Below are positions 1-64,000 of a DNA stretch of 64,000 nt, in pieces. Position 1 is the stretch's first letter. Every line of letters begins with the position of its first letter. A program made the position numbers and the translations under genes. The stretch is from Phaeocystidibacter marisrubri (GTDB lineage: Bacteria > Bacteroidota > Bacteroidia > Flavobacteriales > Schleiferiaceae), in contig NZ_WBVQ01000002.1 in NCBI RefSeq assembly GCF_008933165.1, forward strand, positions 705,569-769,568, read 5' to 3'. The notes under the pieces were generated by a model. The model was given only the letters and a program-made list of their open reading frames with translations. It was not told the DNA's origin and ran no database searches.

Positions 1-218
1 ACGGCAACAAGGTTGCCCTTTGCAGTGTACTTATAGGCCGTTTCAGGATCCTTTTCGATTTCCTTACAAGGTTCCGCAACCCCCGGTGAATACGCAATGG
101 ATAAATCGCGTTGTGAGTTGGACGGTTTAGAAGGAATCACTTCAATTTTTCCGGGACGACCGCCTTCGTGATACTCCAGCACGTCTTCTCTCCGGATCTG
201 GTTCTTCTTCTTAGCCAT
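1..218 (-). CDS. maeB: NADP-dependent malic enzyme, N-terminal part (runs off the window)
   Basis: Only the first 72 codons are present; the gene continues past position 1. The start (MAKKKNQIRREDVLEYHEGG) leads into LSIAYSPGVAEPCKEI, the highly conserved N-terminal signature of malic enzymes of the MaeB type, which oxidatively decarboxylate malate to pyruvate and make NADPH. In many bacteria these are about 750 residues with a C-terminal phosphotransacetylase-like domain; whether that domain is present cannot be seen here. A TACATTTG promoter octamer lies 18 nt upstream of the ATG, so the gene probably has its own promoter although it lies just behind hflX on the same strand. Confidence 0.88.
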   Translation of the reverse strand, partial: MAKKKNQIRREDVLEYHEGGRPGKIEVIPSKPSNSQRDLSIAYSPGVAEPCKEIEKDPETAYKYTAKGNLVA

Positions 219-236
219 GATCTGTGGATTGTACTA

Positions 237-244
237 CAAATGTA
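237..244 (-). promoter_or_regulatory. -7 promoter element of the malic enzyme gene
   Basis: On the minus strand the bases read TACATTTG, an exact match to the Bacteroidota TAnnTTTG element, 18 nt before the ATG at 218. No convincing -33 TTG was assigned. Confidence 0.55.
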
Positions 245-279
245 TCAATTGAATGACCCGAAAGGTATCGGTCAGTCGA

Positions 280-1476
280 TTAATACAGAAAGTTTTCAAA
301 TGGAAAGCGCTTGGAATGAATCTCAGAAACAACCTTGTAGATGGTTTTTCGCAGCTCGTCCATATTGGTCTTATTCTCCGCAGAGATAAACACCGCATTT
401 CCGTTCATGCGAGACATCCACGTGCGCTCCCAGTCTTCCAACGTCCAATAGCGCTCCTCTAATTCCTCTTCTGGATCTATTACCTCTGGCTCTTCGTGTT
501 TGTACAAATCAATCTTGTTAAACACCATGATCGTAGGTTTCTCCTGACCATCAATTTCGCCAATGGTTTCGTTTACGGATTCAATGTGTTCCATAAAATT
601 GGAGTGCGAAATATCCACCACGTGGATCAACACATCCGCTTCTCGAACCTCATCCAAGGTACTCTTAAAACTCTCTACCAATTGCGTAGGAAGTTTTCGA
701 ATGAACCCTACCGTATCTGAAAGAAGGAATGGCAAATTGTCGATTACCACCTTTCGAACTGTGGTGTCCAAAGTTGCAAAGAGCTTGTTCTCAGCCAGCA
801 CTTCGCTCTTGGCCATACGGTTCATCAAAGTACTCTTCCCAACGTTGGTATACCCCACCAATGCTACGCGTACCAAGCTTCCACGGTTCCCGCGCTGGGT
901 GGCCATCTGCTTGTCAATTTTGGTGAGTTTTTCCTTCAGAAGACTAATCTTCTGTTGAATAATACGGCGGTCGGTTTCAATTTGAGTTTCCCCCGGACCG
1001 CGCATACCAATACCCCCTTTCTGGCGCTCGAGGTGAGTCCACATTCGGGTCAATCGCGGCAAGAGGTACTCATATTGAGCCAACTCTACCTGTGTTCTCG
1101 CGTAACTCGTTTGGGCACGAGCCGCAAAGATGTCGAGAATGAGATTGGTACGATCCAGCACCTTGCACTTCAACATTTGCTCAATGTTCTTGAGCTGTGA
1201 AGGTGTGAGTTCATCATCAAAAATAGCCATGTCAATGTCGTGTTCTTTGACATAGCTTTGGATTTCATCCATCTTCCCAGAACCCAAGAAGGTTTTAGGA
1301 TGAGGAACGTCTAATTTCTGAGTGAATCTTTTGGCGACATCCGAACCGGCAGTATCTGCCAAAAATTCGAGTTCGTCAAGATATTCCGCGCTCTTCTCTT
1401 CATCTTGCCATCGGTTGATAATACCAACCAAAACAGCAGTTTCTCTTTCTGAAGATCTGGGCTTTATTTCAATCAT
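280..1476 (-). CDS. hflX: GTPase HflX
   Basis: Ribosome-associated GTPase of the Obg-HflX family that splits or rescues stalled 70S ribosomes, typically under stress. The 398 residues show the HflX-specific N-terminal domain, the glycine-rich segment GGIGMRGPGETQIE at about 154-167, then a G domain with P-loop GYTNVGKST (208-216), G3 DTVGFI (254-259) and G4 NKID (320-323). Length is normal for the family. Its ATG overlaps the stop of the upstream membrane-protein gene by 4 bp (ATGA), so the two are translationally coupled and transcribed from the promoter near 1941. Confidence 0.97.
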   Translation of the reverse strand: MIEIKPRSSERETAVLVGIINRWQDEEKSAEYLDELEFLADTAGSDVAKRFTQKLDVPHPKTFLGSGKMDEIQSYVKEHDIDMAIFDDELTPSQLKNIEQMLKCKVLDRTNLILDIFAARAQTSYARTQVELAQYEYLLPRLTRMWTHLERQKGGIGMRGPGETQIETDRRIIQQKISLLKEKLTKIDKQMATQRGNRGSLVRVALVGYTNVGKSTLMNRMAKSEVLAENKLFATLDTTVRKVVIDNLPFLLSDTVGFIRKLPTQLVESFKSTLDEVREADVLIHVVDISHSNFMEHIESVNETIGEIDGQEKPTIMVFNKIDLYKHEEPEVIDPEEELEERYWTLEDWERTWMSRMNGNAVFISAENKTNMDELRKTIYKVVSEIHSKRFPFENFLY

Positions 1477-1919
1477 GCACCTGGCAATTCAAATAGTCTT
1501 TCCCAAGGGACGCGGGTTAACAACAGTAGGAAGCCCACTGTAAAATACATCAACACATGACGAAACTTCGCTGCATCGGTAGTCTTGCGCTTGATACCCG
1601 CTCTACCAATTGTAATAACTACGATCGCGATAATATTGATTGCAATATGCTCTACACTGTAAAATCTCAATGCGGCATTTGACATTGCTTCGCCTGTTTC
1701 AAAAGCTTTGAATCCCAATGGAGATACAAAGTAGAGTACCAAGCCTACTACGAGTTGAAGGTGAGCGAAAATCAATCCGAACAAACTCAACTTATCGTCT
1801 AACTTTCCAAAGCTCTTCTTTCCAAAGTATCCACTGGCAAATTTCAAGACGCCAACAGCAATGGTTAGCAAAACCAAGATGGCCAATAGCCAGTGTGTAT
1901 GTAGTAGTGGTGTGTACAT
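1473..1919 (-). CDS. Four-TM membrane protein, unknown function
   Basis: A 148-residue integral membrane protein with about four hydrophobic segments (roughly residues 8-25, 44-63, 88-106 and 118-136), no catalytic motif visible. The start MYTPLLHTHW is chosen because it gives a clean N-terminus and sits 21 nt after a TACATTTG promoter element; a longer in-frame reading to 1976 would run through that promoter. Histidines in the first and third segments are suggestive of haem or metal binding but this is speculation. It is coupled to hflX by an ATGA overlap. I recognise the general type as a conserved Bacteroidota membrane protein but cannot name a family. Confidence 0.75.
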   Translation of the reverse strand: MYTPLLHTHWLLAILVLLTIAVGVLKFASGYFGKKSFGKLDDKLSLFGLIFAHLQLVVGLVLYFVSPLGFKAFETGEAMSNAALRFYSVEHIAINIIAIVVITIGRAGIKRKTTDAAKFRHVLMYFTVGFLLLLTRVPWERLFELPGA

Positions 1920-1940
1920 ATTTTCCAATTTTTTGAACAG

Positions 1941-1948
1941 CAAATGTA
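1941..1948 (-). promoter_or_regulatory. -7 promoter element of the membrane protein-hflX operon
   Basis: Minus strand reads TACATTTG, 21 nt before the ATG at 1919. It is back to back with the plus-strand element at 2027, so the 120-bp gap carries divergent promoters. Confidence 0.6.
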
Positions 1949-2026
1949 CAAAGGGCGAGCGTGACCTCCACTCCAATTTTTAGGGGATTCATTCCTTTTG
2001 ATATTTCACGCCCTTTTGGATTAGCG

Positions 2027-2034
2027 TACTTTCG
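2027..2034 (+). promoter_or_regulatory. -7 promoter element, predicted leaderless start of LytS-like kinase
   Basis: TACTTTCG (one mismatch to TAnnTTTG) ends 4 nt before the ATG at 2039, so transcription would begin at or within a base or two of the start codon. Confidence 0.55.
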
Positions 2035-2038
2035 AATT

Positions 2039-3112
2039 ATGTCATTCTTACGAAAAGGCGATTACTACGCCATAGCCTTCATTAGCCTGTTCCCCATTCT
2101 CTTTTTTATGGGGATGGATTTGCTGTACGACGGCAAAATGAGTCAGGATGTTTCTCAAGGTTTTCTCAACTTAATATACTCCCTCTTGGTAACCGTTGGT
2201 CTCTATGTGATCAACTCTCTCATTCTGCGCTGGCTTCAGCTACACTTTCCGTGGCAGAAAAGCGTATCCAAACGGATTGTGCTCGAACTGGTTCTTTGCT
2301 TTGTATTGAGTACCGCATGGCAGGCTTTCATTATCACTCTGAGCTTAGAGGTCTTTGAGGGAATTCGCAACATCCGAGCTCACTACATCTCCAACATCAC
2401 CTTTGGACTAACGATCACGCTGATCGTACTCCTCATCATGGAAGGAATTGAGTTCTTTAAACTGTGGAGAGATAGTCTTACCCGTGTTCAACGCTTGGAG
2501 AAACAACAAATACAGGCCGAATTGGATCAGTTGCGCGCACAGGTCCAACCCCACTTCCTATTTAACAGTCTGAACACGCTTTCGGCCATGTTAGAAGTAG
2601 ATCGGGATATTCCTAGAGCAGTAAATTTCATCGATGAATTTTCGCTACTCTATCGTCGACTCTTGGAAAAGAAGGAAGATGAACTGATCACGCTAAAGGA
2701 GGAGCTCCGCTTTGTGGAGGCCTATCTCACCTTACAGAAGGAGCGCTTTGCCTCTGCGTTGCAAATTGAATATGACATTCCCGAAGAAGAAAAGAGCAAG
2801 TACTTATTGCCACTGGCCTTGCAAGAATTGCTCGAAAATGCCATCAAGCACAATCAAATGAGTCGATCCAATCCATTGGTGATTCGCCTTTATACCGAGC
2901 ACTCTCACCTTTGTGTGAGTCATGCATATCGCCCCAAAAACAATCCCACACCTGGAACGGGAACAGGCTTAGAAAACCTACAAATGCGATTGCGTCTCAT
3001 TGGGGCTCCAAGCATCAGGGTGCAAAAATCAGATCCCTATCGAGTGTGCATTCCACTGATTCCAGAAGACACCGCTGAAGCTCGTGTTCCATTAAAAAAT
3101 AGTGCTGTATGA
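2039..3112 (+). CDS. LytS-type sensor histidine kinase
   Basis: Membrane sensor kinase (357 residues) of the LytS/YehU His_kinase family. Four hydrophobic segments lie in the first about 140 residues, followed by a short coiled linker and the signature QPHFLFNSLNTL with phospho-acceptor His172, then an ATPase domain with the N-box ELLENAIKHN and a G-box GTGTGLENL. It should phosphorylate the LytTR regulator encoded directly after it; the two genes overlap by 4 bp. The ATG at 2039 is chosen over an upstream in-frame one at 1961 because a promoter octamer lies at 2027-2034 and the sequence before it is not membrane-protein-like. The signal is unknown. Confidence 0.93.
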   Translation: MSFLRKGDYYAIAFISLFPILFFMGMDLLYDGKMSQDVSQGFLNLIYSLLVTVGLYVINSLILRWLQLHFPWQKSVSKRIVLELVLCFVLSTAWQAFIITLSLEVFEGIRNIRAHYISNITFGLTITLIVLLIMEGIEFFKLWRDSLTRVQRLEKQQIQAELDQLRAQVQPHFLFNSLNTLSAMLEVDRDIPRAVNFIDEFSLLYRRLLEKKEDELITLKEELRFVEAYLTLQKERFASALQIEYDIPEEEKSKYLLPLALQELLENAIKHNQMSRSNPLVIRLYTEHSHLCVSHAYRPKNNPTPGTGTGLENLQMRLRLIGAPSIRVQKSDPYRVCIPLIPEDTAEARVPLKNSAV

Positions 3113-3864
3113 AAATTTGGATTCTAGAAGACGAAGAATTGGCAGGCAAGAAATTGCAAGCCCTCGTTCGCCAACTTCAACCCGATGCCGAGATAGCGAA
3201 CCCCATCGACAGCGTGAGTAATGCGATTGCACACTTTCGTGAAGATCACCCCGATTTACTTTTGGCCGATATCCACTTGAGTGATGGACTTTCCTTTGAA
3301 CTCTTCCAGCAAATTGAAGTAAAATGTCCTGTAATTTTTACCACCGCTTACGACGAATACGCGCTAAAGGCCTTTGAAATCACCAGCGTAGACTACCTGC
3401 TGAAACCCATCTCCAAAGACAACTTACAACGCGCTTTCGGAAAGCTCGAAAGGTTCCGAAATTCCTCTTCTTCCTCCTCTGAAATATTGAGCGCGTTAGA
3501 GAAATTCAAAAGCGGTAATAGAGCCTATCAAGAACGATTCCTCGTACCCGAAGGTCAACACTTCAAAATGATACCCGCTTCAGATGTAGCTCACTTTATG
3601 GGCGATGGAAAGTTCACTTTCTTGATTGACAAAAAAGGTATAGAATATCTTGTGGAGAGTAATTTGAGTCAGTTGGAAGAGCGATTAAACCCCGATTACT
3701 TCTTTCGTCTGAACCGAGCGATCATTACTCACATCGACAGTGTGGAGCGCGTCCATCCCTACGGACAAAGTCGCCTTCTTGTAGACCTCAACCCCGCTTC
3801 AAAAAAGGAAGCGAGCGTGAGTTCAGATCGAAGCAGAGCTTTCAAAGAATGGCTTGGTAACTGA
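3109..3864 (+). CDS. LytTR-family response regulator
   Basis: DNA-binding response regulator, 251 residues. The receiver domain spans about residues 1-118 with acidic pair E7/D8, phospho-acceptor D54 (LLLADIHLSDG) and the conserved lysine in YLLKP (K99). A serine-rich linker near 120 joins it to a C-terminal LytTR DNA-binding domain (about 145-250) with the typical FFRLNRAIITHIDSV motif. Partner of the LytS-like kinase (4-bp overlap). Its targets are unknown; the next gene downstream is a collapsed TonB-dependent receptor, which could once have been one. Confidence 0.94.
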   Translation: MKIWILEDEELAGKKLQALVRQLQPDAEIANPIDSVSNAIAHFREDHPDLLLADIHLSDGLSFELFQQIEVKCPVIFTTAYDEYALKAFEITSVDYLLKPISKDNLQRAFGKLERFRNSSSSSSEILSALEKFKSGNRAYQERFLVPEGQHFKMIPASDVAHFMGDGKFTFLIDKKGIEYLVESNLSQLEERLNPDYFFRLNRAIITHIDSVERVHPYGQSRLLVDLNPASKKEASVSSDRSRAFKEWLGN

Positions 3865-3983
3865 AATGGGGTTCTTCCATTCTTACCAAGAAGAATTTCA
3901 CTCAGTATAAAAAGGCATTCACTCCAAATAGTCAGGAAGAAGCGACTCAACAGGCGGAGATTGTATGGGTAAAATGAACCGAT

Positions 3984-4436
3984 ATGAAAAAGCTTGTAGT
4001 TCTCGCTATGTTCACCATGAGCTTGTCAGCTCTTGCTCAACCGCTCCAACAAACCGTGAGGGGAAAAGAGTTTGTATTGACTAAAAACACAACGGCCTCA
4101 ACTAGACATAGCATTACCCTCGATGGAAGTTTCATCGGTTCCGGTGGTCAGCGCTACACACCCATTGACTTTCTAAAAAGTCAGCAAGAAGGAAGAACTG
4201 TTTATGATGAAACTCAAGTTTACGGACTTCAACTACCAATGTACATGCGGCTTGATGTAAGGGTAGCCTATCGTATGCAGGGTCGAAAAGTCACGCAAGA
4301 ATGGGCGATCGACATACAAAATGCCACCAATCGTAACAACATTCAAAATGTAATGTATGATCCAGCAGCACAAGAAGAAGTAAAGGTTTATTCCATCGGA
4401 TTACTTCCTATGTTTCAGTACAGAATTTATTTCTAG
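3984..4436 (+). pseudogene. Internally deleted TonB-dependent receptor (signal peptide fused to end of the beta-barrel)
   Basis: A 150-residue frame that looks like two ends of a roughly 800-residue outer-membrane receptor. Residues 1-18 are a signal peptide (MKKLVVLAMFTMSLSALA) followed by QPLQQTVRG, as at the start of the carboxypeptidase-like plug extension. From about residue 28 (KEFVLTKNTT) it matches the last barrel strands of Bacteroidota receptors: GGQRYTPIDF, TVYDETQVYGLQLPMYMRLD, QEWAIDIQNATNRNNIQNV and a C-terminal YRIYF ending in an aromatic residue. The missing middle (most of the plug and barrel) means it cannot transport. The frame is intact, so an in-frame deletion is likely; a small expressed barrel remnant is the alternative. 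Confidence 0.72.
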
Positions 4437-4479
4437 GTGAATAGGATTCTCGCATGACATTGCCTAACTTCAATGTCCA

Positions 4480-4632
4480 ATGCGAACGACCGCACCCAAC
4501 ATATTAGAGAAGCTCGGAATGCGCAAAGCAAATGTGGAAGGTCCACTTTGTTTATGGCGTCCAGAAAACAACCGCTTGATCTCAGGATACAAGAAGGTGA
4601 AGAGCATGGTGCGCAAGTCTGAATCCGAATGA
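4480..4632 (+). CDS. Possible small basic protein (50 aa), coupled to the M20 peptidase
   Basis: A 50-codon frame starting MRTTAPNILEKLGMRKANVE whose stop overlaps the next ATG (ATGA at 4629-4632). A TAACTTCA promoter-like octamer (4465-4472) lies 7 nt upstream. The phrase ILEKLGMRK resembles the end of GNAT acetyltransferases, so it may be a remnant. A second frame from ATG 4473 (49 codons, ending 4622) starts immediately after the same octamer and is equally open, so which, if either, is translated is uncertain. Confidence 0.3.
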   Translation: MRTTAPNILEKLGMRKANVEGPLCLWRPENNRLISGYKKVKSMVRKSESE

Positions 4633-6080
4633 AAAAATTTCTTGGCCTCGTTGTGGGGATGATTGTCATTTTAGTGGGCATCATCCTCGTGAAAACCTAT
4701 TCTGTACCCGACATTCAACCGGCAGCAGAAGCTGTTGAATCTTCCCATCAACCACTCGATTCGGCCGCCGAACACCTCGCTCAAGCCATCTCATTTGCCA
4801 CCATTAGTCATCATCCTGCTATGATGGACACAGAGACCTTTGATCACTTTCACAACTGGCTTGGCAAGACCTATCCCACCGTTTTTTCCACTCTAGAGGT
4901 AGATACCTTTGGCACCCACAGCCTACTCCTCAAGTGGAATGGAAAAAGTGCCAATCAGCCTATACTCTTTATGGCTCATCAAGATGTGGTTCCCATTGAT
5001 CAAAATGCCAATTGGGAATACCCTGCCTTCGGCGATCTTGTGCAGGGCGATTACATTTATGGCCGTGGTGCGCTTGACGACAAAGGCGCATTGATTTCCA
5101 TTTTTGAAGCAATGGAAGCGCTCGCTAAGAACAAGTTTATTCCAGAGCACGACGTGTATTTTGCCTTTGGTCAGGATGAAGAAATTGGCGGCAAAAATGG
5201 CGCACAATTGATCGCTCAACATTTTGAGAAACTCGGACTTCGATTTCGGTTGGTATTGGATGAAGGTGGAATCATCTCCGAGGGAATCATTCCGGGCCTA
5301 GAGCAATCTGTCGCTTTGATTGGAACCGCTGAAAAAGGCTATATCAGTCTAGATGTAGAAACGCACTTTGAAGGAGGACATAGCTCCATGCCACAAGACA
5401 CTAACGCCATCACATTGGCTGCTGATGTTATCAACGCCCTGAGGAATCATCCGTTTGAATCTAGACTTTGCGGTTCCATGGAAGGGTTCCTAGAATACTT
5501 AGGTCCACATTTCTCCTTCACCACCCGCATGGCCGCTGCCAATAGATGGGCGTTTGAAGGCGTCATTATCAATGCCTATAGCGCCAAGCCAAGTGGAGCA
5601 GCATTGGTTCACACCACGTGCACACCTACCATAACAAGAGCTGGCATTAAAGATAATGTGATTCCCATGCGCGCCTTGGTCACTTTCAATTCTCGAATTC
5701 TTCCTGGCGAAACAGAGGAGACTGTCATAGCCCATTACGAAAAAGCCCTGAGTGGTCTTCCTGTAAAAATCACCGTTCACGACGATTTTTCCGAGAACCC
5801 ATCTCCTATTTCCGATCACAAGGCTCCAGAATTTTTGGAATTTGCCAATGTGGTAAAACGCAATTACCCCGATTGTCTCATTGCCCCTTACTTGGTTCTC
5901 GGTGCAACCGATGGACGATATATGACGGACGTATCAGACCACGTTTATCGATTCCTCCCATTCCGCTTTAAAGGTGATGACCTAGCGAGGCTGCATGGCG
6001 TGAACGAGCGCGTGAGCGTGAACGATTTTGAGAACGCCATTGTTTTCTACATGGATGCCATATCCAGTCTTTCGAACTGA
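4629..6080 (+). CDS. M20 family metallopeptidase, membrane-anchored
   Basis: Zinc-dependent carboxypeptidase/aminoacylase-type enzyme of the M20 family (483 residues), similar in layout to yeast Cps1 and mammalian PM20D1. An uncleaved N-terminal hydrophobic segment (about residues 4-21) anchors it, facing the periplasm. Metal and catalytic residues are visible: H117 in FMAHQDVVP, bridging Asp in GRGALDDK (145-152) and the general-base glutamate pair in GQDEEIGG (184-185). The C-terminal half contains the lid/dimerisation insert and returns to the catalytic domain near GATDGRYM and HGVNERV. Substrate unknown; peptides or N-acyl amino acids are typical. Confidence 0.92.
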   Translation: MKKFLGLVVGMIVILVGIILVKTYSVPDIQPAAEAVESSHQPLDSAAEHLAQAISFATISHHPAMMDTETFDHFHNWLGKTYPTVFSTLEVDTFGTHSLLLKWNGKSANQPILFMAHQDVVPIDQNANWEYPAFGDLVQGDYIYGRGALDDKGALISIFEAMEALAKNKFIPEHDVYFAFGQDEEIGGKNGAQLIAQHFEKLGLRFRLVLDEGGIISEGIIPGLEQSVALIGTAEKGYISLDVETHFEGGHSSMPQDTNAITLAADVINALRNHPFESRLCGSMEGFLEYLGPHFSFTTRMAAANRWAFEGVIINAYSAKPSGAALVHTTCTPTITRAGIKDNVIPMRALVTFNSRILPGETEETVIAHYEKALSGLPVKITVHDDFSENPSPISDHKAPEFLEFANVVKRNYPDCLIAPYLVLGATDGRYMTDVSDHVYRFLPFRFKGDDLARLHGVNERVSVNDFENAIVFYMDAISSLSN

Positions 6081-6104
6081 TATACAGTCTATTCGTTCTT
6101 TTTG

Positions 6105-6112
6105 TACATTCA
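6105..6112 (+). promoter_or_regulatory. -7 promoter-like element before the Mpo1-like gene
   Basis: TACATTCA (two mismatches in the TTTG part) 22 nt before the ATG at 6135. Weak. Confidence 0.35.
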
Positions 6113-6134
6113 GTGAAACCAATAACCACATGGT

Positions 6135-6446
6135 ATGAGCCAAAAGGAATACACAAGCTTACGAGCTTTTTACCCGTACTACTTGAGTGAGCACCAAAAG
6201 AGATCAACGAGGATATTGCACTTCATTGGAACCGGACTGGTGATCCTCTCTTTTATCGTTTTCGTAATCACCTTGAACTGGAAATTCTTCGCCGTTATTC
6301 CCCTGTTGGGCTATGGTTTTGCCTGGGTAGGACACTTCTTTTTTGAGAAGAACAAACCGGCGACTTTTAAATACCCCGGGTATTCTTTAGCCAGTGATTT
6401 CATCATGTTTTGGCAATTGCTCACCCGACAGATTCAATTTGGATAA
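6135..6446 (+). CDS. Mpo1-like (DUF962) membrane protein
   Basis: Small 103-residue protein of the Mpo1/YGL010w (DUF962) family. It begins with the family motif FYPYYLSEHQKRSTRILHFI, containing the HxxxxxxxxHFIG histidine pattern, followed by two hydrophobic helices, the GYGFAWVGHFFFEKNKPATF motif and the closing YSLASDFIMFWQL. Yeast Mpo1 is an Fe(II)-dependent dioxygenase that shortens 2-hydroxy fatty acids, and the conserved histidines (HFIG, GHFFFE) are present here; activity of bacterial members is inferred. Ends at a strong terminator. Confidence 0.85.
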   Translation: MSQKEYTSLRAFYPYYLSEHQKRSTRILHFIGTGLVILSFIVFVITLNWKFFAVIPLLGYGFAWVGHFFFEKNKPATFKYPGYSLASDFIMFWQLLTRQIQFG

Positions 6447-6456
6447 AACAAAAAAA

Positions 6457-6484
6457 GCCGCTCGGATTGAGCGGCTTTCTCTTT
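6457..6484. terminator. Bidirectional intrinsic terminator
   Basis: Perfect 7-bp stem GCCGCTC/GAGCGGC with a 5-nt loop, flanked by seven A on the left and a T-rich tail on the right. It lies between two convergent genes (Mpo1-like, plus; acyl-CoA dehydrogenase, minus) and suits both. Confidence 0.85.
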
Positions 6485-6500
6485 TATAGAAGAATGCTAT

Positions 6501-7679
6501 TTACTTAAAGGCATTCTCACCTGTGATGTCCATACCGGTAATCAACAAGTGAATATCGTGGGTTCCTTCGTAGGTAATAACCGACTCAAGGTTCATCATG
6601 TGTCGCATGATACTGTACTCTCCGGTAATCCCCATGCCGCCCAACATTTGACGTGCTTCACGAGCGATGTTAATCGCCATGTCAACGTTGTTGCGCTTAG
6701 CCATGGAGATTTGAGCAGAAGTTGCTCTTCCCTCATTTTTAAGCACACCCAATCTCCAAGCGAGAAGCTGTGCTTTGGTGATTTCGGTAATCATTTCAGC
6801 CAACTTCTTTTGTTGAAGCTGGAAGGCAGCGATTGGCTTACCAAATTGAATGCGCTCTTTCGAATAACGAAGTGCGGTATCATAACAATCCATGGCTGCA
6901 CCGATGGCACCCCATGCAATACCGTAACGCGCGCTGTCCAAACAACCAAGCGGTGCCCCAAGGCCCGACTTATTAGGAAGCAAGTTCTCTTTTGGAACTT
7001 TTACGTTATCAAATACCAACTCCCCTGTTGCACTGGCGCGAAGGCTCCACTTATTGTGCGTTTCTGGAGTAGTGAATCCCTCCATACCGCGCTCTACAAT
7101 CAAGCCGTGAATTCTGCCTTCTTCGTTTTTCGCCCAAACTACGGCGATATCACAGAAAGGGGCATTGGAAATCCACATCTTTGCTCCGTTCAACAAGTAA
7201 TGGTCGCCCATATCCTTGAAATTGGTCACCATCCCCCCTGGGTTAGACCCAAAGTTAGGCTCCGTTAGACCGAAGCTTCCCAAAAACTCGCCAGAGGCCA
7301 ATTTCGGAAGGTACTTGCGGCGCTGCTCCTCGTTACCGTACGCGTAAATTGGGTACATCACCAATGAACTTTGAACGGAACAGGTAGAACGAACACCTGA
7401 ATCGCCGCGCTCAATTTCTTGCATCATCAAACCATAGCTGATTTGATCGAGGCCAGGTCCACCATATTCTTCTGGAATGTAAGGACCAAATGCACCTACC
7501 TCAGCAAGGCCAGCAACTAACTGCTTAGGAAATTCAGCGCGTTGAGCGTAATCTTCAATTATTGGGGAAACATCGCGTTTTACCCAATCTCTCGTCGCCT
7601 GACGAACGAGCTTGTGCTCTTCGGATAGTAGGTCATCTATACCGTAATAGTCAGGAGATTGGAATAAGTCTTGAGCCAT
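6501..7679 (-). CDS. Acyl-CoA dehydrogenase, glutaryl-CoA dehydrogenase type
   Basis: FAD enzyme of 392 residues. It matches the glutaryl-CoA dehydrogenase subgroup: GVRSTCSVQSSLVMYPIY near residue 96 (substrate-binding Arg and Ser region of the human enzyme), FGLTEPNFGSNPGGM (FAD contact) and the catalytic base Glu371 in ITYEGTHDIHLL. That subgroup oxidatively decarboxylates glutaryl-CoA to crotonyl-CoA in lysine/tryptophan breakdown; in Bacteroidota it is usually a lone gene, as here. Own promoter (TACATTTG at 7699) and terminator. A general short-chain acyl-CoA dehydrogenase is the alternative. Confidence 0.9.
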   Translation of the reverse strand: MAQDLFQSPDYYGIDDLLSEEHKLVRQATRDWVKRDVSPIIEDYAQRAEFPKQLVAGLAEVGAFGPYIPEEYGGPGLDQISYGLMMQEIERGDSGVRSTCSVQSSLVMYPIYAYGNEEQRRKYLPKLASGEFLGSFGLTEPNFGSNPGGMVTNFKDMGDHYLLNGAKMWISNAPFCDIAVVWAKNEEGRIHGLIVERGMEGFTTPETHNKWSLRASATGELVFDNVKVPKENLLPNKSGLGAPLGCLDSARYGIAWGAIGAAMDCYDTALRYSKERIQFGKPIAAFQLQQKKLAEMITEITKAQLLAWRLGVLKNEGRATSAQISMAKRNNVDMAINIAREARQMLGGMGITGEYSIMRHMMNLESVITYEGTHDIHLLITGMDITGENAFK

Positions 7680-7698
7680 TGTGTTACATTTTGAACGA

Positions 7699-7706
7699 CA
7701 AATGTA
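7699..7706 (-). promoter_or_regulatory. -7 promoter element of the acyl-CoA dehydrogenase gene
   Basis: Minus strand TACATTTG, 19 nt before the ATG at 7679. Confidence 0.6.
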
Positions 7707-7785
7707 AGGGTTAGTTAAGCATAAGCAACCAAAAATATGACCTTTACGTACGGAGAGAATGAAATCGAATTAACAAATCAAGAGA

Positions 7786-8601
7786 ATGAAAAGAACACTA
7801 TCCATTATAACCCTAGCAGCCGTTGGTGTAGTTGGATTATCCCTACCCGGTTTTACAAATAACGGAGGAGCACCCACCGGAAGATCAGGGAGTCCGGGCT
7901 CCAACAACAACACATGTGCAACTGGTGGATGCCATGGAGGCGGACCATCTATTTCAGCTCAAACTATTGATATCACATCCAACATTCCAGCAACTGGTTT
8001 CGTAGAAAACACCGATTACACTATTACCATCACCGCAAATGCGAATGGTAGTGTGGGAACCAAGATAGGATTTGAAGCCAGTGTTGAAAATGCCAGTGGT
8101 TCCCATCAAGGCACCATCACAGCAACAGATATTCTCACTCAAAAAACAGGAGCCAATTTCATTACCCACCGAGCATCTGGCACCACGCCAACCGCAGGAA
8201 GTAGTTCGTGGAGCTTCAATTGGAACTCTGGAACTGCAGAAGATCAATCTGCTGTGTACGTTGCCGTGAACTTTGCCAATGGAAACGGTACTACTTCTGG
8301 TGATGCCATTGGAACAGCCATGTTGACATTGGATAAAGCTAGTGGTATTGGAATGGAAGAAAATGCAATCGCTGATGTGAGCGTATATCCTAACCCAACC
8401 GCTGATTACTTGAACATTTCTATGGAGACCTCGTCGTCTGTAGACTACACCATCTTGGATTTGAATGGTCGTGTTCTTGAAAACGGAACTTCAGAAAGCA
8501 GTGAATTCCGCATTGGAGTGAATCGTCTTTCCAAAGGGAATTACATCCTTCATCTCGTTTCTGGATCAATGGCTACCACTGAGCGCTTCACAGTAAAATA
8601 A
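7786..8601 (+). CDS. T9SS-exported protein with choice-of-anchor V domain and CX4CH motif
   Basis: Secreted protein of 271 residues. A signal peptide (about 1-24) precedes NNGGAPTGRSGSPGSNN and CATGGCHGG, the arrangement of the choice-of-anchor V family, where a C-x-x-C-H type motif follows a Gly-rich GRTG/SPG lead-in. Here the spacing is C44-x4-C49-H50. The middle (about 55-185) is a beta-rich Reeler-like domain. Residues about 200-271 are a type IX sorting domain: DVSVYPNPTADYLNI, then LDLNGRV, GNYILHLVSG and a Lys-terminated end. It should be exported, cleaved and attached to or released from the surface. Function unknown; haem binding is possible but unproven. Confidence 0.85.
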   Translation: MKRTLSIITLAAVGVVGLSLPGFTNNGGAPTGRSGSPGSNNNTCATGGCHGGGPSISAQTIDITSNIPATGFVENTDYTITITANANGSVGTKIGFEASVENASGSHQGTITATDILTQKTGANFITHRASGTTPTAGSSSWSFNWNSGTAEDQSAVYVAVNFANGNGTTSGDAIGTAMLTLDKASGIGMEENAIADVSVYPNPTADYLNISMETSSSVDYTILDLNGRVLENGTSESSEFRIGVNRLSKGNYILHLVSGSMATTERFTVK

Positions 8602-8664
8602 GCCTCGCCCAAACCCTATCACCCCACCTGTATGTTTAAATATGGGTGGGGTTTTATTTTGCCC

Positions 8665-8672
8665 TATTTTTG
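8665..8672 (+). promoter_or_regulatory. -7 promoter element, predicted leaderless start of DUF4271 gene
   Basis: TATTTTTG, an exact TAnnTTTG match, ends 4 nt (GCAA) before the ATG at 8677. This decides the start: an in-frame ATG at 8632 lies upstream of the promoter. Confidence 0.6.
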
Positions 8673-8676
8673 GCAA

Positions 8677-9315
8677 ATGCAAGAAAGTCCACTTATACCT
8701 CAACTCGCCTCCACTTGGTTGTTTTGGCTCCTCGTTGGCGGTACATTGTGCATCGGACTTTTGCGCTATCAATACGCCCACAGATTCACTCGACTCTTGC
8801 GCCTGCCCTTTAGGAACTACAACTTCGATTCCAGCGAATTGAGAATGGATCTCTTCAATGGATCGCTTGAATTTTGGTCCATTGCCGCCATGGCCTTGGC
8901 CATCACGCTCGTTTCAAAAAGTGAACTGCAATTTTCAGATTGGACACTCACCGTTCGATACGCCTTGATTATTGGAGTATTCCTCACGTTTCAAGGTCTC
9001 CTTTATCAACTAGCGGGTTATATCTTTCAAGACCAAGAAGCTTACAGTTCTGCATGGCATGAAAAATCCATGTTTTTGAGATGGGCAGCCATCTGGATTA
9101 CCCCTCTCTTATGGTGGCTCAGCTTCGGGATTGGTCCACGAGAATTACTTGCAATTGCAGGCGGAATCTTTCTTATTCTACTCTACCTTTGGGCATTAGG
9201 CAGAACCGCTCTCGTTTTGCTGAGAAAATCTTCCCTCCGACCGTATCACAATCTTTTGTACCTTTGCGCCTTGGAAATAAGCCCTGTGCTCATTTTCATT
9301 TTTCTGGTTAGTTAA
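8677..9315 (+). CDS. DUF4271 integral membrane protein
   Basis: A 212-residue protein with about six hydrophobic segments, matching my recollection of DUF4271, a family largely restricted to Bacteroidota and usually placed beside hemD as here. Start MQESPLIPQLASTW is set by the promoter octamer at 8665-8672. The N-terminal part before the first helix and the R-L-P-F-R-N-Y segment after it are typical. No catalytic residues are apparent; function unknown. Followed 35 nt later by hemD on the same strand. Confidence 0.8.
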   Translation: MQESPLIPQLASTWLFWLLVGGTLCIGLLRYQYAHRFTRLLRLPFRNYNFDSSELRMDLFNGSLEFWSIAAMALAITLVSKSELQFSDWTLTVRYALIIGVFLTFQGLLYQLAGYIFQDQEAYSSAWHEKSMFLRWAAIWITPLLWWLSFGIGPRELLAIAGGIFLILLYLWALGRTALVLLRKSSLRPYHNLLYLCALEISPVLIFIFLVS

Positions 9316-9350
9316 ACGCTACACACATCAACAGAAACGCTGTACAAAAG

Positions 9351-10097
9351 ATGACGAAAGTAAAGACGATCTTGGTTTCTCAGCCTGAACCGAAAACCGA
9401 GAATTCACCTTTCCACATGCTTGCTTCTAAGCAAAAGGTCAAGGTGGATTTCCGCTCTTTCATTCACGTGGAAGGGGTAGAGGCCGCAGATGTTCGCAAG
9501 GAGAAGATCAATCCAGCAGATCACAAGGCCATTATCTTCACTTCCAAAAATGCTGTAGATCACTTCTTCCGCATTTGTGAAGAAATGCGTGTAGCCGTTA
9601 GCAACGACTTGAAGTACTACTGTATCTCTGAAGCAATTGCTTACTATTTACAGAAGTACGTGGTTTATCGCAAGCGCAAGATTTACTACGGTAATGGCAC
9701 CATCGAAGACTTGATTCCAATGTTGAAGAAGAACAAAGGAGAGAACTTCTTCCTTCCATCTTCTGACATCCTTAAGCCTGAGATTCCAGCAACCCTAGAA
9801 AAGAATAAAATCAACTACACTAGAGCTATTCTCTATCGCACAGTTGCTAGCGATTTGAGCGACTTAGCCGATGTGTACTACGACATTCTCGTGTTCTTCT
9901 CGCCGGAAGGAATTCGTTCCCTGTACAAGAACTTCCCTGATTTCGAGCAAAAGAACACCCGAATCGCAGCATTTGGTACTTCTACCGCAAAGGCTGTGAG
10001 TGAAGCAGGTCTCAACCTCGATATCCCAGCTCCTACTCCAGAAGCTCCATCCATGACGAAAGCGATTGAAGAATACATCAAGAAGGTGAACAAATAA
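9351..10097 (+). CDS. hemD: Uroporphyrinogen-III synthase
   Basis: HemD-like protein of 248 residues; the enzyme cyclises hydroxymethylbilane with inversion of ring D in haem synthesis. Features: KTILVSQPEP at the N-terminus, IIFTSKNAVDHFF (the family's TSxNAV motif), NGTIEDLI at the domain interface, ILVFFSPEGIRSLY and AFGTSTAKAV near the C-terminus. The family diverges widely in sequence, so the call rests on these motifs, the two-domain length and the conserved Bacteroidota pairing with DUF4271. Ends at a strong terminator. Confidence 0.88.
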   Translation: MTKVKTILVSQPEPKTENSPFHMLASKQKVKVDFRSFIHVEGVEAADVRKEKINPADHKAIIFTSKNAVDHFFRICEEMRVAVSNDLKYYCISEAIAYYLQKYVVYRKRKIYYGNGTIEDLIPMLKKNKGENFFLPSSDILKPEIPATLEKNKINYTRAILYRTVASDLSDLADVYYDILVFFSPEGIRSLYKNFPDFEQKNTRIAAFGTSTAKAVSEAGLNLDIPAPTPEAPSMTKAIEEYIKKVNK

Positions 10098-10121
10098 TCA
10101 CCCGACTGATCACAATACAAA

Positions 10122-10146
10122 GGGCTCCCATTCGGAGCCCTTTTTT
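10122..10146 (+). terminator. Intrinsic terminator after hemD
   Basis: Stem GGGCTCC/GGAGCCC (7 bp), loop CATTC, then six T. It lies between hemD and rnpA, separating the two transcription units. Confidence 0.88.
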
Positions 10147-10180
10147 GTTTACCCCCTTCAGGCGTGTAACTTGGTTGAGC

Positions 10181-10188
10181 TATCTTCG
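10181..10188 (+). promoter_or_regulatory. -7 promoter element, predicted leaderless start of rnpA
   Basis: TATCTTCG ends 4 nt (CGCC) before the ATG at 10193, fixing that start over the longer frame from 10145, which would begin inside the terminator T-run. Confidence 0.6.
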
Positions 10189-10192
10189 CGCC

Positions 10193-10564
10193 ATGGACAA
10201 GCGCTTTCCAAAATCTGAACACCTCTGCAGCAAACCCCTGTTCGCCGATCTCATGGAGAATGGGAGTGGCTTCACGGCGTTTCCACTCAGATTGGTTTGG
10301 AAAGAGGTTAAGCTTTCTCATGAAGGTCCTTACCAAATCGCCTTTTCGGTCAGCAAGCGACGTTTTAAAAGAGCAGTCGACCGAAACCGGATGAAGCGTG
10401 TCCTCCGCGAAGCATGGCGACATCAAAAGTCGGAAGTCATTCGCGAAATTGACGGTGTACAATACGCCTTCCTCATCGTATATGTGTCTAGCGAGATGCT
10501 CGATTTCAACGAACTTCTACCTGTAATGGAAAAAGCCATTGACAAGTGGAAATCTAAAAAGTGA
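10193..10564 (+). CDS. rnpA: Ribonuclease P protein component
   Basis: Protein subunit of RNase P, which binds the catalytic RNA and trims tRNA 5' leaders. 123 residues starting MDKRFPKSEHLCSKP; the family signature is FSVSKRRFKRAVDRNRMKRVLRE, with the basic RNR-box (RNRMKR) that contacts the RNA. Length is normal. It is not beside rpmH and the replication origin genes as in many phyla but between hemD and an S41 protease, an order I recall as common in Bacteroidota. Confidence 0.95.
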   Translation: MDKRFPKSEHLCSKPLFADLMENGSGFTAFPLRLVWKEVKLSHEGPYQIAFSVSKRRFKRAVDRNRMKRVLREAWRHQKSEVIREIDGVQYAFLIVYVSSEMLDFNELLPVMEKAIDKWKSKK

Positions 10565-10647
10565 GACGTATACGCAATTAGGGTCATTTGCGTTAATATC
10601 GTATCTTCCGCATTACTGCTCTTGAACCTATAAAATTCCCGATAAGC

Positions 10648-12306
10648 ATGATGTTTAGACAGAAAATCACCCGCCGACTTTTGGGTGTTATGGGCATTGC
10701 AGTGCTCCTCATCGGACTTTCTGCTTGGAAGTTAGATTACTTCGAAATCAACAAGCAACTGGATATCTTCACCAACCTCTTCCGCGAAGTGAACCTTTAC
10801 TACGTGGATGAAACGGAGCCAGACGCACTGATGGAAGATGCGATCAATGACATGTTGAAGGAGCTAGATCCATACACCGTTTACATTCCCGAAGATGACG
10901 TTGAAAATTTCCGCATCCAACAAACAGGGCAATACGGAGGCATTGGCTCTACCATTCGCACCATTGGAGATTATGTGGCCATCGATCAACCTTACAAAGG
11001 GTATGCAGCGGATAAAGCCGGATTAAAATCGGGCGACCTCATCATTTCTGTAGATGGAAAAAGCATGAAGGGCGCCACTCCATCGGACATGAGCAACCTG
11101 CTAAAAGGCTCTCCTGGAAGTGTGGTTAAACTGGAAATTGAACGCTACGGAGAGCGCCAGATGGTAGAATTGAAACGAGAAGAAATTCAAGTAAAATCGG
11201 TTCCGTACTATGGAATGATCGACGATGTAACGGGTTACGTTGTATTGCGCAGTTTCACCGACAAAGCAAGTCCAGAAATAAAGGCAGCCATTACCGACCT
11301 CAAGAGAAATCACGGAATGAAATCACTTGTTCTTGATCTTCGAGGCAACCCTGGAGGACTTTTAAGCGAAGCTATAAACGTGGCTAACTTATTCATCCCT
11401 AAAAATACCGAAGTGGTAAGCACCCGTGGTCGTCTGCCTGAATTGGATCAAGTGTACCGCACATTGAACGATCCATTTGACACAGAAATGCCACTTACCG
11501 TTCTCATCGATAGAGGCTCCGCTTCCGCCTCTGAAATTGTAGCCGGCACCATTCAAGATCTCGATCGTGGGATTGTGATTGGTCAGCGTTCTTTCGGCAA
11601 GGGGCTGGTTCAACAAAGCCGTCCACTCAGCTATGGCGCTCAAGTGAAGATCACTATTGCAAAGTATTACACCCCTTCGGGCAGATGTATTCAGGCCATC
11701 AACTACGCAGAAAGGAATGAAGATGGTTCGGTTGCTCGTATTCCAGACAGTCTGAGAACAGCCTTCGAAACGGCTAATGGAAGAACCGTACTCGACGGAG
11801 GTGGTATTGATCCAGATGTAGCGGTTGACCCAGACAAAGTGAGCGGTGTTCTCTATTCACTTGTAGTAAAAGGCCTTTTGTTCGAGTACGCCACCAAGTA
11901 CGTCCAATCTCACCCGCAATTGCCTTCCCCTTCTGAATTCGCACTTACCAAAGGAGAGTACGACGACTTTCTCCACTTCTTGAGCGATAAGGAGTATCAC
12001 TATGTAACGGAAACGGAAAAAGTGATAGAGCGACTAGAAAAAGCTGCTGAAAGAGAGGGATACAACGAGGCATTGAATAGCGAAATCGCTTCGCTAAAGG
12101 CCGCCTATGAAGACCGCAAGGAAGACGACATTGAAGTGTACAAAACACAGATCAGACAGCTTCTTGAGCGCGAAATTATCGGTAGATATTACTACGAAGA
12201 AGGCGAAATTGAATTCATGCTGAGAAATGATCCAGAGATCGAAGAAGCATTGATGGTATTACGTGATAGAGCAAAATATGACCAACTCCTTTCTCCACAG
12301 AATTAA
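10648..12306 (+). CDS. S41 C-terminal processing peptidase (CtpA-like)
   Basis: Periplasmic serine protease of 552 residues. An N-terminal hydrophobic segment (about 8-26) acts as signal or anchor; the Tsp N-terminal region follows, then a PDZ domain (about 90-170, with GIGSTIRT) and the S41 catalytic core with LDLRGNPGG, nucleophile Ser293 in RGSASASEIVAG and general-base Lys318 in SFGKGLVQQ; their spacing of 25 residues equals that in the D1 processing protease. A long charged C-terminal helical region (about 420-552) follows. A second member lies at 49234-50844. It probably shares a transcript with the next gene (overlap). Confidence 0.94.
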   Translation: MMFRQKITRRLLGVMGIAVLLIGLSAWKLDYFEINKQLDIFTNLFREVNLYYVDETEPDALMEDAINDMLKELDPYTVYIPEDDVENFRIQQTGQYGGIGSTIRTIGDYVAIDQPYKGYAADKAGLKSGDLIISVDGKSMKGATPSDMSNLLKGSPGSVVKLEIERYGERQMVELKREEIQVKSVPYYGMIDDVTGYVVLRSFTDKASPEIKAAITDLKRNHGMKSLVLDLRGNPGGLLSEAINVANLFIPKNTEVVSTRGRLPELDQVYRTLNDPFDTEMPLTVLIDRGSASASEIVAGTIQDLDRGIVIGQRSFGKGLVQQSRPLSYGAQVKITIAKYYTPSGRCIQAINYAERNEDGSVARIPDSLRTAFETANGRTVLDGGGIDPDVAVDPDKVSGVLYSLVVKGLLFEYATKYVQSHPQLPSPSEFALTKGEYDDFLHFLSDKEYHYVTETEKVIERLEKAAEREGYNEALNSEIASLKAAYEDRKEDDIEVYKTQIRQLLEREIIGRYYYEEGEIEFMLRNDPEIEEALMVLRDRAKYDQLLSPQN

Positions 12307-13606
12307 GAGTTGGCGCACAAACACAAAGCTGCGAGAACGTTCTACGGAATTCGTTCTCTCAGCTTTTGTCGTTTTGCTTCCCTTCCAATGGAAGTTCCCC
12401 CCTATCTCCTTGATGATTATGCTACTAGGCGTAGTCTTCCTGTTTTTCATAGATAGGGATTACCTCAAAAACATTCGTTCAAACCTCTACTTCAAGCTCA
12501 TCCTCGCTTACTACGCATGGGTGGCCATCGGACTCACCTACACCGATTTCCCAAAAGAAGGTGGCGCCGATCTTCAAGTCCAAATCTCACTTTTAGCTTG
12601 GCCACTTGGACTGGCTGCTCTCAATGTAGTGAACCAGAAAATGATCGATCGATTGACTATGCTCTTTGTAAGAGCTATGGGTGTATCGGTTGTACTCTGC
12701 CTCATGCTTGCCACTTTTGCTTATTTGGAAGATGGCAACTCTTCTCATTTCTTTTACAAAAACTTGTCGGCATGGCCCTTGGTTCCCCAACACTACATGG
12801 GCATGTATGTAAGTTTTGCAATCATCATCCTCATCTTCCGTTGGTTCTTCAAACGAAAATCCTTCAGAACCATAGAACACATTGAGCTCTACATTCTGAT
12901 CGCATTATTCCTGCTCACGCAAGGGCTTCTTTCGGTTCGAAATCAGTTTATCGCTTTTCCTCTAGCCATTTTACCTTTACTGCTCACCGCAAAGCGGAAA
13001 CACCTCCTCACCAGAAGGGGCATTCTCAAAGGATTGGGAATTGGAGCGGTTCTTTTGGCCGTCATTGCCATTCTTCCGGGTACGCAAAGACGGATCATTG
13101 AGACGTATCACGAATTGCGCAGCATCAACCATGTGGTGGATAAAAAGCAAACCAATCACCGCATTTACCTATGGAAATATGCCAGCGAAACCATCGGCGA
13201 AAACTGGCTATTGGGAACGGGAACAGGCGGAGGCAATGCAGCCCTTCGAGAAAACCTGAAAGACTGTGACGCCAAGTATTGGGATGGAAGCAACGTCTAC
13301 TACCTCTATCAAAAGGAATACAATGCCCACAATGTATTCCTACAGGCTTGGATGACACATGGCATCATTGGGTTCCTTCTAATTGTGGCTATTCTATTTA
13401 TTCCACTGGTTCGCGCCACAAAACGCGGAGACATCTTAACGTCGGGATTTATTATACTGGCTACCGTAAGTTTCTTGACGGAATCTATGCTAGAAAGACA
13501 GGCTGGCGTAATGTGGTTTGCCGTATTCTATGCCCTCTTAGTGGTTGCCCAAAGAAATGAGGTAACACTGGCGAATAAGAACACACCGGCAAACCTGTCG
13601 AAGTAA
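12278..13606 (+). CDS. O-antigen ligase/polymerase family membrane protein (copy 1)
   Basis: A 442-residue, about 12-TM protein of the Wzy/WaaL/O-antigen ligase superfamily. The diagnostic part is the long periplasmic loop with NHRIYLWKYA, the WLLGTGTGGGNAAL segment and YNAHNVFLQAWMTHGIIGF (the His of the conserved HNxxLQ motif). It should transfer or polymerise undecaprenyl-linked glycans in the periplasm. The ATG at 12278 is preferred to a GTG at 12263; either way it overlaps the protease gene. Its last 79 bp overlap the convergent ligase copy 2. Confidence 0.85.
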   Translation: MTNSFLHRIKSWRTNTKLRERSTEFVLSAFVVLLPFQWKFPPISLMIMLLGVVFLFFIDRDYLKNIRSNLYFKLILAYYAWVAIGLTYTDFPKEGGADLQVQISLLAWPLGLAALNVVNQKMIDRLTMLFVRAMGVSVVLCLMLATFAYLEDGNSSHFFYKNLSAWPLVPQHYMGMYVSFAIIILIFRWFFKRKSFRTIEHIELYILIALFLLTQGLLSVRNQFIAFPLAILPLLLTAKRKHLLTRRGILKGLGIGAVLLAVIAILPGTQRRIIETYHELRSINHVVDKKQTNHRIYLWKYASETIGENWLLGTGTGGGNAALRENLKDCDAKYWDGSNVYYLYQKEYNAHNVFLQAWMTHGIIGFLLIVAILFIPLVRATKRGDILTSGFIILATVSFLTESMLERQAGVMWFAVFYALLVVAQRNEVTLANKNTPANLSK

Positions 13607-14694
13607 GATTCGCTCATCATCACCACTCCAAAATAGAGGAGCCAAAGCACCAGCAGCATATCCACAGACTTCCACGCCTTCCACAAGGGACGTACAAAGA
13701 GGAGCAACAATAGCAGTAATCCTATCGGTCCCAATGTCATCAGTGTTTGGATGTAATCGTTATGCGTGTTGTAGTTACGCTCTAGTCCGAACGTATATCC
13801 CGTTTCTTCGAAATAGGCATTTAACTCTTGGTGCATATCACCCGATCCAACGCCCAAAATGGGATTTCGTTTGTAAACTTCAATTCCACTCAGCCATACA
13901 TACGTTCTGGCTACGCTGGTTGGAGCGGCATCGTCTTCAGGAAGCGCCAACTCGCTTTCAATTCCATCCGGATTAAAACGATTGGGAACTGCATTGGTAA
14001 TCAACATCAGGAGAGGAATCGCGATACCAACCACAGAACCGAACAAAACTCTGTTCTGCTTTTTCAAGATGGCGTACAATAATGCTAGGGCGTAAACTCC
14101 CATCATTGCAACGATATTCATGCGCCCTTGAAGCGTCCAGAACACAGCAATCACAAAACTGTAAAACAGCCATGAATACCACTTGGGCATCTCTTTGTAT
14201 ACAAACAACCACCCCAGAAGAACCACCATCAGGTAATTCATAAAGTAAGCTCTATGGGCATAAGGCAAACACAGCTGACTCCCGTCGATGCTATCCCGAA
14301 ATGATTCACCGTCCAACACATGAGAAACCACATCTACCCCCATAAACACCATAGAAACGAGGAACCCCAAGGCCGTTGCACTCCATAAACCTCTTCGTGA
14401 AATTCCAACGTGAACAGCAGCCATGGCAATGAGCGGTAAAACGATCATCCCCAAACGCACGCGAACAGCAGCGATCCCCAAATCCACATTGTCTGACCAA
14501 AGAATTCCAAAGGCGTAAATAGCGATATAAGCCACAAATGGCATCCACAATTTCCAATCGAAAGCCGATCGGTTTTGAATAAGGATGTACACACTCAAAA
14601 GACCCGACAAAATCATAAAGAACGAAGCTCCTGGTCCCCAAATGGGAAATACCACAAGCATCAATCCACACAAAATCTCTAAGGCCTTCTTCAT
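13528..14694 (-). CDS. O-antigen ligase/polymerase family membrane protein (copy 2)
   Basis: A 388-residue multi-TM member of the same superfamily as the gene it converges on. The periplasmic loop holds ARTYVWLSGIEVYKRNPILG, GVGSGDMHQELNAYF and YNTHNDYIQTLMTLGPIG with the conserved histidine. Its ATG overlaps the stop of murF/alr by one base (TAATG), so it is translated as the last gene of the tdk-murF/alr-ligase operon. Sequence similarity to copy 1 is limited to the loop motifs, so this is not a recent duplication. Product (lipopolysaccharide, other glycan or protein O-glycosylation) cannot be told. Confidence 0.85.
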   Translation of the reverse strand: MKKALEILCGLMLVVFPIWGPGASFFMILSGLLSVYILIQNRSAFDWKLWMPFVAYIAIYAFGILWSDNVDLGIAAVRVRLGMIVLPLIAMAAVHVGISRRGLWSATALGFLVSMVFMGVDVVSHVLDGESFRDSIDGSQLCLPYAHRAYFMNYLMVVLLGWLFVYKEMPKWYSWLFYSFVIAVFWTLQGRMNIVAMMGVYALALLYAILKKQNRVLFGSVVGIAIPLLMLITNAVPNRFNPDGIESELALPEDDAAPTSVARTYVWLSGIEVYKRNPILGVGSGDMHQELNAYFEETGYTFGLERNYNTHNDYIQTLMTLGPIGLLLLLLLFVRPLWKAWKSVDMLLVLWLLYFGVVMMSESYFDRFAGVFLFASVTSFLWATTKRA

Positions 14695-17180
14695 TATTCT
14701 TGAAAATAGATTCGCTTGACGCGCGAAGATACAGATGTCAGAACTTCATAAGGTATGGTTCCTGTGCGTTCGGCATATTCATAGATCGAGATGTGATCCC
14801 CGAAAATCTCTACTTCATCACCTTCTTGACAATCAATAGTAGTGACATCTACCATAATCATGTCCATGCACACCTTTCCAATGATAGGCGCTCGTTGGCC
14901 ATTCAACCAAACTTCGCCTGCACCATTGCTCAATCTTCGGTCAATCCCATCAGCATAACCTATGGGTAAAGTTGCTGATTTCATAGAGCGTTCGGCCTTG
15001 AAGGATCGGCCATATCCCACTGATTCACCTGGAGAAATACTCTTGATCTGCGATATTCGGGTAATCAATCGGCTCACTCTCTTCAAGTGATGGCGCTCCC
15101 ACGACACGGAGGAAATACCGTACAAACCAATCCCCAAACGGACCATATCAAACTGGGCTTCAGGGTAATTGTGAATGCCGGATGAATTCAGAATGTGTTT
15201 GATAACAACATAACCCAATCCACTTTCCAAGCGAGCAGCTGCGTCTCTGAAAGTTGAAATCTGAGCCTCTGTAAAGGCAGATTCTGAAGGATCGTCGCTT
15301 GCTGCAAGGTGTGAAAAAACGGAAGCCACGCGAATACCCGGCATTGCCAAAATCTCATCGGCTACCCTTTCCATTTGCTCGGGTTCAAAACCCAAACGAC
15401 GCATTCCAGTGTCAACTTTTACGTGAACAGGAACGGCCAAATCTTGCATTTCCCCTGAATAATGCTGCACCGAACGATGGAAGGAATACAACTCTGAAAG
15501 CGAGTAAATCTCAGGCTCGAGCTTGTATTCCAATATTTGTTCATAGCTCTCTTCACTTGGATTCATCACCATTATACGGGCGGTAATCCCTGCCTGACGC
15601 AGCGCCACACCTTCATCGGCATACGCCACCGCCAAAAAATCAATGTTGTGATATTCTAGCACATTCGCCAATTCGTAGTTCCCCGCACCATAGCCAAAGG
15701 CCTTAACCATGGCCATTATTTTGGTTTCGGGTCGGATGAGCTTGCGGAAATAGTTCAAATTGTGGGCAACTGCACTGAGATTGATTTCTAAAACAGTTTG
15801 ATGAACGCGCTCTTCCAAATGATGGGCGATGGTCTCGAAGGCAAATCGACGGGCGCCTTTCAACAAGATGATGGAATCCCCTAAATCGAAAAGGGGAAGT
15901 TCCGCGACGAATGCGGAAGTGCTGGGGTAGAAGTGCGCGGGAATCTGGAATGAGCTCCTAAATTCAGAGATTCGATCACCAATTCCTATCAACAAATCTA
16001 TCTTTCTATGCTCTAGCATTTCTGCCAACATCGGATAGAGCTCCGCATCATCCACACCACTCTGCTCTAGATCCGAAAGGATGACAACCTTTTTGGAGTA
16101 TTGCGCCTGTTGGCCCGTAAAATCGAGTGCGATACGAATGGATTGAGGGTCGGAGTTATACGAATCATTAATGACCGCCGAATCATTCCTAGCCTTCTTA
16201 AGTTCCAGGCGCATGGCAATGGAGGAGAGTCGCTTCACTCCATCCAACAAAACTTTCGGCCCTACGCCAAAAGCCAAGGAGAACGCCAAGGCGTGCATTG
16301 CATTTTCTAAGGACGCATCATCGGTAAAAGGCAAATGGACATCCAGCGCTTTTGATTTCCAGTGCACCTTCAACTTGGTTCCAGCTCCTTTGGTACGTTG
16401 TTTCTCTATCCAAATATCCGAGTGCTCCTTTTGATGCCCCCAAGAGAGCAACTGTACTTTAGAGTCTTGAAATTTATGGAGAATGGCATTCCGAACCATT
16501 TCTACATCACTGCAATAAATCAAGTGTTCAGCATGCTCAAACAACTTCAGCTTTTCCTGTAACTTGATTTCTTTATTGGCAAAGTGCTCTTGATGAGCAT
16601 CTCCCAAATTGGTAAAAATTCCCCAGGTAGGTCGGATGAGCTTTTCCAGCTTTTCCATTTCTCCAATCTGAGAAATGCCTGCTTCAAAAATACCTAGCTC
16701 ATGCCCGCTTCTCATGTGAAAAAGCGAAAGCGGAACACCAACTTGGCTATTGTAGCTTCTCGGACTGCGGACAATTCTGAATTGGTGATGGAGAAGTTGA
16801 TGAACCCATTCTTTCACCACTGTTTTTCCATTGCTGCCCGTAATGCCCAAAACGGCGAAATGGAATGCGCTTCTCCAGGCAGATGCTGCATCGTGGAGTG
16901 CGTCCATGGTATCTTTCACAAGGAGAAACACCGCTTCACTGCGATGTACTTGAGGAATATTATCCACCACAAACACACGCACTCCTTTTGCAAACAATTC
17001 GGGAATATATCGATGTCCGTCGTTCTTGAAGGAACGCAGAGCAAAAAACACCGTATCGGTGGGAAAGCTCAAACGCCGAGAGTCGGTGAGAACTTGATGA
17101 ATGTGAATATCAGAGCTACCGTAAAGCTCGGCATTGAGAACCTTGGCTAATTCTCCGGTAGTCCAACCTTCTTTATTCAT
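14694..17180 (-). CDS. murF-alr: Bifunctional MurF ligase/alanine racemase
   Basis: An 828-residue fusion. Residues 1 to about 455 are MurF, the ATP-dependent ligase that adds D-Ala-D-Ala to UDP-MurNAc-tripeptide: P-loop [10 protein letters not shown] (111-120), [10 protein letters not shown] (338-347). Residues about 460-828 are a fold-type III alanine racemase: PLP lysine K493 in [10 protein letters not shown] and the second-half catalytic tyrosine in [10 protein letters not shown]. The same polypeptide therefore makes D-Ala and, one ligase step later, loads it as dipeptide. This fusion is characteristic of Bacteroidota. Coupled to tdk (4-bp overlap) and to the O-antigen ligase (1-bp overlap). 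Confidence 0.96.
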
Positions 17181-17767
17181 TTGTGCTTTTTGTCTTTGAG
17201 CTCACAAAATGTTGCTCTACTAACGGGTTCGTATTCATTCTGTTCACCCAGAAGAACTTTGGAGGTGTCTTCTACTTTTCGATGGGAATAGTGGGCTAAG
17301 TTTCCCGTCTTCACGCAAACCGCATGGACTTTAGTTACATACTCTGCAACCGCCATCAGGTAAGGCATCGGACCAAATGGTCTGCCTTCAAAGTCCATAT
17401 CTAGTCCAGCCACAACCACCCGAACGCCACGGTTCGCTAGCGAATTGCAAACGTCGATAATGGCCTCGTCAAAAAACTGTGCCTCATCAATACCCACCAC
17501 ATCTACATCTTTACTGACATGAAGCAGAATGTGTTCGGCACTTTCTACGGGTGTAGATGAAATCGACTTTTTATCATGCGACACTACCGAAGTGTCGTGA
17601 TAGCGCTTATCTACAGCCGGCTTAAAGATCTCAACCTTCTGACGTGCAATAACTGAGCGATTTAAACGACGCAATAGTTCTTCCGTCTTTCCGGAGAACA
17701 TCGACCCGCAGATCACTTCTATCCAGCCACTGTGTTGCTGGTGATTAACTGTGTTTTCGAGAAACAT
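17177..17767 (-). CDS. tdk: Thymidine kinase (type II)
   Basis: Thymidine salvage kinase, 196 residues. P-loop GSMFSGKTE (21-29), the DEAQFF Walker B/base motif, and the thymidine-binding lid region [12 protein letters not shown] followed by YSHRK near the C-terminus. [11 protein letters not shown] is the normal N-terminus of Bacteroidota members, so the ATG at 17767 is chosen over an in-frame alternative at 17803. First gene of the operon with murF/alr and O-antigen ligase; promoter octamer at 17801-17808. Confidence 0.95.
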
Positions 17768-17800
17768 TTTGTACTTTCCAACCGCTTTTTCGAACGAAAG

Positions 17801-17808
17801 CAAAGCTA
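17801..17808 (-). promoter_or_regulatory. -7 promoter element of the tdk operon
   Basis: Minus strand TAGCTTTG, exact match, 33 nt before the tdk ATG. Confidence 0.55.
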
Positions 17809-17837
17809 AGAAAAGCCATTTGCAAAAAGCCCTTTAG

Positions 17838-18560
17838 ATGTCCAACATGCACAATGAAACCCTTAAAGCGATCTGTAACCGAATATTACAAGCGGATGGG
17901 GGAATGAATGACGACCTTATTCAACAGATAGAACGACTCTACGAAGAGGCTCTTTTGGAGCAATTTCTGCAAATCCGACAACAAAAAATGTCGGCTATTC
18001 ACCAAAACGTTCGAGATCGAGCCGCGAATATTCCAACACCAGAAGCACCTGCTCCAGCATCCACTCCTCAACCGGATCAGAGTACCGCCGCTAAGTATGG
18101 TGACGAAGTAAAAGTGTTGCCACATCCGGAAGGTCCGCCAAAGCCAACCCCAAGGGAAGAGCAAACCGCTCCCGCTCAAGAGGTGAAGCCTACAACAACT
18201 CCTGAACCAGAACCAACCCCTCAACCGACTCCTGTAAAAGAACCGGTTTCACATACAGAAGAACTTCGTAGAGTATTGGAAGAACGCACCGTTCCGTCCC
18301 AACCTGCGCAGAGTTCATCCAACTCGAGATTGACCAAGTTGAACATCGGACTAAACGATCGCATAGCGTTCGTCAAGCAGCTATTCATGGGGTCTCAAGA
18401 AGATTACCAACGAGTAATAAGCCAGATTAACACCATGGATGAATACGGTGAAACCATCGATTTCATCAAAAATGTGGTGAAGCCTGATTACGATTGGAGC
18501 AGCGTAGAAGAGACCGAACAACGCCTCTTAGACCTAGTCGCCAATCGCTTTAATCGATAA
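17838..18560 (+). CDS. Conserved Bacteroidota protein of unknown function
   Basis: A 240-residue soluble protein in three parts: an N-terminal helical region (about 1-55), a disordered Pro/Glu/Thr-rich linker (about 60-155, repeated EPTPQP-like runs) and a C-terminal domain (about 165-240) beginning LNIGLNDRIAFVKQLF and containing DYQRVISQINTMDEYGETI. I recall this C-terminal sequence as strongly conserved across Bacteroidota next to rsmI/tdk, but I know no function for it. No signal peptide or catalytic motif. The linker could tether a short N-terminal module to the conserved domain. Confidence 0.8.
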   Translation: MSNMHNETLKAICNRILQADGGMNDDLIQQIERLYEEALLEQFLQIRQQKMSAIHQNVRDRAANIPTPEAPAPASTPQPDQSTAAKYGDEVKVLPHPEGPPKPTPREEQTAPAQEVKPTTTPEPEPTPQPTPVKEPVSHTEELRRVLEERTVPSQPAQSSSNSRLTKLNIGLNDRIAFVKQLFMGSQEDYQRVISQINTMDEYGETIDFIKNVVKPDYDWSSVEETEQRLLDLVANRFNR

Positions 18561-18610
18561 AAATTGAAAACCACGGGGCACTCCATAATGAGGTTTGAAT
18601 TTCACCATTG

Positions 18611-18618
18611 TACCTTTG
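18611..18618 (+). promoter_or_regulatory. -7 promoter element, predicted leaderless start of rsmI
   Basis: TACCTTTG, exact match, ends 4 nt (CCCC) before the ATG at 18623. Confidence 0.65.
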
Positions 18619-18622
18619 CCCC

Positions 18623-19285
18623 ATGCTTTTTGTAGTTCCCACCCCTGTTGGCAATCTGGAAGACATGACTTTCAGAAGCATTCGCGTCTTGAAAGAAGCT
18701 GAATTGATTTTGGCTGAAGACACGCGAACAACGGGCTTCTTGCTCAAGCACTATGGAATTGAAACGCCAATGCGTTCATACCACATGCACAATGAGCACA
18801 AGATTGTAGAAGGATTGGCAAATGAGCTCGCTAGCGGCAGAACCATGGCCCTGGTAACCGATGCAGGAACTCCAGGTATTTCAGACCCAGGATTTTTATT
18901 GATCCGGGAAGCAGTGAAGCAAGGCGTTGAAATTCAGTGCCTACCAGGTGCAACTGCCTTTGTCCCAGCCTTAGTGAACAGCGGATTGCCAAGCGATCGA
19001 TTCACCTTTGAAGGATTTCTTCCTCCCAAGAAAGGCCGACAAACCAAGCTCCTTTCATTAGTAGAGGAGAAACGCACCATGATCTTCTACGAAAGTCCGC
19101 ACAAACTCGTAAAGACACTTGGGGATTTTGCCGAACACTACGGAGCCGACCGCCCATGTAGCGTGAGCAGAGAGATCAGTAAAAAATTCGAAGAGACCAT
19201 TCGCGGAAGTGTGGGAGAAGTTCTCGAGCACTTTCAAAACACAGCACCCAAGGGAGAATTCGTTCTCATCTTAGGCGGCGCCTAA
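18623..19285 (+). CDS. rsmI: 16S rRNA (cytidine1402-2'-O)-methyltransferase
   Basis: SAM-dependent tetrapyrrole-methylase-fold enzyme that 2'-O-methylates C1402 of 16S rRNA in the decoding centre. 220 residues: VPTPVGNLEDMTFRSI (start of the family signature), AEDTRTTGFLLKHY, VTDAGTPGISDPG (SAM site), FEGFLPPKKGRQ and FYESPHKLVKTL. The length is shorter than in E. coli because the extra C-terminal domain is absent, as is usual in Bacteroidota. Start MLFVVPTP set by the promoter octamer just upstream. Confidence 0.96.
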   Translation: MLFVVPTPVGNLEDMTFRSIRVLKEAELILAEDTRTTGFLLKHYGIETPMRSYHMHNEHKIVEGLANELASGRTMALVTDAGTPGISDPGFLLIREAVKQGVEIQCLPGATAFVPALVNSGLPSDRFTFEGFLPPKKGRQTKLLSLVEEKRTMIFYESPHKLVKTLGDFAEHYGADRPCSVSREISKKFEETIRGSVGEVLEHFQNTAPKGEFVLILGGA

Positions 19286-19325
19286 ACCAATTCTCCACGG
19301 AGGTGTTGTACCTTCAAATACCGAT

Positions 19326-20426
19326 ATGACTGCAGCATTGAAATTGAAAGCGATTCGCGATTGGTTTGACGTTCGAAGAGAACCTTTAGTCATTGCCGGC
19401 CCTTGTTCAGCCGAAAGCGAGGAACAACTCTTTGAGACCTCTAAACAACTGGTGGAAAGCGGCGCAGTGAGTGCGATACGTGCGGGTATTTGGAAACCTC
19501 GAACTCGCCCAAATTCATTTGAAGGAATCGGTCCTCACGCCCTCCCATGGCTCACTCGAGTAAAGGAAGAACTGCAAATCCCTGTCGCCACCGAAGTGGC
19601 CAATGCCCAACACGTTGAACATTGCCTTAGAGCGGGAATAGACATTTTATGGATTGGCGCTCGAACCACGGTCAACCCATTCTACGTTCAAGAAATAGCC
19701 GAAGCACTTAAGGGAACCGATATTCCCGTCCTCGTCAAGAACCCCATCCATTCGGATCTCGGATTATGGGTAGGTGCATTAGAGCGATTGGAAAAGGTGG
19801 GTATTCAGAAACTCGCTGCCGTTCATCGCGGATTTTACACCGACTCTGACGCGCCTTTTAGAAACGAACCCAAATGGGAAATGAGTTTTGCCTTGCGCGC
19901 TAAGGCTCCAGACATCCCAATCATTTGCGACCCAAGTCATATAGCCGGGAAGCGAAACCTAGTAGAACAAGTGAGTCAAACCGCACTGGATATCAATCTA
20001 GATGGCTTGATGATTGAAAGCCACATCACGCCTGAAAAGGCCTTAAGCGATGCCGCTCAACAACTCACTCCTGCTGATCTCGTTTCCATGATCAATCGTC
20101 TTATTCTGCGCTCTAGTGAACCGAGGAATGAGAATGCTCACCTTGAGCTCGATCAATTGCGCACAAAAATCGACGGGCTCGATCAGCAAATAGTGAACTT
20201 ACTCAAAGATCGCATGGACTTAGTTCGTGAAATCGGCCAAATCAAAGTGGACAACGACATCTCCATTTTTCAAATGGACCGATGGTTTGAAATTTTGGCC
20301 AAGCGCGGACTCCAAGGGAAAGAACTCGAGTTGAACACAGCACTCATTCAAGAGCTTTTCCAAACCATCCACAAATACAGCGTGGAGCGTCAGAACGAAG
20401 TCTTCCAAAATAAAAACCGTTCATAA
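19326..20426 (+). CDS. Bifunctional DAHP synthase/chorismate mutase
   Basis: First enzyme of aromatic amino-acid synthesis fused to a branch-point enzyme. Residues about 10-260 are a KDOPS-like (AroA type I beta) DAHP synthase: VIAGPCSAES, IRAGIWKPRTRP, LWIGARTTVNPF, LAAVHRGFY and ICDPSHIAG. Residues about 275-360 are an AroQ chorismate mutase: DQLRTKIDGLDQQIVNLLKD with the basic and polar active-site residues, including VREIGQIKV. In such fusions prephenate commonly inhibits the synthase. Order DAHPS-CM is the usual Bacteroidota one. A TACCTTCA octamer lies 9 nt before the ATG. Confidence 0.95.
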   Translation: MTAALKLKAIRDWFDVRREPLVIAGPCSAESEEQLFETSKQLVESGAVSAIRAGIWKPRTRPNSFEGIGPHALPWLTRVKEELQIPVATEVANAQHVEHCLRAGIDILWIGARTTVNPFYVQEIAEALKGTDIPVLVKNPIHSDLGLWVGALERLEKVGIQKLAAVHRGFYTDSDAPFRNEPKWEMSFALRAKAPDIPIICDPSHIAGKRNLVEQVSQTALDINLDGLMIESHITPEKALSDAAQQLTPADLVSMINRLILRSSEPRNENAHLELDQLRTKIDGLDQQIVNLLKDRMDLVREIGQIKVDNDISIFQMDRWFEILAKRGLQGKELELNTALIQELFQTIHKYSVERQNEVFQNKNRS

Positions 20427-20447
20427 ACGGCTGCACTCATATACACA

Positions 20448-20459
20448 CGTTTGCAAACG
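20448..20459. promoter_or_regulatory. Perfect 12-bp palindrome upstream of recJ
   Basis: CGTTTGCAAACG is its own reverse complement and lies about 20 bp before the recJ -7 element, a plausible operator position. No factor can be assigned. Confidence 0.3.
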
Positions 20460-20480
20460 ATTCTTCAGGAAAGCATTTCC

Positions 20481-20488
20481 TAACATTG
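20481..20488 (+). promoter_or_regulatory. -7-like element, possible leaderless start of recJ
   Basis: TAACATTG (one mismatch to TAnnTTTG) ends 4 nt (CACT) before the ATG at 20493, the same spacing as other starts in the window. Confidence 0.4.
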
Positions 20489-20492
20489 CACT

Positions 20493-22196
20493 ATGTTGAA
20501 CGACAAGAAGAATTGGATCACTCGCACCTGTGAAGTAAATGCCGAATTTACCGCACTTCAAGAGGCATTGGGATTTGACGAAACCCTAACCGCACTTTTG
20601 TGGACACGAGGGATTCGCGACTTCGAAGCGGCAAGAAGATTCTTCCGACCGAGTTGGAGCTACCTCCACAACCCTCTTTTGATGAAGGATATGGACATCG
20701 TCGTTCCACGCATCATGAGGGCCATTAACGAAGGAGAAACCCTCATGATTTATGGAGATTACGACGTAGACGGCACAACAGCGGTGGCTCTCGTTTCTTC
20801 TTATCTCAGCAACTTCACCGATCGTATTATCACCTATACTCCAGACAGATACAAGGAAGGCTATGGACTTTCCATGGATGGAATTCAGTTTGCATCCGAC
20901 CATGGCTGTACCGTTCTCATCGCATTGGATTGCGGCATCAAAGCGGTAGAACAGGCGAAGTTTGCATCGGAAAACGGCATCGATCTCATTATTGGCGACC
21001 ATCATACACCTGGACCGAAGCTTCCCGAGGCCTTTGCCATTCTCGATCCAAAGCGAAGCGATTGCTCCTACCCGTACGACGAGCTCTCAGGTTGTGGAAT
21101 CGGGTTTAAAATCTGCCAAGCGCTTAATGAGCGATTCGGGCGACCAGAATCCGAGCTGGAACCACTGCTCGACTTATTGGTGGTAAGCATTGGAGCCGAC
21201 ATCGTTCCCATTACCGGTGAAAACCGAATCTTGGCACAGTTGGGATTAGAACGACTGAATAGAAATCCACGCCCTGGTTTTCGCCTCATCATGCAACAGG
21301 CAAAGAAGTCGGTATTTGACATTACCGACGTAGTTTTCACCATCGCTCCGCGCATCAATGCTGCAGGCCGAATAGATCACGCAAATGCTGCGGTCCAGCT
21401 ACTCAACTCCCAAAACACGCACGAAGCACAGTCCATTCTCAAAGAGATTAACGAATTCAACCAAACCAGAAAAGACCTCGATAAAGAGACCGCTGCCAGT
21501 GCTTTGGCCATGCTAGAAAAGGATGCGGATTGCACCTACAGCAGCGTCGTATTCGACAGTAGTTGGCACAAAGGTGTGATTGGAATTGCCGCCTCTCGAC
21601 TCATTGAAACGTATTACCGTCCCACCGTTGTGTTTACAGAAAACAAGGGCATTTTGGCGGGAAGCGCTAGAAGCGTGAAGGGCTTTAACGTGTACGACGC
21701 ACTGGACGCCTGCTCCGAACACCTCATTCAATTTGGCGGACATAAATATGCGGCTGGAATGACCATGGCACCCGAAAAGTACCACGATTTCAAATCGGCT
21801 TTTGAGAACTATGTTCGCGAAAACATCTCCGAGGAGCAGAAAGTAGAAGACCTGTTGATTGATGCGTCCTTCGACGTTGAGGACCTAAATGATCAATGGA
21901 TGAGGCGCCTGATGTTCTTCCACCCACACGGACCACAGAACGATCTACCAACCTTCATTGGAATTCCTAAAGGGATCGAGGAAGTCAAGGTAATTGGGGC
22001 AGATAAATCACATCTCAAATTCAAATGGAAAGGGGTTGATTGCATTGCATTTGGATGTGCGAATTGGTTAGAAGACCTTGTGAACGAGCGCGTTAAGATC
22101 GCCTACCATTTGGAATACAATGAATTCCGAAACGTCAAGTTTGAACAAGTTCGGGTCATTGATATTAAGCCATTAGACTCACCTACAGTCGGCTAG
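20493..22196 (+). CDS. recJ: Single-stranded-DNA-specific exonuclease RecJ
   Basis: 5'-3' ssDNA exonuclease of recombination and mismatch repair. 567 residues: DHH-phosphoesterase motifs DYDVDGTTAV (motif I), LIALDCGIK (II), IIGDHHTPG (III, the DHH) and the later GCGIGFK; the DHHA1 half has APRINAAGR and GGHKYAAGMTM; a C-terminal OB-like domain closes it. Length and motif order are normal. Its 3' end overlaps the convergent small membrane-protein gene by 14 bp. Confidence 0.96.
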   Translation: MLNDKKNWITRTCEVNAEFTALQEALGFDETLTALLWTRGIRDFEAARRFFRPSWSYLHNPLLMKDMDIVVPRIMRAINEGETLMIYGDYDVDGTTAVALVSSYLSNFTDRIITYTPDRYKEGYGLSMDGIQFASDHGCTVLIALDCGIKAVEQAKFASENGIDLIIGDHHTPGPKLPEAFAILDPKRSDCSYPYDELSGCGIGFKICQALNERFGRPESELEPLLDLLVVSIGADIVPITGENRILAQLGLERLNRNPRPGFRLIMQQAKKSVFDITDVVFTIAPRINAAGRIDHANAAVQLLNSQNTHEAQSILKEINEFNQTRKDLDKETAASALAMLEKDADCTYSSVVFDSSWHKGVIGIAASRLIETYYRPTVVFTENKGILAGSARSVKGFNVYDALDACSEHLIQFGGHKYAAGMTMAPEKYHDFKSAFENYVRENISEEQKVEDLLIDASFDVEDLNDQWMRRLMFFHPHGPQNDLPTFIGIPKGIEEVKVIGADKSHLKFKWKGVDCIAFGCANWLEDLVNERVKIAYHLEYNEFRNVKFEQVRVIDIKPLDSPTVG

Positions 22197-22416
22197 GACC
22201 ATCTTCGTAGAAATGCGAATCAAACGTCCATTCTGATGGCCGCTCATTTCTGAGAATAACATAGACCATACGGATCACTGCAATGGGAATAGCGAGTCCT
22301 AGGAAGAGTGATACTCTTTCCGCCTCAGGTAGCGGAACAAAGAAGCTCACCATATATACAGCGACACATGTTGAAAGGGCATATACCCACCGTTGAAGTC
22401 GTTTTGAAAGTTCCAT
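22183..22416 (-). CDS. Small two-TM membrane protein, unknown function
   Basis: 77 residues with two hydrophobic segments (about 8-25 and 33-52) and a polar C-terminal tail ending EDGPSRL. It is convergent with recJ and overlaps its last 14 bp. ATG 22416 chosen; another in-frame ATG lies at 22422. Membrane topology looks genuine but there is no recognisable family. Confidence 0.5.
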   Translation of the reverse strand: MELSKRLQRWVYALSTCVAVYMVSFFVPLPEAERVSLFLGLAIPIAVIRMVYVILRNERPSEWTFDSHFYEDGPSRL

Positions 22417-22548
22417 ACACATATAACAACAGAAAACGTATATCGTTCATTATCTGATGGTTTAATAAAAATCCTTATCCCAAACGCGAGAGGTTCACTC
22501 AATAAATCCCACAGAAGTTGGCCTTGAGAGAAGAGCGCATCACGTACT

Positions 22549-22674
22549 ATGGGTAAGCACAAGATTATGACCGACTTAGATCCCATAGGCGTGTTGGCAC
22601 TGATCACTGGAATCATAACCATGAAAGTGGCCATTGACAATTTGAAGAAATTGAAGCGAAGTAGTAAGCGCTAG
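22549..22674 (+). CDS. Possible 41-aa membrane peptide
   Basis: Frame starting MGKHKIMTDLDPIGVLALIT with one hydrophobic segment and a strongly basic end (KKLKRSSKR), i.e. a plausible N-out/C-in single-span peptide. No clear promoter. It fills an otherwise empty 295-bp gap between the small membrane protein and the DUF3109 gene. Confidence 0.3.
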   Translation: MGKHKIMTDLDPIGVLALITGIITMKVAIDNLKKLKRSSKR

Positions 22675-22699
22675 ACTCGTCAAAGCCCGACGCATATTC

Positions 22700-22707
22700 T
22701 ACCTTTG
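22700..22707 (+). promoter_or_regulatory. -7 promoter element, predicted leaderless start of the DUF3109 gene
   Basis: TACCTTTG, exact match, ends 4 nt (CAGC) before the ATG at 22712. Confidence 0.65.
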
Positions 22708-22711
22708 CAGC

Positions 22712-23284
22712 ATGATTCAGATCGGGAAAACACTTATATCAGAAGACATCATAGAAAAGGAGTTCGTCTGCAACCTCAACGCATGCAAGGGTGCATGTTG
22801 TGTTGAAGGCGACTCAGGCGCACCACTTTCTGAAAGTGAGACAGCTATCCTCGAGTCCATTCGAGAGGCTGTAGACCCGTACCTGCGTCCAGAAGGCAGG
22901 GCTGCCATAGCCGAGCAGGGCACGTGGACGGCAGATTCTGATGGAGATTTGGTTACCCCACTGGTCAACAATGCCGAATGCGCCTATGTGGTATTCGACG
23001 AGAAAGGCACCACTTTGTGCGGCATTGAAAAAGCATGGCGAGATGGTGTGGTTGATTTCCGAAAACCCGTCTCTTGTCACCTCTACCCCATCCGCATCAA
23101 GAGCTATCCATCCTTTGATGCGGTCAACTATGACAAATGGGACATCTGTTCCGACGCCTGCACCTTAGGTCAAGAACTCAAGGTGCCAACCTATCAATTT
23201 GCACGCGAGGCACTTGAGCGGAAATACGGCGAAGAATGGTACAAAGAGCTGGATGAAGTAGCACAAGCCTGGCTCAATCGGTAA
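22712..23284 (+). CDS. DUF3109 cysteine-rich protein
   Basis: 190-residue cytoplasmic protein of the DUF3109 family, related to the YkgJ/Fe-S or zinc cluster proteins. The N-terminal cysteine cluster C20, C25, C29, C30 (VCNLNACKGACCVEG) is followed by further conserved cysteines in TTLCGIEKAW, VSCHLYPIRI, WDICSDAC. The pattern suggests a bound metal centre, but biochemical function is not known to me. Apparently monocistronic with a promoter directly abutting the start. Confidence 0.85.
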   Translation: MIQIGKTLISEDIIEKEFVCNLNACKGACCVEGDSGAPLSESETAILESIREAVDPYLRPEGRAAIAEQGTWTADSDGDLVTPLVNNAECAYVVFDEKGTTLCGIEKAWRDGVVDFRKPVSCHLYPIRIKSYPSFDAVNYDKWDICSDACTLGQELKVPTYQFAREALERKYGEEWYKELDEVAQAWLNR

Positions 23285-23406
23285 AAGGAGGTCTCTCCGC
23301 TCATGGTTTTCAACAATCAGTGTTGATTTCTTTGAGTCGTTTTTTGTCAAATCCGTTTGCATTTTTTCTAACTCAGAATACACAGGGCTTTACGTCGTAG
23401 GGGCAA

Positions 23407-23422
23407 TTCAACACATGTTGAA
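23407..23422. repeat. Inverted repeat, candidate operator for nrdBA
   Basis: Seven-bp arms TTCAACA/TGTTGAA separated by CA, about 175 bp upstream of the promoter. It lacks a T tail, so it is not a terminator for the DUF3109 gene. Confidence 0.4.
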
Positions 23423-23526
23423 AAGTCCTACAAATTGTGAATAACCCCTCCTTGGATTGAGGAGATCCATTTTCCAGATTTGTAATAGAACATGACGCAG
23501 ACCCTACAAACGAGTCGCATGTTTCA

Positions 23527-23543
23527 AAAGACCTAACGTCTTT
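23527..23543. repeat. Inverted repeat, second candidate operator for nrdBA
   Basis: Six-bp arms AAAGAC/GTCTTT around CTAAC, about 35 bp upstream of the -33 TTG. Confidence 0.35.
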
Positions 23544-23596
23544 ATAATCAGCATCATAAACACTACTAATCGGCGTTGCAGAGCGTAGCGCCCTTA

Positions 23597-23604
23597 TATA
23601 TTTG
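23597..23604 (+). promoter_or_regulatory. -7 promoter element of nrdBA
   Basis: TATATTTG, exact match, 5 nt before the nrdB ATG at 23610, with TTG 18 nt upstream (23576-23578). Confidence 0.65.
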
Positions 23605-23609
23605 ACGAC

Positions 23610-24599
23610 ATGAGTAACGTAGAACCTATTCTCAGAGAGAACAAAGATCGGTTCGTACTATTCCCGATTGAGCACCACGACATTTGGGAATGGTATAAGA
23701 AATCAGAAGCGAGTTTTTGGACAGCCGAAGAAATCGACCTTCATTCAGATCTTTCAGATTGGGAGAACAAACTCAACGACGACGAGCGCTACTTCATCAA
23801 GCACGTGTTGGCATTCTTTGCTGCAAGTGATGGTATCGTGAACGAAAACCTAGCGGAGAACTTCGTAAATGAGGTTCAATACACCGAGGCCAAGTTTTTC
23901 TATGGATTCCAAATCATGATGGAAAACATCCACAGTGAGACGTACTCATTGTTGATTGACACCTACATCAAAGATCCTGCGGATAGAGATCACCTCTTCC
24001 ACGCGATTGACACCTTTGATGCAATCAAAGAGAAAGCAGAATGGGCATTGCGTTGGATTGAATCTCCATCTTTTGCCGAGCGTCTCATCGCATTCGCAGC
24101 AGTGGAAGGGATCTTCTTCTCTGGTTCATTCTGTTCCATCTTCTGGTTGAAGAAACGCGGTTTGATGCCTGGACTTACTTTCTCAAACGAGTTGATATCT
24201 CGAGATGAAGGTATGCACTGTGATTTCGCTTGCCACCTTCACAACAATCACTTGGTGAACAAGGTGCCAAAAGAGCGCATTGTTCAAATCATCACGGAAG
24301 CCCTCGATATAGAGCGCAAGTTTATCACCGAATCTCTTCCAGTGGATTTGATTGGTATGAACAGTAAGCTCATGATTCAATACCTCGAGTTTGTAGCAGA
24401 CCGTCTGCTTGTTGAACTAGAGTGTGATAAGATCTACAACGTTAGCAATCCATTCGACTTTATGGAAATGATCTCTTTAGAAGGAAAGACCAACTTCTTT
24501 GAAAAGAGAGTATCAGACTACCGCAAAGCTGGAGTTGGAACTGGAAAAGCCGACGAAGAAAAAGAGGAGAACTCGTTCAGCTTCGACGACGATTTTTAA
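23610..24599 (+). CDS. nrdB: Ribonucleotide reductase class Ia, small subunit
   Basis: Makes and stores the tyrosyl radical for dNTP synthesis. 329 residues with the ferritin-like metal ligands: Asp in [10 protein letters not shown], Glu and His in [10 protein letters not shown], and Glu/His in [11 protein letters not shown]; the radical tyrosine follows as HSETY. The C-terminal tail ending FSFDDDF is the peptide that docks into NrdA and carries the terminal aromatic residue. Transcribed with nrdA 48 bp downstream, small subunit first, which is common in Bacteroidota. Confidence 0.97.
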
Positions 24600-24647
24600 A
24601 GAACACCCACCACTGAGTATAGAACGCCACCTAAATCCCTGTTTATC

Positions 24648-27155
24648 ATGCACGTATTAAAAAGAGACGGACGGAAAGAAGCCGTTAAATTTGACAAAAT
24701 CACAGCGAGAATCCAGAAGCTTTGCTACGGATTGAGTCCGCTTACGGACCCTACCGCTGTTGCAATGCGTGTTATTGAGGGCTTGTACGACGGAGTGACC
24801 ACTTCGGAGTTAGATAGCCTAGCTGCTGAGATTGCAGCTTCAATGACCATCAAGCACCCTGATTATGCGAAACTAGCTGCGCGTATCGCGGTTTCTAACC
24901 TTCATAAAAACACGACCAAATCGTTCTCTGAAACCATGAACGATTTGCACGAGTACGTGAACCCAAAAACCGGTCTTCACTCTCCGTTAATTGCTGATGA
25001 TGTGCATGAGATCATCCAGAAGAACGCAGAGTTCCTAGATTCAGCATTGATCTACGACCGCGATTTCAGTTATGACTACTTCGGGTTTAAAACACTTGAA
25101 CGTTCATACCTTCTTCGCGTAAACGGTCAGATTGCCGAACGTCCACAACACATGTTGATGCGCGTTTCTATCGGTATTCACAAAGAAGACTTGGAAGCTG
25201 CTGTTGAAACGTACGAGTTGATGTCGAAGAAATACTTCACACATGCAACTCCAACCCTTTTCAATTCAGGTACTCCAAAACCTCAAATGTCATCTTGTTT
25301 CCTTCTTCAAATGAAGGACGATAGCATTGATGGTATTTACGACACGTTGAAGCAATGTGCTAAGATTTCACAAAGTGCAGGTGGGATTGGTCTTAGCGCT
25401 CACAACATTCGTGCAACAGGTTCTTACATCCGCGGAACAAACGGCACCTCAAACGGTCTCGTTCCAATGCTTCGCGTATTCAACGATACAGCTCGTTACG
25501 TTGACCAAGGTGGTGGTAAACGCAAGGGTTCATTCGCCGTATATCTTGAGCCATGGCACGCTGACATCTTCGAATTCCTCGATTTGAAGAAGAACCACGG
25601 TAAGGAAGAAATGCGTGCACGCGACCTCTTCTACGCAATGTGGTTGAACGATCTTTTCATGAAGCGCGTTGAAGAAGATGGACAGTGGACATTGATGGAT
25701 CCAAACGAGTGTGGGGATCTATGTGATACCTATGGCGAAGAATTTGATGCACTTTACACCAAATACGAAGCTGAAGGCAAAGGTCGCAAGACCATCAAAG
25801 CACGTGAGCTTTGGCAAAAAATCATGGAGTCTCAAATTGAAACGGGAACTCCATACATGCTCTACAAAGACGCGGCTAACTCCAAGAGTAACCAAAAGAA
25901 CCTCGGTACCATCCGCAGTTCTAACCTTTGTACAGAGATCATTGAGTACACTGCACCAGACGAAGTTGCAGTATGTAACCTCGCGTCTATCGCATTGCCT
26001 ATGTTCATTGAAGATGGTGAATTCAACCACCAACTTCTTTACGATGTAACCTATAAGGTGACGCGTAACTTGAACGTGATCATTGATCGCAACTACTACC
26101 CAGTTCCAGAAGCGCGCAATAGCAACATGCGCCACCGTCCAATTGGGATCGGTGTTCAAGGTTTGGCCGATGCATTCATCATGATGCGTTATCCATTCAC
26201 TTCGGATGAAGCGAAGCAGTTGAACAAAGACATCTTTGAAACGATTTACTTCGCTGCATTGAAGTCGTCAATGGATCTCGCTCAAGAAGAAGGTGCTTAT
26301 GAAACTTGGGCCGGTTCTCCGATCTCTAAAGGCGAATTCCAATTCGATATGTGGGGAATCTCTGCAAGCGAATTGAGCGGACGCTGGGATTGGGAAAACC
26401 TTCGCAAAGAAGTGGTGAAAACAGGTGTGAGAAACTCACTTCTACTCGCTCCAATGCCAACCGCTTCTACCTCACAAATCTTGGGTAACAACGAGTGTTT
26501 TGAGCCTTACACCTCAAACATTTACACACGTCGAGTTCTTTCGGGTGAGTTCATCGTTGTGAACAAACACCTCCTTCTAGACCTCGTAAACCTCGGTTTG
26601 TGGAACGAAGACATCAAGAATGAAATCATGCGTGCCAATGGTTCTATTCAGCACATCGATGTCATTCCTGAAAACATCAAAGAATTGTACAAAACCGTTT
26701 GGGAATTGTCCATGAGAGATATCATCGATATGTCTGCAGATCGCGGTGCATTTATCGACCAATCTCAGAGCCTCAACTTGTTTATCGAGGCACCGAACAT
26801 GGGTAAACTTACTTCTATGCACTTCTACGCATGGAAGAAAGGTCTCAAAACCGGTATGTACTACCTCAGAACAAAAGCAGCATCAGCTGCTATCAAATTC
26901 ACCGTTGCTAAACAAGCAAAGTCTGAAGTTGAGCCTGTAACAGAAGGTAAAATCAATACAACTGCACCATCGGCAGCAGAAGCCCAAGTAGCCTCTCAAG
27001 CAGCAGCAAATGCTCAGAAGCTCGCTGAAGCTCAGAAGTCGATGACGATGGAAAACCAAGTAGTTATGCCTGTTCAAGGTAAGTCGTACACCGACGAAGA
27101 AATGATTACTTGTTCCATTGACAATCCAGATGAATGTGAAGCTTGTGGCTCATAA
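24648..27155 (+). CDS. nrdA: Ribonucleotide reductase class Ia, large subunit
   Basis: Catalytic subunit, 835 residues. An N-terminal ATP-cone (about 1-95, from [20 protein letters not shown]) gives overall dATP/ATP control. The active site includes Cys in MSSCFLLQM, the NLCTEI segment with Asn/Cys/Glu, and [19 protein letters not shown]; the C-terminal redox pair is CEACGS. An Ala/Gln-rich flexible linker (about 760-800) precedes that tail, as needed for the swinging cysteine pair. Ends at an intrinsic terminator. Confidence 0.97.
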
Positions 27156-27196
27156 ATCATCTTAAACGTTCATAGCGCGCCGGTTTCCGGTAAGTC

Positions 27197-27233
27197 ATGC
27201 CCTGCATCTCCATAGTGCGGGGCATTTCTTTTT
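27197..27233 (+). terminator. Intrinsic terminator of nrdBA
   Basis: Ten-bp stem ATGCCCTGCA/TGCGGGGCAT (one G-T pair), 9-nt loop, then TTCTTTTT. Confidence 0.8.
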
Positions 27234-27240
27234 ACCTTAG
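27233..27240 (+). promoter_or_regulatory. -7 promoter element, predicted leaderless start of 27246 gene
   Basis: TACCTTAG ends 5 nt before the ATG at 27246 and starts at the end of the nrdA terminator T-run. Confidence 0.5.
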
Positions 27241-27245
27241 TACAT

Positions 27246-27596
27246 ATGAAAGTGGAAAAGATTCTCACTGCGATGGCCCTTATGCTATTCAGTATTTACG
27301 AACTCATTTGGGCGCTTTACCGACTGCATGTGCCTTCCTTTGGCATTGGAGTAGGTGCAGGGCTCATTGCTGCGTTGTGGCTCCTCTTTCCATCTCCAAA
27401 TCGCATCTTTTTCCCCATGCATATTAAGCTGATTCCGGATCGAATTCGCTTCATAGGAGAATTCGTACTCTATCTGTGGACTTTCTTCTACACCCTACAC
27501 TATCAAAACTTTTACTTAGCCCTGCTCTTTGGAACACTCTGTGCAATGAGTGCGTTTGACAATCAAAGACTGATCAAAGCCCTATGGCAAAAATAA
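27246..27596 (+). CDS. Membrane protein of unknown function
   Basis: 116 residues with about four hydrophobic segments (roughly 7-24, 32-50, 71-86, 88-104). Charged loop HIKLIPDRIRFI between the second and third. No family recognised. It overlaps the next gene by 13 bp, so the pair is probably co-translated. Confidence 0.6.
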   Translation: MKVEKILTAMALMLFSIYELIWALYRLHVPSFGIGVGAGLIAALWLLFPSPNRIFFPMHIKLIPDRIRFIGEFVLYLWTFFYTLHYQNFYLALLFGTLCAMSAFDNQRLIKALWQK

Positions 27597-28066
27597 TCCA
27601 CCTTCTATCCTTCCTAATCCTAGGCACAACTGCCATGGCCCAAACGCAGATAGATCCCGATAGCGTGATGACCGTCGTTCTCAACGCACTAACTACGGAA
27701 GAGCATACGGCCCATGGAAATATCGATTCGCTCTTGGCAGCGGGTTCGTGGGAAGCGCTTGCCTACTGGGACATGACGACTCCCAAAACGGTAGAATCGC
27801 TACAAGAAGCTGTAGGAGATCGATATTCCTTTGGAGAAAGTGAGTTTCAAATTGATCTCATCGACCCCAACAATCCGCGCCAGGTGGGCATCTCAGTAAA
27901 AGGTCAGTACCGCAGAAGTGACTACACCTTATCCCTATTCACTGAAGCCAATGGCCCAAAACAGCAATTGGACATCTGGTACATTGATGAAAAATACCTG
28001 GTCATCGAATTGGATAAATTGAGGATATTCCTCACCCACGAAAAGAGCTATTACCTACTTGACTAA
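27584..28066 (+). CDS. Exported protein of unknown function
   Basis: 160 residues with a signal peptide (about 1-19, cleavage after TTAMA before QTQ). The mature part is mixed alpha/beta with acidic character and two Trp/Tyr-rich strands (LDIWYIDEKYLVIELD); size and pattern resemble small periplasmic lipocalin- or SnoaL-like proteins, but no family is recognised. Overlaps the upstream membrane-protein gene by 13 bp. Confidence 0.6.
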   Translation: MAKIIHLLSFLILGTTAMAQTQIDPDSVMTVVLNALTTEEHTAHGNIDSLLAAGSWEALAYWDMTTPKTVESLQEAVGDRYSFGESEFQIDLIDPNNPRQVGISVKGQYRRSDYTLSLFTEANGPKQQLDIWYIDEKYLVIELDKLRIFLTHEKSYYLLD

Positions 28067-28150
28067 TGTGAATCGGTTTATAAAAGGAGTATTTATCCAC
28101 AAAAGCGTAAGAACTCACTCTCTTTGGTAATCCCTTTCAGGTCAATTGTG

Positions 28151-28158
28151 TATATTCA
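28151..28158 (+). promoter_or_regulatory. -7 promoter-like element before the 60-aa membrane protein
   Basis: TATATTCA, 24 nt before the ATG at 28183. Confidence 0.4.
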
Positions 28159-28182
28159 AACAGAACAACAACCTGAACGAAC

Positions 28183-28365
28183 ATGAGTGATCCACGTGAC
28201 CGACGAAGCTACCGGCAACGACAGGCAATTCGTCAACGCGCTAAAAAAATTCAGAAAACCCAAAGTCGAAAGCTGACGAAGGCTGAATGGACCCAAATTT
28301 TCTTTGTGATCCTAGTGATTGGCGCCATCGTAGCCGCCGCAATTTGGATGGCCGACCAATTGTAA
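28183..28365 (+). CDS. Small single-span membrane protein with basic N-terminus (60 aa)
   Basis: The first about 33 residues are strongly basic (MSDPRDRRSYRQRQAIRQRA...) and the rest is one transmembrane helix (about 37-56). The basic half would stay in the cytoplasm, where it could contact nucleic acid or phospholipid heads. Own promoter-like element. No family recognised. Confidence 0.55.
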   Translation: MSDPRDRRSYRQRQAIRQRAKKIQKTQSRKLTKAEWTQIFFVILVIGAIVAAAIWMADQL

Positions 28366-28368
28366 GAA

Positions 28369-28400
28369 TTTGGTTACAATTGTAATTAATTGTATTTTCA
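28369..28400 (+). promoter_or_regulatory. Promoter of the 28-aa membrane peptide
   Basis: TTTG (28369-28372), 20-nt spacer, TATTTTCA (28393-28400). The spacing fits the Bacteroidota -33/-7 arrangement; the peptide ATG is 27 nt further. Confidence 0.45.
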
Positions 28401-28427
28401 TAGTCGAACAATCCCAACTTACTGATT

Positions 28428-28514
28428 ATGAAAGCCTTTAATCTACAAATTGCAGGGGTCCTTTTAATCATCGCATTAATTGTCGGCTTCGCAATATCTG
28501 CAGCAGGTGCGTAA
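28428..28514 (+). CDS. 28-aa hydrophobic peptide
   Basis: MKAFNLQIAGVLLIIALIVG followed by FAISAAGA: essentially one transmembrane helix with a lysine at the N-terminus. A -33/-7 promoter with good spacing sits just upstream. Candidate small membrane protein or toxin-like peptide; translation is not shown. Confidence 0.4.
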   Translation: MKAFNLQIAGVLLIIALIVGFAISAAGA

Positions 28515-28531
28515 CCCCCGAGATTGAAACG

Positions 28532-28539
28532 TATCTTTG
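28532..28539 (+). promoter_or_regulatory. -7 promoter element, predicted leaderless GTG start
   Basis: TATCTTTG, exact match, ends 4 nt (CGCT) before the GTG at 28544. Confidence 0.6.
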
Positions 28540-28543
28540 CGCT

Positions 28544-28765
28544 GTGAAAACGGCTGTAAAAATTGTTTCAGGACTTGTCGCACTCCTCTTGTTAGTAGGA
28601 ATTCTACCCACAGGAGAAGACAACTTTACTAGCCATGCATTCCCAGCGGGAATGCTGGCTTTTGCTTTTTTATGGGTACCTCTGTTCTTGTTCTATCGAT
28701 ACGATTCCAAGAATACCATTCATCGTGAGGAATTGGAAAAATCGAAACGAACGGAAGAGGAATAG
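28544..28765 (+). CDS. Small two-TM membrane protein (73 aa), GTG start
   Basis: Two hydrophobic segments (about 6-22 and 34-51) and a charged tail REELEKSKRTEEE. The GTG start is supported by the promoter octamer 4 nt upstream. No family recognised. Its stop is 2 bp from the stop of the convergent DUF1853 gene. Confidence 0.6.
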   Translation: MKTAVKIVSGLVALLLLVGILPTGEDNFTSHAFPAGMLAFAFLWVPLFLFYRYDSKNTIHREELEKSKRTEEE

Positions 28766-28767
28766 CG

Positions 28768-29532
28768 CTAGGCGTTCCTTCTAAAGATGATGTGCTTGGG
28801 TCCCTCTTTCCAAGCATGAAGCTCACCCTCTAACCGCACAATGGTTTCTGAAGATGGTTCCGGTGGCCAACTGATCCAATTCCACCTTCCTTTAAAGGGG
28901 TGCTCGTCGCCATCAGGTGTATCAAATGTCCACTCTCCTCGCTCAGAATCTGGGTGAATCAATGGATCTTCACAATGCTTTCCTCCTCGTTCTTCAAAGA
29001 GTCGGCCTTTCGACAAAATTCTACTTTCCACCCTATCGTTTGGATAGTGCTCTTGGGTATACTTCATTCCTTCTCGCAATTGTCGATCAAACTTCATCAA
29101 GCGCTCATCGATCACATCCTTCCCGTCTGATCCTGAAATTTGATACATCCCATTTACAGAGATATAGAGATAGAATTTTACCGATACCTCAAGGTGAAGT
29201 ATTCCACCGTCTGGCTTTCGAATGATGAAGTCCAATTCCGTCAACTGGCGCTTCCCTTCAAAAATATCAATGCTGCGCTCCAATACTTCGTATTCTGAAT
29301 GGGCTTCAAATGCGGCAAGAACTAATCGCTCAAAGAGTCGACCTAAGCGAACTTTACTCGTGGCCAACCACTCTGAAATCTGCTCCAACTCGGAATCGAG
29401 CACCTCTGAAACAATTCCATCAGAAAAATCGTTTGGAAAATTCCATGTTGCGTCTAACACCAGTAAATTAGGCGAGTGAATAATCCATTCTATGGCGGTT
29501 TTCAATTCCTTGTGGCTGGGGAGCGTCAACAT
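28768..29532 (-). CDS. DUF1853 family protein (PD-(D/E)XK nuclease-like)
   Basis: 254-residue protein of the DUF1853 family. The core motif E-x-D...E-x-x-x-K is visible: LTELDFIIRKPDGGILHLEVSVKFYL near residues 97-122 (split here by the description; key residues Glu, Asp, Glu, Lys), preceded by LGRLFERLV. That pattern is the PD-(D/E)XK nuclease fold signature. A W-rich C-terminal part (GRWNWISWPPE) follows. Cellular role unknown. Its ATG is only 20 bp from the GTG of the divergent TerB-DnaJ gene. Confidence 0.8.
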   Translation of the reverse strand: MLTLPSHKELKTAIEWIIHSPNLLVLDATWNFPNDFSDGIVSEVLDSELEQISEWLATSKVRLGRLFERLVLAAFEAHSEYEVLERSIDIFEGKRQLTELDFIIRKPDGGILHLEVSVKFYLYISVNGMYQISGSDGKDVIDERLMKFDRQLREGMKYTQEHYPNDRVESRILSKGRLFEERGGKHCEDPLIHPDSERGEWTFDTPDGDEHPFKGRWNWISWPPEPSSETIVRLEGELHAWKEGPKHIIFRRNA

Positions 29533-29552
29533 GAATCTAAGATAAGAGAATA

Positions 29553-30317
29553 GTGAAGAAAATTTGGAGTGTAATTGGCGGAGTGAGCGGTTGGCTCATG
29601 GGTGGTCCAATCGGTGGTCTCATTGGATTTGCCCTAGCTGAATTGCTTACAACCGATCAAAGTGGTCCAAAACGAAGAGCGGCTGATGCCTTCCGTACTG
29701 GAGGAAGATCAGCCAAAGATCAACATGTACAACCCGGCGATTTCCATGTGAGTTTACTTGTGCTTTCTGCAATTGTCATTAAAGCAGATGGCGTAGTTGA
29801 TCAAAGAGAGTTGGACTATGTACGCCAGCGTTTCGTGCAGATGTTTGGAAAGCAAAAGGCCAATGAGAGTTTTGAGATTTTTAAAACCATCGTCAATAAA
29901 GACATTAAGGTAACACCGATCTGCGAACAGATTCGTCGCAATATGGCTCACAGTAGCCGTTTGCAACTCATTTACTTCCTATTTGGAGTAGCTGGTGCAG
30001 ATGGAACAACAGATTTTTCCGAAGTTGATGTGATCCGCAGAATTGCGCGAAATCTCTACATCAGCGATGCCGACTTTGAATCGATTAAGGCCATTTTCCA
30101 GCCAGCCAACAACCTCGCAGCTGCATACGTGATTTTGGAGATATCAGAAGATGCATCAGAAGCCGAAATCAAAAAGGCCTACCGTAAAATGGCGGTTAAA
30201 TATCACCCCGACAAGCTTCAACATTTGGGAGAAGACGTGCAAAAAGCCGCACAGGAAAAATTCATCAAGGTTCAAGAAGCCTACGATGCGATTTGTAAAG
30301 CAAAAGGCATCAGCTAG
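29553..30317 (+). CDS. DjlA-like co-chaperone: TerB domain plus C-terminal J domain
   Basis: 254 residues with a GTG start. Residues 3-32 are a glycine-rich hydrophobic segment (GWLMGGPIGGLIGFALAELL), probably a membrane hairpin or anchor. A TerB-like tellurite/alpha-helical domain covers about 60-180 (AIVIKADGVVDQRELDYV, GADGTTDFSEVD acidic loops). A DnaJ domain ends the protein with AYRKMAVKYHPDKLQHLG, i.e. the HPD tripeptide that stimulates DnaK. This is the DjlA architecture. It stops on the interlocked CTAG shared with the convergent SanA-like gene. Confidence 0.88.
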   Translation: MKKIWSVIGGVSGWLMGGPIGGLIGFALAELLTTDQSGPKRRAADAFRTGGRSAKDQHVQPGDFHVSLLVLSAIVIKADGVVDQRELDYVRQRFVQMFGKQKANESFEIFKTIVNKDIKVTPICEQIRRNMAHSSRLQLIYFLFGVAGADGTTDFSEVDVIRRIARNLYISDADFESIKAIFQPANNLAAAYVILEISEDASEAEIKKAYRKMAVKYHPDKLQHLGEDVQKAAQEKFIKVQEAYDAICKAKGIS

Positions 30318-30970
30318 TCGGCCGGGATTTCAACAGGTTCCCCCAAATGACGTGGATCCGTTCCTAAAATATAGAGGTCGAGCATCATTTTACATCGTGC
30401 AAAGTACTCGCGAGTTCTCGTTTTGAAGCCCATTTTGGCTGAAACGTCTTTGGCATTGTAGCCCCACGCTTTAATTCCGTTTTCACGAGCGAGATAAATG
30501 GCCCTTTCATTATGGAAAGCCTGACTAATCACTACGATACTGTCTTGGCCGAACACCTCCTTAGATCTCACCATAGAATCTAAGGTTCGTAGACCAGCAA
30601 AATCCAAGTGAATATGATCTTTGGGAATCCCTGCCTCAATAAGGGCCTTTTGCATTTCCACAGGCTCATTGTAATAAACCGTCCGATTATCTCCACTCAC
30701 CAATATTCGGTCAACTACCCCAGCAAAATAGAGCTCCGTTGCCGCTTTAATTCTATACTTGAAATAGAAATTATCCTGACCATTTGAGAGCTTTGGACTT
30801 GTCCCCAAAACAACTCCAACGTGTACATGTGGCATATCCGAGAGCGAGGATGAACAGAAAGGAGACGAATATGACGCTACGTGATGATCCACCCAAAACA
30901 CGGATGCGATGAGTAGAATCAAGGTCGCGATTATTCGCTTTAACCACTTCTTGGAGGGACGCCATTTCAT
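30314..30970 (-). CDS. SanA/YdcF-like (DUF218) inner-membrane protein
   Basis: 218 residues. N-terminal membrane anchor (about 10-27, after KKWLKR), then a DUF218 domain: GVVLGTSPKLSNGQDNFYF, RILVSGDNR, DFAGLRTLDSMVRSKEVFG, VVISQAFHNERAIYLAREN. These are the SanA-type motifs; E. coli SanA affects envelope permeability and vancomycin resistance at high temperature. ATG 30970 (MKWRPSKK) chosen because it places the basic patch directly before the anchor; a longer frame to 31060 exists. Confidence 0.85.
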   Translation of the reverse strand: MKWRPSKKWLKRIIATLILLIASVFWVDHHVASYSSPFCSSSLSDMPHVHVGVVLGTSPKLSNGQDNFYFKYRIKAATELYFAGVVDRILVSGDNRTVYYNEPVEMQKALIEAGIPKDHIHLDFAGLRTLDSMVRSKEVFGQDSIVVISQAFHNERAIYLARENGIKAWGYNAKDVSAKMGFKTRTREYFARCKMMLDLYILGTDPRHLGEPVEIPAD

Positions 30971-31077
30971 ACTTGTGAAAAAACGAAAAAGAACAGACTC
31001 TCTTGCATTCTCAAGGGGGTGAAATTCGAAAGTTTTCAAAAAGACGAAATAACCATCCACAAAAGCGCACGGATTGC

Positions 31078-31085
31078 TACCTTTG
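31078..31085 (+). promoter_or_regulatory. -7 promoter element of polyprenyl synthetase
   Basis: TACCTTTG, exact match, 10 nt before the ATG at 31096. Confidence 0.6.
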
Positions 31086-31095
31086 ATCCCGATCC

Positions 31096-32070
31096 ATGGC
31101 CAGCATCGACCACATCAAAAAACCTATCGCCAGTGAAATGGCCGCCTTTGAACCTAAGTTCAAAGAGGCGATGAAGAGTCGTGTTGCTCTACTCGATAGA
31201 ATCACCCATTACATTGTACGTAGAAAAGGCAAGCAATTGCGTCCCATGCTCGTATTCCTAACAGCGAATATGCACGGGAAAGTAAATGAATCTACCTACC
31301 GAGGTGCCAGTTTGATAGAGTTGATGCACACCGCCACCTTGGTACACGACGATGTGGTAGACGACTCCAATATGCGTCGTGGCTTCTTCAGCATCAACGC
31401 ACTTTGGAAAAATAAAATCGCCATTCTCGTTGGTGATTACTTACTATCAAAAGTATTGCTCCTCGCCGTTGAACATGAAGAGCATCAATTACTGCAGATC
31501 GTTTCTACTGCTGTTCGCGAAATGTCTGAAGGCGAATTGCTCCAAATCGAAAAGGCGCGTCGCCTGGACATCGATGAATCAATTTACTTCGAAATCATCC
31601 GTCAAAAAACAGCATCGCTCATTGCGTCATGTTGTGGAGTAGGTACTGCCAGTGTTGGAGCCGACGCGGAAACCGTAGCAAAAATGCGCCTATTCGGAGA
31701 ATGGCTCGGCATCGCTTTCCAAATTAAAGACGACCTATTCGACTACGAAGCGACGAACAAAACGGGTAAACCAACGGGTATCGACATCAAGGAGCAAAAG
31801 ATGACCTTGCCTTTGATTTACGCCTTGAACACTGCTACTCCTGCCGATAAAAAGCGTGTGATTCGAATTGTGAAGAAACATCACAATAACCCAAAGAAGG
31901 TCGCTGAGGTCATCGACTTCGTCCACAAAAGCGGCGGAATTGAATATGCCCACTCCCGAATGGTGGAATATCAAAACAAGGCCCTAGAAGTTCTCGAATC
32001 CTACCCCGAATCCGATTACAAAACCGCTCTTCTCGAGTTGGTGGCGTATGTGATTGATAGGAAGAAGTAG
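31096..32070 (+). CDS. Trans-polyprenyl diphosphate synthase
   Basis: Long-chain isoprenyl diphosphate synthase (324 residues) that builds the menaquinone side chain. First Asp-rich motif LVHDDVVDDSNMRRG, substrate Lys/Arg in RRKGKQLRPM, and second motif FQIKDDLFDYEA. The residues five before the first motif (MHTATLVHDD) are small, consistent with a long-chain product (C30-C40); exact length cannot be read. Apparently monocistronic. Confidence 0.93.
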   Translation: MASIDHIKKPIASEMAAFEPKFKEAMKSRVALLDRITHYIVRRKGKQLRPMLVFLTANMHGKVNESTYRGASLIELMHTATLVHDDVVDDSNMRRGFFSINALWKNKIAILVGDYLLSKVLLLAVEHEEHQLLQIVSTAVREMSEGELLQIEKARRLDIDESIYFEIIRQKTASLIASCCGVGTASVGADAETVAKMRLFGEWLGIAFQIKDDLFDYEATNKTGKPTGIDIKEQKMTLPLIYALNTATPADKKRVIRIVKKHHNNPKKVAEVIDFVHKSGGIEYAHSRMVEYQNKALEVLESYPESDYKTALLELVAYVIDRKK

Positions 32071-32130
32071 GGTTGTTGGCTAGTAGCCGGAACCTGGAGC
32101 CGTGTCCCAGCTTCTCAAACTCATTGTGAT

Positions 32131-32634
32131 ATGTCGACAAAACACTACCGATTATATCAGGAGAAAGTAAAAGACAACCGCTTAGTGGATTCAGAGGAAT
32201 CAGAGGTCCTTCTAACGCTTGGTGAAGGACTATACGCTCCCGCCTTACCCCTTTTGCTCTACTACGCACTAGAATCCACGGATTACTACTGTTGTATGCA
32301 TGCGGTTCAGGGGCTTCATTCATGGGATCTGTCAGAACATCGCGAGAGAATTAAATCTGCGCTTCATGTCGTAAACCGCGACAATTCATTTAACGAATGG
32401 CTACCCGGAATGCTTCCGCACATTCATCCGACCACCGAAAAGCTTCAAGAGTATTACGAAATTGGGACATGGATTTCCAACGATAGATCAGCGGGCATTC
32501 TCTTTGGAATGAGCCTTTCTCAAGGTGGAAAGCCCTTCTTTGAACGAGCCCTCAATGATCCCGAATGGGAGATAGACGACCGCGGCGTAAGCCTCTGGAG
32601 AGTGGCTGAACTCATCCAACAAAAGATGAAATGA
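32131..32634 (+). CDS. Conserved-looking soluble protein, unknown function
   Basis: 167 residues, no signal peptide, helical throughout, with a Tyr/Cys-rich segment LESTDYYCCMHAVQ and a C-terminal half that includes TWISNDRSAGILFGMSLSQG. The pattern of short amphipathic helices resembles HEAT-like or immunity-type proteins, but I cannot assign a family. Confidence 0.5.
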   Translation: MSTKHYRLYQEKVKDNRLVDSEESEVLLTLGEGLYAPALPLLLYYALESTDYYCCMHAVQGLHSWDLSEHRERIKSALHVVNRDNSFNEWLPGMLPHIHPTTEKLQEYYEIGTWISNDRSAGILFGMSLSQGGKPFFERALNDPEWEIDDRGVSLWRVAELIQQKMK

Positions 32635-32662
32635 GGAGCTGAGCACTAGTCGCCAGTCTTAG

Positions 32663-32802
32663 CCTAACCACTAAAACTCACCTCCTTTAACCTCTTAAAC
32701 CCCTTTAACCCATAAAACTTCTTAAACCCCTTAAACCTCTAAACCCATAAAACCCCATAAACCTCTCTCCCCCTTCCCATAACCCAACAATCTCTTACCT
32801 TA
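32663..32802 (+). repeat. 140-nt G-free tract with degenerate TTAAACCC repeats, upstream of dnaG
   Basis: From 32663 to 32802 the plus strand contains no G at all. Within about 32681-32770 it is built of degenerate 8-11-nt units such as CTTTAACC, CTTAAACCCC, CTAAACC and CATAAAACCC. It runs right up to the dnaG start and includes most of the -7 element TACCTTAG. Confidence 0.75.
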
Positions 32803-32803
32803 G
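32796..32803 (+). promoter_or_regulatory. -7 promoter element, predicted leaderless start of dnaG
   Basis: TACCTTAG (one mismatch) ends 4 nt (CCAC) before the ATG at 32808. Confidence 0.55.
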
Positions 32804-32807
32804 CCAC

Positions 32808-34796
32808 ATGGGTAGAATTTCTCAAGAAACCGTTGAAAAAGTATTTGATGCTGCGCGCATCGAAGAAGTAATCGGTGAGTTTGTAAACTTGAAACGAGCC
32901 GGCGCCAGCCTGAAGGGCTTGAGCCCGTTTACGGATGAGAAAACACCGAGCTTTATCGTTTCTCCAGCGAAGCAGATCTACAAAGATTTCTCTTCCGGAA
33001 AAGGGGGAACGGTTGTCACTTTTTTGATGGAACACGAGCATTTCACCTACCCAGAAGCGCTCCGTTACCTAGCTCGCAAATACAACATTGAAATTGAAGA
33101 AGACGAACTTTCTACAGAGCAGCAAGAAGCGGCTACAGAAAGGGAGAGTCTCCACATCATCAGTGAATATGCACAGAAGTATTTCGAGGACCAGCTTTGG
33201 AATAGTGATGAAGGAAGAAGCATTGGCCTGAGCTATTTTAAGGAGAGGGGATTTACCGAAGAAACCATCAAGAGTTTCCACTTGGGATATTCTCCCAACG
33301 GCAGAGGTGTCTTTAGCAAAGAAGCCCTCAGCAAAGGCTATGTAGAGGAATTCCTCGTTAAGAGTGGCGTAAGTATTAAGCGAGATAATGGTGAGTTGGT
33401 CGATCGCTTTTGGGGACGTGTCATGTTCCCTATCCATAGCCTTTCGGGTAGAACTCTGGGCTTTGGAGGCCGCGTTCTTCGCAGCGATGCCAAAACGGCC
33501 AAATACCTCAACTCTCCAGAGAGCGAAATTTACCACAAGAGTAAAATCTTGTACGGCCTTTATCAAGCTAAAACTCACGTAGTAAAGGCCGATAAATGTC
33601 TTCTTGTTGAAGGGTATACCGACGTAATCTCCCTGTCACAAGCCGGAATTAAGAACGTCGTTTCCAGTTCGGGTACTGCGCTTACGGTTGAGCAAATTCG
33701 ACTGGTACGTCGACTTACCAATAATATCACCATTCTTTACGATGGCGATGCCGCAGGTATTAAAGCATCTTTCCGAGGGATAGATCTCATTTTAGAGGAG
33801 GGTTTGAACGTTCGCGTTTTGCTCTTCCCCGATGGAGAAGACCCCGATAGTTTTGCCCGAAAGCACCCCGCACATGAGTTGGAAGATTTTATCAATGAAG
33901 AAGAAACCGACTTCATTCGATTTAAGGCCAAACTCCTCATGGCTGATGCCAAAAATGACCCTATTGGGAAGGCCAATGTGATTCGAGATATCGTTCAGAG
34001 CATCGCTCTAATTCCTGACGATATCTCCAGAGATGTGTACTTACGCGAATGTGCGAGCATCATGGATATGGAGGAGAAAGTGCTCTATTCTGAGCTCGCT
34101 CAACTCCGCAAGAAACACATAGACGATAAATCCAAGCGCACCCGTTCTGACGAACGCAGAATGGAAGTGGTACGAGACAATACTCCTCCACCTGAAGTGC
34201 TGGCTCAAATGTATCCCGAGGCTTTTCTCTCAGATGCACAAGACAGCCTTCATTACAAGCAAGAAGAAGCCATCATTTGGATCTTACTCAACCACGCTGC
34301 CGACGAGATTCGCTACGATGCGGAACCCGACAATCCGGAAAACAAGGAAAAGATCGAAGAACCCGCAGGTGTGTTTGTAATGGAAGAACTCTTTCACGAC
34401 GGGTTCGCCTTTGAAAACGCCATTTTTCAAAAGGTCTACAACATCATCGCAAAGCAATACGACGAAGACGAAACTATTCCTTCGGGACAAGAGTTTGCCA
34501 GATCTGAAGATCAAGCCATTGCTTCGATGGCTACCGACTTAATGACGGAACGCCATGCCTTAAGCGATTGGAAACGGAAGGAAGTATTTGTAACCGATAA
34601 AATCGTTCACCTCTCTCGATACACCATGGAGAGTGTCCTTCGCTTCAAGGCGTGCAAAGTTGAAAAACTCATCGCTGATGCCAAGGAGAAACTTCGCGAT
34701 CATACGGTAGAAGATAAAACGGAGTTGCTGGTTCAAATTTCGAAATACACAGCGATGCGCAATAAAATCAATCACCAACTAAACAGGGTACTATGA
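32808..34796 (+). CDS. dnaG: DNA primase DnaG with degenerate zinc-binding domain
   Basis: Synthesises RNA primers at the replication fork. 662 residues: N-terminal CHC2-type domain (about 1-100), catalytic TOPRIM core with LLVEGYTDVISL, SSSGTALTVEQIRL and ILYDGDAAGIKA (metal-binding acidic residues), and a C-terminal helicase-interaction region with long helices. In the first domain all four expected zinc ligands are replaced: S39 and T42 in GLSPFTDEKTPSF, D60 and S63 in YKDFSSGKGG, where CPFH and CFGC are normal. The rest of that fold is well conserved. Stop overlaps the next ATG by 4 bp. Confidence 0.96.
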   Translation: MGRISQETVEKVFDAARIEEVIGEFVNLKRAGASLKGLSPFTDEKTPSFIVSPAKQIYKDFSSGKGGTVVTFLMEHEHFTYPEALRYLARKYNIEIEEDELSTEQQEAATERESLHIISEYAQKYFEDQLWNSDEGRSIGLSYFKERGFTEETIKSFHLGYSPNGRGVFSKEALSKGYVEEFLVKSGVSIKRDNGELVDRFWGRVMFPIHSLSGRTLGFGGRVLRSDAKTAKYLNSPESEIYHKSKILYGLYQAKTHVVKADKCLLVEGYTDVISLSQAGIKNVVSSSGTALTVEQIRLVRRLTNNITILYDGDAAGIKASFRGIDLILEEGLNVRVLLFPDGEDPDSFARKHPAHELEDFINEEETDFIRFKAKLLMADAKNDPIGKANVIRDIVQSIALIPDDISRDVYLRECASIMDMEEKVLYSELAQLRKKHIDDKSKRTRSDERRMEVVRDNTPPPEVLAQMYPEAFLSDAQDSLHYKQEEAIIWILLNHAADEIRYDAEPDNPENKEKIEEPAGVFVMEELFHDGFAFENAIFQKVYNIIAKQYDEDETIPSGQEFARSEDQAIASMATDLMTERHALSDWKRKEVFVTDKIVHLSRYTMESVLRFKACKVEKLIADAKEKLRDHTVEDKTELLVQISKYTAMRNKINHQLNRVL

Positions 34797-35488
34797 ACCC
34801 CTTGGTATTGATACATGGCGCTTTGGGATGTGGAGCCCAGTTAGAAGCTCTCAAATCCGAATTGGCAGCTCTCACCGATCGAGAAATCTGGATATATAAT
34901 TGTCCGGGTCACGGAAAGGATTCTTCCAACATTCCCGAAAACGGATTTGAAATGGGAGAACTCGCGATCAACTTTGGAAAATTCCTGCGAAAAAATAACT
35001 TACTGGGAGCCGACATCTTTGGATACAGCATGGGAGGATACATTGCCCTACTTGCCGTTCGAAATCACCCTGAACGCATTCGGCACATTCTCACCTTGGG
35101 AACTAAATTTCACTGGGCAGCAGAATCGGCTAAAGCAGAGGTAAGTCAGATTATTCCTGAGAAAATACGTGAAAAGGTTCCAAAGTTCGCTACTTATCTG
35201 GAGTCGTTACACGGTGGAAACTGGGAGAACGTGCTGAGAGCTACGGCCAAGCTCATGCACAAGCTTGGTGACAATCCACTACTGGACGACTATACTGCAA
35301 ACTTCATTCAGCATCCTGTTGTACTAGCCCGAGGTAGTAGAGATGTCATGGTGAGTGCAGAAGAAACTCAGACCATGGCGACTTCCTTAACGGATGCAAC
35401 GTATGAAGAGATTGAAGGTTGGCCGCATCCCATTCAGCTTTTGCCTACGGAAGAATTAGCGGCCTATATTCTTAAGAAGTTAGGATAG
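34793..35488 (+). CDS. Alpha/beta hydrolase
   Basis: 231 residues of the alpha/beta-hydrolase fold: oxyanion strand LVLIHGALGCG, nucleophile elbow FGYSMGGYIA, a late Asp in ARGSRDVMV and the catalytic His in EGWPHPIQLL. Substrate not predictable; small esterase or C-C hydrolase likely. Coupled to dnaG by an ATGA overlap and followed 6 bp later by a membrane-protein gene. Confidence 0.88.
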   Translation: MNPLVLIHGALGCGAQLEALKSELAALTDREIWIYNCPGHGKDSSNIPENGFEMGELAINFGKFLRKNNLLGADIFGYSMGGYIALLAVRNHPERIRHILTLGTKFHWAAESAKAEVSQIIPEKIREKVPKFATYLESLHGGNWENVLRATAKLMHKLGDNPLLDDYTANFIQHPVVLARGSRDVMVSAEETQTMATSLTDATYEEIEGWPHPIQLLPTEELAAYILKKLG

Positions 35489-35494
35489 CCCATT

Positions 35495-36070
35495 ATGTAT
35501 GCATTCACGGATATACTGGAAATGGCTTTCTACATCACAGACCGCTTCATTCGTACGGTTCTTTCGGGTGCCTTCTTCTGGAATGTGATTGCGCTACTTG
35601 GGAGGTCAAAACCGAGAATTCAAAAATTAGACAAAGGCTTCTCCAAAGTGATTATTACTTCTGGAATTGCCTACGCCTCGCTTGTTCTCATATCCGTCAT
35701 CTACCTCAATTTGGTGAGAGAATTGGCCTATCACGGGCACGCTGGTTACTTCTCTAGTGACTTTCTTTATTACTGGGGAATCGTCTTCACAACCGTGGTT
35801 CTAGGCAGACAGCTATTTCGCGTGAAAGCCCTAAAGCAATCTGTGTTCTACCGATTCATGTACTCCTTCGCGGTGCTCTTCCTTTTGAACATCGACCGTT
35901 TCATCATTTCCTTCTCCTCCTTTCATCGGGATTTTATTGGCCCTGACTACACTTGGATTATTCTAGGGCCAATAGCATTCATACTATTATCCACTATATC
36001 GTTTATTGCAACACTTTGGATAGTTCGCCTGATGAAAAGCAATGATCTAGAAATGGAGACTCTGGATTAG
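35495..36070 (+). CDS. Membrane protein of unknown function
   Basis: 191 residues with about four transmembrane segments (roughly 22-38, 51-73, 88-104/127-143, 157-178). No catalytic motif. Last gene of the dnaG-hydrolase-membrane protein run; its stop interlocks with that of the convergent aldehyde dehydrogenase (TTAG at 36067-36070). Confidence 0.65.
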   Translation: MYAFTDILEMAFYITDRFIRTVLSGAFFWNVIALLGRSKPRIQKLDKGFSKVIITSGIAYASLVLISVIYLNLVRELAYHGHAGYFSSDFLYYWGIVFTTVVLGRQLFRVKALKQSVFYRFMYSFAVLFLLNIDRFIISFSSFHRDFIGPDYTWIILGPIAFILLSTISFIATLWIVRLMKSNDLEMETLD

Positions 36071-37440
36071 AGAAGTTTCTTGATAATCTTCAAACTCCAG
36101 TTGGAATACGGTGCATACTTGAACTTTGGATCAAACCAAGTTGAACTGAGCAACATGGACTTGGAATGTGAGAAGGCTTCAAAACCCTTGCTGGAGTGAT
36201 AACTCCCTAACCCGCTGTTTCGAATGCCTCCAAACGGCAAGTGAGTGTTCGCAATGTGTAGTAGAGCGTTGTTTACGCAGCCCCCACCAAAGGGAATATC
36301 TCGGATAATTCGCTTTGCAAATCGTCGATTGGAAGTAAACACATATAAAGCCAACGGGTCTGGATTCTCCTGAACGATATCGTAGACTTCCTCCTCTTTA
36401 TCATACGTGAGTATGGGCAGAATTGGGCCGAAGATTTCCTCCTGCATCAGAGCAGAGGACATACTCGTCTTGGTCACCAGTGTTGGTTCTATTCTCAAAG
36501 ACGTTCTATCACTTTTACCTCCCCATTCGATATTCGCTCCCTCCATCAGCTTTAACTGGCGATCAAAGGCACGCTCATGAATGATAGCGGCGAAGTCATC
36601 AGACTCCAAAGGATTGTCGCCATAACTGCGCTGGAGCTCCTCTTTAAATATTTTTAAAAAGGAGTCAACGGCACTCTTGTGAACAATGGCGTAATCCGGT
36701 GCAATACACGTCTGTCCAGCATTCACAAATTTAGCGAACAGAACTCGGCGAACAGTCACCCGCATATTTACGGAACCGTCAATAATCACCGGACTCTTCC
36801 CTCCCAATTCAAGTACGCAAGGAATGAGGCGTTCGGCTGCTTGCTTCGCGATAATCTTCCCCACCGTTGGTGATCCTGTGAAGAACACATGTTGAGGCAC
36901 ATACTCTTCCATCACTCGGGGAACAACCTCTTCTCCACTTCCCTGTACCACAGCTACATATTCCTGAGAGAAAACACTGGCTAAAACTTTCTTTATAATA
37001 GCCGATGTTGCTGGCGTCAGTTCTGAAGGTTTGATGAGAGCCGTATTCCCAGCAGCAAGGGATGCTATCAAGGGAGCCATAACCAATTGAAAAGGGTAGT
37101 TCCAGGGAGCAATGATGAAACTCCTCCCAACGGGCTCTTTATACACCCTACTTGAAGAGGGCAATAGCGCTAAGGGCGTTCTAACGCGTTCTGGTTTGGC
37201 CCATTTCTTTAAATGGGAAAGGGTGTGGTCAATTTCTGCATACACCACTCCAATTTCCGAAACCCATCCTTCCCAAGCTGGCTTCTTAAAATCGCGGTGA
37301 AGTGCATCCGTAATCTCAGATTCATGTTTCTGGATAGCCTGTTTTAGCAATCGCAGTTGTTCTTTCCTGAAGGAAATGGGGCGGGTGACCCGAGTTTTGT
37401 AATACGCGGTTTGCTGGGCGCTGATGTCCTTGAGATCCAT
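36067..37440 (-). CDS. Aldehyde dehydrogenase (NAD(P)+), class 3-like
   Basis: 457 residues, oxidises aldehydes to acids. Cofactor and active-site motifs: APWNYPFQLVMAPL, the FTGSPTVGKI Rossmann turn, VLELGGKSPVII with the general-base Glu, NAGQTCIAPDY with the nucleophilic Cys, and EEIFGPILPI. The short N-terminus and C-terminal hydrophobic/basic tail (KYAPYSNWSLKIIKKLL) match class 3 (fatty aldehyde) enzymes, some membrane-associated. Downstream of the AlkD-like gene by 71 bp. Confidence 0.93.
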   Translation of the reverse strand: MDLKDISAQQTAYYKTRVTRPISFRKEQLRLLKQAIQKHESEITDALHRDFKKPAWEGWVSEIGVVYAEIDHTLSHLKKWAKPERVRTPLALLPSSSRVYKEPVGRSFIIAPWNYPFQLVMAPLIASLAAGNTALIKPSELTPATSAIIKKVLASVFSQEYVAVVQGSGEEVVPRVMEEYVPQHVFFTGSPTVGKIIAKQAAERLIPCVLELGGKSPVIIDGSVNMRVTVRRVLFAKFVNAGQTCIAPDYAIVHKSAVDSFLKIFKEELQRSYGDNPLESDDFAAIIHERAFDRQLKLMEGANIEWGGKSDRTSLRIEPTLVTKTSMSSALMQEEIFGPILPILTYDKEEEVYDIVQENPDPLALYVFTSNRRFAKRIIRDIPFGGGCVNNALLHIANTHLPFGGIRNSGLGSYHSSKGFEAFSHSKSMLLSSTWFDPKFKYAPYSNWSLKIIKKLL

Positions 37441-37510
37441 AAAATGCAGAATTCGATCGGTGTTGGAAAGGGATAAACGTATACCCTTTCATCTCCTTTC
37501 ACCAAGATAG

Positions 37511-38230
37511 TCAAACTCTATCCTTGGCCGTCATCCAATGTTGCCTTTCTTCGGCATCCAATTTCTCTATGGAATACCGAAGTGCTGTTCTTGGCATGTG
37601 ATGGGCGTGATGCTTCAAAAATTGCCTGAGTAAATCTTCATTCTTATTCCCCATTTCGCGCAACATCCACCCTACCGCTTTGTGAATGAGATCGTGCTTG
37701 TGGAAAAGCAGGATTTCCGCCAACTCTAGAGTGTCATTGTACTCCCCTTTCTTGATGAACCAGTAAGTCGTCACCATAGCGATCCGTTGTTTCCAAAGAT
37801 TCCCCGAAGTGGCAAAATCTCGCAGCAATTGACGGTCTTTATCCATCAACCAATCTCCCAACAAATAAGGAGCCGAAGAATCCACTAAATCCCAGTTGTT
37901 CACTCCCTCTAAGTTATTCAAGTAGATCTGAATGATCTCCTCTCTGCGAACGGGGTCTTTCTTGGCTTTTTTGTACTGGATAATCATCATGAACAGCACG
38001 GTGAGGCGCAGCTCATGCCATTCGGAATGCAGGCCTTGTACAAAGCCTGCATCGGTCATCTTGGGAGCAAAATCCTTGGCAACGGTTCGCATATCGGGCA
38101 CCTTGTTTCCGATGAATTTATCGCCCTCGGCGTACTCTCCTTTGCCCGCTTTAAAGAACTTGGGATTGTGCTCTTTCCGCTTGGGAATTGAGAGTGCTTC
38201 AAGAGCAACCAGTAGCTCATCTACAACCAT
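37511..38230 (-). CDS. AlkD-like DNA alkylation repair protein (HEAT repeats)
   Basis: 239 residues of tandem helical HEAT-like repeats typical of the AlkC/AlkD glycosylases, which excise N3/N7-alkylated purines without base flipping. Conserved stretches: GVKVPDMR-like GNKVPDMRTVAKDF, SEWHELRLTVL, NNWDLVDSSAPYLLG (the active-site Trp/Asp region) and HKAVGWMLREMG. ATG 38230 lies 7 bp after the glycosyltransferase stop; a longer frame to 38293 would overlap that gene. Confidence 0.9.
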   Translation of the reverse strand: MVVDELLVALEALSIPKRKEHNPKFFKAGKGEYAEGDKFIGNKVPDMRTVAKDFAPKMTDAGFVQGLHSEWHELRLTVLFMMIIQYKKAKKDPVRREEIIQIYLNNLEGVNNWDLVDSSAPYLLGDWLMDKDRQLLRDFATSGNLWKQRIAMVTTYWFIKKGEYNDTLELAEILLFHKHDLIHKAVGWMLREMGNKNEDLLRQFLKHHAHHMPRTALRYSIEKLDAEERQHWMTAKDRV

Positions 38231-38237
38231 GGCCAAA

Positions 38238-39200
38238 TTATTTGGGGTTGATGATTTCAAAATTGCGGAAAGCAAACATGGCCTTTCCTCCACGAAGGTT
38301 ATTCTCCACCCAAGATATCATTCTGTACTTCAATTTCTCGTGTTTGTGAGGCTTCCTTTCGGGATCTGGCTTACCTGAATATTGCAACTGATCAGCCCAA
38401 TCAAAGCGAGCAATCCAGTCTTTCATCACCGCAGGATGGGTTCCTTTGAATACCGGAATTCGATCCAGTGGACCGTAATCGTAATCGGGCTTCATGGCCT
38501 CTGCCTCCTTCACACTTTCATCCGTGCCTCTAAAGGTTACGTGCGTTTGCTTCCGCTTCCCCGCCATAATGTAAGGCGGACGAGCGTATCCGTAGTGATA
38601 GATGTCTGCATTCAGTGCTACGGCGTTCAACTTGTGCGTCCCTTCTGTACGGAGATATTCTCTGTAATCTCCCTCTCGGAAGGAATCGTAAATACGGAAG
38701 CTTTGCGCATCCTTGTAGCTATGGATATCTGGACGGTTTCGAATGATACGCATCTCCTGACGGTACCACCCATGGGAACGATGCACATGGTTGAAATCTC
38801 CCCAAAAATGATTGTAGTTAAAAACAAACCCATCAACCGTTTCATCATCCACATACTTTTCTAAGGCAGATTGAATCTCCGCGTGATCCTTTTCGTGAAC
38901 CGCTTCATCACTTTGGATGTAGAACAGCCAGTCTCCGGTACAATGCTCTTTGGCGATGTCCGTTTGGCGGGCGTACTCCGTATTCTTCAAATACTTCGAG
39001 CTATCCCAAATCGTGCGGACAATCTTGATCTTGTCAGAGCCAATGCTGTGGATGAACTCCTCTGTCCTATCGTCCTCATCGTTGTTGCCCAGTGCGATGA
39101 CAAACTCATCGCACAAGGGCAAAACGGATAGGATACTCTCTTTAACGGGGATAAAGAGCTTATCGGCATTTCTCACAAAGGTGAAGCCGGATACTTTCAT
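38238..39200 (-). CDS. Glycosyltransferase, family 2-like
   Basis: 320-residue cytosolic enzyme with a GT-A fold start (SGFTFVRNADKLFIPVKESI), an acidic nucleotide/metal site (LGNNDEDDRTEEFI; later DWLFYIQSDEAVHEKD where DxD would sit) and a C-terminal half rich in Tyr/His/Trp. Sugar and acceptor are unknown; envelope glycan is likely. Lies between the M1 peptidase and AlkD-like genes, all close-packed on the minus strand. Confidence 0.8.
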   Translation of the reverse strand: MKVSGFTFVRNADKLFIPVKESILSVLPLCDEFVIALGNNDEDDRTEEFIHSIGSDKIKIVRTIWDSSKYLKNTEYARQTDIAKEHCTGDWLFYIQSDEAVHEKDHAEIQSALEKYVDDETVDGFVFNYNHFWGDFNHVHRSHGWYRQEMRIIRNRPDIHSYKDAQSFRIYDSFREGDYREYLRTEGTHKLNAVALNADIYHYGYARPPYIMAGKRKQTHVTFRGTDESVKEAEAMKPDYDYGPLDRIPVFKGTHPAVMKDWIARFDWADQLQYSGKPDPERKPHKHEKLKYRMISWVENNLRGGKAMFAFRNFEIINPK

Positions 39201-39210
39201 AGTGTTCTAG

Positions 39211-41085
39211 TTACTCTGCCATTTGATAGTCAAGCAGGTCATCCATGGTTTCGCGGGCTACAGCGTGATAATTCGGACGGGCTTTTTGATACACTTCTTT
39301 TGCCCATTCTGACTTATCACTCTCCAACATGGCCTTATACGTAGGGGTGAGGAATTTTCTTCTACCAACGTGAATAAGGAAGTCTTCTACAACCGGACGA
39401 ACAGGCTCATATCCCGCACGAATAGTCGGTTGGAACCACGCAGCCAAGATTTCAGAGTTGCCACTCTTAGAGAAGTGGAATGCATTGTCTAGCGCAGTTA
39501 GTTGATCGACCGATAGCTCACCGAGTTCTTGGATAAATCTCATCCATTCATGAGACGACCAAGCGGCAGCTTCTTCTGACGTTGGCAACGTTCCTTCGGT
39601 TTTGAAAAGCGATGCAGCTGCATCCACCTTCTCAAAGCGTACCGCATTGGGAACCGGACAGTTTTCAGGAAGTCCTGTGCCGTAAATCCACTCTTGAACA
39701 CCAATCTCCTTTACTTCTTCTGGAGTGAGAAGATCAGACTCTAATAAGTTCACAAACTCTTCCGTCGTCATCACTTGGAAGGCATGGGAAGTGAAGTAAT
39801 TCTTCAAGAAGGCATCAAATCGATCTCTACCCACCGTTTGTTCGATCAATCTCAAGAAGTGATAACCTTTGTCGTAAGCGATGGTCGTCACCCCATCGTC
39901 TGGATTGCGATCGGTCAAGTCGATGGCCAATTTGGTGTCCTCTGCATGTCCGTGCATGAACTCTGCCACCTCATCTTTCAAACCTTCATGAGCGAGGCTG
40001 GCTAGCATTTCTGAGTATTCACGTCCATAAACCGATTCCATGATTCGCTGCTCGAAATACACCGTGAAACCTTCGTTCAGCCAGAAGTCGTTCCAAGTTG
40101 CATTGGTCACCAAGTTACCACTCCAGCTATGCGCTAACTCGTGGGCTACGAGGCTCACCAAACTGCGATCGCCCGCCAAGATGGTTGGTGTAGCAAAGGT
40201 GATTCTAGGATTCTCCATACCACCAAAAGGGAAGCTAGCTGGAAGGACAATGATGTCGTAACGACCCCACGCATAAGGACCATACAGATCCTCTGCCGCA
40301 GAAATCATCGCATCGATATCGGCAAATTCCCAAGCCGCTGTATCTACTATTGTTGGCTCAGCATAAACGCCCGTATTCTCACCAATGGCTCTGAATTCAA
40401 TATCGCCAACAGCCAAGGCCATCAAGTAGCTAGGAATGGCTTGAGGCATTTCAAAGTTGTACGAACCATCTGGATGCAATTCGGTAGGATTACCTCCTGC
40501 ACTCATCACTGGCATCAAGTTCTCTGGAACTTTCACCTCAGCCTTGTAGGTGAAGCGAATACCTGGGCCATCCTGACAAGGGAGCCAAGTTCGGGCTAGG
40601 ATCGCCTGACTTTGAGTGAGCAAGAATGGAGCGGTTTTGCTCGAAGTCTGTTCAGGATCTAACCACTGAAGCGCTTTGGCATCGCTCGATGTTTCGTAGT
40701 TGATGACTACGTGTTTTGTTTCGTTCGTGATCGGAATGTGTAGTGCAGAACCCAAGATTTCATCTTCATCCGACATGGAAAAATCAACTTGACCGCCATC
40801 GTCGGTTGAAACCGATTCAATCCCCAAGTGGTACGTATCGAAGATGATTTCCGTAGCCCCTTCTGCACTTTCAATGGTCCAGTCAGCCACACCCGTAATA
40901 ATCTTCGTGTCGAAATTGACATCTAAAAAAATATCCAAATGCTTCACAGCAGCCTCATTTGGCTTGCTAAAACTGTGAATATCGTTTGCGTATTTCATGG
41001 TAGTTTCTTCAGATTCTGAAGGTTGAGATTCATTGGACTGACATCCAACCAAGGCAACCGCAGCAAGGATCGCTAACTTTTTCAT
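39211..41085 (-). CDS. M1 family aminopeptidase lipoprotein (leukotriene-A4-hydrolase type)
   Basis: Zinc aminopeptidase of 624 residues. Lipobox LVGC with lipidated Cys15, so it is membrane-anchored in the periplasm or outer membrane. Substrate-recognition motif FGGMEN (287-292) and zinc motif VAHELAHSWSGN with H315, E316, H319 and E338 (LNEGF). The C-terminal helical domain with RRKFLTPTYKAM is the LTA4-hydrolase type. Promoter TACCTTGA at 41106-41113 points away from the divergent holin-like gene. Confidence 0.94.
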   Translation of the reverse strand: MKKLAILAAVALVGCQSNESQPSESEETTMKYANDIHSFSKPNEAAVKHLDIFLDVNFDTKIITGVADWTIESAEGATEIIFDTYHLGIESVSTDDGGQVDFSMSDEDEILGSALHIPITNETKHVVINYETSSDAKALQWLDPEQTSSKTAPFLLTQSQAILARTWLPCQDGPGIRFTYKAEVKVPENLMPVMSAGGNPTELHPDGSYNFEMPQAIPSYLMALAVGDIEFRAIGENTGVYAEPTIVDTAAWEFADIDAMISAAEDLYGPYAWGRYDIIVLPASFPFGGMENPRITFATPTILAGDRSLVSLVAHELAHSWSGNLVTNATWNDFWLNEGFTVYFEQRIMESVYGREYSEMLASLAHEGLKDEVAEFMHGHAEDTKLAIDLTDRNPDDGVTTIAYDKGYHFLRLIEQTVGRDRFDAFLKNYFTSHAFQVMTTEEFVNLLESDLLTPEEVKEIGVQEWIYGTGLPENCPVPNAVRFEKVDAAASLFKTEGTLPTSEEAAAWSSHEWMRFIQELGELSVDQLTALDNAFHFSKSGNSEILAAWFQPTIRAGYEPVRPVVEDFLIHVGRRKFLTPTYKAMLESDKSEWAKEVYQKARPNYHAVARETMDDLLDYQMAE

Positions 41086-41105
41086 GGGTTTTCACTTTAG
41101 AGGGC

Positions 41106-41113
41106 TCAAGGTA
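41106..41113 (-). promoter_or_regulatory. -7 promoter element of the M1 peptidase operon
   Basis: Minus strand TACCTTGA, 20 nt before the ATG at 41085; 10 bp from the divergent plus-strand element at 41124. Confidence 0.5.
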
Positions 41114-41123
41114 AAAATTGTCG

Positions 41124-41131
41124 TAGATTCG
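41124..41131 (+). promoter_or_regulatory. -7 promoter element, predicted leaderless start of 41136 gene
   Basis: TAGATTCG (one mismatch) ends 4 nt (AGCT) before the ATG at 41136. Confidence 0.5.
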
Positions 41132-41135
41132 AGCT

Positions 41136-41513
41136 ATGGAAATTCGATATGAGTCAGGTCGACCCCGCAGTATTTTAATTTCATTGGTGGTAAATGTACT
41201 TAGCATTTTTGCTGCATCTTACCTCCTAGACGGTGTTATTGTAGATTCTGTAACTACCGCCATTTGGGTAGCCATTACCCTTTCCATCCTCAATGTAACC
41301 ATTAAGCCGTTGTTGATTCTATTGACACTACCGCTTACTGTGTTCTCCTTTGGACTGTTCCTTCTGGTCATCAATGCCATTGTCATCTACATTGCAGCCG
41401 ATTGGATCAGTGGATTCACCGTCCATGGATTTTGGTGGGCCGTTCTATTCAGCCTTCTAATCTCACTCATTAACAGCGTCCTGTACCGATTGGGCGATCG
41501 TTCAGCAGAATAA
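41136..41513 (+). CDS. Phage holin family IV-like (PF04020-type) membrane protein
   Basis: 125 residues, four transmembrane segments, with the family pattern LSILNVTIKPLLILLTLPLT and FWWAVLFSLLISLINSVL. Despite the name, this family is widespread in bacterial chromosomes and lacks phage context here; function unknown. Divergent from the M1 peptidase gene with overlapping promoter regions. Confidence 0.85.
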   Translation: MEIRYESGRPRSILISLVVNVLSIFAASYLLDGVIVDSVTTAIWVAITLSILNVTIKPLLILLTLPLTVFSFGLFLLVINAIVIYIAADWISGFTVHGFWWAVLFSLLISLINSVLYRLGDRSAE

Positions 41514-41519
41514 TTTTAG

Positions 41520-41527
41520 TACTTTCA
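41520..41527 (+). promoter_or_regulatory. -7 promoter-like element of the 41547 T9SS cargo gene
   Basis: TACTTTCA, 19 nt before the ATG at 41547. Confidence 0.4.
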
Positions 41528-41546
41528 TGGAGCTAAATCTCTCTCT

Positions 41547-42434
41547 ATGAAAAGTCTACTTACCCTATTCCTCTTTGGCTTCTCACTTTTTACATTGGGG
41601 CAAACCACGTGTATTCCGTTAGATAATGCCACTTGGATCAACGCAAACGAGTGCATAGACAACGAATGGAGTCCACCTCAGTTTCGCTTTTCCTACTATT
41701 CAACCGGAACAGCAGACACGGCCATTGGAGGGGTCACCTATAGAATGTTATTCGGCGACATTCACCACAGTCAATTTGTGGGTGGCATACGAGCGGACTC
41801 GCTTCGGGCGTGGATATATCCGGCCAATGACACATCAGAATACATTTTCCTAGATTTCTCTTTAGAAATAGGAGACACCATTCGAAATGTCTATTCCTCC
41901 AAATTTGGAAGCTCCAATTATTTGAGAGATTACGTCGTATTAGACACTACCGATAATGGCACCTTCTGGAATCTCTCTTCAGATTCACTCATCCTCGGAC
42001 TCAACGAATTTCAAGACTCTTCCGTTTACTCCCGACAATATTGGGTCTATGGCATTGGCAACCTGCGAGGATTCCTAGAGCATAACTACCAAGGAATCGA
42101 CTGCTTAGACTATTTGGATTGCGCGAGTGTGAATGATACCTCTTACTTTCCAACAGTGGGCGAATATCAATGTGGATATAGCAACTTCTCTACTTCCGAA
42201 AACCAGAAGAACACGAGGACAATCTACCCTAATCCGACCTCAGGAATGGTTTATTTCTCCAGCCCTCTTCAGGATGGATTTGTAGAAATAATCAATGTTA
42301 ATGGACAGGTAGTAGAAAGAAAAAAGGCAGATGCCGAACTCTCTGTTCAGCATCTGCCTTCTGGATTATATACGGTGCTCCTGTTTGAAGGAGATCAACT
42401 TGTTCACCGCGAAAAACTAGCGATTAATCACTAA
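41547..42434 (+). CDS. T9SS-exported protein of unknown function
   Basis: 295 residues: signal peptide (about 1-18, FTLG before QTT), a beta-rich mature region with Tyr/Ser/Asp-rich strands and scattered cysteines, and a type A sorting domain from about residue 222 (TRTIYPNPTSGMVYF, INVNGQVVE, LPSGLYTVLL) ending LAINH. Function of the mature part not recognised. Its last 18 bp overlap, codon on codon, the last 18 bp of the convergent T9SS gene. Confidence 0.82.
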   Translation: MKSLLTLFLFGFSLFTLGQTTCIPLDNATWINANECIDNEWSPPQFRFSYYSTGTADTAIGGVTYRMLFGDIHHSQFVGGIRADSLRAWIYPANDTSEYIFLDFSLEIGDTIRNVYSSKFGSSNYLRDYVVLDTTDNGTFWNLSSDSLILGLNEFQDSSVYSRQYWVYGIGNLRGFLEHNYQGIDCLDYLDCASVNDTSYFPTVGEYQCGYSNFSTSENQKNTRTIYPNPTSGMVYFSSPLQDGFVEIINVNGQVVERKKADAELSVQHLPSGLYTVLLFEGDQLVHREKLAINH

Positions 42435-44408
42435 TTTTTTGGTGATGGTTCCGTGGTCGGTTGTGTAGCGTAACACGTACATTCCCACTGCTTCCGAACT
42501 GAGATCGATCATTGTGCGAACGTCTATTTCTCCATGTGATTGAGCAATGACTCTGCCCTGAAGATCGGTAACAACCCATGCTTGGGGAGATGCATCTCCT
42601 GAGTACAGCATTTCGAAAATTCCGTTACTCGGATTCGGAGCTACATCGAGAAATTCATCGAGGTTGTGTTCACTAACGGAAAGCTCACCATCAATGGTGA
42701 ACATGTGGCGAATCTCTGTCCCGAAATCTGCCTGAAGTTTTAGGAACAATGGAGTTGTACCTCCGTTGTTGCGGAGTTGCACATATCCAGCTCCATCATT
42801 GTTAGCCCACCAAGAAAGTCCGTCTTTGCCACGGTCCATAACACGCAATTCGTAACAACCACTCGGCAAGTCGAGCGTATCATAAAAGAACTGGTTACTG
42901 CTCAAGCCATCGCGTGAAGCTACGATCTGACCTGCGTCGTTGAAAAGCTCCCAATGTGTTTCATTGCCAGCCGCATTGGTGCGCGTCACAATCACCATGT
43001 TGCTAGGGTGAACTGTAGGGATATCAAACTGACTGAACTTGTCATTGTTGTAGGCCACCTGATCTCCCGCTACATCGATGTGTGCTTCAAACTCACCGCT
43101 CTGAGCATTAGCCCAAGGCCAAGGTCCAACCATTGGCATGGTAACCACTTCAGATTCGCCATAAGCCAATGAACCCGACCAAGTATAATGCTGAATCCAT
43201 GAACCTGGAATGCCGTAACGAATCACAGCGCTTGTGAGTGTATCGCCTCCACGGTTTGTAATGCGAACCATGGCTTGGCGACAGGCGGGATTGTATCTGC
43301 GGAATTCCACATTGTTGTTTGGAGCGATGATATCTGTTATCTCCCCATCTACATCAATCTGGAAATCGTCGTATTGAACCAAAACACCCTCCAGTTCGTA
43401 TCCTGCAGGAGTTTCACCTGAAGGCACAGTATACGAGTATGCTTCCACGTCTACGTTCATTTCTACTTGAGAAAGCCCCGAAAGGCTTCCAATCTCATCT
43501 TGGAAAATGATGGCATCATCGCCCGGACACCAGTTGGCACGATCGTACAACCATGTTCCTCCTTGTGGGTAGATAGGGTTCATACCACAATCGTCTCTCC
43601 ACATATCGTGACGAGCCACTTGAGCACCGTCTTTGTAGAGGGTGAAGTGTTTATTACAGAATTCCGCACAGTTCAATGCATTCACAAAACCGTGACCAGT
43701 TGGCGTAAAGCGGAAAACACCATCAACGGCATTCGGATTTACTGGAACTGTTACTGGAGGCAATACATTGCTTTCAAATGTTGCTGTTTGGATATACTGC
43801 CCATAGCGAGAATAGACCTGATTCATTTGAACGACAGGTCGGGCTGGAGTTCCTTCAATAAAAATGAAATCAACGGTAGCACTAAAGCCCGAACTCCATC
43901 CTTTGTAGGCAGCTGCAATCGCTACGGTATCGTGAAGCAGGTGTGCAAAATCGGTGACATCAAACACAAATGGATGCTCCCACGAATTGTTGTAACCCGC
44001 CGATCCCTGACGCATGTAACCACCGTACGGAGTAATTACTCTACCCAATTCCCACGTCCTATTCACCTCGAAAACATTCCAAGTGGTATCAATAACTAGT
44101 GGGTTGGTGGAGATGGTATCTAACGATGCAACTGATGAGTCCATCATTCCAGTTGGTTCATACAGGTTGATTTGGGTGGTATAATCCCAATCGCTACAAC
44201 CACCAGAAGCACAGCCCATGGTATAAACCATAAGTATCTTGTTATAGGAAGTTGCTTGGCTAGGAAGGGTGGCCGTATCTGAATACGAACCGTACCAGGT
44301 GAGATCCATATGATCCATTGCGCGAACCACCGTGGAATCACCCGGCCCCGCAAAAGACAGATAGGAGCTAAGTAGCAGTGCTCCTGACATGAGTGTAGAT
44401 ATCTTCAT
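42417..44408 (-). CDS. T9SS-exported protein with PNGase F-like domains
   Basis: 663 residues. Signal peptide about 1-20 (SFA before GPG). Residues about 50-310 follow peptide-N-glycosidase F: CSDWD (71-75; D75 aligns with catalytic Asp60 of the Elizabethkingia enzyme), GRVITPYGG, CAEFCNKHF (E249 aligns with Glu206) and DRANWCPG (289-296). The third acidic active-site residue, Glu118, has no obvious equivalent near AAAYKGWSSG. A beta-rich region, including a PKD/CARDB-like stretch, follows, then a sorting domain (LDVAPNPSNGIFEM... ending LVINR). N-glycan removal or binding is inferred. ATG 44408 chosen for the clean signal peptide. Confidence 0.8.
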   Translation of the reverse strand: MKISTLMSGALLLSSYLSFAGPGDSTVVRAMDHMDLTWYGSYSDTATLPSQATSYNKILMVYTMGCASGGCSDWDYTTQINLYEPTGMMDSSVASLDTISTNPLVIDTTWNVFEVNRTWELGRVITPYGGYMRQGSAGYNNSWEHPFVFDVTDFAHLLHDTVAIAAAYKGWSSGFSATVDFIFIEGTPARPVVQMNQVYSRYGQYIQTATFESNVLPPVTVPVNPNAVDGVFRFTPTGHGFVNALNCAEFCNKHFTLYKDGAQVARHDMWRDDCGMNPIYPQGGTWLYDRANWCPGDDAIIFQDEIGSLSGLSQVEMNVDVEAYSYTVPSGETPAGYELEGVLVQYDDFQIDVDGEITDIIAPNNNVEFRRYNPACRQAMVRITNRGGDTLTSAVIRYGIPGSWIQHYTWSGSLAYGESEVVTMPMVGPWPWANAQSGEFEAHIDVAGDQVAYNNDKFSQFDIPTVHPSNMVIVTRTNAAGNETHWELFNDAGQIVASRDGLSSNQFFYDTLDLPSGCYELRVMDRGKDGLSWWANNDGAGYVQLRNNGGTTPLFLKLQADFGTEIRHMFTIDGELSVSEHNLDEFLDVAPNPSNGIFEMLYSGDASPQAWVVTDLQGRVIAQSHGEIDVRTMIDLSSEAVGMYVLRYTTDHGTITKKLVINR

Positions 44409-44429
44409 GGGTTTAATTTTTGTGCCCAT

Positions 44430-44437
44430 GCAAGGTA
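44430..44437 (-). promoter_or_regulatory. -7 promoter element of the PNGase F-like gene
   Basis: Minus strand TACCTTGC, 21 nt before the ATG at 44408. Confidence 0.45.
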
Positions 44438-44501
44438 GCACAGAAAATCCAATACCCTTGTAAGACCTTAACCCAAGAAAAGCAGTTATCCAAGTAACGT
44501 A

Positions 44502-45134
44502 TTACTCCTCACCCTTTTCATTTCCGACGTCTGTAATCCCCCCAGCGAGAATATACTTCATCACATCTGCTGAATTCTCACTAATTGGAGTGACATAGCG
44601 AGGTGGCACCAAGAACAATTGGCCTGAAATAGCGAAAGAGTGTGGAACGTAAACAGTAATCAAAGCGTTCTCATCATCCTTCATCAAGTCCAATGATTCA
44701 TCAGTGACAAAACCCAATCTGCGGATTTCGGAATTCTCATAGAGCTTGATGACAACCGGCTTCTTAAATCCCTGTTTTTGCCCGGTAAAATTCTTGATCA
44801 CGTCTTTGATAGACGAGTACACCAAATTGAAAAGTGGTACGCGTTCAAATCGACTCTCAAACCAATTGAACAGCGGAAAGCGCAAGAGATAATTCCCCAA
44901 AAATCCGGCGAGCGTTATCCCCATAAAAATAATCAGGATACCAATTCCTGGAATGCCTTTAACGGCTTGGAAGAAGGTAGCAAGAGGACCAAATACCGAA
45001 TCCTCTGATTCCAACTCCTCTGTTGGAATCAAGTGGTCTAAATAGTAGAAAATCTCGTAAAAGAAGTAGAAGGTAATGGCTACGGGTGCCGTGTACAGCA
45101 AGCCTTGTAGGAAGTACTTAAATATCTTTTTCAT
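44502..45134 (-). CDS. DUF502 membrane protein
   Basis: 210 residues. Two transmembrane helices (about 8-30 and 62-84) with the family signature QGLLYTAPVAITFY, GIGILIIFMGITLAGFLGNY, FNLVYSSIKDVIKNF and a soluble C-terminal beta-rich part with VYVPHSFAISGQLFLVP. Widespread family of unknown function. Coupled by ATGA to the YjbR-like gene upstream. Confidence 0.88.
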   Translation of the reverse strand: MKKIFKYFLQGLLYTAPVAITFYFFYEIFYYLDHLIPTEELESEDSVFGPLATFFQAVKGIPGIGILIIFMGITLAGFLGNYLLRFPLFNWFESRFERVPLFNLVYSSIKDVIKNFTGQKQGFKKPVVIKLYENSEIRRLGFVTDESLDLMKDDENALITVYVPHSFAISGQLFLVPPRYVTPISENSADVMKYILAGGITDVGNEKGEE

Positions 45135-45487
45135 AATTCACTGAGTTCGCGCTGAAGTTTCTTCGTCAAGCTGGATACGATCAAGTCGTAACTGTGGTCG
45201 ATGAGTTCACGCACCAAATCTGCCGGCACCTGTTCGGCATTCACACTATTCCAATGAACCTTGTTCAAATGCCAGCCGGGTTGGATTCCCTCGTATTCCT
45301 CTCTGAGTTCAATAGCTCTCTCTGGATTGCATTTAAGTGAAATAGAGGCATGAGGGCTTTCCAGTGGAATGATTGCAAACATTTTTTGCTCCATCACTTT
45401 GAGAACCAAAGTCTCTTCATCAAATGGAAACGACTCCGTTGCTCCCTTTAACTGTATGCAATACGAACGCAATTCTTCTACATTCAT
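45131..45487 (-). CDS. MmcQ/YjbR family protein
   Basis: 118-residue CyaY-fold protein of the YjbR family: MNVEELRSYCIQLKGATESF, PFDEETLVLKVMEQKMFAI, KCNPERAIELREEY and the GWHLNKVHWNSV motif are all present. YjbR members are thought to bind DNA; role uncertain. Overlaps its neighbours on both sides by 4 bp (ATGA), forming a three-gene coupled unit with the ATL and DUF502 genes. Confidence 0.9.
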   Translation of the reverse strand: MNVEELRSYCIQLKGATESFPFDEETLVLKVMEQKMFAIIPLESPHASISLKCNPERAIELREEYEGIQPGWHLNKVHWNSVNAEQVPADLVRELIDHSYDLIVSSLTKKLQRELSEL

Positions 45488-45834
45488 TCCTTCGTGTTTA
45501 GCGTTTCATCGAGACCAAGTTCCGAAATAGGATCCCAAAAATGCTGCGAAAAATTTTGAATCTGATCATCCACCACCTTCACCCCTTCATTTTCTAATAG
45601 TTGCTGCATAAGTCGCGTACCTTCAAAGTGGTGTTTGCCCGTTAATAAGCCATTGCGGTTAACCACTCGGTGCGCCGGAATCTCTGGATTATTATGTGAG
45701 GCATTCATGGCATATCCAACGGTCCGCGCACTCCCAGGCGCACCAATAGCGCGGGCAATAGCACCGTAGCTGGTGACTCTTCCCTCGGGAATTTGGACCA
45801 CCACGGCATATACTCTTTCGAAGAAATCAGACAT
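45484..45834 (-). CDS. Alkyltransferase-like (ATL) DNA-binding protein
   Basis: 116-residue homologue of the C-terminal domain of O6-methylguanine methyltransferase: IPEGRVTSYGAIARAIGAPG, RTVGYAM, and IPAHRVVNRNG. The acceptor cysteine of the PCHR motif is alanine (A54), so it cannot take an alkyl group. ATL proteins bind O6-alkylguanine and flag it for nucleotide-excision repair. Most carry PWHR; here it is PAHR. First gene of the coupled unit with YjbR and DUF502. Confidence 0.9.
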   Translation of the reverse strand: MSDFFERVYAVVVQIPEGRVTSYGAIARAIGAPGSARTVGYAMNASHNNPEIPAHRVVNRNGLLTGKHHFEGTRLMQQLLENEGVKVVDDQIQNFSQHFWDPISELGLDETLNTKE

Positions 45835-45858
45835 GGGATTACGCTGTATTACAGTGTT

Positions 45859-46335
45859 TCAGAATGAATACCCTATTGAGTATGTCGGCAAAATAGGGGG
45901 GATGAAATCATTGTTCTTTGTGTAGAGCATCATCCCCAATTTAAGGTGAAGACCTCCTCTGCTCGTATATCGATACCCGAAGAATGGCAATACTTCCGGC
46001 AAATCCGATTCGCGTGTAAAGTCGAAAATCCGCAAAAGTGAAACTTCTACCATATGACGATTTGTTCCTGCTAAAATACCCAATCGGACGGCGGGCCAAA
46101 GTCGATTTACATCTACCGCAGGAACCACTCCTCCTCCCACGTTAAAGGCCACTTGATCTCCTACTGGAAATGCACGCTCATAATACACCGCTGGCCACAC
46201 TAGTATCCCTTCAGCGAGTACAGTATTTCGTCTCATTTGGAACATCGACTCATCGCCGCCATCCGTTACAACTTGACTGGAAGCTCCCCATGAAATGAGC
46301 ACGCAGAAGGCGATGAAAAGAGAGAAGCGGTTCAT
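45859..46335 (-). CDS. Exported protein, probable small outer-membrane beta-barrel
   Basis: 158 residues with a signal peptide (about 1-20, ending SWGASS before QVV). The mature part has alternating hydrophobic strands rich in Gly, Tyr, Arg, and ends in ...TYSIGYSF, a C-terminal Phe as required for barrel assembly. No specific family recognised. Confidence 0.6.
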   Translation of the reverse strand: MNRFSLFIAFCVLISWGASSQVVTDGGDESMFQMRRNTVLAEGILVWPAVYYERAFPVGDQVAFNVGGGVVPAVDVNRLWPAVRLGILAGTNRHMVEVSLLRIFDFTRESDLPEVLPFFGYRYTSRGGLHLKLGMMLYTKNNDFIPPILPTYSIGYSF

Positions 46336-46369
46336 GGGATGGTAAATTCGGAGGTAAGGATTGAGAATG

Positions 46370-46393
46370 TTTGCTTTCTCAATTTACAACTCT
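46370..46393. repeat. Inverted repeat between two minus-strand genes
   Basis: Arms ATTGAGAA/TTCTCAAT (8 bp), 8-nt loop, in the 101-bp gap between trmB and the barrel gene. No T-run, so a weak terminator or operator at best. Confidence 0.3.
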
Positions 46394-46436
46394 TCTGGCA
46401 CAGAATTGACAGGTGACCAGGCTATTCGGCCCCGAC

Positions 46437-47117
46437 TTATTGAAACCGGAATCGCAGGTAATTAATGGCCTTCCCTTGTTCGCGCCACATTTGCTCGTAA
46501 TACGTTTGAATGGCAAACAAGATGTGATCGGGTTCTTGTTCTCTCAATTGAAAATCGATATCGTGATACGCCTCCTCTACCACATAACCGTAGGCTTGAA
46601 CGATACCATGGGTATATCCGTGCAAGAATTCACTGTCGCACTTCAAGTGAACCACGCCGCTATCGGAAAGGACCGTTTTGTATTTCTCAAGAAACTCCGG
46701 ATTGGTCATTCGGTGTTTCATTCGCTTGTACTTGATTTGAGGGTCTGGGAAAGTGATCCAAATCTCGTCGAGTTCTCCTTCGGCAAAGGCATTGGTGATG
46801 AGCTCAATTTTGGTGCGTAAAAAGGCGATGTTGGTAAGGCCTTCCTCCTGTGCCCACTTCGCTCCATTCCACATTCGGTTTCCCTTAATATCTACACCGA
46901 TATAATTCACGTTGGGGTTTCGCTTTGCCAATCCGAAGGTATACTCCCCTCTACCACAGCCGAGCTCCACAACAATGGGATTATCATTCTGAAAAAAGTC
47001 CCTCTTCCAGTTCCCCTTTAGCGGAAAATTTCCCGCATTTACATCCGCCCAATTGGGCTCAATTACGTGACGCATTTCAGCGTTCTCCGCGAATTTTTTG
47101 AGCTTGTTCTTTGCCAT
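46437..47117 (-). CDS. trmB: tRNA (guanine46-N7)-methyltransferase
   Basis: SAM-dependent enzyme making m7G46 in tRNA variable loops, 226 residues. Motifs: VVELGCGRGEYTFGLA (SAM), YIGVDIKGNR, IWITFPDPQIKYKRMKHRMT (catalytic and tRNA-binding) and HLKCDSEFL. Start MAKNKLKKFAENAEM set by the promoter octamer that ends 4 nt upstream; a longer frame to 47159 would run through the promoter. Confidence 0.96.
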   Translation of the reverse strand: MAKNKLKKFAENAEMRHVIEPNWADVNAGNFPLKGNWKRDFFQNDNPIVVELGCGRGEYTFGLAKRNPNVNYIGVDIKGNRMWNGAKWAQEEGLTNIAFLRTKIELITNAFAEGELDEIWITFPDPQIKYKRMKHRMTNPEFLEKYKTVLSDSGVVHLKCDSEFLHGYTHGIVQAYGYVVEEAYHDIDFQLREQEPDHILFAIQTYYEQMWREQGKAINYLRFRFQ

Positions 47118-47121
47118 GGCG

Positions 47122-47129
47122 CAAAGATA
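47122..47129 (-). promoter_or_regulatory. -7 promoter element, predicted leaderless start of trmB
   Basis: Minus strand TATCTTTG, exact match, 4 nt (CGCC) before the ATG at 47117. Confidence 0.65.
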
Positions 47130-47206
47130 CACTGCCAGAGGACAACATGCGCAAAGCACCTGCAGAGCGAATTGTTAACGGCCCTCTTCCATCCCTCCTA
47201 AATATT

Positions 47207-47214
47207 TACCTTTG
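47207..47214 (+). promoter_or_regulatory. -7 promoter element of glyS
   Basis: TACCTTTG, exact match, 43 nt before the ATG at 47258, giving a normal leader rather than a leaderless start. Confidence 0.55.
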
Positions 47215-47257
47215 CCGCTGATTTTAGTACGAATCCATCCAATTATACACGTCATTC

Positions 47258-48802
47258 ATGGCTGCACAACCGGAAGACCAGTTTAAGAATGTAATTAGTC
47301 ACGCCAAAGAATACGGCTTTGTATTCCAAAGTAGTGAGATCTATGACGGCCTTAGTGCTGTATACGACTACGGTCAAAATGGTGCTCTCCTCAAGAACAA
47401 TCTCAAAGAGTATTGGTGGAGAAGCATGGTTCAGCTTCACGAAAACATCGTGGGAATCGACTCGGCTATTTTCATGCACCCTTCTGTGTGGAAAGCATCA
47501 GGTCACGTAGATGCATTTAACGATCCGATGATTGACAACAAAGACAGCAAGAAGCGTTACCGCGCAGATGTCTTGATTGAAGATCACATGGAGAAGATCA
47601 ATCAAAAAGCCGACAAAGAGGTTGCAAAAGCAGCAAAGCGCTTTGGAGAGTCTTTTGATGAAGCCATGTTCCGCAAGACCAATCCTCGCGTATTGAAGTA
47701 TGTGGATCAAGTAGATGCTATCCGCACTCGCTTTGTGAAGGCATTGGAAGAGAACGACTTGGCAGACCTCAAGCAATTAATTGAAGACGAAGGGATTACT
47801 TGCCCTATTTCAGGTTCAAAAAACTGGACTGAAGTTCGTCAGTTCAACTTGATGTTCGGAACTAAATTGGGTTCTGTTGCTGAAGATGCCAGCGACCTTT
47901 ACCTCCGTCCGGAAACCGCACAAGGTATCTTCGTGAACTTCTTGAACGTTCAGAAAACAGGCCGAATGAAGATTCCATTTGGAATTGCCCAAATCGGTAA
48001 GGCATTCAGAAACGAAATCGTGGCTCGCCAGTTTATTTTCCGCATGCGCGAATTCGAACAAATGGAGATGCAATTCTTCGTTCGTCCGGGTGAAGAAATG
48101 AAGTGGTACGAGTACTGGAAGGAGCACCGCATGAAGTGGCATAAATTGTTGGGCTTGGGCGAAGACAACTACCGCTTCCACGACCATGACAAACTAGCGC
48201 ATTACGCCAATGCGGCGGCTGATATCGAATTCAACTTCCCATTTGGCTTCAAAGAGCTAGAGGGAATTCACTCACGCACCGACTTCGACTTGGGCCGTCA
48301 CCAAGAAATGAGCGGTAAGAAGTTACAGTACTTCGATCCAGAAATCAACAAGAACTACGTGCCTTATGTGGTGGAAACTTCGGTAGGTCTAGACCGTCTC
48401 TTCTTAGGGACCCTAGCCACGGCCTACACGGAAGAAACCTTAGAAGATGGAAGCACACGTACGGTACTTCGCCTACCTCTTCCCCTTGCACCAATCAAAG
48501 CTGCAATTCTGCCTTTGTTGAGAAAAGATGGCTTGCCTGAATTGGCTCGTGAGATTTTCAACGATCTCAAGTTTGATTTCCAAGTCCAATATGACGAGAA
48601 AGATGCGATTGGAAAACGATACCGCCGACAAGATGCAGTGGGTACACCATTGTGTATAACTGTAGACCACGACAGCCTTGAGGATAAAACGGTAACGATC
48701 CGTCACCGTGATTCTATGGAGCAAGAAAGGGTGAGTATAGACTCTCTTAACCAAAGACTAAGAGAGCTAGTAAGCATGGAAACACTCTTGAAAAAGTTGT
48801 AA
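47258..48802 (+). CDS. glyS: Glycine-tRNA ligase, dimeric (alpha2) type
   Basis: Class II aminoacyl-tRNA synthetase of the eukaryote/archaea-like single-chain type, 514 residues. Motif 1 region GALLKNNLKEYWW; LYLRPETAQGIFVNF and RNEIVARQFIFRMREFEQMEMQFF (motif 2) and VPYVVETSVGLDRLFLG (motif 3). The C-terminal anticodon-binding domain follows. Bacteroidota use this form rather than the alpha2beta2 enzyme. Single gene with its own promoter. Confidence 0.97.
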   Translation: MAAQPEDQFKNVISHAKEYGFVFQSSEIYDGLSAVYDYGQNGALLKNNLKEYWWRSMVQLHENIVGIDSAIFMHPSVWKASGHVDAFNDPMIDNKDSKKRYRADVLIEDHMEKINQKADKEVAKAAKRFGESFDEAMFRKTNPRVLKYVDQVDAIRTRFVKALEENDLADLKQLIEDEGITCPISGSKNWTEVRQFNLMFGTKLGSVAEDASDLYLRPETAQGIFVNFLNVQKTGRMKIPFGIAQIGKAFRNEIVARQFIFRMREFEQMEMQFFVRPGEEMKWYEYWKEHRMKWHKLLGLGEDNYRFHDHDKLAHYANAAADIEFNFPFGFKELEGIHSRTDFDLGRHQEMSGKKLQYFDPEINKNYVPYVVETSVGLDRLFLGTLATAYTEETLEDGSTRTVLRLPLPLAPIKAAILPLLRKDGLPELAREIFNDLKFDFQVQYDEKDAIGKRYRRQDAVGTPLCITVDHDSLEDKTVTIRHRDSMEQERVSIDSLNQRLRELVSMETLLKKL

Positions 48803-48840
48803 AAAAGGCTTTAATCCCTGTAAGAATCTACTGTCGAGAC

Positions 48841-48870
48841 TTGCGTAGGTCATAAATAATTTTACTTTTG
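48841..48870 (+). promoter_or_regulatory. Complete -33/-7 promoter of the small lipoprotein
   Basis: TTG at 48841-48843, exactly 19 nt, then TACTTTTG at 48863-48870: textbook Bacteroidota spacing. The ATG follows 39 nt later. Confidence 0.7.
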
Positions 48871-48909
48871 CGCCCGTTTCCTGAGCTTAACTCACTAATT
48901 CAACGAGAC

Positions 48910-49158
48910 ATGAAAAAAGTAAGTCTTTTCGCTGCCGCTCTTGCTATGACTGCAATGGTAGCTTGTAACAATGGAGAATCTACAGGTGAAGCAGTTGATA
49001 CTGCTATCGAGAATGTAGAAGAAGGAGCTGAGAATGCTGCTGAAGCAACTGAAGAAGCAGTTGAAGAAGTAGCTGACGAAGCTGAAGCAGCTATGGATTC
49101 AGTAGAAGAAGCTACTGATGAGGCTGTTGACGATCATGAAGGTCACGACCACATGTAA
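48910..49158 (+). CDS. Small Ala/Glu-rich lipoprotein
   Basis: 82 residues. Lipoprotein signal peptide with lipobox MVAC (lipidated Cys about residue 18), then NNGESTGEA and an almost pure Ala/Glu/Asp/Val coiled-coil-like stretch with heptad character (VDTAIENVEEGAENAAEATE...), closing with a His-rich tail DDHEGHDHM that may bind metal. Abundant small Lpp-like spacer proteins look like this. The short ATG is used because it starts at the signal peptide; strong promoter and terminator suggest high expression. Confidence 0.75.
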   Translation: MKKVSLFAAALAMTAMVACNNGESTGEAVDTAIENVEEGAENAAEATEEAVEEVADEAEAAMDSVEEATDEAVDDHEGHDHM

Positions 49159-49181
49159 TTCTTCTCCAGAAGAAAAAATGA

Positions 49182-49215
49182 ACCCCGACAATGCCGATGC
49201 ATGTCGGGGTTTTTT
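49182..49215 (+). terminator. Intrinsic terminator of the small lipoprotein gene
   Basis: Stem ACCCCGACA/TGTCGGGGT (9 bp), 11-nt loop, then six T. Confidence 0.88.
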
Positions 49216-49233
49216 ATTGATGCTCTTTCCCTT

Positions 49234-50844
49234 TTAAGGAAGCTCTGGTCTCGGAATCGTATCGCTGTAAGCACCTACCGACAGCAAAGCCGATTTGATC
49301 ACTGGGTCTGTTTGGAATACCACTGGATAGTAACCATCCTTACCCCACACTGTTTCGGCAATCACCGCTTTTAATCGAAGTTCAATAAAGGCGCGCATTT
49401 CGTCGTCAATTCGCTCTTCGTACTTCAGCACATCGAGCTTCTCCAACAACTCCAAGTACAAATCTTGCGGCACATTCCACGAATCGATAAAGTCACGGCG
49501 ATTGACACCTCCGAATTCGGCTCTTCGTGAATCCACGTAATCAAAGGCGAAATCCGAAAGACGCGAATACCCGAACTGATGGTAGAGCATGCCATAGGTA
49601 AATATGGAGCTGTCTATTGGCACAAAGATATCTGGCATAATTCCGCCTCCCCCATATACTACCTTTCCACCTTCGGTTACAAAGCGCTCATCGTGATCAA
49701 ACTTAGAGCTATCTGGACGGAAGAGCTCTCCATCTTCAATTCTCTGAATATTGTCCATTTGATAGGCATCGTATCCATTGTCATACGGTTTCTGAATACT
49801 TCTTCCCGTTGGAGTATAGTATTTGGATGTGGTTAGGCGCATGCGAGATCCATCGTTCAAGGACATTTCTTGCTGAACCAGCCCTTTGCCAAAAGTGCGT
49901 CGACCAACAATGATCGCTCTATCATTGTCTTGCAGCGCTCCCGCTACCACTTCAGATGCACTCGCAGAAGATTCGTTCACCAACACCACCACTTCACCGT
50001 ATTCAAAGATTCCTCTATTGGTAGCAGTTGACGTGTGCTTCTCTCCATCTCTGTCCACCGTATACACTATGGTTTTACCTTCAGAAAGGAATGCATCGGC
50101 CATGTCTTTTGCACTTTCCAACAAGCCTCCAGGATTATCTCTCAAATCCAAAATGAGGGTATTCATCCCCTGGCGTTCCAAACTTCGAATGGCGAAGTTG
50201 AATTCATCCATGGTGTTATCCGCAAATCGATTCACCTTAACCAGCCCCACGGAGTCGTTTAACATGTAGCTCACATCTACAGAGTGAATCGGAATTGGTC
50301 CTCGGGTAATCGCGATGGAGCGCGAAAGCGTCTCACCTCTTCCCATCACTTCCACATAAACCTCTTCTCCAGAAGGTCCGCGCAGCGTTTCCACCAAAGG
50401 AGCCGTCGTTTCATAATCGCCAATCACACTTAGATCATCAATGGCGATAATTCGATCTCCCGCTTTCAAGCCAGCCCGCATTGCTGGTCCTTCGGGAATG
50501 ACGCGAATCACAGTTACGGTGTCTTTACGAACGCGGAATTCAATTCCAACCCCATCAAAACTCCCTTGGATAGATTCCTCTTGTGCTTGAACATCTCTTT
50601 GAGAGATATAAGAGCTATGAGGGTCCAACTTGTGAAGCATATCGCGAATGGTGAGATCCAAGAGACTATCTGTATTCACATCCACCACATACTTGTAGTC
50701 GATATAATCAATAATCTGACGGATCTTCTGCTGCTTCGACTCCTCGTTGGGTCGAGCTGGATAATTATATCTAGACCCCACGAACATTCCCACAACAACA
50801 GCTGCGGCAATAATCATAGGTAAGTAAATCTGTCTTGCTTTCAT
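49234..50844 (-). CDS. S41 C-terminal processing peptidase (second copy)
   Basis: 536 residues: N-terminal anchor (about 8-23), Tsp N-terminal domain, PDZ domain (about 92-170; GVGIEFRV), S41 core with LDLRDNPGG (233-240), nucleophile S295 in ESSASASEVVAG and Lys320 in TFGKGLVQQ (25 residues apart), then a C-terminal region. Same family as the protease at 10648 but clearly divergent. Coupled by a 4-bp overlap to the dCMP deaminase gene upstream. Confidence 0.94.
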   Translation of the reverse strand: MKARQIYLPMIIAAAVVVGMFVGSRYNYPARPNEESKQQKIRQIIDYIDYKYVVDVNTDSLLDLTIRDMLHKLDPHSSYISQRDVQAQEESIQGSFDGVGIEFRVRKDTVTVIRVIPEGPAMRAGLKAGDRIIAIDDLSVIGDYETTAPLVETLRGPSGEEVYVEVMGRGETLSRSIAITRGPIPIHSVDVSYMLNDSVGLVKVNRFADNTMDEFNFAIRSLERQGMNTLILDLRDNPGGLLESAKDMADAFLSEGKTIVYTVDRDGEKHTSTATNRGIFEYGEVVVLVNESSASASEVVAGALQDNDRAIIVGRRTFGKGLVQQEMSLNDGSRMRLTTSKYYTPTGRSIQKPYDNGYDAYQMDNIQRIEDGELFRPDSSKFDHDERFVTEGGKVVYGGGGIMPDIFVPIDSSIFTYGMLYHQFGYSRLSDFAFDYVDSRRAEFGGVNRRDFIDSWNVPQDLYLELLEKLDVLKYEERIDDEMRAFIELRLKAVIAETVWGKDGYYPVVFQTDPVIKSALLSVGAYSDTIPRPELP

Positions 50845-51272
50845 TCGTCATCTGGGTTGAGCTGACACACCTCTACTCCCGCCTTTTCTAGAAACTCTAA
50901 TCCGGAAGTATCCTTGTAACGTTCGATGTACACCAATCGTTTTATACCCGCTTGGTGAATCAACTTGCTACAATCCTTGCATGGGGACATGGTGAGATAT
51001 AGTGTAGCGCCATCGCAGGAGTGATTAGACGATGCAACCTTGGTAATTGCATTAGCCTCCGCATGAAGCACATACCACTTCGTGTACCCTTCTTCATCTT
51101 CACAGATGTTCTCAAAACCCGAAGGTGTTCCATTGTACCCATCGCTGATAATCATGCGATCCCTCACCAAGAGTGAACCCACTTGGCGACGGTTACAGTA
51201 AGAAAGTTTGGCCCATTCCTGCGCCATTCTGAGATAGGCGAAATCGTACTTGCGTTGTTTTTGGCTCACCAT
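50841..51272 (-). CDS. dCMP deaminase (ComEB-like)
   Basis: Zinc deaminase converting dCMP to dUMP for dTTP synthesis; 143 residues. Zinc/catalytic motifs HAEANAI and MSPCKDC, plus the dCMP-specific DGYNGTPSGF and LLVRDRMIISD. First gene of a two-gene unit with the S41 protease. A TACCTTTG element (51322-51329, minus) gives it a leader of about 45 nt. Confidence 0.93.
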   Translation of the reverse strand: MVSQKQRKYDFAYLRMAQEWAKLSYCNRRQVGSLLVRDRMIISDGYNGTPSGFENICEDEEGYTKWYVLHAEANAITKVASSNHSCDGATLYLTMSPCKDCSKLIHQAGIKRLVYIERYKDTSGLEFLEKAGVEVCQLNPDDE

Positions 51273-51630
51273 GAAACGAAAGAGGATGTAATTGTTGTCA
51301 GCTCAAATAGAGATAAGACTTCAAAGGTAGCATTTTGAAACACCTCCTGTTAAATAGAGGAAAATGTCATTCTCAAAGAGACAAAATCTGAGGGAAAAAG
51401 TTCTTTCTCTATGAAAAGTACGCCACGAAGATCTGAAAGAACAGCGCATTTCGAAGATTAGAGAAAAGTGCGAATATGTGTAGACAAGTGTTGATTGTAG
51501 AGGTGAGCTCACGTCAAAATACGCATGGAACCCCGTGACATTCCATCAGAAGAAAAGGCCAAAGACCATTTACAAACCGCTGACATATTGTATTTTAGCA
51601 CCTACGAAAGAGAGGGGATGAGGTAGAAAT
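51273..51630. other. Intergenic stretch of about 360 bp
   Basis: Between the dCMP deaminase start and the tRNA terminator. It contains the deaminase promoter octamer (51322-51329, minus) and otherwise no gene I trust: a 33-codon plus-strand frame at 51524-51625 (MEPRDIPSEEKAK...) has no promoter or partner. Confidence 0.5.
51322..51329 (-). promoter_or_regulatory. -7 promoter element of the dCMP deaminase-S41 unit
   Basis: Minus strand TACCTTTG, exact match, 49 nt before the ATG at 51272. Confidence 0.55.
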
Positions 51631-51663
51631 AAAAAAGCCTCCCGAAAGATTCGAGAGGCTTTT
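51631..51663 (-). terminator. Intrinsic terminator of tRNA-Leu
   Basis: Stem of 11 pairs with one mismatch (AGCCTCCCGAA/TTCGAGAGGCT), 3-nt loop, T-run on the minus strand directly after the tRNA 3' end. Confidence 0.8.
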
Positions 51664-51664
51664 G

Positions 51665-51745
51665 TGCCCAGGGCGGGAGTCGAACCCGCACACCAGTGGT
51701 ACACGAGTTTGAGTCGTGCGCGTCTACCAATTCCGCCACCTGGGC
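51665..51745 (-). tRNA. tRNA-Leu(CAA)
   Basis: Acceptor GCCCAGG/CCTGGGC, D arm with GGTAGACGC, anticodon stem CACGA/TCGTG around loop CTCAAAC, anticodon CAA (reads UUG), a long class II variable arm and T arm GCGGG-TTCGACT-CCCGC. The discriminator is A, as in leucine tRNAs, and CCA is not encoded. Confidence 0.95.
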
Positions 51746-51853
51746 TCCTGATGAGCGGGCAAAACTACAACATAGAAATGTGGTTATGCAAGTGTCTGAC
51801 GAAAAAATTTATCGAATAGTTTACCAGGCACCCATCTTTCTGCTAAAGTTTAT

Positions 51854-51861
51854 TACATTTG
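51854..51861 (+). promoter_or_regulatory. -7 promoter element of prs
   Basis: TACATTTG, exact match, 81 nt before the ATG at 51943. The leader contains the near-repeat AAAGATCATTAAAGATCC. Confidence 0.5.
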
Positions 51862-51942
51862 CAGCCCTTTTGGATGAATGTGAAAGCATAACAGTTTCAA
51901 AGGTTTAAAGATCATTAAAGATCCAGCCACGAAAAATCGAAT

Positions 51943-52875
51943 ATGATACCATCGGCGAAGATTTTTGCAGGACGCGGAACAAAGGCATTAGCAGAGCGCA
52001 TTGCTGAAGCGTATGGACAACCCTTAGGTGAGGTTGCGATTACGGAATTCAGTGATGGAGAGTTCCAGCCGTCGTTTGAAGAAACGGTAAGAGGCGGACG
52101 AGTATTTCTCGTTCAATCTACCAACCCACCAGCAGAGAACTTGTTGGAGCTTCTTCAGATGATTGATGCAGCAAAACGTGCATCTGCAAAACACATCACC
52201 GCGGTTATTCCTTATTTCGGACTTGCACGTCAGGACCGCAAGGACAAGCCACGTGTACCGATTGGGGCGAAATTGGTGGCTAATCTTTTGACCGCAGCAG
52301 GTGCCACTCGAATCATGACCATGGATCTACACGCAGATCAGATTCAAGGTTTCTTCGAAGTACCAGTAGATCACTTGTTCTCAAGCAGCCTTTTCCTTCC
52401 AGATATCGAGGCCTTGAAATTGGACAACTTGACGATTGCATCTCCAGATATGGGAGGTTCGAAGCGTGCAAACGCTTACGGCAATCAGTTGGGTGCAGAA
52501 GTAGTGATTTGCTACAAGCAGCGTAAGAAAGCGAATGTGATTGATAAGATGACCGTAATTGGTGATGTTAAAGATCGCAACATCGTATTGCTCGACGATA
52601 TGGTAGACACAGCCGGAACATTGACGAAGGCTGCCGATATGTTGTTGGAAAAAGGCGCGAAGAGCGTTCGTGCATATTGTACGCACGGAGTTCTTTCTGG
52701 AAACGCCATTGAAAGAATTGAAAACTCGGCTTTGGAAGAATTGGTAATTACCGATACCCTACCAGGCAGTCGAGAGAGCGATAAAATCCGCGTTCTCAGC
52801 GTGGCTGAAATCTTTGCTTCAGTAATGAAGAAAGTTCACCACCATGAGTCTATTAGCGGACACTTTGTAATGTAA
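51943..52875 (+). CDS. prs: Ribose-phosphate pyrophosphokinase (PRPP synthetase)
   Basis: Makes PRPP from ribose 5-phosphate and ATP for nucleotide, His and Trp synthesis. 310 residues with the class I pattern: FSDGEFQPSF, PYFGLARQDRKDKPRVPIGA (ATP loop), MDLHADQIQGFF, and PRPP loop VLLDDMVDTAGTL. Normal length. First of prs-rplY-pth, an order conserved in Bacteroidota. Confidence 0.97.
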   Translation: MIPSAKIFAGRGTKALAERIAEAYGQPLGEVAITEFSDGEFQPSFEETVRGGRVFLVQSTNPPAENLLELLQMIDAAKRASAKHITAVIPYFGLARQDRKDKPRVPIGAKLVANLLTAAGATRIMTMDLHADQIQGFFEVPVDHLFSSSLFLPDIEALKLDNLTIASPDMGGSKRANAYGNQLGAEVVICYKQRKKANVIDKMTVIGDVKDRNIVLLDDMVDTAGTLTKAADMLLEKGAKSVRAYCTHGVLSGNAIERIENSALEELVITDTLPGSRESDKIRVLSVAEIFASVMKKVHHHESISGHFVM

Positions 52876-52901
52876 TCAGGGAATCTTAATCGATAGTAGT
52901 A

Positions 52902-53528
52902 ATGAATTCAATCGCTATCAAGGGTACGGTTCGCACCGATCTCGGAACTAAATACGCAAAAAACCTTCGCAAAGAAGGTCAAGTTCCATGCGTTGTTTAC
53001 GGTGGTGAAGAAACCATCCACTTCTCAGCTCCAATCCTCGCTTTCCGCGACCTTGTGTACACCTCTATGGTACACAAAGCAGAAATCGAGCTTGACGGAA
53101 AGAAGGTTGAAGCCGTAGTTCAAGACATGCAATTTGATCCATTGACCGACGAGCTCGTTCACATGGACCTAGTTGAACTTGTAGAAGGTAAAGAAGTAAC
53201 AGTACAAGCCCCAGTACGTTTGAACGGTAATGCCCGTGGTGTACGTAATGGTGGTAAGTTGAAGCACTTCTTGCGCTACCTTAAAGTGAAGGCTCTTCCA
53301 CAAGATATCCCAGCTTCTATTGAGCTTGATATCACAGACCTTCGCATCGGCCAAGCAATCCGCGTAGGCGCAGTTAAGACTGACAAATACGCTGTATTGA
53401 ACGCTGAGTCAGCTGTCATCGTAACTATCAAAACAGCTCGTAACGCTGTTGAAGATACAGACGAAGAAGAAGGTGACGATGCTGCTGAAGGCGCTGAAGC
53501 TCCAGCTGCTGAAGCAACTGCAGAATAA
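52902..53528 (+). CDS. rplY: 50S ribosomal protein L25 (general stress protein Ctc type)
   Basis: 208 residues: N-terminal 5S rRNA-binding L25 domain (GTVRTDLGTKYAKNLRKEGQ, VPCVVYGG) and the C-terminal TL5/Ctc beta domain (VQAPVRLNGNARGVRNGGKL), then an acidic Ala/Glu-rich tail (from about 190) usual in Bacteroidota. Second gene of prs-rplY-pth. Confidence 0.96.
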   Translation: MNSIAIKGTVRTDLGTKYAKNLRKEGQVPCVVYGGEETIHFSAPILAFRDLVYTSMVHKAEIELDGKKVEAVVQDMQFDPLTDELVHMDLVELVEGKEVTVQAPVRLNGNARGVRNGGKLKHFLRYLKVKALPQDIPASIELDITDLRIGQAIRVGAVKTDKYAVLNAESAVIVTIKTARNAVEDTDEEEGDDAAEGAEAPAAEATAE

Positions 53529-53549
53529 TAATCTACAAAGAAGGTCGGC

Positions 53550-54110
53550 TTGAAGAAGTTCTTGATCTTCGGACTAGGGAATCCGGGAGCGGAATACAAC
53601 CGCACCCGACACAACATTGGATTTGAGGTGTTGGATGCTTTGGCGTCCGACACCTCTTCTTTTTCTTCAGAACGCTACGCAGATGTGGCGCGAGTTCGTG
53701 TGAAAGGACGTGAGCTTATTCTGGTGAAACCCAATACCTACATGAACCTTAGCGGCAAAGCAGTCCGCTATTGGATGGAAACAGAAAAGGTCCCACTCGA
53801 GAATATCCTCGTTGTGGTGGACGAACTCGCCCTACCCTTGGGCGCCATCCGAATGAAACTCAAAGGTTCAGACGGAGGTCACAACGGCCTCAAAAGCATC
53901 CAACAACTCTTGGGCAGATCCGACTATCCTCGACTTCGCTTTGGCATTGGAAACGAATTTTCCAAAGGTCAACAAGTAGATTTCGTCCTGGGTAAATGGA
54001 CCGAAGAGGAATGGAAAAACCTCCAACCCCGCATCAAAAAAGCCACAGAAGCCATTCAAAGCTTTGCATTGGCCGGGCCACAGATTACGATGAATCAGTT
54101 TAATGGGTAG
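53550..54110 (+). CDS. pth: Peptidyl-tRNA hydrolase, TTG start
   Basis: Recycles peptidyl-tRNA dropped from ribosomes. 186 residues: [19 protein letters not shown] (Asn and catalytic His), [24 protein letters not shown] (Asp) and [11 protein letters not shown]. The frame can only begin at a TTG (53550): the protein N-terminus [10 protein letters not shown] matches the family exactly from that codon and no upstream ATG exists in frame. 21 bp after rplY. Confidence 0.95.
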
Positions 54111-54297
54111 TGAGTATTTTGTACAGGATCCCTAGTTGACCTGTACGAAACAACACATTATTATCCAGGCTTGTTGTTCCTCAGAAGGTGTTTTCTTTCC
54201 CCACAACTCCCTATCTCTAAGAAACAGCCTTGCTCCATACAGACGGTCATCCGCTTCCATCCAGTACTCCTAACACGGAACACCGAACTTAGGACGA
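54111..54297. repeat. Convergent gap with two inverted repeats
   Basis: The gap between pth (plus) and radA (minus) holds GTACAGG-12-CCTGTAC (54121-54146) and overlapping AACAACA/TGTTGTT arms (about 54149-54178). Neither has a T-run, so Rho-independent termination is doubtful; a structured 3' end for either transcript is possible. Confidence 0.4.
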
Positions 54298-55659
54298 TCA
54301 ACCAAACAAATCCCTCACCACATCCTCAACCTTACCCACTTTGGCAACGGCGATTCCGTTTGGAACTTTTTCGAGTTGGGCCGATTTGGAGATAAGCATG
54401 CGTTCGAAGCCCAATTTTGCCGCTTCGTTAACCCGGTGATCTATTCGGCTAGATGGACGGATTTCTCCTGCTAAGCCAACCTCTCCGGCAAAGCAAATGG
54501 AATGATGAATGGGCATGTCTTGATCGGAAGAGAGGATAGCCGCAACTACAGCAAGATCGATAGCAGGATCATCTACCTTAATACCTCCAGTAACGTTGAG
54601 GAAGACATCTTTGGCTCCCAAGCGGAAGCCACATCGCTTCTCTAAAACCGCTAAGAGCATGTTTAAGCGCTTAACGTCAAATCCAGTAGAAGAACGTTGT
54701 GGAGTTCCATAGACAGCGGTTGAAACAAGCGCTTGAATTTCTACGAGCATGGGTCGAACACCTTCCACCATGACGGCGATAGCCGTTCCGCTCAGATGTT
54801 CATTGCCGTTGGACAAAAGAACTTCAGATGGATTCGGAACCTCGCGAAGCCCCTCTCCTCTCATCTCATAAATACCCAACTCAGAAGTAGAACCAAAACG
54901 GTTCTTTTGTCCGCGCAAGAGGCGATAAATATGATGACGATCTCCTTCAAACTGAAGGACTACATCTACCATGTGTTCGAGCACTTTTGGCCCGGCAAGA
55001 CTACCCTCTTTTGTGATGTGCCCTATCAATACCACAGGAATTCCCGTGGTTTTAGCAAAGTGCAAAAACTCAGCTGCACACTCACGAATTTGAGAAACAC
55101 TACCCGGACTTGCATCCAAGGCTTCCGAGTGCAAGGTTTGAATGGAATCTACCACAACCAAGGTCGGCTGCATATTATCAGCGTGCTGAAAGATGTGTTG
55201 TGTGCGAGTCTCTGTTAGAATGAAACATTCGTCATTCTGAATGCCGATTCTCTCCGCTCGCATACGAACCTGATGATCCGACTCCTCACCTGAAACATAC
55301 AAAACACTGGAGTTGTAGCGCAATGCCATTTGGAGCATCAAAGTCGATTTTCCAATACCAGGCTCACCTCCCAAAAGGATGAGCGACCCCGGAACAATTC
55401 CGCCTCCTAATACCCGATCAAGTTCATTGTCGTTTGTACCACTCCTCACCGTTTGATCGTAGGCAATGCTTCGGATGGGCGTTGGACTCTTTCTCTCTGG
55501 CAGAGCAGAGCGACCACTTTGTACAGCTTTTGAATCAGGCTTAGAGAGAACCTCTTCAACAAGCGTATTCCATTCGTGGCAACGAGAACATTGTCCCATC
55601 CACTGACTATGCTGAGCGCCGCAGTTCTGACAGAACCACGCCTTTTTAACTTTGGCCAT
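54298..55659 (-). CDS. radA: DNA repair protein RadA (Sms)
   Basis: Branch-migration ATPase of recombination. 453 residues: N-terminal zinc finger C10-x2-C13 and C24-x2-C27, RecA-like core with Walker A GGEPGIGKST, Walker B VVVDSIQTL, the RadA-specific GQKNRFGST motif, and a C-terminal Lon-protease-like domain lacking protease residues. Last gene of the panC-panD-flippase-radA run. Confidence 0.97.
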   Translation of the reverse strand: MAKVKKAWFCQNCGAQHSQWMGQCSRCHEWNTLVEEVLSKPDSKAVQSGRSALPERKSPTPIRSIAYDQTVRSGTNDNELDRVLGGGIVPGSLILLGGEPGIGKSTLMLQMALRYNSSVLYVSGEESDHQVRMRAERIGIQNDECFILTETRTQHIFQHADNMQPTLVVVDSIQTLHSEALDASPGSVSQIRECAAEFLHFAKTTGIPVVLIGHITKEGSLAGPKVLEHMVDVVLQFEGDRHHIYRLLRGQKNRFGSTSELGIYEMRGEGLREVPNPSEVLLSNGNEHLSGTAIAVMVEGVRPMLVEIQALVSTAVYGTPQRSSTGFDVKRLNMLLAVLEKRCGFRLGAKDVFLNVTGGIKVDDPAIDLAVVAAILSSDQDMPIHHSICFAGEVGLAGEIRPSSRIDHRVNEAAKLGFERMLISKSAQLEKVPNGIAVAKVGKVEDVVRDLFG

Positions 55660-55686
55660 GCCGAAAGGTGAGTGTTTAGAAGTGAA

Positions 55687-56679
55687 TTAAGCCTTCTTCT
55701 TGAGGCGTCGTTCAAGGTACAAAATGAACATTGCTAAAGCACCTGTTCCAAGCAACATTAGTGTTTGTCCGCTGTGAACGATAGTGGCAAAAGTTAGCCC
55801 TACTTCAGAAGTAAACCCTAGAACCACCATAGCAGACATTACCAAGTAATGGTAAGCGCCAATTCCACCAGGTACGGGAATAACGATACCCAAACTTGCC
55901 GCTACCATGATGAACAGTCCATCTGCAATGGTCAGGTGTGCGGTTTCATCAATAGCGAAGAAACAGATATACACCATAAAGAAATAACACAACCAAATGA
56001 AAACGCTGTGAAACCAGAAGGCTGCTTGACGCTTCATCTTGAAAACCGCCTTAAAACCTTCCTTCAGTCCTTCATAGAAATCGCGCACCTTAACAAAGAG
56101 CGGAGAAGCTTGAATGCGTTCGCGGAAGGCAAAGAAAAGCAACACCGCCGCGGCGACTAACCCCAGAAGGATATAGAGAATATAGGAACTTCCACCCTCT
56201 TCACCTGAGCCAGAAGCTGTTATGTTAAACAGTTGCTCGATGTAATCAAAATTGACCACTACTGCGCCGCCAAACACAAGGATGAGAAAAACCATATCGA
56301 TTGTTCTCTCTAGCAAAACGGTTCCAAAGAGCTTATTGACCGGAATGTCCTCCACTTGATTTAGCGAGGTACAACGGGCTAACTCTCCTGCTCTTGGCAG
56401 GGCTAAGTTCACAAAGTAAAGGGTAGAAACAGAGTGAATACTATTCCATGATTTTGGATGATACCCTAGAGGTTCCAAAAGGAGTTTCCAACGCAAGCCG
56501 CGAGAAACAATGGCCGCATAGCCAATAATCATAGAAGCCAAAACATATCCGTAGTGCGCCTGCTTTAAATCTGTCCAAAGCTCTTGCGGATCTACATTCT
56601 TGAACGCCAATCCGAGCAATGCCGCGGCAATTACTGCGAAAAGGGTGTACTTCAGGATATTTTTGGTTAGAGGATTCAA
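55687..56679 (-). CDS. Flippase-like membrane protein (lysylphosphatidylglycerol synthase TM-domain family)
   Basis: 330 residues, about eight transmembrane segments, matching the AglD/UPF0104 group: SRGLRWKLLLEPLGY, LALPRAGELARCTSLNQVE and LGIVIPVPGGIGAYHYLVMSA. No catalytic LPG synthase domain is attached. Members are proposed lipid or glycolipid flippases. Between panD and radA on the minus strand. Confidence 0.85.
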   Translation of the reverse strand: MNPLTKNILKYTLFAVIAAALLGLAFKNVDPQELWTDLKQAHYGYVLASMIIGYAAIVSRGLRWKLLLEPLGYHPKSWNSIHSVSTLYFVNLALPRAGELARCTSLNQVEDIPVNKLFGTVLLERTIDMVFLILVFGGAVVVNFDYIEQLFNITASGSGEEGGSSYILYILLGLVAAAVLLFFAFRERIQASPLFVKVRDFYEGLKEGFKAVFKMKRQAAFWFHSVFIWLCYFFMVYICFFAIDETAHLTIADGLFIMVAASLGIVIPVPGGIGAYHYLVMSAMVVLGFTSEVGLTFATIVHSGQTLMLLGTGALAMFILYLERRLKKKA

Positions 56680-56688
56680 AGGCTCGAT

Positions 56689-57039
56689 TTAAGAGAGAGA
56701 ATTGTTCTCCTCATTTGGGAAAACAATAGATGGTTTAAAGGTCTTCGCCTCTTCTGGAGTCATTGTGGCGTATGAAATGATGATGATAATATCCCCTGCT
56801 TGAACTCTTCGTGCTGCAGGACCATTCAACGTAATCTCACCTGAACCGCGTTGTCCGGTGATTACATACGTATCCAAACGCTCACCATTGTTCACGTTTA
56901 CGATAGACACCTTCTCCCCTTCCATGATGCCACTAGCATCCATAAGGTCGCGATCAACCGTGATACTACCCACGTAGTTCAGGTCGGCCCCCGTGACTTT
57001 TACACGGTGGATTTTGCTCTTGACAACTTCAATAAACAT
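56689..57039 (-). CDS. panD: Aspartate 1-decarboxylase (pyruvoyl)
   Basis: Makes beta-alanine for pantothenate. 116 residues; self-cleavage at Gly24-Ser25 (NYVGSITVD) generates the pyruvoyl group. [20 protein letters not shown] and NGPAAR are family motifs. Follows panC on the same strand but also has its own exact promoter octamer 4 nt before the ATG. Confidence 0.97.
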
Positions 57040-57043
57040 GGCG

Positions 57044-57051
57044 CAAAAGTA
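57044..57051 (-). promoter_or_regulatory. -7 promoter element, predicted leaderless start of panD
   Basis: Minus strand TACTTTTG, exact match, 4 nt (CGCC) before the ATG at 57039; it lies in the 13-bp gap after the panC stop at 57053. Confidence 0.6.
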
Positions 57052-57052
57052 G

Positions 57053-57886
57053 TTAATTCAAAGACAAATTGTCGATTAATCTGACCTCACCAGCATAGGC
57101 TGCCACGAAAACGCGTGGCCTTTCCGAATTCTCCCATTTCTCAAGGGGTTCAAGGGAATCTTCATCCGCAATTACGATGTATTCTGGACGCAAACCTGCA
57201 GCCGATATAGCTTCATTAGCCATGGTAACAGAATCAGAGACAGATCGTTCATCCTTAGTGGCACGAATGGCATTCATTGCCTGATAAATGGCAACGGCTG
57301 CTTCTTTAAACACAGGCTCTAAGAGCATGTTTCGGGAAGACATTGCAAGGCCTGAAGACTCTCTTTTGGTAGGAGAAACTACAATCTCAACCGGGTGGTT
57401 TTTAAGAGACGTCATTCGTTTGATGACAGCTACCTGTTGGTAATCCTTCTCGCCAAAAATGGCCACGTCTGGATTCACCGATTGAAACAATCTGTCCACA
57501 ATGGTTGCCACACCTTGAAAGTGCCCCGGTCGGAATTCACCTTCCATGACATCTTCCAAATGTCCCAAATCGTAGAAATCGCTTTCCACCTCATCGGGAT
57601 AGAGTTCGTCTACTTTTGGAAACCAAACCACGTCACATCCCGCCGATTCCAACTTCTTAGAATCCCCTTCTTCATCGCGTGGATATCGCTCTAAATCTCT
57701 GGGATTATTGAACTGTGTTGGGTTGACAAACACACTCACGACAACGATGTCCGATATCGCCTTAGCCTGCGCTACAAGCTGAAGATGGCCATCGTGCAAA
57801 GCCCCCATGGTTGGTACAAAACCAACGCGTCCGTCCTGCGACTCAATGTAATTTGAGAGCTCTTCTCTCGTTCTAAAAATGTGCAT
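57053..57886 (-). CDS. panC: Pantothenate synthetase
   Basis: Condenses pantoate and beta-alanine with ATP. 277 residues: [15 protein letters not shown] (HxGH), [28 protein letters not shown] and the KMSKS-like [10 protein letters not shown]. Start MHIFRT chosen; an in-frame ATG at 57910 lies upstream inside the promoter octamer region. Immediately before panD, completing the pantothenate pair. Confidence 0.96.
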
Positions 57887-57907
57887 TTGATACGTGCTAT
57901 CGTGCTG

Positions 57908-57915
57908 CAAAGCTA
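57908..57915 (-). promoter_or_regulatory. -7 promoter element of panC
   Basis: Minus strand TAGCTTTG, exact match, 21 nt before the ATG at 57886. Confidence 0.55.
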
Positions 57916-57924
57916 ACGGTTAGC

Positions 57925-57955
57925 TTGAAACATCGCTAGAAAAGACGTACCTTTG
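57925..57955 (+). promoter_or_regulatory. Promoter of the GT5-like/DUF4270/glmS unit
   Basis: TTG (57925-57927), 20-nt spacer, TACCTTTG (57948-57955). Back to back with the panC element. Confidence 0.6.
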
Positions 57956-57989
57956 CACGCTACATTATTGTTGAAAAGGCCTTTTGCAG

Positions 57990-58802
57990 ATGGAATCGAA
58001 GCGTATACTTTATATCTCTCAGGAAATTCGTCCATACTTACCGGAATCTCCAATTTCTAAACCGAGCTTGGAACTCCCTAAGAAAATGAATGAAGCAGGA
58101 CACGAAGTTCGTGTGTTCATGCCTCGTTATGGAGTGATCAATGAGAGACGGCACCAATTGCACGAAGTGATTCGCCTCAGTGGTATGAACATCGTTATCA
58201 ACGATATGGACCAACCCTTGATCATCAAGGTTGCTTCTGTACCACAAGCCCGACTACAAGTTTACTTTATTGATAACGAAGAGTACTTCAAGCGCAAGTC
58301 AACCCTTATCAACGACAAGAAAGAACTTCATCCAGATAACGACGAACGCGCTTTGTTCTTCGCGAAGAGCGTGATCGAAACCGTTCGCAAACTCGGATGG
58401 AAACCAGACATCATCCACGTAAACGGATGGTTCTGTTCTGCGGTTCCAATGTATTTGAAAAAATTCAATGCAGACGACCCACACTTTTCTGATGCCAAGA
58501 TCGTTTACTCGCTATACAACGAGTCGTTTGACGGTCAGCTAGGGCCAAACCTTGCCGCGGGAATGAAGTTTGACGGTGTAGAATATCCTGGATTCTTCAA
58601 TGAGCCGACTTTCGAAAACTTGCACAAGGGCGCACTTGAATACTGTGATGCAGTGGTTAAAGCCCACGACGAAGTACCGGAATCTCTCTTGGAATTTGCC
58701 AAGGAAAAAGATCTTCCGATCTTCGAATGCATTGGCGAGGTAGACAAACCAGCATTAAAATCGTTTTACGAAAACGTTGTTTTAGAAGACGTCACCGCCT
58801 AA
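57990..58802 (+). CDS. Glycogen/starch synthase-like protein (GT5 N-terminal domain only)
   Basis: 270 residues resembling the N-terminal ADP-glucose-type domain of glycogen synthases: RILYISQEIRPYLPESPIS, LPKKMNEAGHEVRVFMPRYG, PDIIHVNGWFCSAVPMYL and a helical end. The second Rossmann domain with the KTGGL/EPCG catalytic motifs is absent (family length about 480), and the N-terminal KVGGL motif that binds ADP-glucose is not seen. So it is probably not an active synthase. ATG 57990 used. It precedes DUF4270 and glmS, an order I recall as recurrent in Bacteroidota. Confidence 0.85.
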   Translation: MESKRILYISQEIRPYLPESPISKPSLELPKKMNEAGHEVRVFMPRYGVINERRHQLHEVIRLSGMNIVINDMDQPLIIKVASVPQARLQVYFIDNEEYFKRKSTLINDKKELHPDNDERALFFAKSVIETVRKLGWKPDIIHVNGWFCSAVPMYLKKFNADDPHFSDAKIVYSLYNESFDGQLGPNLAAGMKFDGVEYPGFFNEPTFENLHKGALEYCDAVVKAHDEVPESLLEFAKEKDLPIFECIGEVDKPALKSFYENVVLEDVTA

Positions 58803-58816
58803 ATCAGGCTTTCTGA

Positions 58817-60136
58817 ATGAAACGAAATACACTTTACTCACTCACTACTAAGGCCATTGTTTCAATGGCTTTAGTTGTTTTTGTAGGCTGCGAACGAGGC
58901 GAAGCAGAATTGGGACTCCCTTACGTGGATGGAGACCAACTGAACTTCGGTCAAATGGAGCGAACGCCCATCATTACATACACGGCACCGTTCGACTCTG
59001 TACGCTCTAATTCCCCCACTTCTGGCATTGGCTTAGTGGGTGGATATGACGACAATGTCTTTGGTAGAACCGATGCCAAACTGGTCACCCATTTGGTGCC
59101 TAGTGGGGTTCCTACTTTTGGAACGAACCCTATTTGCGACAGTGTTGTTCTCTTTATTCCATATACCGTATCCGACGCTGGTTACTATGGTGACACCACA
59201 GTACCTTTTAACATGTCGGTTAAAACGTTGAAGAATTACCTCGACCCCGACAGCAGTTATTACAGCAACCGAAGTTTTGCAACCGATGTTGAGATCGGTA
59301 ATGCAACCATCGCTGTTCGCCCAAGAACACCACGAGATTGGGACCACCTCAGCGCTAGTCGCCCGGTGCTTCGAGTTCCATTGAACACTTCCTTTGGTCA
59401 GAATGTGATTTTCCCACTGGAAGGCTCCAATGCATTTGACAATACCGACAATTTCATTTCAACCATTTACGGAATTGAATTGAGCGGTGATGCCTCTACT
59501 CAAGCGATTCTCGGATTGCTTGTACCTTCCACAGATTCGAAAGTGCGCTTCTACTTCCGAAACGACGAAATGGACACCTCACACTACGATTTGCGCATGA
59601 GCACATCTACGGAGTTTGTGAGCACTTTTACCCATGACTACAGTACGGCTGCATTCGATATTGACAATCAAGACTCTACGAATGGGGAGGTAGCTTGTTA
59701 TTCTCAAGCCATGGCAGGTGTCGTTACCATGGTTAAAATTCCAAATCTGCGTCACTACCAAGATTCTGCTTGGATATTGACTCGAGCAGAGTTGAATATT
59801 CCCGTAAAAGAGGGATCTGCTGTTAGGCATCGTTTACCGGATCAAATGCAAATCGTTGTAAACGACACTGCTGGTAGAACCGTTGTTTCCGATTACATTT
59901 CCGAAGGAGCTTCGGCAGTTGGCGGAACTTTGGTTACGGGAGAATTGCGTGATCACAGCTATAAATTTGTCATCACCCGACAAATGCAGCGCTTCTTGGA
60001 CGATAAGGATTTCCTTGGGGAATTTATCATTGTTCCAAATAATTCATCATCCGATCAATCCAGAGCAGTTCTGAACGGAAATGGTAGTACCTTAGAACCA
60101 GCAGAATTGAAGCTCTATTATTCTCGAACTAACTAA
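58817..60136 (+). CDS. DUF4270 lipoprotein
   Basis: 439 residues with a lipoprotein signal peptide; the lipobox FVGC places the lipidated Cys near residue 25. The mature part is beta-rich: DGDQLNFGQMERTPIITYTA, GLVGGYDDNVFGRTDAKLVT (DNVFG is the DUF4270 hallmark), and a C-terminal IVPNNSSSDQSRAVLNGNG. A Bacteroidota-specific surface family of unknown function, sitting between the GT5-like gene and glmS. Confidence 0.86.
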   Translation: MKRNTLYSLTTKAIVSMALVVFVGCERGEAELGLPYVDGDQLNFGQMERTPIITYTAPFDSVRSNSPTSGIGLVGGYDDNVFGRTDAKLVTHLVPSGVPTFGTNPICDSVVLFIPYTVSDAGYYGDTTVPFNMSVKTLKNYLDPDSSYYSNRSFATDVEIGNATIAVRPRTPRDWDHLSASRPVLRVPLNTSFGQNVIFPLEGSNAFDNTDNFISTIYGIELSGDASTQAILGLLVPSTDSKVRFYFRNDEMDTSHYDLRMSTSTEFVSTFTHDYSTAAFDIDNQDSTNGEVACYSQAMAGVVTMVKIPNLRHYQDSAWILTRAELNIPVKEGSAVRHRLPDQMQIVVNDTAGRTVVSDYISEGASAVGGTLVTGELRDHSYKFVITRQMQRFLDDKDFLGEFIIVPNNSSSDQSRAVLNGNGSTLEPAELKLYYSRTN

Positions 60137-60146
60137 ACCTTAACCT

Positions 60147-61991
60147 ATGTGCGGAATCGTAGGATATCTTGGGGAAAGAGATGCCTATCCCATCCTCATT
60201 AAAGGATTGCAACGCTTGGAATACCGCGGTTACGACAGTGCTGGCGTTGCCTTGCTAGACCACTCTACCCTTCACCTATACAAGAAAAAAGGAAAGGTTT
60301 CTGACCTAGAAGCTGAAGCTGCGGGAAAGAACCAAAGTGGCCACTTGGGAATTGGTCATACGCGTTGGGCTACACACGGACCACCGAACGACAACAACTC
60401 TCATCCACACGTTTCGAATAATGGCAAGATTGCCCTTATCCACAACGGTATTATCGAAAACTACTCATCCCTCAAGGAAGCATTGATCTCTAGAGGTTTC
60501 GTGTTCCACAGCGACACAGATACCGAGGTTCTTGTGAACTTGATCGAAGATGTAATGAACAGTGAAGACCTCGACTTAGAGAATGCTGTTCGCGTTGCCC
60601 TTAACCAAGTGATTGGCGCTTATGCCATTTGTGTATTCTCACTAGAAAACGACAGAACCATTGTTACGGCCAAGATGGGAAGCCCTCTTGTTATTGGCAT
60701 TGGAAACGATGAGTTCTTTGTGGCTTCTGATGCTACTCCATTCCTAGAGTACACCAAAAAAGCGGTTTACTTGGAAGATGGAGAAATGGCCACCATCAAT
60801 CTAGATCACGGCTTGCGTGTACGTTCTATTAAGGACAATCGCACCATTGACCCATACGTTCAACAGCTTCAAATGGACTTGGCTTCTATCGAAAAAGGAG
60901 GCTACGAACATTTTATGTTGAAGGAGATTTACGAACAACCAAAGGCGATTTACGACACTTTCCGCGGTCGTCTTCTTCCAGATCAGAACATGATCAAAAT
61001 GGGTGGTTTGTTTGAATACAAAGAGAAATTCCTCAACGCCAACCGCATTATCATTGTAGGTTGTGGAACTTCTTGGCATGCTGGATTGGTAGGTGAGTAT
61101 CTCTTTGAAGATTTAGCTCGAATCCCGGTAGAAGTAGAATACGCTTCTGAATTCCGTTATAGAAATCCTGTTATCACCGATCAAGATGTGGTGATTGCCA
61201 TTTCTCAATCTGGAGAAACAGCTGATACACTTGCCGCTATCAAGTTGGCCAAAGAACACGGAGCGACCATTTTTGGTATTTGTAACGTAGTAGGTAGTTC
61301 GATTGCACGTGAAACACATGCAGGCGCTTACACGCACGCAGGACCAGAAATTGGCGTGGCTTCTACCAAGGCATTCACAGCTCAGGTTACCGTTCTTTCT
61401 CTTTTGGCTATTGAGATTGCCAAGATGAAAGGCACGTTGTCGGAAACGCGCTATCACGAACTACTGGAAGAACTCAACGGAATTCCAAAGAAAATGGAAG
61501 CCATGTTGCAGTCTGATTCAAAAGTGCGTGAGATTTCTGAACGATTCAAAGACGCTACTAACTGTTTGTACTTGGGCAGAGGCTACAACTTCCCAGTGGC
61601 ACTAGAGGGCGCCTTGAAACTCAAAGAAATTAGCTACATCCACGCTGAAGGTTACCCTGCTGCAGAAATGAAGCACGGTCCCATCGCATTGATTGACGAA
61701 AACATGCCGGTATTCGTTATTGCTCCAAGAAATGGACAGTACGATAAGATTGTGAGCAACATCCAAGAAGTAAAGGCTCGCAATGGTAAAATCGTTGCAA
61801 TTGTTAGCGAAGGAGATACAGAAATCGCAAAAATGTCGGACTTCACCCTTGAAATCCCAGACAGCAGCGAGGCCTTCTCTCCCCTTCTAACAACGGTTCC
61901 TCTTCAACTCCTTTCTTACCACATTGCGGTAATGAGAGGCTGTAATGTGGATCAGCCTAGAAACCTAGCAAAGTCAGTTACCGTAGAATAA
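60147..61991 (+). CDS. glmS: Glutamine-fructose-6-phosphate aminotransferase (isomerising)
   Basis: First step to UDP-GlcNAc for peptidoglycan and LPS. 614 residues: N-terminal glutaminase with nucleophile Cys2 (MCGIVGYLG), RLEYRGYDSAG and GHTRWATHG; two SIS isomerase domains with CGTSWHAGLV, ISQSGETADT and the C-terminal NLAKSVTVE. Normal length. 10 bp after DUF4270, so co-transcribed. Terminator follows. Confidence 0.97.
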   Translation: MCGIVGYLGERDAYPILIKGLQRLEYRGYDSAGVALLDHSTLHLYKKKGKVSDLEAEAAGKNQSGHLGIGHTRWATHGPPNDNNSHPHVSNNGKIALIHNGIIENYSSLKEALISRGFVFHSDTDTEVLVNLIEDVMNSEDLDLENAVRVALNQVIGAYAICVFSLENDRTIVTAKMGSPLVIGIGNDEFFVASDATPFLEYTKKAVYLEDGEMATINLDHGLRVRSIKDNRTIDPYVQQLQMDLASIEKGGYEHFMLKEIYEQPKAIYDTFRGRLLPDQNMIKMGGLFEYKEKFLNANRIIIVGCGTSWHAGLVGEYLFEDLARIPVEVEYASEFRYRNPVITDQDVVIAISQSGETADTLAAIKLAKEHGATIFGICNVVGSSIARETHAGAYTHAGPEIGVASTKAFTAQVTVLSLLAIEIAKMKGTLSETRYHELLEELNGIPKKMEAMLQSDSKVREISERFKDATNCLYLGRGYNFPVALEGALKLKEISYIHAEGYPAAEMKHGPIALIDENMPVFVIAPRNGQYDKIVSNIQEVKARNGKIVAIVSEGDTEIAKMSDFTLEIPDSSEAFSPLLTTVPLQLLSYHIAVMRGCNVDQPRNLAKSVTVE

Positions 61992-62011
61992 CCCGACTTT
62001 TGTTCTATACA

Positions 62012-62038
62012 AACCCCGGCCAATGGTCGGGGTTTTTT
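62012..62038 (+). terminator. Intrinsic terminator of glmS
   Basis: Ten-bp stem AACCCCGGCC/GGTCGGGGTT (one G-T pair), loop AAT, then T-run. Confidence 0.88.
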
Positions 62039-62269
62039 GTTTGCTCTAAGTTCCAATACTCCCTAAGGGAAGTACTTATTCTCAAGATATGACCTCTTTT
62101 GAGGCACAAGCCAGTTTGCGCTACTGAGCTACAGATCATCTGGAATAGGAGTAGAAAACGGAGCAATCGCCAAACAGGGAATATTTGGAAGCATCTCCTA
62201 CCGATTCTCAACTAAAAAAAGGGGAAGATGCTAATGCACCCTCCCCTTTTCACGTAATCAGGAAATCTA
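62039..62269. other. Intergenic region between glmS and the OmpA-family gene
   Basis: 231 bp between two convergent genes. Apart from the two terminators I see no gene, promoter or repeat. Confidence 0.5.
62214..62250 (-). terminator. Terminator of the OmpA-family gene
   Basis: On the minus strand: AAAAGGGGA/TCCCCTTTT outer stem with an inner TGC/GCA stem, ending in seven T. Confidence 0.7.
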
Positions 62270-63259
62270 TTATTTCATCGATCCAACCAACTCCATCAGT
62301 TCGGAGAGGTCTGGAGTAAGAATCACTTCAATGCGGCGGTTCTTCGCCTTGCCCTCAGCGGTTTCATTACTTGCAAGTGGCAAGTATTCGCCTCTACCAG
62401 CAGCCGTAATCCGCTGTGGAGCAATTCCCTCATTGTTCAATAGAATCTTTACCACACTTGTTGAACGCATTACAGAAAGATCCCAGTTGTCTCGCACCTG
62501 ACCATTGCCACGGTAAGCGTCATCATCTGTATGACCTTCTACCATAATCTTGATATCTGGATTGTCGGCAAGTACAGAGGCCAATTGATTCAATGCATTC
62601 TGTCCTTCTTGCTGTACCGTCCAAGAACCCGAAGCGAACAACAATCGGTTCTCCAAGGAAACGTACACTTGACCATTCTTCATCTCCACGGTTAATCCTT
62701 TGCCTTCAAAACCGAGAAGAGCATCCGACACGCGTTGTTGAACGTAATTCACTATAGAATCCTGACGAGCAATCACGCCCTCCAGTTCATTCACTCGTGC
62801 CTCTCTCGCTTCTAGCATAGATCGAAGCGTAGACAAACTCTCTTGTTCAATACGCAAGCTGTCTTCCTTATCTTCCAATTGATCTTGAAGCGCTTCCAAT
62901 CGATCCAATAGCGCGCGGTTCTCACGAGCATTATTCGCCAACATCGTGTTGTTGTTGTCTAGCAAAAACTCGTAATTCTTATTCAAATCTTCATAGCTCC
63001 TGCGCAATTTGCGAATGGCCATATTCTGATTTACCGTGTCTTGGATCAACTCATCGCGAGCGTCCACACAACGGTCTAAAAGGGCGCGTGCCTCGGTCAA
63101 ATCCGCACTGCACTCTTCATTCTCCTGTAATAAATTCTCATTGGCGGCAGCCAGCGCGTCGTATTTATCTTGAAGTTCTTGATGAACCTTTGAAGAAACA
63201 CAACTACTCAAGATTAATGAGCCAGCCGCTACGGCCAATAGACTCTTTGTAATTCTCAT
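62270..63259 (-). CDS. OmpA-family lipoprotein with long coiled coil
   Basis: 329 residues. Lipobox LSSC near residue 20 marks an outer-membrane lipoprotein. A long coiled coil (about 30-185) leads to an OmpA/MotB peptidoglycan-binding domain (about 200-329) with LLFASGSW, MVEGHTDDDAYRG, NWDLSVMRSTSVVKIL and NRRIEVILTP, including the Asp and Arg that bind diaminopimelate. It should span the periplasm and fix the outer membrane to the wall. ATG 63259 chosen at the signal peptide. Confidence 0.93.
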   Translation of the reverse strand: MRITKSLLAVAAGSLILSSCVSSKVHQELQDKYDALAAANENLLQENEECSADLTEARALLDRCVDARDELIQDTVNQNMAIRKLRRSYEDLNKNYEFLLDNNNTMLANNARENRALLDRLEALQDQLEDKEDSLRIEQESLSTLRSMLEAREARVNELEGVIARQDSIVNYVQQRVSDALLGFEGKGLTVEMKNGQVYVSLENRLLFASGSWTVQQEGQNALNQLASVLADNPDIKIMVEGHTDDDAYRGNGQVRDNWDLSVMRSTSVVKILLNNEGIAPQRITAAGRGEYLPLASNETAEGKAKNRRIEVILTPDLSELMELVGSMK

Positions 63260-63287
63260 GTTGTTATGGTGTTTATCTACCAACGAA

Positions 63288-63295
63288 CGAAGTTA
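63288..63295 (-). promoter_or_regulatory. -7 promoter-like element of the OmpA-family gene
   Basis: Minus strand TAACTTCG (one mismatch), 28 nt before the ATG at 63259. Confidence 0.4.
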
Positions 63296-63368
63296 GTATC
63301 TCGCATGACTGACCTCGTGCCTCGGTCTAATTTTCTCTTAACCGTCCATTGTTAATACCTGCGGGCAT

Positions 63369-63396
63369 AAAAAAACCCCAACCATGGGCTGGGGTT
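63369..63396 (-). terminator. Terminator of the 63420 gene
   Basis: Minus strand: stem AACCCCA/TGGGGTT (7 bp), 9-nt loop, then a T-run (A-run 63369-63375 on the plus strand). Confidence 0.8.
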
Positions 63397-63419
63397 CTAT
63401 ATATCTCTACTGGGATTTC

Positions 63420-64000
63420 TTAGTCCAATACAAAGCGTGCTTCTTGCACTTTCGCATCACCAATGTAAATCTCTACGGTGTATGTTCCTTTCACCCAGTC
63501 TTCTTTGTCGTACGACAAACAAACATTCTGATCGGTGTTTTCATACCATACACTCTTGCTAGCGGTAAAGAACAATTCATTGCCTTGAACCATGAACTTG
63601 TTGGTTGCAAGACTGTCGTTTTGGTTTACAACTACCTTCAATTCTGGAGTAAGAACGCGCATGTACACTTGACGCTCACCCTTTTCGGCAATCGCATTTG
63701 CTCCGATAGTGAAACACGCTTTCACGCGCTCTGCTCTGCGGGCACGCTCTGTTTCATCTTCTTCACCACTACTGTATACTTTGTAAGCACCAGCATTGAT
63801 GGAAGTGAGTTGCAATTGAGAACCTACTTCCACTTCGTTTTGAAGCTCACGAGCTTGGTTAGTCAACTCTTCTGAACGAATGCGCTCTGCATCAAGATTC
63901 ACTACCAAGGAGTCCTTCACATCTTCAAGCTTGGCATAGGCTTTATTCACGCTATCAACAACAGCAGTGAGGCGATCCACTTCTTTACGCTTGCTTACCG
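63420..64000 (-). CDS. Coiled-coil exported/envelope protein, C-terminal part (5' end outside the window)
   Basis: The frame is open to the window edge (VSKRKEVDRLTAVVDSV...), so the start is missing; 193 codons are visible. A coiled coil (to about the 65th visible residue) with ELTNQARELQNEVEVGSQL is followed by a beta-sandwich-like domain with RARRAERVKACFTIGANAIA, RQVYMRVLTP and GTYTVEIYIGDAKVQEARFVLD. I recall this arrangement from Bacteroidota proteins often misnamed ParA/chromosome partitioning; the function is unknown. Separated from the OmpA-family gene by a terminator. Confidence 0.7.
   Translation of the reverse strand, partial: VSKRKEVDRLTAVVDSVNKAYAKLEDVKDSLVVNLDAERIRSEELTNQARELQNEVEVGSQLQLTSINAGAYKVYSSGEEDETERARRAERVKACFTIGANAIAEKGERQVYMRVLTPELKVVVNQNDSLATNKFMVQGNELFFTASKSVWYENTDQNVCLSYDKEDWVKGTYTVEIYIGDAKVQEARFVLD

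Follow-up and report, generated by a model that had tools for sequence, protein, structure and literature searches.

A codon-on-codon overlap of 18 bp between two convergent genes for predicted T9SS cargo proteins in Phaeocystidibacter marisrubri

Introduction

Two convergent genes of Phaeocystidibacter marisrubri, both predicted to encode proteins secreted by the T9SS, run into each other at their 3' ends, and the motif L-x-I-N is read there from the same DNA on either strand. The window analysed here is a stretch of 64,000 nucleotides of contig NZ_WBVQ01000002.1 (positions 705,569 to 769,568 of the forward strand; assembly GCF_008933165.1), and coordinates are those of the window. The initial annotation of this stretch proposed that the common DNA supplies the secretion tag to both proteins, and that this arrangement could have arisen by inverted duplication of the tag or be favoured by convergent fusion. 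The question is therefore whether the locus represents a secretion tag shared by two genes or a convergent overlap of a familiar kind, and how the junction came about.

The two genes and their products

The plus-strand gene (41547..42434) encodes a protein of 295 aa, and the minus-strand gene (42417..44441) encodes a protein of 674 aa, for which the true start may be located some codons downstream of the GTG listed. Both proteins are, by profile, predicted T9SS type A cargo. The sorting-domain profile TIGR04183 (cut-off 23) matches residues 226-293 of the plus protein (42222..42425, plus strand) with 36.8 bits and residues 600-673 of the minus protein (42423..42644, minus strand) with 55.6 bits. 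Consistently, PF18962 scores 38.5 and 49.4 bits (cut-off 27). No further match above cut-off was found for the plus protein in NCBIfam or Pfam; a homologue with 32% identity occupies the corresponding place in the metagenome-assembled genome (MAG) HF-Dia32. The minus protein is PNGase F-like: PF09113 matches with 54.8 bits against a gathering score of 25, PF09112 stays below its cut-off (14.4 against 22.4), and solved PNGase F chains are matched with E about 9e-12. The Asp of a WD segment and the Glu of a CAE segment, which we take to be the catalytic residues, are kept in the alignment to PNGase F. Beside the plus gene lies an open reading frame for a membrane-protein-like product of 125 aa (41136..41513, plus strand), presumably holin-like; in ten relatives that have no plus cargo gene at that place, a homologue of this frame lies opposite the PNGase-like gene.

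Sequence of the shared 3' end

Exactly 18 bp (42417..42434, CTAGCGATTAATCACTAA) are common to the two open reading frames, codon on codon, and direct reading of the sequence and of the translations confirms the annotated overlap to the base. The plus protein ends in REKLAINH*, of which LAINH* is encoded by the overlap, and the minus protein ends in ITKKLVINR*, of which LVINR* is encoded there. As the initial annotation stated, each stop codon is the antisense of a leucine codon of the other gene: the plus stop TAA pairs with the minus Leu codon TTA, and the minus stop TAG pairs with the plus Leu codon CTA. Compared with its reverse complement, the 18-mer is identical at 14 of 18 positions, and the 28-mer around it at 24 of 28. 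The genes lie on opposite strands and their 3' overlap is a multiple of three, which places them in phase 123:321 of convergent overlaps. Judged from sequence, each gene is supported by domain matches and by a homologue in a congener.

It had also been suggested that the motif tolerates self-complementarity because ATT and AAT exchange Ile and Asn. This is supported by enumeration: when one strand reads YTA-x-ATT-AAT-x-TAR, the opposite strand encodes L-x-I-N-x-stop in 13456 of 13456 fillings without internal stops. Because the motif on one strand always forces the same motif on the other, the two L-x-I-N ends count as a single observation and not as two independent ones. The case carries a caution: a pair of matching antisense motifs may amount to a single coincidence rather than two.

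Extent of the shared tag

The type A sorting domain is described in PMC12618676 as a seven-stranded Ig-like beta-sandwich. Predicted models of the two sorting domains have seven strands each (mean pLDDT 85.2 and 84.9), and the plus domain alone matches the solved type A domain 8glk_D with E 0.0018. The Lys-Leu-x-Ile-Asn end had been taken as the last strand of the domain. In both models L-x-I indeed belongs to that strand, but the strand stops at Ile; it comprises TITKKLVI (residues 81-88 of 90) in the minus protein and QLVHREKLAI (residues 70-79 of 81) in the plus protein. On these models, the overlap would contribute L-x-I of the last strand and the two residues that follow it, and thus a small part of the tag. 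Of about 70 tag residues, the shared DNA encodes the final 5, so that the proposal of a common tag source holds for the end of the last strand but not for the remainder of the domain. The two sorting domains are 24% identical to each other, as against 21-26% between the plus domain and three further sorting domains. Inverted duplication of the tag is therefore rejected as its origin, the two domains being no more alike than the plus domain and those three.

Frequency of such overlaps in the genome

Convergent gene pairs were surveyed in 1.2 Mb of the same genome (C2:1-1160000 and 1220001-1260000) with a simple purpose-built gene caller, which drops long overlaps (more than 200 bp, or more than 60 bp and more than 15% of a gene). 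Forty of 154 convergent pairs overlap in this survey, 18 of the 40 by 4 bp, and five overlaps are in register (6, 9, 12, 18 and 21 bp). Table 3 of PMC2174442 gives the codon-on-codon phase for 33% of convergent overlaps of at least 5 nt in 58 prokaryotes. In-register convergent overlap is thus ordinary both in this genome and in prokaryotes.

The 111 sorting-domain (CTD) matches in the genome yield three convergent adjacent CTD pairs on inspection of the list by eye, one of which overlaps; the matches of the other two pairs lie 136 and 141 bp apart. Among 41 CTD ends examined in the 1.2-Mb stretch, of the 111 matches, an in-register L-x-I-N-x-stop on the antisense strand occurs only at the two ends of the present pair; for this genome, the idea that CTD genes generally hide such a tag in antisense is rejected. 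Another antisense stop lies within 10 codons at seven further ends of the 41, and none of the other 39 ends has ATT-AAT at that place.

Searches for further dual sites

Sites of the same kind were sought at three taxonomic levels. At the level of the order, a palindromic pattern with four possible cores gave at least 71 sites in 395 genomes (five of the seven in genome G329 are among those listed). The RTTAAY core accounts for 18 of the 71 listed sites by hand count, about the quarter expected by chance from four equal cores. Of these 71, 48 were inspected, including all 17 listed RTTAAY sites besides the window. At the level of the class, the RTTAAY pattern gave seven sites in 395 genomes, all of them inspected; two of these and the window are also in the order set. 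The two sets share 16 genomes, which leaves 774 distinct ones. Among the inspected strict-pattern sites in these 774 genomes, no dual site with long frames on both strands was found other than the window, for patterns that were fixed in length, register and codons and that CTD overlaps of other kinds would escape. A widespread shared tag is rejected on this result.

A broader pattern, applied to 80 genomes of the family, gave 28 sites by hand count, and the 18 inspected (the window included) contain no second dual case; at one site of this pattern, L114, the open frames on the two strands are 59 and 56 codons long. A one-sided pattern matched 191 of the same 395 class genomes. Thirty loci among the matches listed, out of many more sites, were inspected, in 31 rows, two of which are one palindromic place seen from either side. 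Ten rows end a frame of at least 80 codons, nine of these being CTD-like by a crude G-x-Y test, and no locus inspected has frames of at least 80 codons on both strands. A reversed-pattern control gave about 85 sites against 73 for the pattern in the order, 27 against 7 in the class and 111 against 28 in the family (hand sums), a control that is unmatched in that the reversed pattern holds no forced stops. Reports of tail-to-tail overlapping CTD genes were not found among the literature matches listed, as judged by titles and the starts of abstracts.

Several palindromes of related form were seen in these searches. At seven loci (L041, L042, L043, L044, L116, L117 and L118), the end of a single CTD gene coincides with a 24-bp palindrome of this kind that extends beyond the stop; the palindrome is nearly identical in L041-L044, which come from four genomes of one family and genus. 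A palindrome of the control form recurs at seven sites in G329, the five listed ones being identical, and the sole site there checked for frames (L067) has no long one. Another control-form palindrome, with one base varying, is common to six genomes of one genus (G295, G243, G354, G319, G351 and G366).

The locus in related genomes

Two other genomes of the genus were compared, those of P. luteus (L032, the same place as L003) and MAG HF-Dia32 (L031, the same place as L002), in which the PNGase-like orthologues have 74-76% identity. In HF-Dia32, the homologue of the plus gene faces the PNGase-like orthologue across a spacer of 60 bp, which contains a terminator-like hairpin with T-runs (z -4.6). 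Because a second homologue of the plus gene elsewhere in HF-Dia32 (G002 C15) is equally similar (35% against 32% identity), the matching of this pair to that of the window, and with it the orthology of the syntenic copy, rests on gene order and not on sequence. In P. luteus, the plus gene is absent from the locus, and the best match to its protein elsewhere is 27% identical; a gene for a membrane-protein-like product of 125 aa faces the PNGase-like gene across 78 bp that include a hairpin (z -7.1), the hairpins of both spacers being stable. The overlap is kept in neither congener, the two ends being separated by the spacer in HF-Dia32 and the plus gene missing in P. luteus. Together with the ordinary frequency of in-register overlaps and the lack of a second CTD/CTD case among the sites inspected above, this leaves the idea that convergent fusion is favoured without support.

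The protein ends differ in detail among the three genomes. The minus protein is one residue longer than its counterparts in both congeners, ending in KLVINR* as against KVVVN* and KLVLN*; since other type A ends often carry one more residue after Asn (KLIINK*, KLIINR*), little weight can be placed on the added Arg as a sign that the junction arose in this lineage. The plus homologue in HF-Dia32 ends in EKVIIQR*, which matches EKLAINH* in length and in the position of Ile. ATTAAT is found at the gene ends of neither congener at this place, and the palindrome is likewise absent from both.

In all, 36 distinct PNGase-like loci, those of the genus included, were inspected, three of which run off the contig before the stop, leaving 33 readable. 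The membrane-protein-like gene lies downstream of the PNGase-like gene in 12 of the 33. Because only the window and HF-Dia32 of these 12 carry the cargo gene in between, the plus gene looks, from these sequences, like an insertion in part of the genus or a gene lost in P. luteus. At two other loci, L023 and L024, a different CTD match lies farther downstream, and the membrane-protein-like gene has no match there. The PNGase-like gene overlaps the next reverse open frame by at least 4 bp in 11 of the 33 loci, a count that takes reverse frames of at least 100 codons, not all of which are proven genes, and omits L025, where the nearest frame looks spurious. Only two of the 33 overlap in register, the window (18 bp) and L012 (9 bp).

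A terminator-like hairpin inside the facing gene

A predicted intrinsic-terminator-like hairpin of 18 pairs, running into TTTTTTCTTTC, is positioned to serve the PNGase-like gene (42322..42362, minus strand). Read from 42362 to 42322, it lies within the sorting-domain codons of the plus gene (KKADAELSVQHLPS), one arm falling in the codons of the QHLPS segment, and its foot is 96 nt past the stop of the minus gene. The surrounding 66 nt fold at -29.7 kcal/mol (z -7.05) and the 41 nt alone at -29.2 kcal/mol (z -8.2). One DNA segment may thus combine the coding of a conserved sorting domain with a terminator-like hairpin for the facing gene.

The hairpin is the strongest of 155 gene ends with a candidate, among 290 ends of 145 convergent pairs with gaps below 500 bp, on a purpose-made terminator score. 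With a threshold of -14 kcal/mol for a strong hairpin, also purpose-made, such hairpins occur at 9 of 156 ends of pairs that overlap or lie less than 20 bp apart, all nine of them inside the facing gene. Random coding windows contain one in 2 of 600 cases (1 of 300 sense, 1 of 300 antisense). Pairs at least 20 bp apart have a strong hairpin at 73 of 134 ends, one of which is inside the facing gene. The same scan gave no terminator candidate downstream of the plus gene. Embedded terminators of this kind are known from E. coli, where PMC2174442 counts an intrinsic terminator in the facing gene for 23 of 116 genes that overlap convergently.

Origin of the overlap

The overlap is probably an ordinary convergent 3' overlap that arose in this lineage by loss of spacer DNA. 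The pair at the same place in HF-Dia32 has its 60-bp spacer, and the pair in the window has none and shares 18 bp. A deletion, or the loss of a stop followed by a deletion, would have joined both 3' ends in codon register, so that each stop came to lie within a Leu codon of the other gene. Such a junction would be tolerated because the last strand of type A domains ends in L-x-I-N and codon-on-codon antisense swaps Ile ATT with Asn AAT and Leu YTA with a stop, leaving both ends acceptable. With the spacer gone, the minus gene would terminate at the predicted hairpin inside the coding DNA of the plus gene. Against spacer loss it can be said that an ancestor with the exact junction is not known, that neither end in HF-Dia32 has ATTAAT and that neither the putative deletion nor its end points are seen directly. 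The overlap may also have been lost in HF-Dia32 instead of gained in the lineage of the window.

Two finer accounts are versions of how the junction was made, and their probabilities overlap with that of spacer loss. The plus gene might have lost its stop and run in register into the antisense of the KLVIN end of the PNGase-like gene, gaining (A)INH*. The final Asn is native to the minus gene, as KLVLN* and KVVVN* in the congeners indicate, and the in-register antisense of its motif necessarily yields L-x-I-N-x-stop. However, the agreement of EKVIIQR* with EKLAINH* makes the plus end look native as well, and such an antisense-made end is a minor possibility. Alternatively, ATTAAT may have formed a direct repeat at both Ile-Asn ends in the same codon phase, a deletion between the copies removing the spacer and leaving both ends intact. 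The overlap is centred on ATTAAT, the position and length of both ends appear native, and KLxINx* ends of CTD genes with these codons exist in other Bacteroidota. However, because ATT-AAT is absent from the 39 other CTD ends at that place, two independent copies here would be a coincidence. Neither congener shows ATTAAT there, and the inspected sites include no second collapsed pair; this account seems unlikely.

That the palindrome is kept for a function of its own, for example as an A-tract/T-tract hairpin terminating both genes, is improbable. The 24/28 symmetry is high, and the minus-strand 32-mer folds at -10 kcal/mol (z -4.5). However, the plus-strand 32-mer reaches a mere -3.5 kcal/mol (z -1.4), and a two-way terminator is rejected for this weakness; moreover, G-C pairs are few, the minus gene has the far stronger hairpin with its foot 96 nt past the stop, and neither congener has the palindrome here. 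Least credible of all is that selection or inverted duplication built a shared tag coupling the two genes: both are cargo genes by profile and carry the identical motif, but one strand's motif forces the other's, the domains are no closer to each other than to others, 5 of about 70 residues are common, both congeners are without the overlap, and the window is the sole dual site among those inspected in the 774 genomes.

Implications and comparison with known systems

The overlap is real and exact, but it adds one more case to a known class and does not represent a novel type of secretion tag. The data give no support to the claim that duplication or selection created a tag common to both genes. 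The locus provides an example of protein ends that survive reading on both strands. Because codons of the ATT/AAT type, one hydrophobic and one polar, swap in codon-on-codon antisense, a strand that alternates ahead of a stop can remain an alternating one. A more far-reaching and doubtful proposal is that the last strand of type A domains, K-L-x-I-N-x-stop written with YTA, ATT and AAT, is antisense-reciprocal and so predisposes convergent T9SS cargo genes to collapse, by deletion between ATTAAT copies, onto one common in-register end, with each gene supplying the stop of the other and, in the present case, a terminator left inside the tag DNA of the facing gene. If this were true, a stretch of about 110 bp would encode the ends of both proteins and contain a terminator as well. 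A general principle for T9SS cargo is so far not supported.

Compared with the T9SS type A sorting domain (TIGR04183, PF18962), both proteins score above the curated cut-offs and show seven strands in their predicted models, and nothing unusual was seen in the two domains themselves. As in the convergent pairs in phase 123:321 covered by PMC2174442, the codons of the two genes coincide along a brief common 3' segment; the present genes differ in that both ends come from one domain family, so that the antisense ends look alike. The embedded terminators of E. coli treated in the same paper have the same placement, with the hairpin of one gene falling within the coding sequence of the gene opposite; the present hairpin differs in that it occupies a conserved sorting-domain segment and ranks first among the 155 scored gene ends with a candidate.
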